64,000 bases of DNA from Mesodorylaimus sp. YZB2_4 (Eukaryota > Nematoda > Enoplea > Dorylaimida > Dorylaimidae). Shown piece after piece: positions 1-64,000 of the stretch. The position numbers and the translations under genes were made by a program. The stretch is from positions 62,001 to 126,000 of the forward strand of contig JASANH010000485.1 of the NCBI GenBank assembly GCA_030248295.1, read 5' to 3'. The number at the start of each line of letters is the position of its first letter. Position 1 is the first letter of the stretch. A model generated the notes under the pieces. It searched no databases and had not been told where the DNA came from. It saw nothing but the letters and a program-made list of their open reading frames with translations.

Positions 1-444
1 GTGGCCACTCACTATCGACAGCGTAAACTCATGATCGGGGTTTCCTGAAATTTTAAGCATTGTATTCTGGACGTTTTTAAGTACTCTGGAGACTCTAATA
101 ATCACGCGCCCAATCAGCGTCGTCATAGATGCCCTTAATTTTTGGATCGATTTGAACAGATTTGGCAGTGCATTTTAGTGCATTGACGATGTGTTTGAGG
201 AGTGTTCTTTGCATGCAAAGCAATCTTGTTACGTAATGGTAGAATAAGAGTGCAGAGTATTCATTCAGACAATGAAAACTCTAGTGAAGAAATTGCAGAC
301 ATTCCGAGTTGAAACACAACTTGCATTCTATGTACAGTGAACAGGCTTCGTACTTTTTTGCTTAGTTTATGCGACGCCCTGGCCTAAAACTACCGTTTTT
401 TTAAACGACTGACTAAATAAGCAAGCTGCAGCTGCCTGTTAATA

Positions 445-1929
445 TTGCCATATAAGGATGAGGACAGAACAGCAGATTATTCAGAAATCCCATCTCCCAC
501 TGAGAAACTGAAGATGCGTCAATTTGCTCCCCTGTTCGTCTTGTCTCAATTGGCACGCGTGGACTGCCTCGATCTGGGGCTCGCCAACGTGTCCCTGGAC
601 GTGCCTTTGACTCTGCGCGGTAAGTGGCCAGCTTAATCGGGCGCCGAGATGACCTAAGGCTTGTGTCACTGCGCGGGAAGTGGCAGCGGCAATGGGAGCT
701 ACGCGCAGTCGTTTAATTATCACGATGTTGTGGATGTGAGCCACATCTTGGAGCTCACAACCCCCGCCGACCAATGCCAGGCGACCGTCACCGTCGACGC
801 GCCGCCACTCACGCAATACCAGGTGACCGTGAGCAACGGCCAGCCCACACTGTACACTGTCCCTGCCGGGCACAATCGCGGCATCAAGTTGGAAGTTGGA
901 CTGCGACCTGGTCGTCTACGGCCTCAACCAACGCGTCCCGCGGTAAGCTGACGCCTGGCTAGCCTTGCCCGTGTCAGAGCTCGGCCAGGAGTACGTGGTG
1001 CTGGGCGTGCAGTCGTTCGTGCCCCTCCCTGCCCGACTACCCGCCCCAGCTGAGCGTGGCGGCAGTCAGCGACGGCACCCTGAGCACCTACACGTTCCCG
1101 AATGGAACCCAACGGCTGGCCGCCTTGAACGCGTTGCAAGTGAACAGCTTGGCCACCGATTTCGACTTCACAGGAACCAAGATCAGCTGCAGCGATAAGG
1201 TGAGCCGCGCAATCCGGCCAGGCTGAGGCTAACCATCGTGCCTTCAGGTCTCGGTATTCAGCGGCCAACGCTGCGCCGTGGTCGTCCCGTCGTGCATGAC
1301 CTACGACTTTGTGGTCGAACAAATTCCACCAGTTCAGTCATTCGGTCGCAACATGGTTTTGGTTCCAGTCGACTTGCCGTGCGTGGAAGCCCCGTCCTGC
1401 TGCAATGACACCGCCTTCTGCTCCCGGTGCACCGAGGTCTCTTGATTAGTGGCTGCCGAAGACGGTACCGTGGTCCAGTGGACTGGCTCGCAGAGCAGCG
1501 GATCGGTCAGCTTACTGTCGGGCCAGTCCGAGTACGTGCTCATTCCGAAGGGCGACGTGGCCAGGCTCAGCAGCAACAAGCCCATCCTGGCCGGGCACTA
1601 CTTCAGCAGCGTGCTCTACATGGCCGAGAACAGCACCCTGGGCGAACCCCCTTCGCCCTAGTGCAGCACACGCAGCACTATACAAGCACAAGTACCGCGG
1701 AGTCACCTGCTTCCCCAGCTTCGATGTCCACCACGCCAAACTGGTCCTCAAACAGGGCACTAGTGGGCAGCTGAAGTTGAACGGAGCCGCCTTCCTCGAT
1801 CCCAACCAGGCCATCCCCGTCCCAGGCACAAACTACGAGGCATTCAAGCACCACTTCGACTGCTCGGCCGGCCCTGTCTCTTTCACCATCAACCACGACG
1901 GCAACCATAAGTTCGGCCTTTTCCTCTAA
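445..1929 (+). pseudogene. IgGFc-binding-domain secreted protein gene, frame-disrupted
   Basis: Several exon-like pieces together read as an IgGFc-binding (FCGBP N-terminal) domain: a first piece from a Met near 514 (MRQFAPLFVLSQL...), then DVVDVSHILEL and TVSNGQPTLYTVPAG (663-900), CDLVVYGLNQ (908-938), LGQEYVVLGVQSF (970-1020), STYTFPNGTQRL (1090-1130), VSVFSGQRCAVVVPSC (1249-1296), VQWTGSQSSGSVSLL and KPILAGHYFSS (1470-1610), and a last piece ending KFGLFL before TAA at 1927-1929. The family is extracellular and adhesive, and is often fused to VWD or TIL modules. Apparent introns are tiny (for example GTAAGTGG at 621). Apart from introns, the frame must shift near 905, 1025, 1440 (in-frame TGA) and 1655, so the copy is either decayed or the sequence has indels here. 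It is GC-richer than its surroundings. The true 5' end is not visible. Confidence 0.6.
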
Positions 1930-3830
1930 GGATTCGGCTTCAGAGTCTCTTATGGACTGCCTGGGGGCATTTGAGAAAAGTTTATAATTCCTAAAATTTT
2001 GAGAGCGGAGATTTGAAAGTAAAAGTTATCTGACTGAGATCTGGCACCGTTGCCCCACCTTGCATAGAAACAACAGGCAGCAAATCTGTACATTTGCATA
2101 CACAGGAAAAGTTCTGCAGTCTAGCTGTGGAATCAGGTAAATTCTGGAAGCTGCTAGTGTCAGCATCCATCAATCTCTTTGGTACAAATGGTGAAGAGTG
2201 GTGAGAGAGTGATACACAGCACAGGGCTGTGCAGTGATTGAGGGCACTGGTGATAGTGACGCATGGATTCATGTTCATGTTATACCACATCACCAAACAC
2301 TTATGCACACTCGAGGCTGAAGGAAGACATTGCACACGAACTGACACCGACCACGAGTCAAACACAGAGCTATGGTGCAACAGAAATTGAGACACAACGA
2401 CATGTGAAGTGGTAAAAGACCAGCAGATGCCAAGGGAATGACATCACTGACCTATTAAAAACATGTGAGCCATAACATAAAAAGCACGCTTTCGGGTCAA
2501 AGATATGTAGCACAGAATGATCCATTATCGTTGCTGCGCCCCTTCTCTCTTGTGCCAGAAGCTCGGCAGGCCATGCTTCCCATTTCTGTTTGATTAATAT
2601 ATGGCGGAAAAAAGAAAATATCTGCGATAAGAGCAAAACTGGGTCTATCTGGCATGTGGGGCTACGGTCCTGTTACCACAGGCAAACTGTAGACATCTTG
2701 CGAAGAGTATAGTGAAAAAGCCAATTCATAGCTAAATCAAGCTGCTAGGGCACTTTTGAAACGAAAAAACAGGGTGGCTTTATCAAAAGTGAAGCAAAAA
2801 GAAAAGTAGATGTTATTCCATCTGCTCTTTCTCACTGCGTTGTGTTGATTCCCTTTGTCACTAATTGCTGTAAAAGAATATCAAGGCTGTGTCAGTCTCG
2901 CTGTAATACGACTCGGTCCGTATTACTGGAGGGAGTAACCGGTGGAGCTTTTGCACCACGCCAAAAACCCAGGGCAGCCTACTAAGTCCTCCGACCTAGT
3001 ACATGGCTGAAACGTCACCCTGACGGGTGACGCTCCTAACTGCCGGCTCCGTGCAGAGTATCGATTGCCAGTCGAGCCTCTACATCGCTACCTGTTCAAT
3101 CATCGAGGTTTTCCTCAGCATAAGTGAGTTGTATAAGCTGAATGCTTTTTTGTGCCGCCAAAAAGTTTGCATATTTTCTCAAAAAGTGGTGGCTTACTTT
3201 TCCAGACCCTTTCCTGGAGGAGCTCCCTCCCAGATGGGCCCCCTTCAATAATGTGCGTGATACCTCCCACTTAGGGGTAGGAATACCTGCATACGTACAT
3301 AATTCGAATCACCCCTGCGCGGTCCCTACCGAAACGGACACTGATAACGCTAGCTCTTAATTGGGCCGACGGGCGGGCACCTCCACAAGCATAAGACCAG
3401 CCAAGTGACGCATAGCGGAGAGGCGGCTAGGATGGGGACCCAACCGCTCGTGGCGAAATACGAAAACAGGACGGGCTGAAGGCAGCCCACGAGGCCACGG
3501 CGGTCCGAAGGGCACCTGAGCGACCTGTCCTGGAACTAGTCTAGATTAGATCCATGCTCGCTCTCCTTGCTCCATGACAAGAGAGGACAAGCGGGAAGTG
3601 TTCACGAGTTGCATCCAGGCGACTCGTGCCGGCCGGTTTAAACCGGTAGAGACATACCCTCATCAGGAGATGCTGGTTACATGTGTCTAGTGGCACTCAT
3701 CCAATACCTGCAAATTGTCTTAACCGTCTCCGTCAGACACAACTCCACATACTTGTACCCCATGTCCTGCAATAATCTCACTTAAAAGCCCGACATCATC
3801 TGATAAGAGAAAATTACTTCACAAACATGA
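1930..3830. other. No gene seen; one hairpin-repeat copy
   Basis: I found no convincing exon in these 1.9 kb. Around 2895-2930 there is a short inverted repeat (CTGTAATACG ... CGTATTACTGG), and at 3005-3036 a reverse-orientation copy of the dispersed hairpin repeat described elsewhere in this window. Open frames here are short and lack recognisable motifs. Confidence 0.5.
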
Positions 3831-3870
3831 CAACGTTCCCGTGCTAAGAGTGATCTGCAGTAACATCGAA

Positions 3871-4260
3871 ATGTTGCTGGATTCCTTCATCATGCTCTCG
3901 ATCGTGTGGATCATGGCCGTCATCCCCGCGGTAGTTACAGGCTTATCTGTGGAGTGGCAATCGTTGCCGGGAACGGCGGGACGTACTGCCGTATCGGCCA
4001 AGGGAAACGAATTGTGGTCGATTGACACTGCCGGCAATATCTTTCGTTGGACTGGAAATGACTGGACCAAGCTCGACGGCCACGCGAAAGGCGTCGGTGC
4101 AAGTCCTGATGGGAGTACTTGGATAGTAGATTTTGCAAAAGCTGCTCACAGAAGAAATGTTGCTTCAAACAAATGGGAAAGACTTCCAGGGGGCTTATTC
4201 GTCCAGGTCAATGCAATAGCCAAAGACACTGCGATCAGTGTCGATGGCCATAAAAATAAC
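3871..4260 (+). pseudogene. Tectonin-repeat secreted protein, 5' part of a split gene
   Basis: From the Met at 3871 the frame gives a hydrophobic signal peptide (MLLDSFIMLSIVWIMAVIP) followed by about three tectonin beta-propeller units. Each has the family rhythm of a W-x-x-LPG or W-x-KLDG core, then SPDGSTWIV or KGNELWSI, then NIFRWTGNDW. Tectonin lectins are secreted or membrane-associated six-bladed propellers that bind carbohydrate or lipid A. The upstream Met at 3841 is in frame but would bury the signal peptide, so 3871 is preferred. The propeller stops after about two and a half blades near 4257, shortly before the arm of an inverted-repeat element, and resumes at 9232. The gene therefore appears broken by repeat insertion. 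Confidence 0.7.
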
Positions 4261-4544
4261 CAATTCAAATTTTAGCATTTATAAATTTTTGCCTGTAAAG
4301 CTTCGTGAGTTATCTTGCGACCGGTGAGTCTTTTGTTAATTTTTTACCATCATGGATCAAAAATATTGGTAAACCTTAGGCATAAGTGGAAAATTGACGG
4401 ATTTACTTATTTGAGGATTCTATCGCAAAAAGTATTTAACTCCTGATGGCTGTACTCTCATTTTGCATTTGGTCATAAATTCTGATGGCGCCAGGTTTAC
4501 TATACCAAAATCAGGATACGTACAAAGTTTTAAAGATTGTGTGA

Positions 4545-5969
4545 AGATTTTTAATAGGAACAAGAAGTCGACAATCATCCGCGAAAGCATCCAAGAAAAA
4601 GTCAGGATATCGATATTTGAGCTCCACAAGCAGAGAATCCATACGGGCGATAAATAATACAGGCCCAAGCACGCTGCCTTGAGGGACGCAACTAACCACT
4701 GGCAAGTCAGCTGAGGCGCAGTCACGAATTGTGACATGCTGGGTTCGATTCGATAAATAGGACTTGATCCACGCAAGCAACTCGACTGGAACACGATGAT
4801 GATTTTGAGTGTCGACAATAAAGAGCAACGGAGAATCTGATCGAAGGCTTTTGCCGAATCGAAATAAACCGCAAGGACGAACTTATAATTAGGACTATCC
4901 GACCAATCATAGATCTGTTGCGCAGTAGAAATGAGTGCTGGTGGGGCAGTGCTGGTTCCTCGACGCTTCCAGAACCCATGCTGGTCAGGCGAAATCTGAA
5001 TAAATTTGTGCAGCAATCTGTCCGCATGTATTTCTAATAATTTTGATAAAATCGACAGAAGCGATATCAGCCTATAATTACTGATCAACGACTTGTCCCC
5101 TGGCTTTGGTATTTGCACAACTTTTGCTGATTTCCGCATCGATGGAAAAATGCCCGATTTAATCGATCTGTTGAACAAAGCCGCGAGAGCAGGGCAATGT
5201 GATGGTGCGATGTTCTTCAAAATCGACACAGTGAGACCGTCTCCACCAGGTCCGCTACGTGACTTCAGTAGACGTATACAGTTCAAAAAGAATTTGCTGA
5301 TGACACTGAATAGTCGAATTCATTAATAGTGACCGACGGGAGTGGCTCAAATATACCATAGTCAGTAGATTTGAAATTTCTCGCAAACCGCTCATTGAAT
5401 GCATTTAAAATAGCAAATGAACCAAAGATGGGGCAGTTCATATCATCCCGTAAAACTGTAGGAATCGATTGATCATGTGTTGATAGTGTCCTGAAAGCGG
5501 CCCAAAAGTCGTTAGACGACTGATCATCAGTGAAAGTGTTGACAATGAAATCTCGCTTTGCTTCATAAATCTTTTTCTCATATTGGCGTTACAAATTTTT
5601 GAATATGTACTCATCAGTAAGATTGCGATCTCGCTTCCAACGTTTATATGCCGCATTTTTCTCTTGTATGAGGCGAAGCAGACAGCTGTTCATCCAAGGA
5701 CATCGCTTGTCCATGCGAACCAAACGTTTGGGCACATGCTTGTCCAGAACTGAATTTGGAGAGCTAGCCAATTGTTGGGAGGCATCATCGACTGTTGACG
5801 ACGAGTTTACCAATGGCTCAAGGTCCAGGGTCGATATGTGATCATTAACTTTAGCCCAGTCCACTCGTTTGATCAGCGGAATGGTACGCCTGTCAGGCAC
5901 TCGTTTCTTCAAAGCACCCGAGGCAAGAATCGATAATATCGAGTGATCAGAAGTGGAAATGGGTGGCAT
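4545..5969 (-). pseudogene. LINE reverse transcriptase fragment (CR1/Jockey-like group)
   Basis: Reading leftward, the minus strand first gives the end of an AP endonuclease domain (STSDHSI, 5940-5969) and the linker (KNAAYKRWKRDRNLTDEYIF). It then gives the reverse transcriptase: GPGGDGLTVSILK, the SNYRLISLLSILSKLLE block, FDSAKAFD, then in another frame VPQGSVLGPVLF and DAFADDC, the polymerase active site (FADD). At least two frame shifts and a stop near 5590 break it. It ends abruptly at the arm of the inverted-repeat element near 4545, so thumb and C-terminal parts are missing. It is a dead copy. Confidence 0.75.
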
Positions 5970-6460
5970 CAGAAGTGGAAATGAAATCTCACCCGAAAAG
6001 GTCAGAGAAAATTCTTGTTGGGTCAGGTTTGGGTTTTGGATTTTAGGTTTCGAGTCAGGTCGGGAACACTTTCCTTACCTGATCGGACCTAGGGGCTAAA
6101 TTCACAAAAAAGTGGTGTAACTGAAAAGAACTGGGTGCAGTTCGATCGAGGGTGAAGGGGCACACATAATGGCCTGAATTCGAACACGATCGCCCATAAC
6201 TAGGCGCGCTGGGGGCCTAACCCAATTTAGGCCACAGGCCAGGCTAGCTTAAGCGCTGCTCGATGTTAATGGCCAGAAAATTGCTACTGTAGTAAAAATC
6301 TAGCCATAATGGTGCAGGTGCGTGTTTTCTCGCTTTTTATAATTTCGCAACTTTGTCGCTTCCCACGCGACTGTGATTATGAGCGGACTCGGCCATATAT
6401 GGCCGTAATTCTGTCACTTGAGCAGTCGATGCACAGATGCAAAATAGGTAGGGTTGGTTG

Positions 6461-6600
6461 CATACAAAATGCGCATACTGTACGCAAAGTTTGTGCATCG
6501 CATTGAACTTTGGATGCGTATACAGTATGCGTACACCAGGCGGAATGTATACGCATATACGAATAGGCAAACTTGGTTGTACGCAATACATACTATGCGT
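6461..6600. repeat. Irregular GCGTAT/ATACGC-rich tract
   Basis: About 140 bp packed with imperfect copies of TACGCA, GCATAC and TGCGTA on both strands (for example ATGCGCATACTGTACGCAAA and ATGCGTATACAGTATGCG). A similar tract lies at 7968-8075. Because the unit is near-palindromic, both strands show the pattern and short hairpins form easily. Confidence 0.45.
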
Positions 6601-7183
6601 TCGTTAATTAGCCGCTTGAGCCAAGTTAAAAATTAAAAGAAATTTCTTACCACAAGCCAAATTAGCTGGTGGAAGAATTCGAACTTGTAATTTATACATC
6701 TTTTCCTTACTGGTCGCAACAAATCCAATATTTGACTAGCGTTTTAGTTCGGCAGCTGTTGCCTCTAAATTCGGCAAAAAATTTGAAAAATATTAGCCAA
6801 AGAATCTTTCTTGCAAGTCAATATTTGTCTGACTTTGTCAAAGTGTCATCTTCTCACAATTTTTAAAACCTTGTACGTATCCTGATTTTGGTATAGTAAA
6901 CCTGGCGCCATCAGGATTTATGGCCAAACGCAAAAAAGAGAGTACAGCCATCAAGAGTTGGATACTTGCTGCGACAGAATCCTCAAATAAGTGAATCCGT
7001 CAATTTTAAACTTACAGTATGCCCACGGTTTCCCAATATTTTTGATCCACAATGGTCAAAAATTAACAAAAGTCTTACACGTGGTAAGATAACCCACGAA
7101 GCTTTAGGGATCGCTTTGAGGCTGGAACCCTAAACCAGCCACCCCGGAGGGCTCAGCTTTAGTGACGCTGCTCAGTGCAAATG

Positions 7184-7262
7184 TACCACGCCCACCAGGA
7201 TTCGATCCCGCAAACTTCCGCTTGCGATCCTGATGTCGTACCACTGAGCTATCAGGGCCACG
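7184..7262 (-). repeat. tRNA-like sequence (tRNA pseudogene or SINE head)
   Basis: On the minus strand there is a good A box (TAGCTCAGTGGTACGAC) and, about 35 nt later, a B box (GGGATCGAATCC) with a TpsiC-like arm. The acceptor ends (GTGGCCC and TGGGCGT) pair only partly and the anticodon arm does not fold cleanly, so I do not call a functional tRNA. Dense repeats on both sides favour a tRNA-derived SINE or a pseudogene. Confidence 0.5.
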
Positions 7263-7967
7263 AAAAGAGAAAAACTAGCAGCTCACTCAAACTTGGTCGA
7301 GTGTAAAGTGCAGCCCCTCCTTGCCTGAAGGAAGATCATCCCCCTTGCTCTCACTGCACACTGCTTCACACGCTGACCAAGGCTGCGTGTTATCGCACGT
7401 GTGCTGACCAACCGAAATAACCAACTAGGCCGAAAGTTGAATTTCCAGTGTTGAAAGAGTATTGGCGGAGGAACGCTGGATTGCTGTCACGAGCTTCACG
7501 GATTTTGTTTGACCAATCGGTAATGTAAATTAAGTCAAGAGTCAAGTCCCGCTTATTATCGTCCGACCCTAATCTAGAGTTACCTGCTATGAGTGTGGAA
7601 ATCGAGTCTATTTCGCCGATATTTCGAGGAAATTAGCCGAGTTGTGTTCTACCAATCGCTAGAATCGCAATGTTCTTTATGGATGCTGAGATCATCTAGT
7701 AGCTCTATGCACGACTAGTCGGTCGTTTCGAGTTTCGTTTTCTTATTGTTAGTTTTTTAGGTTGATTTCACTTGGCGAGGTGTCTTCATGCGAAACACGA
7801 TTTTGGAATTGCTCGACATGGAAATTCACGATCCAAGGCCAGCAATATTTTCAGTCCAGGACTGTCTTTCATGCTGTTCGGAACGGTTATGTGTATTTGC
7901 AGACAAGGTCACGTAATTAGTTACAGTATGGGACTGGATATTTTAGATGCACTGACTACAGGAAAAA

Positions 7968-8075
7968 TACGCAATACGCAAACTTTCACGCATAGTTTTT
8001 GGAGTATGCAATTCGTTTATGACGCAATACGCATACGCATTCGAGAGACTTTGCGTATGCGCATTCAAATCAAGT
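7968..8075. repeat. Second GCGTAT/ATACGC-rich tract
   Basis: Contains AATACGCAATACGCAAAC, CAATACGCATACGCATTC and TTGCGTATGCGCATTC. It resembles the tract at 6461-6600, including a shared TACGCAA(A) followed by an ACTTT-like run, so the two may be diverged copies of one element rather than independent microsatellites. Confidence 0.45.
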
Positions 8076-8346
8076 AATTTTACTGACCGTAATGCAAAGT
8101 AACTTCGATATATAGACCCTTTTTAAGGCTGCGGTCAACACAAAATTTGGACACACAAACGGGTCAAAAGTACTGTAGTTTTGCGAGTTCCCACTACTAG
8201 ACTTTCAGAAACCTTTTCACGCCCGTTCGACTCCAGGATTTTCTGAATTTGCTTCATGCATGCATAAAGACCTGCATTCCCATGTTTACATTCAGCGTAA
8301 CTTTCAAGAATGTCAGATGAATTCCAAGATGTGACTGACCTAATCT

Positions 8347-8760
8347 TCTTTTTTTGGGTTGGGCCCCGTGCCGCCCCAGTTCCCCACGGGACTTTCCTGC
8401 CATTTTGTCAATAGCCGGACTGCAGTCTTGATACGATGAGCAAGGCCGTGAGGTGAACAGGTCTCACAGCAGTTCCCCTCTGTGTGTTTCCACTAGGAGC
8501 ACCTCCACATTAGGGCATCTTGTGCCAGCACCAGCATCCCAGGATGATACTGGGCGACAAGAGGGACCTTTCCGACTGGTGTTTTGGAACCAGTTTCCTG
8601 ATTCTTCACTCGTTCGGCATCCGAGTCGCCCAGAGCCAGGGCCAGCGACGGACTCACTAAACAGCCGTCCTCAGCCGCAACAGAACTGCGGCCTCCCGGT
8701 CAGGGTTGTTGGCCCAAGCAATGTGTGACCAACGCCTTAACTAAGTGAGCCACCGCGGCT
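8347..8760 (-). mobile_element. tRNA-derived SINE, ~410 bp
   Basis: Reading the minus strand from 8760, the head GCCGCGGTGGCTCACTTAGT followed by TAAGGCG resembles a tRNA A box. The body has no coding sense. The 3' end is GGGGCGGCACGGGGCCCAAC followed by an A-rich tail (the T-run at 8347-8355 on the plus strand). The head, body and A-tail structure is typical of a SINE. The B box is degenerate and I could not define target-site duplications. Confidence 0.5.
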
Positions 8761-9231
8761 TTCTCGGAGTAATTTCTGCGTAAGGGTCCATTTCTAAGCT
8801 CTTGGCAACTCTGCTTAATGGGTGGGGCTTGCCATAGTCTGACCGTGACTTATGATCTGACCACTGATCTGACCCTGGGCCAGGGACAGGGTCACATCAG
8901 TGGATGCTAGCATTAGACAGCAGGTTTTAACTGTTTAAAAAGTCATAACTCTTACGTTCCTCCATCCGTAGTGAAGGATCTGACAGAAGCTGGTTTCCAG
9001 CACTACATAGTATGACTTTGTAGCGGTATCATGTGAGGACTAGATGATATCGGAAACGAAATTGAAGTCCGCAAACCACAGAAATTTGAGCAGGCCATTC
9101 ACACATTTTTACGTCTTTTACGGGGAAAAAACGTGAACGTGAAACGTTGCCGTGGGAACGTGAATCTGTGGAAACCCACAAGGTCACAAGTTGGCTCAAA
9201 TGTACTTTGGGCTGCAATCGGAAATAATTGA

Positions 9232-9495
9232 GAAATGTGGATGGTTCAAAAGGACAGAACCATCTGGCGCTATGAAAACAACAATTGGATCCCGAAACCT
9301 GGGCACGGCTTCATCATGGTCGACGTTCAAGGCCCTAATCGTGTGATCGCATTGACTAATAATGGACATATTTACTTGTGGTGAGGTAGCAAATGGGAAA
9401 TCGTGTCAGGAGTCGCCCAAAGCGTCAGCATAAACGACAAGTGCCTGTTTTCCGTCCAAAATGGAGTAATAAAACGATTTTGTGATAACCCGTGA
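9232..9495 (+). pseudogene. Tectonin-repeat protein, 3' part of the split gene
   Basis: The frame from 9232 (EMWMVQKDRTIWRYENNNW) continues the tectonin pattern seen at 3871-4260: W-R-Y-x-x-x-x-W, then NRVIALTNNGHIYLW, GSKWEIVSGVAQSV and a final short blade, ending at TGA 9493-9495. One in-frame TGA at 9382-9384 sits between YLW and GSKW, where functional copies have a sense codon. A TGA directly precedes the piece (9229-9231). The 5' fragment ends HKNN and this one begins after NN, which suggests a short duplicated or shared junction and a single ancestral gene. Confidence 0.6.
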
Positions 9496-9840
9496 TAAGT
9501 TGGAGGCGTATGCTTGGAAGATACGAAATAGTAGTTGCTTGAATTTTGAATTGCAAGCTGATAAATGTAGGCTAGTTAATAAAGGTGGGTCGAAATTATG
9601 AAGTCTTTTCTAGAGACTCATTATGGGCAACAGTTAGAGTATTCGAAAATCGCTTGGAAAGGTAAAAAGGGCGATGGTATACCCTACGTGTGCAGTCGAC
9701 GTGAGAGGTTGACTCTAGTTTTTTCTCCTCCTGTTTACATTGTGAATATACCAATAATTGCGGAAAACGTCAAAAGAATTTTGCTCTTCTGTTTTTTCTG
9801 TTTCACTCCTGGAAGGAGCGCGATCTCATAAACTGTAAAC

Positions 9841-11230
9841 GTGAATGAAAATTTAATTGAAATGGATTTGGAAAATGGTAATAATATCAAAATGCCAGTT
9901 TCGATGGAAACGGAAATAAAAAAGGCTGCTTTCATCCCGCTGCAAAGAGGAAGATTATTAGACCGTTCTGCTCGTGAAATCATCAAATCGATCTCGAACG
10001 AAAATCCCAAAGAATTTTACCGGGATGCCGCAGTGGCAAGAAAATTATCGATTTTTCGACTCATGACTGATCTGGAAATGCCACGAGTGCCGTCAATGGA
10101 AGTGAACAAAGTGATTCATATATTTGGAGTGCCGGATGAAGAAGCTCAATCAACGATCGAACAGTTGCTTAAAAGTCAAGGTATGGAAATGGCACGCGAT
10201 TCGGGAATCCGATGGTTATGCTGGCCAGAGACAGAAATCAGGAATGGTGGTCGGTCAGTCAAACTTCGAATTCAAATCAACAAAGAGATCCCGGGTTTTG
10301 CAAATTTTAAATCTGAGACGCTAAATCGAATGGTACCAATATCGATATGGTACTATGGCATGCCGAAGTATTGCTGGAAATGAAAGGAAAAGGGACACGT
10401 ATCGAAGGAGTGCCCGGCTAGGATCGATAATCGACGATACGAAAATGATGCTTATGCAGCACGAGCGAGCGGCGGATATGGCGGGTTTCGACCTGGGACA
10501 ATCATGAACGGAACTGAACAGGAAGCTACGACGCACTCTGGAAGCCTCAATACCGAAAATTTCCCACCAATGCAAACGCTCACTTCGGAGCAGCAAATTC
10601 TCAGAAGAGCGCCGATTTCCCCAACGAAAGATTACTTCCCCTTCTATACCAAGGACTCAAAATTTTCGAATCACTATCTGTGCAAGTTCGAAATGAACAA
10701 CCACACCTACAAGTCGACTGAGCATTAAGAAGCAGCGTGCATGGGCGAAAAAGAAATTGAAAAGAAGATTTCGAACGCAAAAACTGCGGCAAAAGCAAAA
10801 GAATATGGTGAGCAGTTGCAATGGGACGAAAAAGAACACGGTTCGTGGATAGATTTCGCAAAGAACAAGCTTCATGCAGCAAATAAGAAAAAATACGAAC
10901 AAAATCGGGAAGTACGCAAGGCTTTGTTCGAAGCAACCCCAAAGATTCTTGTCGAAGCCATCCCAAATGACTCGATCTGGGGAGCGGGAGTTGGAGTCAA
11001 CGATCCGGCGATCAACGACGAGTCCAAATAAAGAGGAGGAAATCAATTCGGGAAGATATTAACGAAAATACGGGACGAAATGACGGCGAATCCAAAGTAA
11101 CTACGAAGAAGAGGTCAATACGATCATGGAACAACGACGAAATAAAGATGGAAAGAAACGCATGCGAGAAAGTACATCGGGATCGGACACCGACGGCGAG
11201 GATGCATCCAAACAACGTAAGAACCAATAG
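9841..11230 (+). pseudogene. Tx1/L1-like LINE ORF1: RRM-like, CCHC knuckle and NADAR domain
   Basis: One reading frame runs from ATG 9841 to 11098, broken by only three stops (TGA 10381, TAA 10726, TAA 11029). The N-terminal ~170 codons match Tx1-type ORF1: an RRM-like fold (NKVIHIFGVPDEEA ... SVKLRIQINKEIPGF ... MVPISIWYYGMPKYC) leading into a gag-type zinc knuckle (C-W-K-stop-K-G-K-GH-V-S-K-EC) at 10369-10410. After a ~65-codon linker comes a NADAR (YbiA-like) domain at about 10636-11098: FPFYTKDSKFSNHY, YKSTEH, KISNAKTAAKAKEYG, KKKYEQNREVRKALFEA, LVEAIPNDSIWGAGV and RGGNQFGKILTKIR. Glu of STEH and Asp-Trp of NDSIWG, the conserved pocket residues, are retained. A basic Ser/Asp-rich tail (EQRRNKDGKKRMRE) follows in another frame to the TAG at 11228-11230. 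ORF2 starts 60 bp downstream. As it stands it is a dead copy. Confidence 0.75.
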
Positions 11231-12829
11231 CTTTTGACCTTGGCACCAGATAGGCTCAATCTCTTTTTGGATCTCACAATAGGGAGGTCATGTTTTCAAC
11301 CAACAATGCTGCAGGACTTCGAGATAAGATACCAAAAACGTTGTCTATTTTCGCTTTTCTAAAAAGTTTGGATATAGTGTGCATTCAGGAGACTCACTTC
11401 CGTAGTGCTCAGGAAGCAGCTTTTTTCGATAGTGTTTTTCAGTCGGGCTTCAGGATTTTTCACACTTTTTCTAAAGAGTATAGTGCAGGGCTTGTATACT
11501 AATAAGTAGAAGGTGTTTTTTCTTTGAGATTATTCGTGTCACTAGTGTCCCAGGTCGAGGCCTGGTATTAGCTGCTGAATTTGGAGCCAAGTCTTTTTTG
11601 TTTGTGGGTGTATATGCGCCAGCTCAGGAGCATGCCAGGAAGGGTTTCAATGATGAATTATATGAGACGACTTCGCAAAGGCTCCGGTATCATGATGCAA
11701 GTGTTTGCCTCGGCGATTTCAATTTTGTAGAATCTAAAGAGCTTGATCGCAGTGATCTCACAAATTATCTAGAGGTGGGCCTGAAAGAATTCCGAAGATT
11801 TTCTTCGAAATTCAAAGTTTGGGATATTTTTAGAGTGCATCATCATAATGGTCGTGAGTTCTCTCATCTCGCCCGTAGCACCAAAACGCAGGGCCGACTT
11901 GATAAAATCTACGCAACTGAAAACGTGGTGAATTCTTACGTAAAACGCAAATTTACAAATACGGGCCTATCTGACCATGAAATCTTTGAGATAGGTGTAA
12001 TTTTTCTTTTGCAAAGGTACCTTGTTATTGGAAACTGGATGTACAGTAGACTTCTTTGCAAAAGATAAATTTTTGCAAGAGTGCGTGATAAATAAACTGC
12101 ATGCGCTGCAAGGTGTAATATGTCATGCTACTGATGAGGATATCTTGTTACAATGGGAGCATTGCAAAATAGAAATAGGAGATCAGTGTAAGGCAAGGAA
12201 AAGGACTGTAGAACTAGAGAACAGGAAAAAACGTCTGTGGCTAGAAAAGGAGCTGGAGAAAGCAAAGGAATTATTGGGTGTGCATAAAACGAGTGTAATT
12301 CTAAAAGCCGAATATTTGGATGTGTGTGATAAGGCTTAGGGCTTTTGACAGGAAGAAGTTTGGGAGACTCACGTCAGAGATCTAGCCACTGACCACTGCT
12401 AAACAAATGCAAAAGAATTCGGCTGAAAGTAGAACAGTGTATGCTGTACGTGGGGAAAACGGGTCTTTGTATGGAGACCAACTCGAGGTTATTGAAGAAA
12501 TTAGGCGGCAGTATGCCCAGTTGTTTACGAGCGTTGGGAAAACTGACGAAAGCGCAGCAAAGGAGTTTTTGAACCAGCCTCCTTTTGGGGTGGCGAATGA
12601 GGCTGACAGAAAGGATTTTGGGGAGGAGATAGGAGAGGATGAGGTAAAGAATGCCATGCGCTCTTTTCAAGGGAAAAAGTCACCTGGCAGTGATGGGTTA
12701 CCAATAGAACTTTATACAGTTTTCTTGAACGAAACGGGATGGATATTGAGCAAGGTATCTGATCTGATTTATTCCCCAGCGAAACGCAGTTGCGCACTAA
12801 ACTGCGGGACATGAGCATACCGTGTAACA

Positions 12830-14240
12830 ATAAATTAAAAGTCAAAGAAAAATGTGAAACGTCGATCATTTTTAAAACAGAAAAGCGTGTACAGATTTCC
12901 TGAACTTGCCATATGACATTAATCTTTTTCTTCATCGACCACAGAAAATATAAACTTTTGTGGAATCGAATTCCATAAAATAAATGATGAGTGTTCAAAC
13001 GATTGTTCGAATGCAATTGTGACAGTTGGGTCTGGGGGTAGCTCAAGGTGATGGCTGCCATTGAGACGTGAACTAACCCTGCGCCCAGATTCTGACGTCA
13101 GTTTGAGTCGACTTTGATCGTAATCATGCTTGCCAGAAAAAAATTTGTGTAGTTGACACAGTTTAAGAATTTTTCTTCGATCGGCCATTGTTCTCCAGCC
13201 CCACTCTGATAGGGTCGAGGCGTAGTTTGCGGTCCAGTTTTTGGTCAAAAGGCGCAAAGCGTACTCCTGGGTACGTTCTAATTTATCTATGTCTTCCTGA
13301 AGAATTAGATCGTAGATTTGACAGCCGTAGTCAAGCTTCACCCGAATACAGGCTTCAAAGACTGCCTTGAAGACTTGCGGTGGACAGTTTCGGCCTAATT
13401 TTCGGTGCAGTGCACCGATCATTGATCGGGATGCAGATGAGATTTCGGAGACGTGCTCGCTGAATTTCATATCCGCTGATAAGGTAACTCCCAAGCACTT
13501 GACTTTTTCCGCAACGTCCAGTACCATGCCGTCAATAGTAAGCTTTGGCGAATGACTGAGTTCACGGTGATTATATCGAAATACGGCCACTTTACATTTT
13601 GAAGGATTCAAGTGCAGACCCGCAGACAGGAATCTCGACTGGATGAAATCTATTGCAGGCTGTAGAACTGACTCTGCATCTTTAAGCCGTTTCAGTGGAG
13701 CCAACAGTGATGTATCGTCAGCGAATCCGAAAAGCGACAAATTTGGAAATTGCGTTTCGAAGTCGATGAATATCAGGTCGAGGGCAGCAATGAATAAGAT
13801 TGGGCCTAGCACACTACCTTGCGGCACCCCACTGACCACTCGATCCCTCGTCGAAGCACAGTTATCGACGGACACATATTGCCAGCGATCGGTTAGATAA
13901 GAATTCATCCAAATAAGAAGCTTGGGGGGGTACCCGATGATGACGTTCGAGCGTTCGAAGTAAGATTAGATGCGGTAGGTGATCGAAAGCTTTTCGAATG
14001 TCCAGAAAGATGCCAAGCACATGACTCACTTCTTTTTGGCTGAGCCAATCATGAATTGATTAAGTACATCGGATCAAAGCGCTTATAGTTGATCGACCTT
14101 GGGAAAATCCGTGTTGATGGCGGGAGATTTTAATTTGTCTTCGGAAGAACCCAGCCACAAGTCGTTCCATAACTTCGGACAAAACAGATAGGAGAGAAAT
14201 CGGTCGATAATTTCCTATATTCCCTCTGTCTATAGAGGTA
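12830..14240 (-). mobile_element. 5'-truncated LINE (CR1/Jockey-like) inserted in the Tx1/L1 ORF2
   Basis: A 329-codon open frame (13908 to 12919) on the minus strand encodes the second half of a reverse transcriptase: VVSGVPQGSVLGPILF, the active site FADDTS, LHLNPSKCKVAVF, VKCLGVTLSADMKF, and the C-terminal region LERTQEYALRLLTKNW. Upstream, 13909-14235 encodes the earlier RT blocks in shifted frames. The host ORF2 is cleanly interrupted: its pre-RT part stops near 12790 and its RT block resumes near 14250. This copy is less decayed than the host element and therefore younger. It is related to, but not the same as, the fragment at 4545-5969. Confidence 0.75.
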
Positions 14241-14456
14241 TATAGAGCTTCATCCTTCTAGTTGTTATTTTGGAATAAATCCGCAGCTTTACAAAGGCGA
14301 GGGGATAAAGCGCAAAGATCTAGCTGGATACCTTTGACCATGTTGAATGTTGGCTACAGAATCTTAGCAAAGATTCTTAAGATGAGACTGAGGAAAGTGA
14401 TGGTCGAATTGTGCATCCTGGCCAGACTTGCTCTGTGCCGGGCAGAGCAAGTCTGG

Positions 14457-14552
14457 TCCCTTTTCCTTACATTTCCAACAATACTTCGGCATGCCATAGT
14501 ACCATATCGATATTGGTACCATTCGATTTAGCGTCTCAGATTTAAAATTCGA
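14457..14552 (-). repeat. Antisense copy of a 95-bp ORF1 segment inside ORF2
   Basis: The sequence 14457-14552 is the reverse complement of 10303-10396 with only a few mismatches (TTGGTACCATTCGATTTAGC is shared). It is preceded by a perfect 13-bp hairpin, CCAGACTTGCTCT / AGAGCAAGTCTGG at 14421-14455. It breaks the ORF2 frame between the ILAKIL and FDIVEW blocks of the reverse transcriptase. Confidence 0.75.
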
Positions 14553-17064
14553 GACGGGGTCCTGACGCTGTAAAATGCTGTAGAGTACATTAATGAGTCA
14601 GATATGTGCGCGATACTTCTCTCAGTTGGCCATATGACCGCCTTTGACATCGTGGAATGGGAGTATCTTCTCGCCGTCTGGAACTATTTTGAGTTAGGCA
14701 AAGATTTTCGAAATTGGATCAAGGTCATTTATAAAGCAGGGATAGTAACGACGTCTGTACAAGTGAACGGGTATATATCCTCGCCCTTTCACCCAAGCAG
14801 AGGGATAAGGCAGGGCTGTCCATTGTCGGCTTTATTGTATGTGCTTGAATCAGAGACTGTCACTAATTATGTCAGGAGGAAAACAACCATAAAAGGAATA
14901 GATTTAATTGGGCAGGAACTAAAAATTAGCAATTACGCGGATGACACGAATTTTCTGTTGACTGACTGTGTCTCTATAAAGCGCAATTTGACGTGTGCGA
15001 AAAATTTGGGAAAGCATCTGGGGCAACACTAAAACTGGAAAAACCAAAATTTTGTTACTTGGCTCGATGAATCTGGCTGATTTAGAGCAAGACCTGCAAA
15101 CTTATGTGGTCGAGCAAGTAAAGGTTTGTGGGTTCTTGATTTCCAGTGCGAGAATGGAAATAGCAGCAAACTGGTCTTTAGTGCGCGAACATATCGGGAC
15201 ACTAAGCAGCAAAACACCGCATTGCGAAAGTATGGTATTTAGCGTCCATAATCGCACCTTAGTCTGATCTCCAACGGTATATTGAAAAAAATATAGATGG
15301 ATATTTCTAGTATCCATCCAAAGCAAATATGGTTAACAAGTACATTTTGAGAAGGAGTAAAGCCCAAGGCGGAGTGGCTTACCCAGATGTAGACATTAAA
15401 GTGTTAGCCTTCCGCTTGATGCTTCTGTTGCGTAGACTGGTAGCCAGCCAGGAAGCAGCTTGTCACAGGGTGTTTGATTTTTTCTTTGAGAAAGTGAAAT
15501 ACGCAAAACTCAATCAGCTGACTAACATAGCAGTACCTCGACTGTATAAAGATATCCGCAGGGCTGTTATAACTGCCAAGTTTTGTCTAAGAGACCAGGG
15601 TAGTGAGGGATTAGACACCAAAACATATCCGCTGAAACACATCAAAACCAAGATATTTTATGAGCACATGATGGGCGGTAAAGTGGGCAAGGCCACCCTG
15701 GCCATGCAGGAATACTGGAAAGCAAAGTTGGGGAACGACTCAATTGATTTTGGGGCTTATTGGAACTTAACCAGGACTAAGAATGTTGACGGGCTGACTC
15801 GTAGTTTGCACTATGGCTTGCTGTATAAGGCTTTATGCACGAGAAGTAGAGTTTCTAAATTCGCTGATGTTGAAGCAAATTGTAAATACTGCAGGAATCA
15901 CTATGCATGTATTGACACTGAGGATGTTCACCACGTTTTCGTCTCATGTTCACGGGCAGTATCATTTTGGAATAAGGTGTAGGTTTTTTTAAAAATAATA
16001 GATCCGGCTACTACTTTGGGGGCTGAAAACAGGGTTTTCGGGATAGTAGGTTCGTCCAACAAGTTTGCCGCCTCAATAGCAAACTTAGTTCTGCAAGCAG
16101 CAAAGAGGTGCATATGGTTTGCGAGGTAGATTACGAGGAGGAAAATGGGATAGTTGACCTGTGGAAATCACTGTTGAGACGGCTAAAAGTTCTGAAAGTA
16201 AGAGCGAGGTACATCTTACCGCATAGTGAGTACAAGGAGCTTTTTGTGAAGTCGTCTTTCTGTAGGGTTCTATCGTTGTATGGGTAAAATATAGGTGTGC
16301 AGTGGGCAGAGAAAAGAATAAGGAAAATGAAAAATTGAAAATTGAAAAAAATAGAAACAAAAAGGGGAAAAAACGTATTAAGAAAATATAAAACTGCTGT
16401 GGATTTTGCCCATTATTGTCTTTGTTGCGAAAATAATCTGCGAAAAGTTTTGGTTATTGAGAAGGTACTTATCGTAAGAGGAGAACTTTGTCTTCACTCA
16501 TTGCGGGAGCTAGTGTGCGGATATTTTTTTGTTTTGAGAATTACGCGTTGTGCAGTGGTTTTCTACTAGTTAGGATGCATGTAAGTAAAGCAGCTAAGCT
16601 GTGAGAATGAGATCAAACAGGAGATAGCAGCACCTAGATTGGTGCCATTTTTCCTTTCTATTCGCTTATATTGCTTGGTTTATTAAGGTCACAAAGAAAA
16701 GAAGGAAGATCAACAAGCGATAAAAAAGTGTGATAAATTGATCGAATTTGAATTTAACGGTTTTTGCACTTAAAATTGATGCCACGAAAAAAAATGCCAC
16801 TGAAAAAAAATACTAGAAATCGAAAAAAATACCCTACGTCCCTATTGTAACCCGCATCTAATGATGAGGGTACCTACCGTGTAGGTATGTACGCCCACTC
16901 ATAGACGGGAGGAGTATCACACTATGTACTTATGTCAGCCGTTTTTGTAAGACCTGGAGGCCATACAAGTATAGTATGCCCCCTTGGTCAGTATCCGTCT
17001 GACTGCGAGAAGGCCTGAGTAGCTGCGAAGTGCATGTACAGCCAAAAACCCATACAATACATCA

Positions 17065-17138
17065 GGTTTAGGCGGGATTTGAACCCACGCCTGCGGAATT
17101 ACCAGTTCAGCATGTTAACCCGCTACCATCAAGAAACC
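17065..17138 (-). tRNA. tRNA-like sequence with a GGT (Thr) anticodon
   Basis: On the minus strand the acceptor halves GGTTT and AAACC pair. The anticodon arm CTGAA-CTGGTAA-TTCCG gives loop CTGGTAA (anticodon GGT, Thr). The T arm GTGGG-TTCAAAT-CCCGC is well paired. The D arm (ATGGTAGCGGGTTAACATG) does not fold convincingly and two acceptor pairs are missing. It may be a tRNA pseudogene or the head of a tRNA-derived SINE rather than a working gene. Confidence 0.35.
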
Positions 17139-17989
17139 GTTCACTGCTACTAACCGCATGTCTGAAAGTGCGTGCGATGTGCGCCTGAGTGCGACTGTGT
17201 CGCTTGCTCGCCTTCTTTATGAAAATTATGGACCCCCTTTCTATTCACTTCGCAGTCTATTGTAGCACAGTAGACTGCAAAGTACGTCTTTTTGTCGTAC
17301 CTAGGACTAGGATAATGTGAGCTCCAAAAAGGAATCACTGGCACAAGAAATGGTATTTTTCTGACCATTTGATTCAATATTTGTGTCGCTATTATTTTGC
17401 CCCCCCTCCCTAATAATCACGGAACTCATTTTGACCAATGAAAGTTATGGAACCGTTATGGGTTTACTGTAATCAAAAAACTCCTTTCCATTTCTCCCTA
17501 AAATTTCCTTTTTATATAAACATGGTCTTTAAAAATTTCATGTCGCTTCAGTAATGCTCAAAATCAGAGTTGCTGCACTGATTTTCTCCACCGCACGCTG
17601 CTCTTATCCACGAGTCTCCTGCCGAAGTAAATAGCTTCTAGTAAGAACAGCTCAGCATGTTTTTCCTCTCCTAGGTAGTAGGTGGCTAATTCAGGAAAAG
17701 CACCTACAAATCTTTTTTCTAGAATTTTCTACAGAAGAATGGCCTTTAGCTTATTTACGCTTGTGTAACGGGAGTGATTTGAAGCAGCAGCTGGCTCTAG
17801 TAAGTTTGGAAGCACAGGCTAGCTTGAGTAAAATTGGATGTTTCTCCTCGCCCAAGCGAATGTTCTAGTTCTCCGCCATTGAGCCGCAACAAGCCAAGAA
17901 TTAGCGAGCTCGTTCTCGGCTCTGCTGAGGTATATAGTGAATACCAGGTTGCACGGTAGAACGCGTCAGACGTTGGAAGAAGCCAAACC

Positions 17990-20900
17990 ATGAAGTTCAA
18001 ATTGGTGATTCTGTCATTGATAGTTTTTCTGTGCTGCGATTACGCTTTTGGAAGGCACAGACGATGGAAGTTTGAAAATCTGGTACAAGAACGCCCCGTC
18101 AAACAGGCGAAGGGATTACTGGAAAAGGTAATTTTTAGTAACTTTTGGAAATATTCACTTTGTTTTGGGTTTTTAATAATCGGGTTTTTATTGTTAAGCC
18201 TGTTTTTGTGGAAAACACTGAAAATACTGAGCCAGAATCAGAGTCAGAAGAAGCCGACAGTACAACACAACCATCATGGATAACCCGTTTTTGGAAAAGT
18301 ACGTTCGGAAGAAGCGATCCATTCAGTGAAGTGGAAGATCGTAGTCAAGAATCTGAAGAAAGCGAGGGTTTTTTCTCTTCTTTAAAACCATGGTGGAAAG
18401 GGTAAATATTTTCGATTTTTTTGTCGATGCAGCAAGTTTCTTAGTGCCAAATGGACGAGAGGAAAATAATTTTTCTAGGCCTAACGTTTGCAGTTCGGAG
18501 GTTCAACACATCGAACCCACTGCGGATGGCAGCTCATTTTTGACGTTTTCAATGACCAGTTGCCACGACTCCGGGCGATCCTATAAATGTACCAAGAGGA
18601 CGAAGCATAATAGCACAGCCACAAAGGTGCATACGTTGACTTACGAGTGCTGCCTTGGATACGACAGAGATCCAAGGTCGAGGCTGGGGTGTCCAAAAAG
18701 TAAGGGACTTTTTCTGAGATTGACTCAACTGGGTCAAAGTTGCCTACGTCTGGTCAGAGCTTCAATGGGATGTAGGCAAACTGGGCACGCTGCAGGTCAG
18801 TATTTTATACAGCATCGTTTGTCATCTTCCAGAAGTAGACCTGCAAGACTGGGCGAGCACATTGCGCAGTGTGAATGCGACGAAACTGGCTGGAGCACTG
18901 GAAGAAGCCAATTTGACTGCGCTGTTTGATGGAAAAGTTACGCTGTTTGCACCATCCGACAATGCAATGACGTCTGGCGATGGTCAGGTATGTTTACTGC
19001 ACCTGTCCATTTGGCTCTCTTGCTGATGTCAGCTTGCCATTAAGTCTGTGCTTTCTATTGATGATGCTACCCATCGTGTTAGGGTTCGCACCCCCCCCCC
19101 CCCCCCCAATGCGGACTGTACTGTAGCTGCGGATTACCGATCACAGTAGCATTTGCCAGGCAATCTCTGTTCTGTCAGACGACGCATTGAGTACTCCCGT
19201 TCGAACTAGCTCGCTTCAAAAATCTGATAAAGGCGTGAAACTAAATCTGACTGAATATGACGTGCGAGAGTGGGGCAGGAGCAAACGATAAAATATGCCC
19301 CATACTTCTACAGGCTACATTCGCAATCAGTTTCAGTCGGGGGTTTCCTTAACAGTGATTATCAAGTCCGCTTTTCCCGGTCAGCAAACACGCGGGGTTG
19401 GCTGTCACTCTATCGGAAACTCTTGCTGTTATAACAATAACCTGAACAAAAAGTTCGTGAAAACTTGATGTTTTCCTAGTCCAAATTGAATGATGGAATG
19501 TTCCAAAACTAAGGACCATTTTTTTGCAGAATGACATCAACGTTGTTGTTCTGGAAACAGCGGACAAGATGCAATTCGCTCGTGACATCCTGAGAAGTCA
19601 CATCGTTGATGGCACACGCGTTTATTCATCGGACGATTTCCAGGACGAACTGCTTCTCCCAAGTGCATCCAATGGCGCCTCCATTCGTATTAACATATTC
19701 GCACGTCCTGTTCCAGTAAGCTGGAAATGCATGGCTTGAGGAATTACGCATGCTTCCTTATGGTGAACTAAACTGGAGGAAATTCAAAATTGGCCAGAAA
19801 TCCTGGATAACTGCTCTGATTCTGTTTCAGTTTGCCACAGCCGACTGCGCTCGCCTGCTTTCAAGCGATCATCGCACTCAAAACGGCAGTTATATCCACG
19901 TTATCGATCGTGTATTGACTCCAGTGAAACGCAACTTGTGGCAAATGATTGAGGACGATCCAAGATTCTCGGTCATGCGTTCACGTAAGCATTGTAGATT
20001 ATGCACACCTAACGATAAGCACCCTATACACTACTGAGTGGAGGAAACAGAACTACAGGAACATACCGTGCTGTGCTGATTCGTCACAGCAGAATTTTTC
20101 CAACCAGCACTCTTTCCTAGTGGTTGACGAAAACATAAGACGCCGTCTGGTGGACCCCAAGCAGCATTTAACACTGTTGGCATTTACTGACGAAGCGTTT
20201 GAGAAATTGAGCCCCAAAATGCGTCAGCATATTCGGGAAAAGGATAGCTGTTTTAACAGTAAGGGCTTTTTTAATTGCCGATTTTTAAAATGCGGGTATT
20301 TAAGTATCATCTAACTTTTCTCAGACCTTCTCCTTCATCATATTTTGCCCCATACGATCTGTGCAGCAGCTATTTACAACGAGCTCGGTTATGTTCGCAA
20401 TCTGGCTTTTCGAATGATGAATGCTACGCGATCGAGCGAGGGGGCCGTTAAATTCTCGAATGTCAAAGTGACGACAGCTGACCACATGGCAACTAATGGC
20501 GTCATGCATGTGATCGATGGTGTCGTTTTGGTTCCTGAGAGTAAGTCAGGTCAGGTGTTAAATGTCGCGCCTTGACCTTCAGTTTACTGCTCATCTTATT
20601 GTCAGTACCCGCTGATTCTGGTCGTGGATTCTCCCTGATTTTTGCTTGTTTATAAGGCTTTAAACTTGTAGTACTGCGTGCCTCTTGGGATGGGCTGCTA
20701 AGTCTTTCTGGCATAGCGGAGTCAGACAGTCAGTGTGTTTCTCATGTCCCACCGCTCATGAAGTCTATCCCTCCAAAGTTTTACGCTGTCATCAATTTGT
20801 TGTTAGTTACCACCTATCAAATTTTATTTTCAGTGCTGGATATCATCGGTGCGCTAGAGAACAGCAATGGCGCTTCAGCCCAGTTCGCATCTGCCTTGAA

Positions 20901-22355
20901 GGCACGCGAACTCGCGTCTGCTCTCACTGAAAGTGACAAGCCAGTGACCGTCTTCGTCCCTCCATCCGACAACATTTCTAGCTTGTCTATCAATGAGTTA
21001 CGTAATCACATTGTTCGCCAATCCATTCTGGATCGTTTTCGAGTTGTCTTGAACAGACCAAAGACAGTTGTCACTGACGCTGGTCGAAATGTCACAATAC
21101 GCTTCGACTATGATTACGCTGGCTTGTTCGATTGGAACGCTGAAAATCGATTGAGGCTGCACGTGGGATGCGCTCGGGCAGAGAGAATCATTAGTAGCTG
21201 CAACGGGGCTATCGTACTGTTGGACAAGGTATGGATGGACATATTTAGAGTATTTTAAAATTCAGTTTTCAGAGACCACAATGTGCCTTGTCATCTTATC
21301 GAACTCGAGCGATCATAGTACTCTCACGATCAGACCCTTGACTCCACCGACGTGTGACTCCTGAGGTTCATTAATCCTTCCCCTGGTCTAATCTGCATTC
21401 TGGTCAAACCCATCTCATCCCATGGCTGATGGATCAGTGGTCTCAGCTCGCAAAGCCAAACCTCTTTGTGTCATGGAATGAGCCAAGTTCCCACTCATTC
21501 AGGCTTTTCTTTTTCAGCCCATCGCAACACCGACCTTGGACACGTATGATCTATTGAAAAACAAACCAGAACTTTCGGAATTCGTCTTCTTGATCGACAA
21601 GGCGGGTCTTGTCACCGCACTCAAAGGAAATCAGCTGGATGGGACAGTTCTTGCACCGACTAATGCAGCTTTGGCTAGAAGTCTGACAGGAGCAGAAAAA
21701 CGGCGATTGTTGAATAATCAGAGCTATTTGAGAAGATTCATCAAGGAGCATATCCTGCTTGGTAAGAACTTGCAATCTAATACGCAATGCTCAGGCATTG
21801 GCGCATAGCTACTTCGCCGAAATCTTTGCGAAGTTTCCCCACTCGCAGCCAGGGCCAGAAGCCTTGATATGCTGTTGCTTGTAATCAAGCCCAGCAAGCG
21901 CAGGGGGGGGGGGGGGGGTAGTGTGACGTGCGGGGGGTTGGGTTTGCGACTATACCTGTGGCTGACACATCAACTCCAGGGGTTGACGTTTCCCAGCCAG
22001 ATTCGAGGGTTACGTGCTACGTATACCACTGCATGCGCTTTTCAGAAAAAGCGCAGCTTACAGAATCAGAAACACTCGCTCGTTATTTTCAGGCACCAAA
22101 TGCTGCAACGAGTTATCAGGCAACGACTGGTTCTTACCAGGCCGCTACACAACCATGGCTGGCACAAAAGTAACATCTATTGGCAATGCCGGGTCGTCAA
22201 CACTAAAGGTTGGTGGAGCTGATGTCGACCGGTGCGATTTGATGGCTACAAACGGCATCGTGCATTCGGTTGAGGAGACAGTTAGCTCGAGACGCCAAGC
22301 AGGTTTTTGGCCCACTCACTGGAATAGATTCGACGATGAGTTTTTCGATGATTAA
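17990..22355 (+). CDS. EMI plus four-FAS1 secreted adhesion protein (TGFBI/periostin-like)
   Basis: Eleven exons join in frame to 770 aa: 17990-18127, 18199-18401, 18479-18699, 18833-18987, 19530-19715, 19831-19984, 20121-20258, 20325-20540, 20834-21228, 21518-21761 and 22093-22355; all chosen introns are GT-AG. The protein starts with a signal peptide (MKFKLVILSLIVFLCCDYAF). An acidic Glu/Ser-rich stretch follows, then an EMI domain opening GPNVCSSEVQ and closing YECCLGYDRD ... GCPK. Four FAS1 domains come next: VDLQDWAS with VTLFAPSDNAM; NLWQMIEDD with AFTDEAFEKL; MLDIIGALE with VTVFVPPSDN; and TYDLLKNKP with GTVLAPTNAAL. Late FAS1 blocks MATNGVMHVIDGVVL and MATNGIVHSVEE are clear. This is the domain order of TGFBI, periostin and insect midline fasciclin, which are extracellular-matrix integrin ligands. 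The start follows a possible TATA-like stretch (GGTATATAGTG at ~17930). Confidence 0.9.
21900..22012 (-). repeat. Dispersed hairpin-repeat copy inside an intron of the FAS1 gene
   Basis: On the minus strand it reads CTGGCTGGGAAACGTCAACC, then CCTGGAGTTGATGTGTCAGC, then CACAGGTATAGTCGC. This is the same family as at 25915-25990, 36945-37020 and 44405-44475. It lies in the last intron (21762-22092), next to a poly-G run at 21905-21920. Confidence 0.7.
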
Positions 22356-23987
22356 CCACCTATTACGTCATGAACTGACCAGATAAGGGTGGAATACATT
22401 TACTCCAGCTGTGTAATTTCTTGCTAATTGTGAGTTGTGTGGGCCCTAAATTTTGTCGTGCATGTCTGCATCTGACAAAGTGAAAGACAGGAGAATAAAA
22501 GGAGACTCGAGCCTTGAGTGCCACCCCTCCCGACGACCACGGTCAACAAACGATGGCTCGTATAATTGATCTCCTAATCCATAATTCAGCTTGAAAGATA
22601 ATAGCGCAAAAATGGTCCACAAGGCGACACAGTACTCATATCCTCAATACGAGTAGATGGCGTCAAGTCCTTGATCTATTGTATGTTATAGTTGCGGCCA
22701 CATGCATTCACTCACAATTTCTTATCAGCTGTAACAACTCGCTCTAAATTGCTTGATGGCAGGTTGTACAAATAATTTTTCACCTTTTTGATTCATATTC
22801 CTGACTTCAGCTTGAACTGCGGTGGGCCGTTTATTTGACTTTCCTGATGACTTCTTGTTTGCCTGACCTGAACCCAGGCAAGCTTGAGTAGCGCTGGTCT
22901 GACTAGTACAGTACTTGTGGAACTCAACTTGACTGGGCACGTCTCTGGTCAGCTCGCAGCTTTTGCTGGAACAAAACCCTAGACCCGGTTTTTCGAAAAG
23001 GCTGGACCTATTTCTGCTCACAGAGCCTGTAGGCCCAAGAGACTGACGTTTCCAAGCCAGGCAAAGATCAATAATTCTCTCCTCAGAAGGCTCAGGTTTT
23101 TAAAATCAGGCAGTCGTACCAGAAGACTTGGCTTTTTCAACATGATAGTTTTAAATTCGCTGTTTCTTCCATGACCTTTTGAATTGTTTTATGAGGGATT
23201 TTTGTCTGCCATTATCAATGCTCGTATGACTCGGGGTCAGTAAAGCATGAGTCATGAGGAAGTGGTGACTGGTGATAGCATAGTCACAATAGCAAATTCT
23301 GACCCAGAATAAGAGGTGAAGAACATATCAAACATCACTGTGCGATGGGACTTAAAAAGTTCCAAGCCTGATCGCAGCGTCGGCTGTGCAGGCTGTAAAA
23401 TGGCATATAATTATTCCTAATTTCGACATAACCTCTATAGAATCTGTGTGATTTTTTGCATTGGTATGCGTGGTAGCGTAAAGTACGCTGCTGCAGCTCA
23501 TGCGCAAGGTACTCAGGTTACGAACTTTTTGAACTCGGGGACCCAACCACTTGGGGAAAGCTGTGCGGCGCCGCCATCAACACTGGTAGTTTTTCTGTTT
23601 ACGTATTTCTTTAAAACGAGATGATGAGATATTCCGTGAGCGATTCTTCAGTCATAAAAGTGCAAAAAAAAGACCAGCGTATCAGCTATCTTCGAAGCAT
23701 GAAAAACACTTTTAGCGCAATGATTATTGATTATTGATTACAAAATGCCGTCGCTCTTTGTGACTGCGGGGGGGGGAGGGGCAGAGTTGGCCAAAGATAA
23801 GAACCGGTCTTCAGACTTTATTTTGGTGAGCATTTCAGCCGAGCGTTGCCATCAGGTTTATGGCATCAAATGAAGTACACAAGATAAACTACTTTTAGCA
23901 GCTTTCTTTCCTTAAACATTCAATTTTTACTGCGGTAGTGCGAATCGTACGTAAGCTCACTTTACGACTAGAGCTGGTATTTTCAGT
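22356..23987. other. No gene seen between the FAS1 gene and the acetyltransferase
   Basis: About 1.6 kb without a convincing exon. A half copy of the dispersed hairpin repeat (GACTGACGTTTCCAAGCCAG) lies at 23041-23060. A G-run occurs at 23769-23778. AATAAA-like signals for the upstream gene occur near 22493. Confidence 0.5.
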
Positions 23988-24959
23988 ATGACGGACTCTC
24001 CAAACTCGAATTCACCCCTTCAAAAAATTTCGAGCATTCATTTCAGAAAATTCACGCTGGATGATTTAAAACAAGTTCAAGATTTCCTGGCTCGAATTCA
24101 CTACGATGTTGGGACACATATAATGAGAACTTATTTCACAAAAACCAAAGCAACTTGGGAAGTCGGCTTGAATGAAGCGGGTCAACTGGTCTATTTCGAT
24201 AGTTTTCATGAATTGCCCATTTGCGAAATAGCAAAACCAATTTTATTCGGTTTTCGAGTATATTTGCGGGAAGATTATCAAGGCCGGGGCATCGTTCGTG
24301 ACCAGAGCTTTTTTCAAAAAGATCATCCATTTGTTGGAAACGCCAGCGGCCAGCATTTGGCTCATATTACTCCGCGAATTTCGCATGTTTCACTGGACTT
24401 CAAAATGTTGCGAATGGTCGGAAAGCCAACGACAGACCGGCTGCAAGGTTACGCGAACTTCATAGATACCCCTACGGGCATTGAAATCGTGAAACTGGAA
24501 AATGAATTGGATATGACAAAACTTTTAAATTTTGATCGTACAGTGCTCGATATGGATCGACAGGAATTTATGCGTGCCTGGTGCGAAGCAAATACTTTTC
24601 CAGACTATTATGCGACGACTCTGACAGCCAAGGAAAAATCGAATGGTAATATTTTGGGATTTGGAACTTTAAGAAAATTTTCAGATTTCTATACCATTAT
24701 GCCTCTATATGCTGCCAATGCTTCCACTGCGAAACAGCTGTTGGCGAAATTAGTCGACATCTATATGAAAGAGTGCGGATCAGATCCGATTAGTTTAAGA
24801 TTTGATGGAAGAAATCGAGTTTTGATGGAATTCTGTCATTATTTTAAATTTGAGCGCATTGCTACTCTAATAAGAGTTTATTACTGCGGCGCTGAGGTGA
24901 TCAGAGGCAGAATAAATATGGACCGTGTGTTTGCAGTGCATGAGTACTGGCCAGTATAA
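23988..24959 (+). CDS. GNAT-family N-acetyltransferase with YitH/DUF1248-type C-terminus
   Basis: A single uninterrupted exon of 323 codons. The N-terminal half resembles a GNAT fold (KFTLDDLKQVQDFLARI ... TWEVGLNEAGQLVYF ... GFRVYLREDYQGRGI); the R-x-x-Y-x-G-x-G-I run is close to the acetyl-CoA loop (Q/R-x-x-G-x-G/A). The C-terminal half has the second domain of YitH-like enzymes: FDRTVLDMDRQEFMRAW, GNILGFGTLRKFSDFY, MPLYAANASTAKQLLAKL and the ending INMDRVFAVHEYW, where family members end in a D-R-V-F/Y-G-x-T block. Such two-domain acetyltransferases are frequent in nematodes and some other animals; their substrates are mostly unknown. No introns or stops break the frame. An AG precedes the start (TTTTCAG at 23977-23986), so an upstream exon cannot be excluded. 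Confidence 0.8.
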   Translation: MTDSPNSNSPLQKISSIHFRKFTLDDLKQVQDFLARIHYDVGTHIMRTYFTKTKATWEVGLNEAGQLVYFDSFHELPICEIAKPILFGFRVYLREDYQGRGIVRDQSFFQKDHPFVGNASGQHLAHITPRISHVSLDFKMLRMVGKPTTDRLQGYANFIDTPTGIEIVKLENELDMTKLLNFDRTVLDMDRQEFMRAWCEANTFPDYYATTLTAKEKSNGNILGFGTLRKFSDFYTIMPLYAANASTAKQLLAKLVDIYMKECGSDPISLRFDGRNRVLMEFCHYFKFERIATLIRVYYCGAEVIRGRINMDRVFAVHEYWPV

Positions 24960-25572
24960 AAACTGGACAATAGCGATTGCAGTGCTGGAACGTGACGCAT
25001 ACCATGCGCACTCTGGCTCTGCAGTACTCATGTTGATTGATGACCGAATAACATGGAAAAAGTATGCTGTGTGCCATGTCTGTAATGAGATTTCTGTAGT
25101 CAAACGCCTCTGATAAATTCGGGCTTGTACCTTTTATGCACTTTATTGATTAGGCTTCATGCTCAAGCCGCCCCCCCCCCTTTTTGTACACGAGAGGAGC
25201 CGCGTGAAATCAATAGACCTTTTAGCGTCACAAAAATTGGAATTTCCGCGATTACGGAGCTTGGCTGATGACAATTCGGACTTGGTGAGACCTTTTGTCC
25301 GATGCACTAAATAATTGCGATGATCGAAGGCAAATGAAATTTGAAAATTCATTTTCTAAAGGTGTAAAGGCAATTTCTCCACATGCTTTCATCGTCAATA
25401 ACTTTTGTTAAAAATATTGAGCTTTTGCCTGTCAGCCGAAATTTGCATAAGATCGCGCACAGATCTGCTGGATCCTTGTTTTGTTGTTATAAGCAGCCGA
25501 AGCGGGGATTTCAAATTAGAAGCTTTTGGTGCACGCTGAAAAGGTCTATTCAACCTGCCACCCTTAAGCTGG

Positions 25573-25700
25573 AAGTATAGTTCGATGCGATGCGTCAAAT
25601 AAGCTTGTGATGTGACGTTTTAGGCACCTTTTTACATAGTCAGTTCACTCATAAGTGTCGCATCGCACGCTTATTTGACGCATCGCATCGAACTATACTT
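25573..25700. mobile_element. MITE-like fold-back, 32-bp perfect inverted repeats
   Basis: A 128-bp unit whose ends are perfect 32-bp inverted repeats: the left arm starts AAGTATAGTTCGATGCGATG (25573-25604) and the right arm is its exact reverse complement (25669-25700). The 64-bp interior is unrelated. The identity of the arms suggests recent movement. No transposase with these ends is in the window. Flanks are GCTGG and TGGGC, and no target duplication is evident. Confidence 0.75.
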
Positions 25701-25879
25701 TGGGCTTTAGAGATCTGCGAGAGTGAAACGCCTACTGGATTGTGATTTACTAGCGACCTTCAGTTCAGATCTCACTGGCTAATGGGCGCCACGTCCCTGT
25801 AGTCTGAGGCGCCTCCTTTCACAAGACCATGGTAAACTCATAGACACCCCTTGTCGTATGACAGGTGTAACCCTCGTGC

Positions 25880-26010
25880 CTGGTAGGCCATGGTGAGTGG
25901 GAGAGAGTAATCGATACTCTCCCCTGGCTGGGAAACGTCAACCCCTCGGGTTGATGTTTCAGCCGTAGGTATAGTCGCAAGACTATCCTGCATCAGTCGG
26001 AGCGTTTGTC
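25880..26010 (+). repeat. Dispersed hairpin-repeat copy (best preserved)
   Basis: The core GGCTGGGAAACGTCAACC-CCTC-GGGTTGATGTTTCAGCC at 25925-25964 can fold into a ~17-bp stem with a tiny loop. It is followed by GTAGGTATAGTCGCAAGACT and then CAGTCGGAGCGTTTGTCCCG. A leading block GTAACCCTCGTGCCTGGTAG at 25868 is shared with the copy near 44367. The length and dispersed character suggest a SINE. Confidence 0.7.
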
Positions 26011-26458
26011 CCGCTGACTTCGGTCGGCCGCCTTCCTCCCACGCCTGCCAGGCTTGTTTACACAGGTCCGTGCAGGACCAGCAGCTCTTCATTGAGCGCA
26101 TGAAACTTGTACCTCTCCCTAACCTTACCAAATACGACTTCCGCACGTAAACCTTACATGTGCTGAAGACATCACATGGGAAGGGTACTTATTTTTAGTA
26201 ATATCAAGTAATATAAAGCACCATTTTACTAATATTCAGGTAGGAAGGGGGAGCCAGTGCCTGATGCACAGTCTTATCCCATAATGCTGACGCGGCTAAA
26301 CGCTTACTCGTTAAAGCTGATGGCATAAGTCAACGCTTTTTTTTTAAATATGGATCTGGTTTATGACTTCGTTTTGTTTGTAAAGTCACAAAACTTCTTT
26401 CCAGAACTTAGCAGATTTCTTGTGTGTGTTTGTGTGATTTCTTGCAGACCAGACAATC

Positions 26459-26824
26459 TTGTCAGCTGTGACAAGGCTTCTTGTCAGCATCTTGTTACTG
26501 GCAAGAGCAGCGGCAAAAAACCTCCTCTTGGGAGAATGCTCACAAGTCTCGCCAGGAGATGTAAGAGCTGTTAACGTGGGGTGCCTGTCATCTCCCGGAA
26601 GCAACCTTGGCTTCTGCAAGGCAAGGCTACATCTCTCTGCGCTCCCTACAATATCGGAAATGGGCACTCTTTCCGACAGTGGCTACAGGTGCAGAAAAAA
26701 CTGTAAAAATCGTATTCACTGCAACGCTTCGTCCTCACAGATCATCATCACTCTACCTGACAAAGCTCTCAATGTAATGACCGCAAAATGGCGAAGCGAC
26801 TACAATATGGCCATTATTTTATGA
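26459..26824 (+). CDS. Possible small secreted cysteine-containing protein
   Basis: A 121-codon ORF starting with a hydrophobic N-terminus (MSAVTRLLVSILLLARAAA) that would make a good signal peptide. The mature part has six cysteines (GECS, VGCLS, GFCKA, RCRKNCKN, HCNA). No family is recognised. A splice acceptor-like TTTCTTGCAG precedes it at 26439-26448. With no homologous anchor and a window rich in random ORFs of this size, it is only a candidate. Confidence 0.2.
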   Translation: MSAVTRLLVSILLLARAAAKNLLLGECSQVSPGDVRAVNVGCLSSPGSNLGFCKARLHLSALPTISEMGTLSDSGYRCRKNCKNRIHCNASSSQIIITLPDKALNVMTAKWRSDYNMAIIL

Positions 26825-27268
26825 GTATCGCGGCGTCATATTTGAACTTTGATGTTATTGATTGATGATCTTATTTTGAGACAAAACATTTAGCCCCCCC
26901 CCCCCCCCCCAGTGTGATCATTGCCCATTCCGAAATATGTATGCGCGTAAGCGTCACCTATTATGCTTTATACAACGCTTATCCTGTCATCCTGTTCTTA
27001 TCCGCTCATACTGTTCTTTCACCAAACGTATCGTAATTAGAGTTGACAGAAATAAGGTCGGTAGAATAAGCAATTCTCCATTTTCATGTCCTGGAGCAGT
27101 TGTGCACCTGTGGAGGCATTCAAGCTTAATCATGACATAATAACTGACATTATGGTATTCGACATAAATAAGTGGAAAAAATCTTATTACATAACCGACT
27201 CAATGACTCGTTGCACATGTCCAAACCAATCGCAATTGCAGCCTTCGAACTCCCCAAAATCAGTGTTC

Positions 27269-28624
27269 TCACTCATTTTCGTTTTCATCACTAGTTTCAT
27301 CCGATGACCCTCGTCGTGCATATTTCCTTTTCCCTTTTCCATTTCCAGCACTGGCTCCTCGTTGGTGCTGTTGTTGTTCGCCAGTCGTTGTCACGGCGGG
27401 CGACTGGCACGAATCGGAGACGCTGGACGAGCGTACTGTAAAGTCGCAATCACATTGTTCATCGTGGCGGGCATCAGAAAGCAGTTTCTCCAAGTGGTGG
27501 ATGTATCGAATGGCGAAACGAAGCGTTTCTACTTTGCTGAGGCGCTTATCACTTGAAATAAAAGAAACGGCGATAAGACTGGAAAATGCATTATCATCAT
27601 GAGCGTTTTCATGATGCCATATGAAATGTGGAGGTTCATCTGGATCCCTAAGCTATGGACTGCTGATAAGTTGGAAGACTTGGCTTGGCCCTGAGTTTTT
27701 GGCTCCACCCCTCCAGTAATATGAACAAGGCGTATTGGTAAAATCGCCAACCGCTGATCAAAAATTTGAAATGATCAGGCGGACATGTCAGTGTTTTCAG
27801 CCATTATGAACCTGATGCACAATATAGTGTAAACATCAAAGTAGAAAAATCCAAGTGGAAACTTATCAGGCACTGGCAGATGATTGCGTAATTTCTCGTA
27901 TCCATCATTCACGCATCGAACTCGGTGACGCTCACGTTCGTTACGTTTCCATACGGCCGTCGGACCATAATAGCTAGAACAAGAAATTTTTCTGTCTAGA
28001 CACTTGTTTGATCCTTGAAGCTCTTCTTCTCGTGGTCCTTCAAACCCATCTGTACAAGTACATAATCCCCTTGCAGCTTCCCGTAGGCTGAAGGAGCAAA
28101 TCCTACAATGATCTACAGGCCGCCATGCATCCACCAACAATACACCTATGCCCTAGCCGGGTCTACAATACGCGTTGCGCACATCTGCCCTTTGGAACAA
28201 CGCACCTGTACTCATCTCCGAGTTGATAAGGCAATGGAATACTGCATTCGGGAGCGAACGGATCCAACTTTCGTTCTTTGTCCCCGTTCTCACCCAAGCC
28301 GAGTCCGTTGGCCTCGTCTCGCATTTGCTGCTGATACTGCTGATACGCATTAGCCGATTTCCTTTTATGGCCGACCATACCATACGCTCTGGGCGCCCCC
28401 ATGCCTGACCCTGGTGGCTGGGCATAGGATTGGTGCTGGAAGGCCGAGAAGTCCGCGCTAGGGTCCAGGAACTGCTGTCCATCGAATGTGGGTGCTGCCA
28501 GGCCGAGAATACCTTGTTGAGGGTGTCCGCTGGCGGGCACATTTGTGGGCATGGCACTCATATAATAGCCGATTCCAGGCAGGGGATATGATTTGGTGAT
28601 ATCGCCATTGGGGAAATAATCCAT
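27269..28624 (-). CDS. Achaete-scute-type bHLH transcription factor
   Basis: Three exons on the minus strand (28624-28206, 28102-27863, 27551-27269) join in frame to 313 aa. The N-terminal part is Tyr/Pro/Gln-rich (MDYFPNGDITKSYPLPGIGY). The bHLH spans exons 2 and 3: basic region KRNERERHRVRCVNDGY with the E-box contact residues N, E-R, R; helix 1 EKLRNHLP; then, across the intron, DKRLSKVETLRFAIRYIHHL and EKLLSD. The intron inside the loop, and the NERERxRVRCVNDGY signature, match the ASC family (nematode hlh-6-like members read similarly). The tail has Gln, Gly-Lys and acidic stretches. Such factors specify neural and glandular fates as E-protein heterodimers. The donor AA|GTTTCC after LPVPD is not ideal; the junction residue is inferred. 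Confidence 0.88.
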
Positions 28625-29602
28625 GATTGATCGGGTTTTGAATACAGGATGCAGGGGTGACCAGAATTCTCGCTACACACTATGTCTTGCTTGACTAGAC
28701 GATGGCTCCTAGCTGCCACAAACACAGTCACTGTCGTCCTATACGAGTCGCGCGTGCCATATCGGGTAGTGTGCAAGTGTCAGCCATCTCCGAGCTCTAG
28801 GCAGGCACGAGGAGGAGTGTACTGTATAGTTTTTCTAGCGCGGTCGAGGGTCGCGTTATGGCGAATAATCGTGGAAAAGCGTAGTCTTGAATAGGCAGCC
28901 AATTAAGATCAAATAGACTCCGATATTGACATAAGCGACTGATGCGCGGCTAGGTTTCCACTGGCCATATTCGTCAGGTGTGCTTCCACGCTTCCCACGA
29001 CCGACCCCGGCGCGTGGCAGGCACTTGGTAGGCTAATAGTATGGGAGCTTTTGACGCCCTTTTTGGCCCCATCATCCCCGCTTGTTGTTTGGATTAGAGA
29101 ATAGAAGCTCCAGGTAGCGGGAAATCGGTGGCAGTGAAAAGATGCAGTTCTAACATTGCAGGTTGACGACGATGCATGTATTTTGGTCACTCCTACAGTA
29201 CTTTTAGAACCAATGTGAAGATTAGATACGGCTGGGATAGAGTTGGCAAAAAGGCGGCCTTCTGAATTACGGTTATCTGCAGAGTGCACGATCTCTTCGG
29301 ACTAACGTGATTCGCCCGAGGTTCAGGATCGCAATGCGTTACACCGTTCATGTCTCATCGTGGACCAACAATGGGTCTTTGGGAATCTTGCCAAGAACGT
29401 GATTTGCCATTTTGTCAAATTTCATGGCCACGCGATTGGTCGCGGAATGGCTTGCGGGAGACGTTTTCACTTTATAATGATCTTTATACCTCCTCATAGG
29501 AGGGAATAGGGAAAGGAGCAGACACGTACAGAGGTAGACGATCAACAAGCATAACTGAACATACAATGTTGTACAGGTAAATCGTAGAATGGCATGTTTG
29601 GC
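28625..29602. other. Upstream of the bHLH gene; mostly no gene seen
   Basis: About 1 kb between the bHLH start and the lipase stop, likely holding the bHLH promoter. Two minus-strand ORFs lie here: 29289-28909 (126 codons, Ser/His-rich, unrecognised) and the small ORF 29566-29348 listed separately. Confidence 0.45.
29348..29566 (-). CDS. Possible small membrane-anchored or secreted peptide
   Basis: A 72-codon ORF beginning with MYVQLCLLIVYLCTCLLLSL, a strong signal-anchor or signal peptide, followed by a basic ~50-residue tail (MRRYKDHYKVKTSPASHS). It begins 37 bp after the lipase stop on the same strand. The hydrophobic start and codon use look plausible, but no family is recognised, so it may be chance. 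Confidence 0.25.
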   Translation of the reverse strand: MYVQLCLLIVYLCTCLLLSLFPPMRRYKDHYKVKTSPASHSATNRVAMKFDKMANHVLGKIPKDPLLVHDET

Positions 29603-30911
29603 CTACAGCACACCACAAAACGAGGCTAGGGCTCCCTTATAAGATACGGGAACGTACCACTGCCCCATTAGATCGGAATCGGATCTTATTTGTGTCGTTG
29701 TCGCGTTACACGTCGGCCTCATGTCCTCGTGGCACACTGACCCGTACCCCATCGGTTGTATCTGCATATCTGGACCTTGGCAATGCGACTGAGATAAATG
29801 ACACCCTTGAAGGCTGTTGCATGCTTGGCATTTGCTAAGAAACTGGTCGTCGCAAGGGCCTTGGGCGGTGGGAGCTTGGACTGGAGACTCGGAGAAAGCG
29901 TTGATCGAGTCGATGAAGTAATCGATAGCTCGTCCATGGCTACATCCTATGTTTACTATGTCGTAGCATCGGGGTTGTTCTCTGCCGCAATTCGGATAGA
30001 AATCGACGTGTCCGAGTGGGGCTAGCATACCAAACCCATTCCATTCTCCATTCGTGTGAATCACATCGACGCACGCAGCGCTGACGTTGCTTAGGCGAAC
30101 GTGCGTACAGTTTTCGAAACCGGGTCCAGCTGGATCGAGACCACTTACTCGATCGAACGGGAACTGCGCTCCAGCTTGCCCGCATATATGTGCTCCGAGG
30201 CTGTGGCCGATGCAGTAAGTGTAGGGGGCTCCCGTGTCTGAAAAGATTTAAAAATGGAGACGTTTTCGCATGGTATGCAGTCTGCAAGAATCAGGGAACG
30301 ATTGCACAGTTGGGCATCCTTCCGCATCAGGCCAGGATGGAAACTCACGTATAGCAGAACCTTTAAACTCTTACCTTTCAGAACTACAGTATAGCAGGGG
30401 GTCGGAGCATTTTAAATAACCTTTGCCCTTACAGCAGCAGCAATCTCTCACCTTTGATTGTCCTCGTGGCGAAAGCGATAGCACTGGCCACAGTTTGTGT
30501 GTTGGCCGCAGCCTGTGGGTAGTTGGGCATAGTATCAGCTCCTTTCCCCCAGCCGATCACAAACACCAGGTAATCCTCGACCTTTAGCAGAGCATCAGCC
30601 ATCTGCGACATCCACGTTGTGTCGATATTGTTCAGGAAACCATGCACGACGAAAACCACTTTTCGACTAAGCAGGGCTTCTTTGTCGAGCAGTGAGACCA
30701 TATCTTGGATCTGGTCAGTGTTACTTATGTTGAATTGCTGACTAAACGCCCGAGTCCGAGCCCAGAATGTTGGTTCTATCTTGGATAAGTTGTAGGCTTG
30801 GGGCCATCGGCAGAAGGGGATCAGCGGGCCTTCTGAAATAGAGAGCAGCTTTAGTCGTCGACTCGACGACCTGTTGTGACTGCTGGTCCACTCACCCACT
30901 GTAGGAGACAT
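29603..30911 (-). CDS. Pancreatic-lipase-family triacylglycerol lipase
   Basis: Exons 30911-30896, 30832-30452 and 30237-29603 join in frame to 343 aa. The alpha/beta hydrolase features are complete: the oxyanion strand VVFVVHGFLNN, WMSQMADALL, the NTQTV stretch, nucleophile elbow GHSLGAHICGQAG (Ser), GLDPAGPGFE (catalytic Asp), VIHTNGEWNGFG, GHVDFYPNCG and IGCSHGRAIDYF (catalytic His). Cysteines around CGREQPRC and DDQFLSKCQAC fit the family's disulfides. There is no C-terminal PLAT domain, so it resembles the short insect lipase/phospholipase A1-like members. It should be secreted, but the first exon here (MSPTVE) lacks a signal peptide; a further 5' exon may exist. A 5' splice AG is present just upstream of the chosen Met (TGTGCAG). 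Confidence 0.9.
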
Positions 30912-32308
30912 GGACTACTGCACAGGTATATATGAGCAGTTGTGTCCCTTATTGCCGAAAAGATTGCAATTATCGCAAGTTTTTGCTGTAGTGTTTGAAG
31001 TTTTAGCTTTTTTTCGACTTAAGACACTCAAATTAACTTGAGCACACAAAATTTTATAAAATCTAGCGACCAGCAAATCAATTACTGCTGAAATGGCTTG
31101 ATAATTATTCAAATTTCCCTTAAACGTTACCTTGACAAGATCAGCACTAAGTTTGCACATTTGTGTGATAAATTTGCAAAAACTTTTCATAAATTGCAAT
31201 AGCGGATTCAACTGTAGCGTAGACCTGTATGTGCTAGCCAGCGTATACTGTAACAGACAGGTACAGTACGTGCAAGGGCATCATGCTCATGCACACGATT
31301 TGCCACATCACCAACTACAGGTGCGCACTCGAGGGTGAAGGGCCCTTAGTGCATGTTACAGGCCCTCCACTGACGATGAGATACTACAGCTGCACCCATT
31401 GACTGCTCCAGTGCATGGAAGCGCATCTCTCTATCCGTGCATCAAGCCCATGCACTGACGCTCGAAGCTCCTGTCAGTTCTCACAGACCCTTGTTTTATA
31501 CCACATAACCTCACCTCTTTTTCTCCTGATCACCGCACCGTCCACCTTATCTTTTATCACCGCTGCGCTCTCGACCATAACGCAGCCAAGCATTAGAGCA
31601 ACAACAGCTCTCATCATTCTGGTCCAATTTGTAGCTTAGTTGACCGCTTGCGACGACATACCCTTATATAGAAGCGGTCTTGGACCGCCTCCAGGCTAAC
31701 TAAGTCCATGGTGATAAGGAGACGAACGAGCCAGCACCACAGTGCACAGTAGCTTCTAGTTTACTGGTTTAGCATAATCACGGTGCATCTGTTCGCCCCA
31801 ATACACCCTGTGCATTAGCGTCAGCAAGCATCATATGATGAGATAAGAGAAGCGGCTTGACTTTGTGTTTGCGACAATTTTTTGGTTCCTGCTGTGAATA
31901 GCGCCAACATAAACCTGCAGGGCGTGGCACCACGGTTTGGGCGTCGCAACAGCAAACCAACCAGCCAGACCTTACTACACCCTTCGATCTTCGGGCGCAG
32001 GCTACTGTAACCACTAAAACTGTACAAAAATCTCCATCACCATCTTATCACCAAACGATCTTATCGTCCAAATAACTCACAACATCTGTCAAAAATTGAC
32101 CCTGAACAATAAAACGCCAACTGTCAAAAAATCAAAACGTCCTGAACCGACTTAGAGTGCAAGGTAACAATGATAAGGTACGCACGGGCAGTACTGTACT
32201 CGTTAGGTCCGCAAGAAACATCAGGATGAGCCTAACTAGTTCCACCAGAGGCAGTTATGGCTTAACCATGTCCACAATGCACGGGAAGTAAGATGGGCAG
32301 TTGCGGGC
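30912..32308. other. No gene seen between the lipase and TMEM201 genes
   Basis: Nearly 1.4 kb with only short ORFs and no motifs. A possible short signal-peptide exon of the lipase could hide near 30915-31200. Nothing else is supported. Confidence 0.45.
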
Positions 32309-35300
32309 TTATTCACGACTTAACAAATAATACAGCACGACCGCGTTGGTCGAGAAGCTACACAACAACACCACGCACACCGCACCTTTCCAAAACCAAT
32401 CGGTCGATACTGGAGTGGCATGCGAACACCTGGCCTCCTCCTTGCCAGTCTGTCGCCGGAAATACTTTTGACTAACGCTCGAGAATATCGACACTGCATC
32501 GTCGTTATCACACGCCGATCCAAACACTGTCTTCTTGGGACTGGGGAATCGACTCGGCCACAAATACGACTGCTCATTGAACGATGAATTGGCACTATTC
32601 CGCAACGATGGCAATGCGGAAGGCGATGGTGGCATGAATCTAGCGGGTGCCAATATCGATGTAAAACCTGACGGTCTTTGCTGGTTCTCGTGTTCCGATC
32701 GTCCAAGACTCAGCGTACTCAGCATACTGCCAACACGTCCTGGGCTAGCACTGTCGCGACGTTGACGCCTTGCTTTTGAACCATGAATATCTCCATTCTT
32801 ATTCGAACCTGTTGCTGAGCCATCAAGGTTAAATATGGATTTCGTGCGCCCACGAGATTGAATGCTGTTGGCTGGCGACATTTGCTTGAGATTAGTGTCT
32901 GCACGCCTGAAAAAATATCCGGATCGTCAGTTTGAGTATGCAGGAACAGACGTCCCTCCAAGGGCACATGTCCACTCTTCACTATCACATCCCCCAGAAC
33001 GCCATCCACAATCCAGGCACACAATAACAGTCCCCCAGGACCGATTTGCCACAAATAAAATCAGCTGTTCTCTTACTTCTCTTTCTCCGTACTTCCAGTC
33101 CAACTGACCACACCCGCCAAACCAGCCAACAACGGCGCGATGGTCGCACTTTCGAAAATTATCTGCAGAAACCTCTTCCGAATCAGCTCAACATCGCTTA
33201 ATGCATCGAAACTTTTAGTAAAAACATCAGCAGCGACGGCGGCGCTGAACGTTCCAAAAAACAGCGTCCACAATCCATGTTTCATCGTAAACCTGAAACC
33301 TTGATCTTATCATCGTGATAACAGCCAGCCATATTTCTCGACTGCCTACCTCCGCTTTAGCATCATTACCGCAACTTCCAAGGCGACCACACTCAACGCC
33401 ATTCCCCTAAGCCATCTTTCCAAATCCTGACACGGTGCTCCAAACGATAAAACCTTTGGCAACGCAATCTCCACAACAGCTATGGTCTACAACGCATAAA
33501 TTTACTGACGCTAATTTATGCTACTTTTATCCAAGAAAGCGCTTACCTCAAAACTATGCCTTACTCGACTCCAGATATATTGGAAATCGGAAATCCATAA
33601 AACAGTGAGTAAAGCAAGCTGGGTAAGTTGACACAGCGGGATTAACCATCGCAGCAGGAACCAGCCATCCTGAAAAACCTCCACATCATGTATTCAGGAA
33701 GTCAAGAATACTACGAATGCCCTTCTTTCACCAAGGCAACCAGCCCAACAGCCACTGACAGCCGAGTCCCACCGGTTTTGCACCACTTCAAAAAACCCAA
33801 GCCAGCAGCCAAGTCACTGGACAAGGCCCGCGCCTGAAGCATTACCCTTACAAGTGTCGCCGTGGTCCATGAAAAGGGTCGTTCGCTATCAAGATGATAA
33901 CGGTAAGGACAGCAAGAGATCGCACGATGATCTCTATGCACCCATTCCTTACACCACTGTACTCCAGCACTGCAGTGAACCTTCCACAAGGCGACAACGT
34001 CACGGAATCACAGGGAGCACTAGGGGACACTCTACACGCTTTAATAGCACCGCGCGTAGCCCCATAAAGAGACCAGACCCCCAAAGCCACCAGGCCATGT
34101 GCCGCCAATAGATCCACCCGACACAAGTTCATTCCATTTCCCGAGAATCAACTCACCTGCACTAAACGCTTTCCATGGTCATCTATAAACGAATTCTCAA
34201 ATTTCGTGCTATTGCGGCCATTACTGTCGTCCGAATTGAAGGATTTCGCATTCCATCTTGATCCATTCTCGTACTGCCCAAATCTGGTATACTGATTCGT
34301 TAGTTCGTTCCTAACTACTTCTTGACAATTGTAGCACAACACGTAAATCTGTTCAAGACGTCGCCGAAATACGTCAAGTTCCTCATCGTAAAGTTCCTAA
34401 ATGACAAGCGTACATTTTCAGGGCAGCATAATCCTTGCCACAGCCAGCACCCTTGAACATCCACATAAGATCCCCACAGCGATTAGATAGTTGGTGTGAT
34501 GGGCATGGACCATTCTCCAGCCTATCGGTGCACTGGCTCAGGGTACCGGTCTGCCTCTCCTCAAGTAGGGACTGGCACGAGAACGAGTGTCCGGTTCGGT
34601 TTTGCAGGCATCGGTAGACAGCTGGTCTCGAATTCCTGGTCTGAAGTGCTCTATGCGCACTTTGTCCCAGGTCCGTCAGAACCCCTCTGAAGGCCCACGC
34701 GTGTGGCTTCCGCCTCCGAATTGTGAGTCTGCACGGCATTCTTGGTGTGGGATAGTATAGCTCGTCGAGAAGTGTCCGTGGATTGCGTGGGGTGGTTCCC
34801 GCGGCTTGAGCCATCCTCTGGTCGGCCCTAGTCCTATCCTGGGGTGAGCCAAGGATCTCAATGGCGTCACGAACAGCGCGCCATGGCTCCAACACCACTG
34901 CACTTCAAACAATAGAAGTCCCTATCAGACGGATCTAGCATGCAATTATCCCTCTCTTCAGGCCATTCCACTTACCTCGCACGAAGGAACGAAGTTGGCC
35001 AGCTGACGTATCTTCAACGATTGATTCTTATTACACCTTCCGCACAAACCATTACGACTATCCAATGCCGTCACCTCAGACGGTGGGGGCGAATATCGAG
35101 GCCGCACTTGAGTGAATCGTTGACAGCTCTCATCCTTATACATGGCCGCAATATGCTTGTTGTAGTCACCCGTCTAATACGCACAATATATCATGTGTTC
35201 AAATAGTGTTAAGCCCACCCAGTCGTCGATACTCACCTCTGTGAATCCATTATACTGATCGCAATGAGGACAATCCCAACAATTGCGATATCGAAACGGG

Positions 35301-35354
35301 ATTCGAACATTGGCGTGACAAAACCAACAAGAAACCCGAACCCGCCAATATTTT
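32309..35354 (-). CDS. TMEM201: TMEM201/Samp1 (NET5)-like inner nuclear membrane protein
   Basis: Exons on the minus strand: 35354-35237, 35173-34976, 34396-34157, 33956-33852 (least certain), 33669-33547, 33486-33350, 33292-33077 and 32906-32309, with matching phases. The N-terminal Ima1 zinc domain is unmistakable: SCWFC, NCWDCPHCDQYNGF, GDYNKHIAAMY, then LCGRCNKNQSLKIRQLANF, and LEQIYVLCYNCQ. Several membrane helices follow (WFLLRWLIPLC, LALLTVLWI, GMALSVVALEVAVMM, GLWTLFFGTFSAAVAA, IIFESATIAPLLAGLAG). A Ser/Pro-rich nucleoplasmic region and a C-terminal helix (GAVCVVLLCSFSTNAVVLYY) complete the protein, as in TMEM201. In animals and yeast these proteins link the nuclear envelope to the cytoskeleton and microtubules. 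The first exon upstream of 35354 was not found. The alternative frame of the 33956-33852 exon encodes a hydrophobic stretch (IEIIVRSLAVLTVIILIAN), so its true frame is open. Confidence 0.88.
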
Positions 35355-35362
35355 CTGAAATA

Positions 35363-36664
35363 GAAGACACCATTTGCTATTTACTCTCATCCCAAACACT
35401 TATCAGTGCCTTCATATGGGAGAGGGAACAGAATAAAAAAATAACAACAATCACAGTCAATGTCGGGGAAACTACAAAACACTTCACTGTGCGACTGGTT
35501 CGTTGCACCTTGATCGACAAGATCCTGCTGCATGGCTAAAGAAATGCGGACAGGGGTTCGACTCCCATCTTCCCTCCCATATTTTGACTCGCGATCCCTT
35601 TCCTCCACATCACTGTGGTGCCCTGACCACGTGTCAGGTTGCCAGACCTACAACTTGAGCTGACTCATGACAGAGTACCTCCTTTAGTAGGCCGCGCATA
35701 CTATGCACTAGTACTGGGCAACAACCAAAATTATGATCACAAATGATCCCCGAAACGACAGAGGCCAAGGGATCTAAGGTGTGCGGGACCGAAGTCACTC
35801 CTAGTATGTTCAGATTCTCAGATACCCTCCTCACAACCGTCTTCTGCGAATGGGTTCCACACTCTTTAAAGAGACCAAGGTCACTTTAAATTTTTTCTAC
35901 ATTTGACAAGAAACTTAAATTTTGGCTGACATGCGAGCGCAGAGTTCCCACGGACTTTTTAAAATTGGAAAAAGGCCATTTCAAGACTCCTAATAACGTA
36001 AAAATTCAAAAAGTTTGGCGCGAAAAAGAAAAACCAGTTTTGACACTTTCAGTCACTGCTGCACATTCACACTCAGACAATTCAATAATCCGCGTATTAG
36101 GTTTTGATTTTTTCCTGCAAGTTGTAACAATCTACAGCGCCCATAAAATGACCAGCGACAAGGGATATCAGACTGTTTAATCGTATCCAGAAAAGGCTTT
36201 TATCAGGTTTTCCAGGCTGGGGACTAAACCCCGGCTCTTTTCTGGTTTCTCAGGCTTTCAGGCTCCCGTGGGAACCATGCCAGTGCAATATCTCAACACG
36301 GTAAGCGCCCAACCAACCTGTGCTTACCTGAACGCCCATGTCAACAGCCCCGCAACAAAAAAACCCGCCAGACCGTATAAAGCAACCACCCACATCGTCC
36401 ACCTGGCTCACCGGTTAACCGCCGTCACATGCAACCACGCTGCGGACTGAAAACAGAAGCATATAATTCATAAAATTACTAAACGTCTAAAAAATTAAGT
36501 AACTTCTGCGATCAACGCACGATGGCATAAAATCCCAAGAACACTACACCCGCCTACAAAAGCTTTATTACCTTCGGCCTCTACAAAGCAGCCAGGTTTA
36601 CACAGCGTAAAAATACACACATTGACGGTACAGGTCCTCGAAATCACAGTGGCACAAATGTTTC
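35363..36664. other. Upstream of TMEM201; no gene seen apart from a missing first exon
   Basis: The first exon of the TMEM201 gene and its promoter should lie here but I could not define them. At 35553-35592 there is a T-arm-like sequence (GGACAGGGGTTCGACTCCC). No other feature is supported. Confidence 0.4.
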
Positions 36665-42256
<5,592 letters not shown>

Positions 42257-42738
42257 CACGATTCCAGCAAGGTACAGGTTATTGCATCCATGGATTCCTG
42301 CAATACTCGACTATCGGTTTATGGCTTAGGTTTTTATTAAACTTGTGCATGTTTGTCTCACAAATTCCTTAGGTTTATGTTATGGCTAACGTGGGTGTTG
42401 AGGTGTTGAGCTAGGTATATCACTTGGCTTACCCTACTGTGAGTTGTGGTCCTTACATTTTGAATACACTTGCATATTCGGAGAGCTGTGCATGGTGCGG
42501 TGTGGATAGGAGTCAGTGTGGTATTGAGTTGTTTAGGCCGTTCTGTAATCGCGTATTTGCAAACCTACTACTTGTTTATTTTCTACGAAAGCATATTGCC
42601 ATTACACTCGTACTCTCATTGGGTGTCGTTCAAGATAATAGGTAACATGCATGTGCCTCAGGATGTGGGCTACGCACCACAGAAATACAGTGCAATAGGT
42701 CATTCCACTGATCGAAATAGCTCGAATTTGCGAGGCGC
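42257..42738. other. Convergent 3' region between AP2M1 and the four-TM gene
   Basis: Less than 500 bp of intergenic DNA between convergent genes. A TTATTAAA-type sequence near 42335 could serve AP2M1 polyadenylation. Nothing else is seen. Confidence 0.4.
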
Positions 42739-43267
42739 TTAAATGCCTCGCATGTACTGATAGCAGCGATATTCGACGTAAACGAAGAAGATGAGGATCG
42801 CAGTGACGACCAAGTAGTATACCAGACTTATCCAGAAGCCTGCCACGATAATGAGGACGATGTAAATAATCATGCATAATACGATGGTGGCAGTTGCTTG
42901 TAAATGCATGAAGACCCAGGCCGACTGGTCCATGCGGAGACCATAGAAGAGAAGGATGGTTAAGAAAATATAGACGAGGAAATACACGATTTGAAGAGCG
43001 AAGATGATTCTGAAAAGAACAGTGTAAAGTGCACTACAGATGTGCATGGCTGCTAAAGTGTAACCAGGCTGGACAGGCTGCGTGGTCACTCTTGGACATA
43101 CTTGGCCATCAGTTCAGCTTGTCTGTAATTGACAGATATATTTCCAACGGCCAAAAATAATCCGACCAAGGCAATAAACAATTCCGTAGCACCCACGATG
43201 TAGGTGGCTGTTTTGATAGGTAGCGCGCCGAAACAGCATCCGCCATCCTTTCCGACTACATCTGGCA
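42739..43267 (-). CDS. Four-TM membrane protein (LAPTM-like), 5' end missing
   Basis: Two exons: 43267-43102 and 43033-42739, joined over a 68-bp GTATGT...CTGTAG intron that keeps the frame. The first has a Cys-rich start (GKDGGCCFGALPIKTATYIV) and a helix (ATELFIALVGLFLAVG). The second has three more helices (LFRIIFALQIVYFLVYIFLTILLFY, IVLCMIIYIVLIIVAGFW and LVYYLVVTAILIFFVYV) and a short tail YRCYQYMRGI. Pattern and spacing recall lysosome-associated LAPTM proteins, but the identity is weak, so only a general name is given. The exon acceptor at 43268 (GATTTAG) implies an upstream coding exon that I could not locate. Confidence 0.65.
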
Positions 43268-44160
43268 CTAAATCAATGCAAAACGTGTTCAAAGAAGAAA
43301 AATTTTACAAAAAGAAAAAATTTACATACTTATAATATTTTTTGCACACAGAAATTGTCCAAAATCAGACAAAATTTGATAAAGCGCTTTTGAAAACTCG
43401 ATGTTGTCAAAGTATAGCCTTGACTACGAATCGACTGGCATGCAAAGATGAAGGAGTGTTGGGTACGTTAGTGGCAAGGAGCAACGCCTATGCGAGTCTT
43501 GGCCTCAGCTGTTCCCTTCACTTTTGTTGCTTCTAAATAACCAAGCTTAAACCCATAACATTTTCTCGAATGCTTGTGAGCAAGGGCGAAACGAGCTTCC
43601 TACCAGCTTGCCGCTTGGTTGTTGCTAATATATGGACCAGAGAAACCCTGGCTAGTGTGACTGTTTGACAGGCTGACATTGTCTGCGTGGAATAAAACCT
43701 TTGTGTTGCCCTTGATGGCCAATGGACAGCAATCATCGATGGGAAGGGGAACGAAAAATAGTGGTTTACTTGTGCCCGTTTTCGACGTATGACGATGAGT
43801 GGGCGTTCCGCCGATCCCAGAGAAGATGATGGAGGAAAGACTCCCATGGTATGACCACGTCGTACGTTGCAAGGACAGCCATGCGCCTTGAAACTGTCGG
43901 AGACCACGCGGGCGACCAAAGAGGAGCTGAATGGACCGAATCGTAGAAAACGTGTAAAGCCATGTGAACGCCGCCCCCAGGACTCCATGAACTCACGATC
44001 AGATGGAGAGATTTGCCGTAAAGTGGATCCTGCGATCGCGAGGGAAAAACGCTGGCACGTGGAAGGAGTGTTTTTGTACACAGAAAACGACTTGTCAACT
44101 ATAATGTATTCTTACACTGGCGACGAATTTTCATTACTCATTCAGAAGAAGAATTACATA

Positions 44161-44222
44161 GGTGCCCAGGGCTTGAACCCAGGCTCTCCCGATTGGCAGA
44201 CGGGCGCTTCACTGCTCAGGTC
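44161..44222 (-). repeat. tRNA-like sequence, GCC anticodon (Gly-like)
   Basis: On the minus strand the anticodon arm CCCGT-CTGCCAA-TCGGG gives anticodon GCC and the T arm CCTGGGTTCAAGCCCTGG is perfectly paired, both as in tRNA-Gly(GCC). The 5' half does not form a normal D arm or acceptor stem with the 3' GGGCACC, so it is a tRNA remnant or SINE head, close upstream of the hairpin-repeat copy at 44355. Confidence 0.4.
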
Positions 44223-44354
44223 CGAAGTTGCATGTCGCGCAACGTTGTGACATTTATTTGGGCGCCACCCAATGTTTCGTCAAAGCTGACATGCGCTTTT
44301 CAGAGTCTGATGCAACTAAAGCTAAAGGCGCATTTGCACTTGGCCCAAGGCCCT

Positions 44355-44510
44355 ATTCGGACATTGTAACCCTGGCGCCTGGTGGACCAAGGCCCCAGAC
44401 CAGGGCTCCTCTGGTTGGGGAGCGTAAAGCCCTCGGGTTAATGTTTCAGCCGCGGGTAAAGTCGAGAGACTTGCCGCCTTGCTCCAGTCGGAGTTTTTGT
44501 CCCCGCACTC
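44355..44510 (+). repeat. Dispersed hairpin-repeat copy (diverged)
   Basis: GTAACCCTGGCGCCTGGTGG (44367), then GGTTGGGGAGCGTAAAGCCC-TC-GGGTTAATGTTTCAGCC at 44413-44450 and CCAGTCGGAGTTTTTGTCCC (44484-44503). The same order of blocks occurs near 25868-26010. The stem has more mismatches here. Confidence 0.65.
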
Positions 44511-45794
44511 TCTCCTGCGCTTGTCAGGCACACTTTAACGAGATGAAGGCGGACGAGGTTGTCAAAAGCCCTTCATCGAGATGGTCTCCTTTCACCTTTC
44601 TGTTCCAAGCTCTCGAACTGTGAAAAGCACCAAGAATGCCTGTGCGAACGCGACTGAGGGATTGGAACGGGCTTTTGCACCCTTGAGCAGTGGCCGACAA
44701 ACCGATTATGGGCAGCAATGAGTTGGATGACTTGCATCTTGCGTGACCTGCTCGCTCTTTCACGACTGCTGGAGCTGGATCGGACGCATGGTTGTGATGG
44801 CACCAGTGATTGTTTGAATTAGTGCAAAACAGCGGCCTTTGTTTTGCTTGCAGATATCACATTCGCTTTCGATTTGATCTGTATTAGAACGTTCTTTTTA
44901 AGACACAGTATGCGTGGCGCAAAATCTAACTATGGCTTATTTGGGTTCGAATTGGAGAGGTATTGCCCCAAGGTCGACCCTACCACCGTACTTGGTCGTC
45001 TGGCCCCTATGTATTCCAAATGGTGCGGCCCTTGGTGTTTCACTTGTGTGTGGAAATGTGTGGTTCGAGCTTGCCGTGGTTTTGCTTCGCAAAGCTGAAA
45101 TATAGATTATAGATTACAGGTTGATTCTGGGTCTGAGGGATGTTCGAAGAGCTTTAGAATTCGCTGCTTTCAAAAATCTAATTTCCACTTTGTAAATTGA
45201 AATCCGCTCTAGCGTGCCCTCCATTTCCACCATTTCAAAATCCCCCACCCCTCAGAGAGATTTTCGAGCGCCCAACCTTCAGCAACCTGAACAAGATGGC
45301 GAAGGTAAGGCTTATGTATACGGCCAACCAGGACTGCTGCTACTCGTATAAATAATGTAAAATAATATGGTAGATCAGTGAGTAAATGCTTTTTTCATTC
45401 CCCTCTTTTAAAAACGTGCAATTACATTAAGGACTATTTTTATTCCGGGGACTTTCACTCGTGTGCCTTGCCATTGGCCTGTTCCGGTTGCTTATCTACT
45501 GTAATTGCTGTCAAACTGCTCCTACACCATTTCCTAAACCCATCAGCCGCAGCACAGTATTGTAATTCATCGCACAAGAACCTTCATTATTCAAGCACGC
45601 ATCCGATCCTTGGCCCGCCATACAATAAAATTATTCTCAGGTGCACCTCCTTGAAATCAATAAAGCTGAAAAAATCAAGAGAAATCGATAAGTAAGGTGT
45701 ATGCTATTAGGAACCCAGCCCCTCATTAGATACTATTCACAAAACTTGCACCTCAATACAGTACTCATAGCCCATGTACACCCAGAATATTGCA

Positions 45795-46901
45795 TCATTC
45801 CTCTTGAGCTCTCATCAAACGTATACTTAGCGCTGTACTAGTCAATAAAGCCAAACATGGTTCTGGTCTGAAATTGGCATTAGCCAACTTTTCGCACACA
45901 ACCGATTTGAATTCGTTGAACGACCTTTGTTCGCGGACTCCGTCGATCATAATCCACGGAATGAAGAAAGGGGCTGGCCGCAATTGTGTGGTCAGTACGC
46001 CCGCTTCGTGATGTAATAATCTTCCCTCACGACCATTCGCGCATTCCTGCATTTCCTGATCGGATAAGGAGAATTTTTTATGACATTCTTTTTGTTCGAT
46101 TCCACCGGGCGGAGTACCTTGAACACAAGCAATGTAAGGTAAATATTTTTCTACATTCCTATATAAACGTTCGATGCCGCAACACATGAGTTGGTTGACC
46201 AAACATTCGCGAGGACCATGTTGACATTGGAATGAATAATCCTCGAGTGGAGTCTCCAATTTTGTCCATTTGGCTTTACCGAATGGAATGATTTTCAAGT
46301 CGATAAATTCATGTAATTCATCGAAAGTAGGTATTAATTGCTTGTGTATAAATCGAGTCGTGTCCGGACATTGACTTTCCATATACACTTCAACTTTCAC
46401 ACGAGGACGCGGCATTTTGACCAACTGGTCTTTGTCGTCGTTGAAATTCCGTTTACCGTCTTTTTCAGCCAGTAATATTTTTTCGCTCGAGTCACGACTG
46501 AAAGTGGCGTAAAGAAGAAATGTAACCGAGCCTACGGCAGCGAAATATAGAAAGAGACGAAACTGTAATTTCATGCTGTTACACCAGAAAAATGAAGGTT
46601 TTAAATTTGAATTAGTTTTAATTAATTTTGTTTTTGAATTATTCAATTCTTGATCATTTTGAAAAAATTCTACGTGCTCTTCGTTTGCTGTAGTTGAAGA
46701 AAATTCACTTTTTCCTACACAATCAGTTTCGGTGGATTTGTCGATGAAAACCGATTCATCATTAAAAATAGTCGAAAAATGTTCAACAAAGCTTGTAGAT
46801 TGGCGGCGATGTTGAGTGGGTGGTAAGCCGAGAAGCGAATCTTCTGTGCCCGCCGTCTCGTCGACTAATAGTAAACTCGCAGCTGCCGTCGGCCGACGCA
46901 T
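45795..46901 (-). CDS. GILT-family (thiol reductase-like) protein, type II membrane form
   Basis: One exon of 368 codons. The N-terminal ~110 residues are polar and precede a single membrane helix (LFLYFAAVGSVTFLLYATF), giving a type II topology instead of the usual cleaved signal peptide. The luminal part is a GILT domain: VEVYMESQCPDTTRFI, then the family signature CQHGPRECLVNQLMCC, and conserved cysteines at ACVQGTPP, KECHKKF and QECANG. In GILT (IFI30) the active site is CxxC and reduces protein disulfides in lysosomes; here it reads C-P-D-T, so the second cysteine is missing. It may be a redox-inactive or modified family member. The start Met at 46901 gives the whole protein; internal Mets near the helix could start a shorter form. 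Confidence 0.82.
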   Translation of the reverse strand: MRRPTAAASLLLVDETAGTEDSLLGLPPTQHRRQSTSFVEHFSTIFNDESVFIDKSTETDCVGKSEFSSTTANEEHVEFFQNDQELNNSKTKLIKTNSNLKPSFFWCNSMKLQFRLFLYFAAVGSVTFLLYATFSRDSSEKILLAEKDGKRNFNDDKDQLVKMPRPRVKVEVYMESQCPDTTRFIHKQLIPTFDELHEFIDLKIIPFGKAKWTKLETPLEDYSFQCQHGPRECLVNQLMCCGIERLYRNVEKYLPYIACVQGTPPGGIEQKECHKKFSLSDQEMQECANGREGRLLHHEAGVLTTQLRPAPFFIPWIMIDGVREQRSFNEFKSVVCEKLANANFRPEPCLALLTSTALSIRLMRAQEE

Positions 46902-48350
46902 CGAGTGTCGCTACTAAAGTGGATTAGATATTGTAAACTGCGATGCATGGCAAGTGATAAGGAATAACATGAAAGGAAAATAGAGAAGAGGGACTAAAAT
47001 GTCAACCGATCTCGCTTCCCTACTCGACCAAAAGATGTCTCTATAACAGATGTTGTAGCGAAATTGGAAGGAGTTGGAGAAGGATACGGACTAGACGCGT
47101 TCTACATTCGTCTCATTTCTACCAGCTCTATATTCGGGCGTATGAGTGGGACGGAGAAAATGATGAGACTGGCCAGCAGTTCGCGGGTTTTCTATTCGCT
47201 GTGTGAAATGGCTGGGGGCGAGGACCTCGCTACACAATGGCCTTATAGGGAGTGGTTGGGTGAGGGATAACCCAGGAGGAAAATCGATGGCAGTCAATGC
47301 AATGCATTTCGCACTGCACGCTTATTATATGGACTGGTTGGGGGCGGGAGTTTCAAAGCGTTTCAGGATCTATTCATCCGGGTGGTGAAAAGAAAACGTG
47401 ACGAAAGGAAACGATTGCCTTTTAGAAAATAAGACACGAAAGATAAAATATTTAGACAGGTATTTGCAATGAAGAATAAGTTGAGATAGCTGGCTGAATC
47501 TTCGCTACAGTTCGAGTGCCATTCAGTTAATTGCTATACATAGAGAGAAGCAGGGAATGAAAGCCAGTCCCAAGCAGTCTTCTGACTATAGTCACATGCA
47601 GTACCGCTGTCGTAGGTGATAAGAACTGGTCGCGCCGCAATGGAGGAGGACGATAGTTATACTGATGGCATGGTGTGTTGCAGAGGTTTTGAATGGTTGC
47701 CACATCATGCATTGAATGACATGTCTTGCCATGAAAGGTCATTATGAATAAATTAAAAACGCTTATTGTTAGGACGGCCTACCATTTCGTGCAGGACAGA
47801 TGGAACCTGTATTTCCAAGAAATACTGTACGTAATCGTGGCTTCTCTATTCGTACTAGTCTCATTATCATGGCCTCTAACTTTCTTCCACAATAACTGAA
47901 AGAAACGTTTTCTAAAAAAACATTTAGCGCAACGTGGTTATGACAATAAGCTCAATATTGTACGGTAAGTACAGCGCGGAGCTTCAAGGTGGGACAGGCC
48001 ATTGCCAATTTACATAGGAAGATCATACACGAATGGCGCCGCTGAGGTTCTCGTGTATCCGGACTTCATCGTTTTGCGTTGACGCAAATGAAAATTTACT
48101 TCAAACTAAGCCACCACAGACTATAGACCATTTGCCTAACACCAAACAAATCGATCCTCGAACAAAAACCGATTTGATGATTCATCTTCACCAACCCACA
48201 TGACTGCCCGTCTTGCCATTTGAACCGATCTTGAGAAACGCCAATCACAGTCAGCCAGGTTTGCCATTCTAGCCACATCCCAGGTGCTGCTCAAGTGCTA
48301 AACGTTGTCTCTTCGAGTCTCCGAGACCGCACGAGAGACGTTCGGTCATC
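46902..48350. other. No gene; contains one copy of a 320-bp dispersed repeat
   Basis: Only short ORFs are seen at 46902-47849. A dispersed repeat lies at 47850-48172. The rest (48173-48350) shows nothing recognisable. Confidence 0.45.
47850..48172 (-). repeat. Dispersed ~320-bp repeat, copy 1
   Basis: The reverse complement of this stretch matches 60353-60676 throughout with roughly 10 % differences and small indels. Shared marks are CGTACTAGTCTCATT at one end, GTACGGTAAGTACAGC and AATGGCGCCGCTGAGGTTC in the middle and CCTCGAACAAAAAC at the other end. No coding sense or terminal repeats are seen. It may be a SINE or a solo fragment of a larger element. Confidence 0.75.
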
Positions 48351-49613
48351 TCATCGCGTCCGAAATCGTGCGCCCATCAACTGAGTGGTCACCATTTGTC
48401 TCAGATGTTCTAGTTCTTCTTCTCCAAGTGTTGTCGTTGGCTGGCTCACATGTCGCTGACTGGTCGTATCTGTTTCTTGGGTCACTCGAAACAACTGATT
48501 GATTCTGTCTCGTGCCCCTCGCCTGAATGATTGCGAAAAAAGCATGTACCACAAGAAATGCGTGCTGTGGGCTAAACCTTCCGAAATTTCTTGCCCAGGC
48601 GCCACGAATGTGACCAGAGCACGCATAACTCGCAAGTCATAAATGGCGTCTTCGAAAGATAGCAATTTGAGTCTGTCCAATGAACTCACAAGCGGCATAC
48701 TCCTCATGATGCCCAGGAAAATATTGCTCAGACACAAAAGGAACGACTCGGCTAGCAAGAACAAGCAGCAGCACTTGTACGTTTTAGCGTTCGAATTATT
48801 TCCAGCCGATGTCGATGCCGGCGCCTTGAGTGCCCTGTGCACTTCGAAGAGCCCCAGGCCAGTTACAGCGGCTGTTGAAAGGGTCAGAAAAACTTCGCAA
48901 TAGCATAACGCTCCAAGAAATTCCTGAATTCCAAAAGTGCCCACGGATTGACAAAAAGGTGTGAGTGATCGTTCATATTTCATTGTTAAGTTGTCAAATT
49001 CCAGGGATTCTAGGAGTGCTGAGGGCAGGATCAGACAGAATGCAGTTGCAATCGAGGCGAAGGTAACTGCGCACGCGAAGATAGGCTTGTTAAACCTTTT
49101 GTAAGCATTAGGGAAGTTGAATATGACAGCCCTCTCGATAGCCATGCACAGCATGAGAAGTTCTGCTGCAAATGGTATCGCCTGGTCCAATTTTTCAAAA
49201 ACATAGGTCGGATAAGCCGTTTTAACCCACGTCGGTTTGTCGCGCCTTGCAAAGATCGCCATGCATTACCGGCCACACATCGCGACTGCGTTTATCAGTA
49301 CAAGGACGTTGATGACAAAAAGGTAAAATCCTGTGTTACTTTGAATTTTTTTCATCCAAAAGACAACGAGGGCCAGCAATGAACTCGTGAAGCTTAATAT
49401 GGAGCCAACGAGAGAAATATTTGGAGAAACAAGATTGTGATGGCGATCAAGACGTGAGAGGACATCAGCTTGAAGGCAGACAACTTTGGCCAGGTCAGAT
49501 TCAGGGTTGGCAAAACGAGTGTGATTGAAGAAGCTGATTATGGCAGAATCAACGTAGTACAAGGGGCAGATTGCCAGGGCAGTTTTGATGGCCTCTTCCA
49601 TTTCGATAGCCAC
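48351..49613 (-). pseudogene. Seven-transmembrane receptor gene with an in-frame stop
   Basis: A single frame of 421 codons from ATG 49613 to TGA 48353-48351 is broken only by TAA at 49268-49266, right after MCGR. The product has an extracellular N-terminus with NPES and NHT sequences and TM helices such as ISLVGSILSFTSSLLALVVF, GFYLFVINVLVLINAVAMC, ELLMLCMAIERAVIF (an E-R-A variant of the DRY motif after TM3), IFACAVTFASIATAFCLIL, LTLSTAAVTGLGLFEV and CCCLFLLAESFLLCLSNIF, plus a last one at LAHSTHFLWYMLFS. It is a rhodopsin-class-like orphan GPCR. An intron would have to be 24 nt (GTAATG...TTGCAAG) to skip the stop, which is implausible in this genome. A single substitution could restore the frame, so it may be a young null allele or a base error. 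Confidence 0.7.
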
Positions 49614-50982
49614 GAGTTCTCTCAGAAAATCGAGGAGACCTAGGATTCAAAGCGTTTGCCGCTTTGCGACTGACAATGAGCAATGATCAGCAGGTTATCG
49701 TGTTCTCCTTTCCCCGCTGATTGAATCTTTATTAGAGAGAAAAAAGGACTTGTTTTGCAACAAACTGGTCACCAGGTAACCTGTAGGGCGGCTAATAAAA
49801 ACAAGGGCCCGTACATGAGACTAGGCTCACTGTTACCTATATTAGCCTAATTGCGCCATTAATCAATGGTCATTGCTACAAAGTGAATTTTTCCACAGAA
49901 TCTGCTGTTTGGGCCTCGATCAATGAGAGATTGTGGTCATCATGTCATTGATCACCTGATGTCGCGTAATTGATGGCTATAATGATCTGATGGTTTTTAA
50001 TGCTCATCTTTCGCAGTTTTGAGTTGATTGAGTGGTTCTTCGTTATCTGCAGAAAATACTATGGGCCCATCCATAAAGGTCGGTGGCACAAAATCTCGAT
50101 TTTTAAACCCCCCTCCCCCAAACTGACCGCATGCCGACCTCTTCTCGCGAACCCCCCTCAAAAATCGTCGACCACTTCAGCCAATTTCCCCTTCCCCTTC
50201 CAAACGCAGTTTTGTGAAATGTTTCATCTTATGCTTTCTTGAGTTCGACAATCCACACCCTTTGAGCGAGTAACTCACTCAGCTAACCAGGTAACAAAAT
50301 CAAGATTTCGAGATAGAAATTGGTTTTTCACACATTGCATGCAGGTAACGAGAAGAAAAATTGCAGGTAGAGATTGCAAAATGAGGTCGTGACGGAACGT
50401 GTCCTTCACGCACTTACGATTAGCTTAGGGCTAGAGTTTGAAAATATAGGCGATGTGGAATGGGTGCATATGTTCTGCGTTGGAGCCCTGTGGAAAACAT
50501 AGTGGCAGGTTAGTAGGTTCCGAGTTAGGTGCAGAAGACATGCTCAAGCAAGGGAGTATCAGAACTCTCCGACAAAAGTAGAGCTCTCTGTTTGCACTTA
50601 TATTGCGTATGTATATTTTTTGACAGTATAGATGTAGTGTATTTTCTTGGTGTCTCAGGCGACTGTGGTCAAGCTTGAGTGCATAAATATTGTGTAAGAC
50701 GTTGACTGAAGTTAAAGCTGGACATATAAGGGGTTATCTCACTCTGGGTGGGGACTCACCTCGCGGCGAGCACTGAATGCATCAAGCGCCATCATTTAGA
50801 TACAAAGGCACACGAAAAACAGAGTTGCATACATCCTCGAATCCTTGCCTGAACTATTTCTGAATAAAACTTAGTCTGGAAAAAGCGATTTGAAACCTTG
50901 GTTCTATAAGGAAGCATATCTTGAATGGAAATATTAAAAACATTTTATCGCTGAGATGGATGGTCCGTGGAAAAGCATTTTA
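49614..50982. other. No gene seen upstream of the receptor
   Basis: About 1.4 kb of AT-rich DNA without convincing exons; it would include the receptor's promoter. A short ORF at 50000-50242 is Pro/Phe-rich and unrecognised. Confidence 0.45.
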
Positions 50983-51212
50983 AGAGGCACTGTCTGTAAG
51001 GATCGACTAATTCGACCAAAAAATGGCAAACCTTGAAAAATGACCCCCCTATATTATTACATATTTCGAAAGTAGGTGCCATGGGGATCCCGAAAACGAT
51101 AATCATTTCACGGCCAGATCAATATTGATAGAACAGGACCCGTTCAAAAATTTTTGGTGTCCAAGAAATGTGGGGTTTGAGAAAACCTGAATAGCTTCAT
51201 TGTTATGGCAAA
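50983..51212 (+). repeat. Solo copy of the large transposon's terminal repeat
   Basis: AGAGGCACTGTCTGTAAGGA at 50983 starts ~230 bp nearly identical to the left terminal repeat of the element at 52399, preceded by TA as that element is. After GTTATG at 51212 the sequences diverge. It is likely the left end of a second, partial copy that includes the transposase-like exons at 51458-52299 and was itself hit by the 7.5-kb insertion. Confidence 0.8.
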
Positions 51213-51457
51213 AATGGCACTCTGTTAGTGCGGATGCATCTCTTACGATAAAAGCTGGCGCGTTTTTACCCTGAGTGCTATCAGCAATATGTTAGCTCTT
51301 TTTGCTCCGTAGTTATTATGGAAATATCGAGCCATTAGGCAAATTGGAACTAGACGGCCGATGATCCTTTTCGTAACATATGCTTATTTTGTTGAAAGGC
51401 CTTTTTTAGGAAAAGCGAGAGAACACATAGCGCCATGACGAAGCCAGTGTAGAGCTT

Positions 51458-52299
51458 TTGCTAGCTGATTCCAGGCAGCCTGTACTCAGAGTCACAGCGC
51501 TTCCAACCTTTGGATTGACACTTGGCTATAATTTTTGCAGAGTTCGTTCAATGCCTACTGAGAATAGAAAAGCTGCCATGTGGCTGAGGGAGTCCATTTT
51601 AATCTTTTTCGAAGTTGCATTAATTGGTGCCCCTCCCCCACCAGCTAAGCGAAGAAGAACAGATGAGGAAGTTCCTAAATGGATTGGAGAAAGTAACCAT
51701 TCATGTATAGTAGAAAGTACGATCTTTGAAGCAAATATTTCTCTACCATGTTATCCGCTGAACAAGACTATGCGCATGGCTCCACTAAATGAAACTGGCA
51801 TTCCCAGCGACATCCCTAACTATGGCGCATCCAGTCTTGCTGATCTGATTCTATCTCGTTTGGGTTTGTTCGATATCAATGAGACTGCGATTCGAGATAT
51901 GCACATTTGCAAGAACCATTTTGAGAAACTGGGCTCACAGTGGCATCACCAACGTCGCCCCAACGTTCGCACTTCCTCTGGACGGAGGGAAAACAAATGT
52001 ATGATTCCAGATTATGAAAATGGCCCAAAACACCGAAAGGTTACAGTTGCAGCGCCCCGTTTGTTTGTTACAAAGGATCAATCCATGGCATTACTACAAA
52101 GGTTTGGAGTATTTGTTCCATTAGGGGCTGGTAAGTTTTGTTTTGCGTTCGGTCTCACTGATGTGCGTATGTCGTGCTCACTGATGTCATAGTCGGTTTT
52201 CAGCGATGTGTGCGCAGCACGCAGACAGCATAAAGACACAAGTCGCATTGTGGGAGACAATGCGACGAAGCAAGGCTATTGGGAATGATAAAAATGTAA
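51458..52299 (+). pseudogene. N-terminal part of a transposase-family protein (partial copy)
   Basis: The main frame 51458-52132 encodes PPPPAKRRRTDEE (an NLS-like run), then HICKNHFEKLGSQWH, NKCMIPDYENG, and MALLQRFGVFVPLGA. After a likely intron (GTAAGT at 52132 to TTTCAG at 52202) it continues AMCAQHADSIKT. The Cys/His pattern of an N-terminal recognition domain ending in a V-P-L/V-G-x-x-x-C box recalls, from memory, the N-terminal part of the same protein family as the transposase encoded at 54282-55690. The copy is cut at 52398 by insertion of the 7.5-kb element. The true start may be the Met at 51551. Confidence 0.5.
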
Positions 52300-52398
52300 G
52301 TCAAACGCTCTCTTTTAAAATCAGGGAAGAACAAGGAGAGTAGGTAACTGCATCCTTTCAGGCCACATCGCTTGACATGGATGCAGTCGATGCTGATA

Positions 52399-52736
52399 AG
52401 AGGCACTGTCTGTAAGGATCGACTCCGAATCGGCAAACCTTGAAAAATGACCCCCCCTATATTATTACATATTTCGAAAGTAGGTGCCATGGGGATCCCG
52501 AAAACGATAATCATTTCACGGCCAGATCAATATTGATAGAACAGGACCCGTTCAAAAATTTTTGGTGTCCAAGAAATGTGGGGTTTGAGAAAACCTGAAT
52601 AGCTTCATTGTTATGCGACCCAAAAGACTCGGACGCGGCTTATTTAAAGAAGCACCTTTTTCTCTACAAACCCTTGATATTTTTTAGAAAACAGTCTCTT
52701 TCTATAAATGACAAAATTTGATCAAACGCAAAAGTT
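52399..52736 (+). repeat. Left terminal inverted repeat of the 7.5-kb element
   Basis: Matches 59584-59920 in reverse complement almost base for base, including GCGACCCAAAAGACTCGGAC and TTTGATCAAACGCAAAAG. The solo copy at 50983 covers only its first ~230 bp. Confidence 0.9.
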
Positions 52737-53311
52737 CATTCTAGAATTTTCACTAAAATTTATCTCATTCGCGCATTTGTGGGAAAAAGCACTTTATTCC
52801 AGTATATGTTATGTAAAAAGAGATGGGCTTTCAAATGAAACCATCCGCGTCAAAAATAAGTGGATCGGAGATTGTCACGACCCAGTCAAACATTAAAACC
52901 TCCCAACCGGCGCGCAAAATTCAAATTTCCCGCACTTTTGCTCCGTTGTCTGCTGCGTGCGCGGTGGTACTGTGGTGTGTGCGAGCGCGGCGCGGTTGAT
53001 TTGAAAATTCGAATTTGAAAGCTTTCGAGCGGGAATAGAATAAAGATTTAATCAAGAAAACTTGTGAATATTCACGGTAAGGCTATAGACACTTTTAAGA
53101 TGACAGTTGTGCCTAAATTTATTGGTTCGAAGCAGAATGAGCGATTTTTATTATCGTACTGCGCGCAAACGATTCCAAAAAGCGACTACACGTTGGTTGG
53201 CCACGATGGCAACAAGTTCAGCCATTACGGACGTCTCGCTTGTAAAATCAATGGCCACTGGCGAGCAAGCGGAATATTATCGGCATTTGGAGGCTATGGG
53301 TATGACCAAAA

Positions 53312-53596
53312 TTGTTGATATATGTGGGGTACCTGAACTGCATCATGTGCTGTTGTTCAGCCGCAGTTTCTTGCGATATCATATCCTGTTTAATTTATAT
53401 GAACCAAATTTTTTTAGAAAAAGTTCTCATCGTCGGAATTATTGCCATAGTCGTCATCGTTGCCATGTTGGTCATCTGTTGTTTTTTCTTGGCGAAGCGT
53501 CGATTAGCAAGAGGTCGAATTGGAGCGAATGTAAGAGTTCCACCATTCGTGGATGGCCGGGTTGATGTCGAAATTGGTGAAAACATGGATGTTTGA
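53312..53596 (+). CDS. Small single-pass membrane protein ORF inside the transposon
   Basis: The frame encodes a strong membrane helix (VLIVGIIAIVVIVAMLVICC) followed by a basic stop-transfer run (AKRRLARGR) and a tail ending VEIGENMDV. An upstream ORF from the Met at 53137 (MSDFYYRTARKRF) could be its N-terminal exon, but the obvious donor (GGG|GTACC at 53329) and acceptor (TTTTTTAG at 53417) give mismatched phases. A GC-rich, promoter-like stretch with a TTTCCCGC site precedes it (52925-53000). It lies between the left terminal repeat and the transposase gene, so it is either element cargo or a captured host gene. Not recognised. Confidence 0.35.
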   Translation: MLIYVGYLNCIMCCCSAAVSCDIISCLIYMNQIFLEKVLIVGIIAIVVIVAMLVICCFFLAKRRLARGRIGANVRVPPFVDGRVDVEIGENMDV

Positions 53597-54281
53597 TCGT
53601 CGTAGCTAACGCATTTTTTGTATTCATTCGTTTTCTCTCCTTTCAGCGAATTCAATTCGAGTCAGCACAAGTTCGAAGAGTTTTCACTCGTTGCGCCTTC
53701 ATTTTAGGAAGTAACTATGCGCACAGCATCGCAGTAAGTGCTGTACATGCTGTCACGATGTCAGTGCCTGATGTCCTCTAGCGACACCGCATGCTTTTGC
53801 AGCTGGATCACATCCTTTCGCAACCTTGCTCTGTGGGACCTCAATAACCTTGGACTGTGGCATATTATCTGGGTATCTGGGTGGGACTGTGGTAAAGTTT
53901 ACAGCGCGACTGCTTCCGATGTAAACTCCCCCTTTCTGTGAGGGTCATTCTTTATGGCGCACCCGATATATATACTGTATGAGTAATACACGCAAAACAA
54001 ACCTCGTCAATCGGAATTCTGAACCTTTGAAATAAGTCTTGGTATTAGAAAAAGCTGTGCAATACAAATAAGCATAATGACTGTTTGCGATCAGGTTTAG
54101 CTCTGACAGCAGTACTTATACAGTATCAGTCACTATATAATCACAGTCATTCAACAAAGTCGCTGGACACTCAAATTATCGCGACTACTGAATACATATT
54201 CATGTAGCACATTCAGCCCATAATATTGACAAAACCCCACAAAACATAAAATACCCCTTTATAAAGATTGTATAATAGTTT

Positions 54282-55690
54282 TCAGGGCGACGATGGATCA
54301 AATGGAGTATCTGGAGAAGCCGTTCGCCTTACCTGCTCTATAGCCTCTAAAATGTGAATCTCAACTTCGTTTACGTAAGGCTCATTGCTCACTTCATCCA
54401 CCTCATCTACATCCTCATCCACTTCTACAGTACCTCTTTGGCGAGCAAGTCTCGACCAGAATGAGGATATTTGCTGCCACGTCAACCAGTTTTCAGGATC
54501 TGGAAATTGCACCTCCCTCCGCATTTGCTCCGCTACGTCCTGTGGTGTATGTTTTCTTCCAGTTGTAATTCCTTCTTGGAATTTCTGCTTCAGATATTCC
54601 TTTTGCGCAGCAGTAAAGCGTTTTACCCTCCGGGATGCTTGAAGCGCCCATCCTACGGGAAGCTGATCTGCCTCAGGCGCTGTAGTTCGCTCTTCATTTG
54701 CAACATTCCGAACAGCAGTTTCAATAGCCGGTATACTGGAGAACAGTTTTAGGCGGTCCAGATGGGTCTTATAATGGTCAATGGAAAAATCTCTTAAACT
54801 TTTACGTTCACGGCGGAAGACATGCTTCCCTACTCGGATATGTCTCGCCAGGTTTCTCTCATATTGGTACATTCTGACGCATCCTTCCTCTGGACAGGCG
54901 AAAAGACGCTTTTGTTGTGCAGTCTCATGTTCATCACCATTGTCATCTAGCTCATCAGTCTCTTCATCCAATTTCTCTTCCTCTAATGATGCAGTTTCAA
55001 GGTTATTGTTGCGATGGCACATTCTCTTGCCTCCAACTGGATTGCCATCAAGTGAGCGCCACAAATCTTCATGTTCATGAATCGAGGGCCTACGCAGAGC
55101 TTCTTCTAAGCTACCAAACGCTCGCAACTTTGGAATACCTGCAGGTTTTTCCCGGTATTCAAGCCTTAGACCAGGGCCTATTTCATATGCTCGCCAAACT
55201 TTCATTCCATCAGTGGAAAATACGAAATTGTAGTATTGACTTATAGCTTCGATACTAATTTTTGCATAATTCGGTGGGATGACCACAGCAGAGTGAATAA
55301 ATGTAGTTGACATCACTCCATCATGCGAGTTAGCGCAATGAAGAAATTCTTGTGCAGTGGTGCACTTATGGTTCTCGGCAACATACAGGTTAACATGACG
55401 TTTTATGATTGCTGCGGCCCTATCGCATGGGCCCTTTCCAGCTTGGGGGTCAGAGAAATCCCACCTCTTTATCTTGATTGGACTTTCTGTCCAAAGAACT
55501 GGAATAGAAGCAAGCGTCTGGGAGCCATGATAGCACCCAGCATTGTCTGATCTAATATATGCTGTGTCTAAGAAGGGCCGTTCTTGGTGTATGCGACGAA
55601 GCACATCCTTTAAAATGGCGATAACTGCATCTGCATCTTGCGACGTATCGAAATAACGAAGTACGCAATTTTTCCTTCAACCCCTTCCCC
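54282..55690 (-). pseudogene. RNase-H-like transposase with C2H2 finger, C-terminal part
   Basis: The minus-strand frame opens near 55690 (ADAVIAILKDVLRRIHQERP) and continues with IRSDNAGCYHG, KRWDFSDPQAGKGPCDRAAA, MKVWRAYEIGPG, a C2H2 finger (CPEEGCVRMYQYERNLARHI, then RVGKH) and a C-terminal KRFTAAQKEYLKQKFQEG with QDVAEQMRR. The Asp in SDNAGCYH and in DFSDPQ, with the earlier Asp-rich strand, would fit an RNase-H-type DDE core. I recall similar uncharacterised proteins from cnidarians, lancelets and fish but know no accepted superfamily name. The first 440 codons from 55604 are open and ATG-initiated. The N-terminal and central portions are displaced or lost by the pogo insertion. Confidence 0.65.
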
Positions 55691-56015
55691 CCTCTCACCT
55701 CCTCTTCCCCCCTCCCCTCCTTCTCCCCCCCTTTCAACCTCTTTCCCTTTAATTTTTTCCCCCCCCTTTCCTTTCCCCCATTCCTTTTCCCATACCGGCT
55801 TTCCAAATTATTCTTCGTTTTCTTTCCCCCCCCTTCCCCCCTTCCTCCTTCCCTTTTTTTTTTTTTTTTTTCTAAAACCCCCCTTCTATATCTCCCAACC
55901 ACCCCCCTGAGACTTTTTTTTTAATACCCTTTTTTCCCCCCCGGGGGGGGCCCTCTTTGCCCCCCGCCCGGGGGGGGAACTATTTTTTTTTTCCTTTTTT
56001 TTTCTCAACCAAACC
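55680..56015. repeat. Pyrimidine-rich low-complexity block (possible sequencing artefact)
   Basis: About 330 bp of almost pure C/T with long homopolymers, CCCCCCGGGGGGGG-type blocks and T-runs up to ~20. It starts exactly where the transposase reading frame ends and stops just before the terminal repeat of the pogo-like element. Natural DNA of this kind is rare; low-quality consensus at an assembly join is a real possibility. Confidence 0.6.
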
Positions 56016-56321
56016 ATTCATGCGCGCGAACGCGCGCTAGCGCTCGCTGTACAAACGAGTAAAGTTTACACTGATTTTGGAATTCCCGCCATCGTTCGCT
56101 GTGACATCGCGCTGTCTGCTGTGCGCGGGGGCGCGGACGACACGCCTTTTCACGTTATCATCACCCCTTTTTAATGGATTTAAAAATCTGATTTTGATTG
56201 ATCGGGTTGAAAATCTCGGCGATTTCAACTGAAGAAGAGAAAAACTTTATTTGAACAGGTAAAATCTTAAAGTTTGTGTTGCGGTTTTTGTCTTCATTTT
56301 GTCTCGCTCAGAAGTTTTACA

Positions 56322-57999
56322 ATGAGTGTTCCTAATATTCTTGCTTGTCTTGCTGAACTCGCAGATGTGCAGGCAATAATCGCACACGACAGTAGTTTTT
56401 CAGAGAACGAAAAACTAATTGCGTCACATCTCTGGCATTGTATGCAAGACATGGTGAAAAAAATGCAAAATGGAGAGTCTTTGCACAAATATACCTCACG
56501 ATCAGTGCAATCCGACACAAATAATAGCATGGGTGATGCAGGGTGTACTCACGAGAACGAAAAAAGAATGAAGGAGGGGGAAACTAACCTAAAATATAAA
56601 AAAAAAAATAAATAAAAAAAAAAAAAAATATAAAAACAGAATAAAGAAATTAAAAAACAAAAAAAAAAAAAAAAAAGAAATAATTAAAGATTGGACTGTA
56701 GATGAAATAAGAAAGGTTGTTGAATTCGCTGATAGTCATCCGAATTACTCGTTTAAGTCCTTAAAGCAAAAATTTCGCAGACTTCAGGATCATAAGATGC
56801 TTTCTCGCATGCGCATGTACTTAAAGCAAAATGGATCACGACTTCAAAAGCAGCGAGGTATTGATGCAGCTGTGTTGCAACAGTTCAAAGATGCTCGCAA
56901 TAATTTGCATGCAGTACATGATTCTGATCTACGCCGGTGGGGTAAGATTGCAGCAAGTGAAGTAGGATGTAATAAGTTCAAAGGGAGCAAAAGGTGGCTT
57001 TCTGCATTTAAACAGCAGCATGGTGTAACGTCTCGTAGAGTCACGCTGATCCAAACGTCCAAGCAGGTGACTGACAGCGCACGTATTGAGCAATCTGCAC
57101 AGGAATTCCGAGCACAGGTGCAAGAAAAGGCTCTAAATTTTCCGCATGATTTGATTTTTAACACTGATCAGTCAGGCTTCAATTATGAATTTCATTCAAC
57201 AAGAACTTTGTCCAGGAAAGGTGAGAAAGTAACTGCTGTAGGAGTGAGGTCAAAGGACAAGGGTACGCATTCGTATACCATTCAGCCGCTTATCGATTAC
57301 AACGGTAGGATTCGAGGTAAATTGTATGTTTGTTTGTGGGAGCCTAAAGGACGAATGGGGGAGCAAGTTGAGAAAAGTTACTTCAGAGCACCAAATCTTG
57401 AAGTAACGTGTAGCAAGTCGAGTAAACTATCTGGCAGTTTATTTACGCGATACGTGGACTTGGTCTTTTTTCCAGTGGTGGATGATGACTGCTTGCTTTT
57501 GCTCGATTCTCTACCACTGCATCACAACAATGAGTGTTTCGAAATTTTTGACCATAGTGGGAAGACCTGCACCCGGCTAAAAATACCAGCTGGAACGACG
57601 GGTACTACCCAGCCTCTCGACGTGGGCATTTTCAGGCAATGGAAAGGTGTTGTAAGGCGATGTTACGATTTTGTGAGTATGAATAGCATAATTGATCCAA
57701 AAACTGGTAAACAATTGAACATGACGAGCAGGGACAGTGTGTTAAAACTGCAGTCCCTGGTTCATAACCAGTTTACGTCGGATGCATTCGTTCCTATGGG
57801 GCACTATGCATGGTACAAGGCAGGTCTGCGCCCAGATGCGCCTGGTCCTTTCAAAAACGCTGCTGAGATTTTGTTTCCCAAAAACGAAACCAGTTGCTCT
57901 GTCAGAGGATGTCTGCATCCTTTCTTTATCAGATGTGCGTTTTGTAACTCCAATTTATGCTTTCAAGATTTTTTCATCGGATATCACACTCATTTTTGA
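56322..57999 (+). pseudogene. Pogo/Tc5-like DDE transposase
   Basis: An N-terminal exon-like ORF (56322-56615; MSVPNILACLAELADVQA) is followed by an A-rich stretch and then the main frame, open from ~56685 (DWTVDEIRKVVEFADSHPNY, a Psq/CENP-B-N-like helix-turn-helix) with an ATG at 56797. Next comes the second DNA-binding part (HTH_Tnp_Tc5: CNKFKGSKRWLSAFKQQHGV). The DDE core is complete: FNTDQSGFNYEF (first Asp), LLLLDSLPLHHNN (second Asp) and IPAGTTGTTQPLDVGIF (third Asp). The frame reads 400 codons from 56797 with no internal stop and ends at TGA 57997-57999. Poly-A tracts between the two ORFs (56596-56675) may be an intron or a damaged linker. The core looks potentially functional. Confidence 0.82.
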
Positions 58000-58133
58000 C
58001 GGAGAGAAAAAATTTTCGATTTATCGTGCATTAAAAGTAAGTATCGGTAAGAATTTATTTCATATTTGCTTTCAAATTATTCCCGGCTGTTTGATTTATT
58101 GAGACACTGCTACACGGTCATTTAGCTTTTCAG

Positions 58134-58465
58134 TTACTCAGATTTCAGCCGCTTGGTTTTAGATGGCTTTCGTATTCCGCATATTCGCTGTTTCTGTATG
58201 CATGCTTGCCGTTTTGCCGATGATGGGATCTGGACGGCCCCAGTGCGGGAACCCGTAGCCTGTTGACCATCTAGCATTGCGGCACTGTCCTGTCTTTCGT
58301 GTTCCACGTTGTTCTGCATGCCCCTTGTTCTTGTCCTGTTGCCGATGATGGGATCTGGATGGCCCCACTGCGGGGACCCATAGCCAGTTGACCATTTAGC
58401 ATCAATTCCAATTCCGTTTGCATGTTGTTCCGATTCCTTTTTGTTTGCTTCACGATTTCACCCAA
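58134..58465 (-). other. Minus-strand repeat ORFs within the pogo-like element
   Basis: Two partly overlapping ORFs (58465-58271 and 58319-58134) each contain one version of an ~18-residue repeat: MLNGQLAMGPRSGAIQIPSS and MLDGQQATGSRTGAVQIPSS. The DNA unit (58216-58277 and 58341-58402) recurs every 125 bp, so it is not a multiple of three and the two copies fall in different frames. The last ORF ends in a basic tail (KPSKTKRLKSE) like a nuclear localisation signal. It may be a second element gene broken by a frame shift, or plain tandem duplication. Confidence 0.35.
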
Positions 58466-59311
58466 CCTCCACGTGGTGTGAAGCGGGAACTGGTACCATG
58501 CATGCGGTACCTGCTGATGGGGTGAAAATCAGGTAAGGATTCTTTCTTTTACAGAAAATAGGACGAGGAAGAGGTGGCGATCAGTCACCTCAGCGATCAT
58601 TGCCTGGACAAGGTAACATTTTTACGTGAGCGTCGTCCCACATCAAAGGAATAATCGATGGATTTATGATAAACTGGATTTACCACGATATTTTCACTAG
58701 CTTTGTAGGGCTTTGTATAATATACCTGTATTGTAAAATAGTTTTTTTCTTGGCTAGATCGAGCAAAAAAACGAAAAGATAACTGTCACAAAAAATTCGA
58801 GTGACAAGTATTTTAGCTCACAAGTGTAACTGATCACCTTTGCAAAGTGATATGAACAATGACGCTTCGCTCAATATATGACAATCTTTCGGCTGGCCGC
58901 GCAACTATCAATACCACAATTAACCTGCCGTCGATTTCCCATATAATTACACGTCGAATCCTAACTACTGAATTTCTAGCTCGATAAATTCGCTGCCACT
59001 GTCGTGAGTTTGTAATCTTTGATAATACTAAACTGTGCTACCTTTTCGAAAGGCAAAATTGTTATGTAATAGAAACGCAAAACTGCTTCTTTCAACAAAA
59101 GAGAAGCATATATTGTCTGATTTGGGCGGGGTAGTAATCGTAAAATAATGATTCGACTAAAGTCGCACTCCCGCGCACAGCAGACAGCGCGATGTCACAG
59201 CGAACGATGGCGGGAATTTCAAAATCAGTGTAAACTTTACTCGTTTGTACAGCGGGCGCTAGCGCGCGTTCGCGCGCATCAATGTTATGTTTTGTTGAGC
59301 CTATAAGAGGA

Positions 59312-59575
59312 CTACAAAATCCGTATAGTCTCCCCACCATACGCGTCGGGCACCAAGGAGACCTCCCTCGTGAGAGCATATGCAATCGAATGCTCCCGCG
59401 TGTCAGCCATTGGTCTGACAGAAAGCTTGTAATCGGTTTTCAAATAGAGCTTGACTTCGCGCAAGCTTCTGATAAGTTCTTTTGCCCAGGCTTCATCTCC
59501 AGTAATTGCTTTCAAACGCTGCACAAGCAGAATTAGTGTGTCTATGCCCTCCACCCCCCCCCCCCCCCTCCCCCC
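59312..59575 (-). pseudogene. Displaced N-terminal fragment of the same transposase
   Basis: The minus strand reads IDTLILLVQRLKAITGDEAW, then VKLYLKTDYKLSV and ADTREHSIAYALTREVSLV, before the frame leaves coding sense at ~59280, where the pogo-like element begins. In this family, as I remember it, a Y-L-K-x-x-F/Y-K-x-H-V segment and an ADHCRxYALSD-like segment precede the catalytic core. This supports one ancestral gene running leftward and split by the insertion. Confidence 0.45.
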
Positions 59576-59583
59576 CCCAAAAA

Positions 59584-59920
59584 AACTTTTGCGTTTGATC
59601 AAATTTTGTCATTTATAGAAAGAGACTGTTTTCTAAAAAATATCAAGGGTTTGTAGAGAAAAAGGTGCTTCTTTAAATAAGCCGCGTCCGAGTCTTTTGG
59701 GTCGCATAACAATGAAGCTATTCAGGTTTTCTCAAACCCCACATTTCTTGGACACCAAAAATTTTTGAACGGGTCCTGTTCTATCAATATTGATCTGGCC
59801 GTGAAATGATTATCGTTTTCGGGATCCCCATGGTACCTACTTTCGAAATATGTAATAATATAGGGGGGTCATTTTTCAAGGTTTGCCGATTCGGAGTCGA
59901 TCCTTACAGACAGTGCCTCT
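59584..59920 (-). repeat. Right terminal inverted repeat of the 7.5-kb element
   Basis: Partner of 52399-52736. It ends ...CAGACAGTGCCTCT followed by the flanking TA. A poly-C run (59553-59578) lies just inside it. Confidence 0.9.
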
Positions 59921-60133
59921 TAAGTGCGCATAGTTGCGAGTTTTTTACAGGTAGTTAAGAATGATTTTTTTGGAAAAACGGCGTGAGTGTGTGGCTTTTT
60001 ATACAGTAGTAGATTGTAGAGTAGATTGACTACGATTCACGGCGCCCAGGCTGGCGGGGAGGCCCACAGCCGCGAAACACAAACAAAACTAGTACCAAGC
60101 AGGCGCCTAAAAAAATCTTTGTATGTTAGGGGC

Positions 60134-60336
60134 AAAAAGAAACGAGATCGGTTTACTCCCAAAGTCAAGATTATTGCAAGTGGGGGAAAATTATGTAGAG
60201 AATATAGGGTCGTGAATCAGCTGCGGTGGAAGACCAGTGCGATAGGTAAGAACATGTTTTTGCATCAAAAGGGAGGAACCCAGCTGATATCTTGGCTATA
60301 ATCTTGACTTTGGGAATAAATCGATCTCGTTTCTTT
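60134..60336. mobile_element. Small fold-back (MITE-like), ~40-bp inverted repeats
   Basis: AAAAAGAAACGAGATCGGTT with CTCCCAAAGTCAAGATTA (60134-60173) reappears inverted at 60298-60336 with two or three differences. The ~120-bp interior is unique. Neighbouring DNA (60353 on) is a separate dispersed repeat. Confidence 0.65.
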
Positions 60337-60352
60337 TTTTTTCTGTTTTTCA

Positions 60353-60676
60353 ATCTGTTTTTGTTCGAGGATCGATTTGTTTGGTGTTAGGCACATGTTC
60401 TATAGTCTGTGGTGGCTTAGTTTGAGGTAAATTTTTATTTGCGTCAACGCAAAACGAGGAGGTCCGGATACACGAGAACCTCAGCGGCGCCATTCGCGTA
60501 TGATCTTCCTGTGTAAACTGGCAATGGCCTGTCCCACCTTGAAGCTCCGAGCTGTACTTACCGTACAATATTGAGCTTAACGTCATAACCACGTTGCGCT
60601 AAATGTTTTTTTAGACACGTTTCTTTCAGTTATTGTGGAAGAAAGTTATAGCCTCTGACAATGAGACTAGTACGAG
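60353..60676 (+). repeat. Dispersed ~320-bp repeat, copy 2
   Basis: This is the plus-oriented partner of 47850-48172. It starts 15-20 bp after the end of a fold-back element (60134-60336), so the two may belong to one composite element of about 540 bp; copy 1 does not carry the fold-back. Confidence 0.75.
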
Positions 60677-61180
60677 GGGCAGAGCGGGGCATCACGCTAC
60701 TGGACTGGGTATGCGAGTGGAGCGATATCCCATTGCGGAGGGGGGGGGGGTGAAGATCGGATCCTCTTTTTCAAAAGGTCGATTTGGCGCCGGCTTATCT
60801 TGCCGAAGTGCCCTGTGTACCCTGAGGAGGGAGATGTCCAGAAAGAACAATTGATGAGAGCTGACGAAACGAAAACTTGAAGACGGACGATCGGCGGTGC
60901 TGAGATTTTGACGAAGAGAAGATCGCTCAGTTACTGCCCCCCCCCCGCAGCTAGCGAAGCTGCGTTTGTATGGCTTCAAAGAAGAACTACCATATTTGAT
61001 TGCGAGCGACAGTGGTCAATGATCATGACTGATCACGGTCAATGATGACGGTTAAGTGGGCGATGATTACAGCAGCACGCCACTGCTAGCAGATCCGTCG
61101 GGGGATCGAGTACCTGATGAGGATCGCTTTCAAGGCAATCGAGGCCCCATGCTGAATATATCATTTATTAGCGAAAACTC

Positions 61181-61724
61181 CATGAAATGAAACTAGGAAG
61201 GGTAGTACATGTGGTTTGATGCGCCTTCGGAGCAGGCCGGTCCAGGCTGACAAAAGGTGATCAAGAAAGATCCTGCCTGGCTACTGGCTGGTCACATGTA
61301 CTCGAGAGTGAACATTTGACCAAATTGTTGCCGATAGCAGAGAAGAAACTATGGCTCAGTAAACTATGAAATGCGCATTCTCCGATGTTTAGATGGGCTT
61401 ATTCCACGCAAAATAAGGTGCCGCACTTACTTCTTGTGATTGATTATCATTAGCCATCAAACAGAAAGGCATGCAAGATCCTCTATTCCATGAACAATCT
61501 GCATGCAATGTCATTCAAGGTCTAATGAGTGTCACCAGCCGCACCCGGTGACATAAATGAGGCTAGTTGTTATGGTCTACTTGTCAACCCTAAAAACCCG
61601 CGAGTACATGTGATCAGCCAGTAGCCAGGCAGGATCTTTCTTGATCACCTTTTGTCAGCCTGGATTGGCCTGCTCCGAAGGCGCATCAAACCACATGTAC
61701 TACCTTTCCTAGTTTCATTTCATG
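61181..61724. mobile_element. Fold-back element with ~125-bp inverted repeats
   Basis: Arms 61181-61306 and 61599-61724 are ~96 % identical in reverse complement (tips CATGAAATGAAACTAGGAA; inner end GATCCTGCCTGGCTACTGGC). The 292-bp interior has no ORF. No clear target duplication. It may be a non-autonomous DNA transposon. Confidence 0.75.
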
Positions 61725-64000
61725 AATTTTTTGCTAATTTCACTACTTTTTCAGTCCAGACTCTTTTCAACCTACCCACGATACCCCCTCGAGGACTGGC
61801 CGCGTTCGAGCACATGCAATCTCGAGTGCAAACAGCACCATTCTTCAAAATCTGCCGCCCTCCTCTCAATCTTCCTCTAAAGTCCTCAGTGTGACATTAG
61901 CTTGACTAAGATTAGTCCTTTACCCGTGTATGGAAAATAAATATTTTATTTTGGTGGGTGACAAGCGTTCGTTTAGAATACATGATTCAGTACTTTTAAA
62001 AGGCGGCAGTAAAAAATTAACATTCAGTTTTTCAAATATTTTGCAGCATTTTTTCTAACAATATTTGCACGCTGTCATTGGCGGCATAACATTTAAAAAA
62101 ATTTTGCCGGCGCATCCTTCATCCTTAATTATAACCTGAATTTTCTGCCGTTTACTCGCCAAGTTTTTGATTCCAATGCGAAGGAAGAACACTTTTTTAT
62201 TGCATGTTACTCTTCTCTTATTGATTTGACCTCGTTTGTATCCTTAACAAATTAAGTTTTAGTTCGAATTTGAATTTCCCGTGGTTAAAGTGTTCTTCTC
62301 TGCTGCTGTCTTGTAAGTTCCATGCTCTTAGTGCTACATTAGGAAGGAAAGGGCTAGGATTTTAGATCCACTTTCCCAGATCTGTGTAACTATGAATATT
62401 ACGTTGGCGCATTGCATGGCTCATGCAGCGACCCCGTTTTGCTTCTGACACGCGCAAGTATGAGGGAAAATGCGAGCTCTCACAAACCATTTCTTCTGTC
62501 ATCCGCTGTTATTGTCACTCACTCTTCAAAACACTCCTGTTCTCTATAAACACTTTTTTAAAAAGTTAATTCATTAAATTGGATTTCCCGCTTTTTTGAA
62601 ATTTTTTGTATAACCTGATCCTTCAAGTATTATTATCATTGTTGTGCATGGACAGCTTTCAAAATGAACAAAAAAATGTTGATTCTCATTTTTTGAATTT
62701 CCCGCCTTTTAAAAACTATATAGCTTTTTCGTGTGTATTTATTGAGTTGATAAGCGTTTCCATGAATCCTTTAATTCCGATCAATCAATGAGCCATCAAG
62801 TTATATCCTGCAGACTTTGTCCGCGTTTTTAAATTTTTTAGGTTTTTCTGTTCAAATTGACCCCCAACAAAACCCGAAACTTTAAACTTTTGTAATAAGT
62901 AATATTTTTCAGTCAGGAATTGCTCCCCGCACCTCCCTGATTCGATTAAGCTATAAAAAGTTGCCCCGCGCCTCTCCAGACGGTTTTTATGAGGTCTAAA
63001 AGTGCAAAAAATGATAATTTCACCCGAGTGGACCCCCTTCTGAGCACCCTACAACAATTTGAGGCAATACGTGGTCAAAATCAATGCCAAAAGGCACCAG
63101 CAGTAATCTTACCCTGTCGCTTAAACATATAGCTGGATCCCCCGCTCTCACACAGCTCCCGATCGGCGTTGTGATCTATCGGGTCCATACATACAGTACA
63201 TACCTACGTACATACATACATGGGCACATACATAAATATATTACGTGGGGCGTTTTCGCCCATCGAAGGATAACCAGTGAGGATTTTTTAAAGATTTTTG
63301 GTACACACCTTCCCCAACTAGTCCCTCATATCTATACCAAATTTTATCGGTTTCGGCCACTCGGCTCGCGAGTTATTCCATAAATAAAAAACCTGGTCGG
63401 GATTTTCACCCTCGCACCCCTAGTATGAGTGGAGCCCGAACGGAAAAAGATCTTGCAAATTCCTTTGGTAGAACTTAATCTAGTGTAAATTTACACTAAG
63501 AAACGAAATTTCATCGCTTCATGACATCAGGCTATTGAGATATCGTTGTTGGTGTGGCACATGTACTACATGGGGAACGCTACCGCGCCCCCATGGATAT
63601 GCGCAGACTAGAGCAAGTATAGGAGTGGAGTGAAGATAGACGGTTGAGTGTTGGCTGACACTTTTAAGTAAGCGGTCTGGTTGGGTCAGTGCACTTTAAT
63701 GCGTAGTCCGAATACCCATGCGTAAGATTAGTAACGCGACAGTGACCAGACAGGAAGCCTATCCCAACATGCATACTGTACGTCAAAACTGCCTCCCACA
63801 CACCCACTGGTGGATCATACCCGGACTCCTCGCATGACCACAATAGATTGACGACGCAAAATTTGAATATCCCGCTTGCTGCGCATGACAGTTTTACATG
63901 GATGAGAAGTCCCATACTTCGTAAAGGCAGCAGAAGCGGTTTCGGTTTTTGTTATTGGAAAGCAAGCGATGAATTAAAAGTCATAAAAGTCATGAGAGGT

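Follow-up and report, generated by a model that had tools for sequence, protein, structure and literature searches.

In the nematode Mesodorylaimus sp. YZB2_4, a LINE retrotransposon (hereafter NADAR-LINE) carries a NADAR domain in its ORF1, where the fusion is stably maintained under selection. The presence of NADAR in a LINE ORF1 is not new; added here are intact copies, the constraint acting on the domain and a map of its active-site residues. The window (the whole 64,000-nucleotide stretch analysed) contains an old, broken copy with the following parts.

9688..16390, + strand: NADAR-LINE copy, near full length and decayed, both ends approximate
9916..10377, + strand: ORF1 head, two RRM-like domains
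10372..10413, + strand: CCHC zinc knuckle, read from the translation and here disrupted by an in-frame stop, TGA (10381-10383)
10639..11097, + strand: NADAR domain, with the PF08719 match at 10651-11082 and stops at 10726-10728 and 11029-11031 (G000:C257:72651-73082 in the genome-wide NADAR table; 89.4 bits, 2 TAA)
11278..12757, + strand: first part of ORF2, APE-type endonuclease plus the segment that leads up to the reverse transcriptase (RT), frame-broken (tblastn of the L009, L014 and L018 ORF2s)
12758..14253, - strand: a different LINE inserted in ORF2, outer limits approximate (RVT_1 E 1.2e-13; RT 12919-13965)
14254..16272, + strand: second part of ORF2, RT and C-terminal region, frame-broken (tblastn)

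The 5' end of the element was placed by its likeness to the 5' ends of other copies and the 3' end by an A-rich tail (near 16390). Local alignment with the 5' end of L018 scored 53, the best of 200 shuffles scoring 43; the score with the 5' end of L014 was only 28, no better than shuffles. In ORF2, the endonuclease is recognized at 11484-12068 (Exo_endo_phos, E 5e-5, 23.6 bits, slightly below the cut-off of 24.5) and the RT at 14574-15032 (RVT_1, E 1.4e-10), and alignment to ORF2 picks up again past the minus-strand LINE. Also within the ORF2 region, at 14457-14549, is a short reverse-complement piece of ORF1 (zinc-knuckle region) of the same LINE family.

In a search with window positions 10384-11098, translated with X for TAA, Pfam NADAR (PF08719) gave a match of 88.3 bits (E 8.5e-25, cut-off 35.1) that covers profile positions 9 to 162 of 163. 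This is far above chance, and the domain has the YbiA/NADAR fold. The initial annotation had described a full-length NADAR fold in the reading frame of ORF1 and had proposed a profile search of 9841-11230 with the stops masked; the peptides that it quoted are all in frame 1 of that stretch and the match is well over threshold. It had also held that the frame is continuous with the upstream domains. ORF1 of the intact relative L009 aligns to the window in one tblastn stretch (9916-11088, E 6e-95) spanning head, knuckle and NADAR, and thus the reading frame runs on from the head. Its statement that only two TAA codons interrupt the domain was right for NADAR itself but incomplete, since ORF1 has three stops in total, including the TGA in the knuckle, and alignment shows that a few residues present in relatives are absent directly after the catalytic Glu.

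Assignment to the Tx1/L1 type, as first proposed, is borne out by ORF2. NADAR-LINE has two ORFs, the second encoding an APE-type endonuclease followed by an RT nearest to that of L1. The closest solved protein to L018 ORF2 is human L1 ORF2p (E 2e-66), which it resembles in endonuclease-RT order as well as in sequence, with R2 at only 2e-9. Judged by these comparisons, the window element is a LINE of the L1 superclade. Its clade is probably Tx1, a name that we take from its motifs and by analogy with the oyster families described below. ORF1 differs from that of human L1, which lacks NADAR and combines a coiled coil with a single RRM.

Elsewhere in the window, a long uninterrupted frame at 56593-57999 encodes the transposase of a Tc5-type DNA transposon (Transp_Tc5_C E 2e-11, DDE_1 E 1e-8), and 3724-4275 encodes a Tectonin repeat protein (E 9e-11). 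Tryptophan-rich coding traces near 9300-9480, just 5' of the LINE, resemble a Tectonin repeat protein by eye. A serpentine-receptor-like protein at 48351-49265, with a weak Srx match under the cut-off (E 0.0013), fits a nematode host. TTR-52, a largely nematode family, has 27 matches in the genome, and the nematode SL1 22-mer has none at two or fewer mismatches.

The genome searched (145 Mb, 1067 contigs) gave 75 NADAR matches, which were joined into 61 clusters. In 36 of these there was a LINE ORF1 head upstream or an RT row downstream (51 of 125 RT rows having been entered), while the other 25 had neither an ORF1 head upstream nor an entered RT row downstream. Twenty-two NADAR rows were looked at: 19 fetched copies, L028 with two rows, and the window copy. 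Five of them (L009, L014, L015, L018 and L019) have a single open NADAR-bearing ORF1 of 485 to 570 aa between stops, followed by a single open ORF2 of 1190 to 1201 aa. Intact ORF1s have the layout RRM-RRM-CCHC-NADAR, the head being predicted to fold as two RRM-like units, and it is these copies that establish a true fusion in a LINE ORF1, as had been proposed, rather than a chance neighbour. NADAR was matched in all five subfamily-reference ORF1s (97.8-114.5 bits), zf-CCHC was reported in four of the five (over cut-off in L009 only), and RVT_1 and Exo_endo_phos were found in all three ORF2s tested.

Five copy pairs, in two subfamilies, are 98 to 99.5% identical across 5.5 to 5.9 kb, from which recent activity is deduced; NADAR-LINE has probably been active recently. 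Among nine copies printed, five have a common 5' start, L014 and L016 share another, and L015 and L024 begin further in. All nine have A-rich 3' ends and unlike flanking sites when judged by eye; inspected in the same way, without statistics, a target-site duplication is likely in L014 and none is clear in the others. L028 (G000 C120:1-9000), at the end of a contig, contains two oppositely oriented copies within 1.8 kb, an arrangement resembling an inverted duplication or an assembly fold-back. The open frame given for an RT match at G000:C196:126737-127750 is 22,320 aa long, which probably reflects a stretch of N adjoining the element.

Searches with the ORF1 head gave 43 matches for the L018 query and 44 for that of L009, and 41 head clusters account for all 43 of the former together with three further places from the latter. 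NADAR lies downstream of the head in 30 of the 41. The remaining 11 comprise two that run into a contig end (C946 and C313), one with a decayed NADAR (L047, tblastn E 1e-6) and eight that look truncated or rearranged (C250, L043-L046 and L048-L050; judged from about 2 kb of downstream sequence). After the head of L043 and L049 comes RT, with NADAR, endonuclease and more absent, and in none of the 11 is the head joined to an endonuclease without NADAR. The initial annotation had named copies of this LINE lacking the segment as a finding that would overturn the fusion; among the 41 clusters there is none in clean form. No NADAR match lies within 6 kb of eleven more distant L1-type RT rows in the same genome (33 to 35% identity). 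The RT search scored 119 of 743 candidates and, as far as these show, NADAR marks one LINE lineage in the genome.

Relatives exist beyond this genome. Two metagenomic proteins, P0001 (427 aa) and P0002 (501 aa), repeat the domain order of NADAR-LINE ORF1, from head through knuckle to NADAR, with 34 to 35% identity over 88 to 89% of ORF1 (32 to 38% in the heads, 42 to 48% in the NADARs). The same layout at this level of identity makes the fusion old relative to the divergence of these sources. Both were returned by an ORF1 query and by an alignment query; the NADAR domain alone as query returned none, and neither did a scan of viral contigs. With intact RRM-CCHC-NADAR ORF1s present in the same genome, as the initial annotation had suggested looking for, and these two relatives outside it, the idea that a host NADAR fragment merely lies beside a LINE ORF1 is rejected as next to impossible: the stops of the window copy taken alone and the 25 clusters in which no LINE context was found speak for it, but the same domain order occurs in five intact ORF1s, 30 of 41 head clusters and two metagenomic proteins.

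In a 13-row NADAR tree no branch was starred, and LINE and host domains were neither grouped nor separated reliably. L035 (G000 C230:15500-19200) is a multi-NADAR host gene, apparently intron-bearing, with a layout like that of the nematode trans-splicing factor SNA-3. A second architecture, in L037 and L038 (G000 C289 and C621), has a NADAR match followed by frames with what we take, by eye, to be SGNH-hydrolase-like motifs; these frames have no Pfam match. The same partial pattern of matches is present in C929, C765, C491, C936 and C134 (L037-like) and in C174 (L038-like).

Between subfamilies, NADAR evolves at almost the slow pace of endonuclease (EN) and RT; the RNA-binding head changes more. 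Mean pairwise identity among the five subfamilies (10 pairs each) was 61% for NADAR, 47% for the head, 36% for the linker and 28% for the tail; among four references (6 pairs) it was 66% for EN and 69% for RT. As 6 of 14 pairs were saturated at synonymous sites, dN alone was used between subfamilies. For L018/L014 (bootstrap ranges in brackets), dN was 0.45 (0.36-0.55) in the head, 0.24 (0.18-0.31) in NADAR, 0.22 (0.17-0.27) in EN and 0.22 (0.18-0.27) in RT. In L018/L009 and L014/L009, the dN of NADAR (0.35 and 0.31) exceeded that of EN and RT (0.25-0.26), with overlapping ranges; that of the head was 0.46 and 0.52, its range overlapping that of NADAR in L018/L009 only.

Between copies, the comparison that had been proposed, dN/dS was 0.09 to 0.21 at dS of 0.33 to 0.88 in four close pairs (L021/L027, L010/L026, L009/L022 and window/L013). 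Most of these pairs include a decayed copy, and decay pushes the ratio up. The other four unsaturated pairs were higher: L014/L024 (0.24, on 2 changes), L013/L023 (0.46) and L018/L025 (0.59), each of the latter two with a decayed partner, and L011/L012 (1.08, on 11 changes). Synonymous divergence was uneven along some copies. In L009/L022 it was 0.82 in NADAR, 0.19 in EN and 0.17 in RT, and in L018/L021 it was saturated in RT and 0.33 past RT, as if subfamilies were mosaics with swapped ORF1 or 3' parts.

The catalytic Glu, Asp and Trp, which the initial annotation had asked to be checked, are kept in intact copies. In the alignment, the position of E125 is Glu in 23 of 24 rows and Gly in one (L013). 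PMC11543638 assigns Glu at this position to the YbiA subfamily, Asp to the BC4488 type and His to the phage type, and NADAR-LINE thus has the YbiA-subfamily residue. In structure 8BAU, ADP-ribose is contacted by K50, R79, W89, R93, D130 and W133, with K75 nearby, and R79 and R93 touch the pyrophosphate (PMC11543638). Nearly all rows keep K50 (as K or R), K75, W89, D130 and W133. The R79 position is Arg in none of 24 rows (Glu 14, Gly 4, Lys 4, Asp 2) and the R93 position is Ala in 22 of 23 readable rows; both are also replaced in the two distant metagenomic relatives. With the pyrophosphate arginines replaced, ADP-ribose itself may not be the substrate, and their loss suggests one perhaps somewhat unlike that of the free-standing NADARs studied. 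The initial annotation had proposed that the element removes ADP-ribose from its own nucleic acid or protein; given the two losses, this is a candidate activity only.

NADARs strip ADP-ribose from guanine modified by DarT1 in single-stranded DNA, and eukaryotic members of the family retain this activity (PMC11543638); YbiA acts on riboflavin intermediates (PMC9303266, likewise in part); and RNA-virus NADARs have been proposed to counter host ADP-ribosylation (PMC9503650, in part). The DarT family has no match in the genome, and PARP matches are present.

The reading we prefer, giving it a little under an even chance, is that NADAR acts as an ORF1-tethered hydrolase that would clear N-linked (ADP-ribose-like) adducts off the RNA or cDNA of the element. 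ORF1p consists of two RRM-like domains, the CCHC knuckle, a loose linker, NADAR and a charged tail. Its RRMs and knuckle would let it coat the element RNA and so place the putative hydrolase beside that RNA and beside the single-stranded cDNA synthesized at the target site. NADAR would cleave there N-glycosidic adducts put on by host transferases, the likeliest being guanine ADP-ribose or a related NAD-derived mark, and their removal would leave template and cDNA copyable. Counting against this reading are the two replaced arginines, the lack of a DarT match in the genome, a NADAR dN above that of EN and RT in two of three pairs (with overlapping ranges) and overlapping that of the head in one, and the higher dN/dS values of some pairs.

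Alternatively, and less probably, NADAR may serve in repair or cap processing of the element RNA, acting on its 5' end or on modified bases, and have no role in counter-defence. RRM-like folds and a knuckle share the ORF1 with the domain, processing of RNA intermediates has been proposed for Ectocarpus elements (PMC12477816) and the nematode NADAR protein SNA-3 acts in RNA trans-splicing (PMC9303266, in part). The NADAR substrates that have been measured in the partly available sources are, however, guanine-ADP-ribose in DNA and riboflavin intermediates, not RNA. Distinctly unlikely is that NADAR is a reader rather than an enzyme, which would dock the ribonucleoprotein of the element at target sites marked by PARP by binding ADP-ribosylated protein or nucleic acid there. 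Replacement of the two pyrophosphate-contact arginines in an otherwise kept pocket would suit a reader, as would the PARP matches; in humans, PARP1 and PARP2 are active where L1 integrates, and retrotransposition falls when they are lost (PMC8535693). Mere binding would not need the two catalytic-site Glu, the Asp and the Trp, which are all kept, and loss of phosphate contacts is expected to weaken ADP-ribose binding. It is highly improbable that NADAR, with ORF1 as a passive carrier, acts in the cell on soluble molecules, removing an NAD- or ADP-ribose-derived signal or a damaged riboflavin intermediate. The work of YbiA on riboflavin intermediates and the proposal of soluble ADP-ribose derivatives as phage NADAR targets (excerpts of PMC9303266 and PMC9503650) are in its favour, but constraint close to that on EN and RT, and a position behind the RNA-binding head that is the same across five subfamilies and both metagenomic relatives, fit a cis role better.

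A wider form of the tethered-hydrolase reading, which is possible but doubtful, is that catalytic NADAR is a core retrotransposition part of a widespread LINE lineage, its active site retuned to a specific adduct on the RNA or cDNA of the element itself. If so, invertebrate hosts would have a pathway that tags retroelement nucleic acid with ADP-ribose-like groups. In bacterial toxin-antitoxin systems, NADARs undo the ADP-ribosylation of guanine, and they also occur in animal RNA viruses. Retention of NADAR under constraint near that of RT suggests that the enzyme aids copying of the LINE, and a probably recently active element that keeps it in its RNA-binding protein offers a genetic handle on whether ADP-ribose-like marks limit retroelements.

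The initial annotation had supposed this architecture to be undescribed, which is not so. One sentence of PMC12477816, in the part seen, places NADAR-like domains in ORF1 of several Pacific oyster Tx1 LINE families and calls their role unclear; the same source reports NADAR in Ectocarpus Gypsy elements. Within the literature covered (listed full texts, with few subscription papers, judged by titles and passages), it was the only paper found that joins NADAR and retroelements. The transposon terms looked for are absent from PMC9503650, PMC9303266, PMC11543638, PMC11125620 and PMC11287256, and PMC10294476, on bivalve transposons, does not mention NADAR or YbiA. Two NADAR genes lie in a Caenorhabditis incompatibility region and are not elements (PMC7853720, in part).

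Among known systems, the oyster Tx1 families, with a YbiA-family NADAR in a LINE ORF1, are, from their description, probably the same class of element as NADAR-LINE; they were noted as divergent Repbase hits (PMC12477816). Ectocarpus Gypsy elements similarly have a retroelement-acquired NADAR that is conserved across families, although they are LTR elements with NADAR in Pol instead of in an RNA-binding ORF1, and the relatives of their domain are almost only bacterial according to the same paper. The NADARs of Phytophthora nicotianae (8BAU) and E. coli (YbiA, 2B3W), unlike that of NADAR-LINE, are not in a retroelement, and 8BAU has at the pyrophosphate the two arginines, R79 and R93, that are both replaced in the LINE domain. 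SNA-3, which has three NADAR domains and functions in trans-splicing, is a host gene with no LINE context described in the available part of PMC9303266; it is nevertheless an animal NADAR protein that works with RNA, and mutation of its catalytic-site residues impairs its function.
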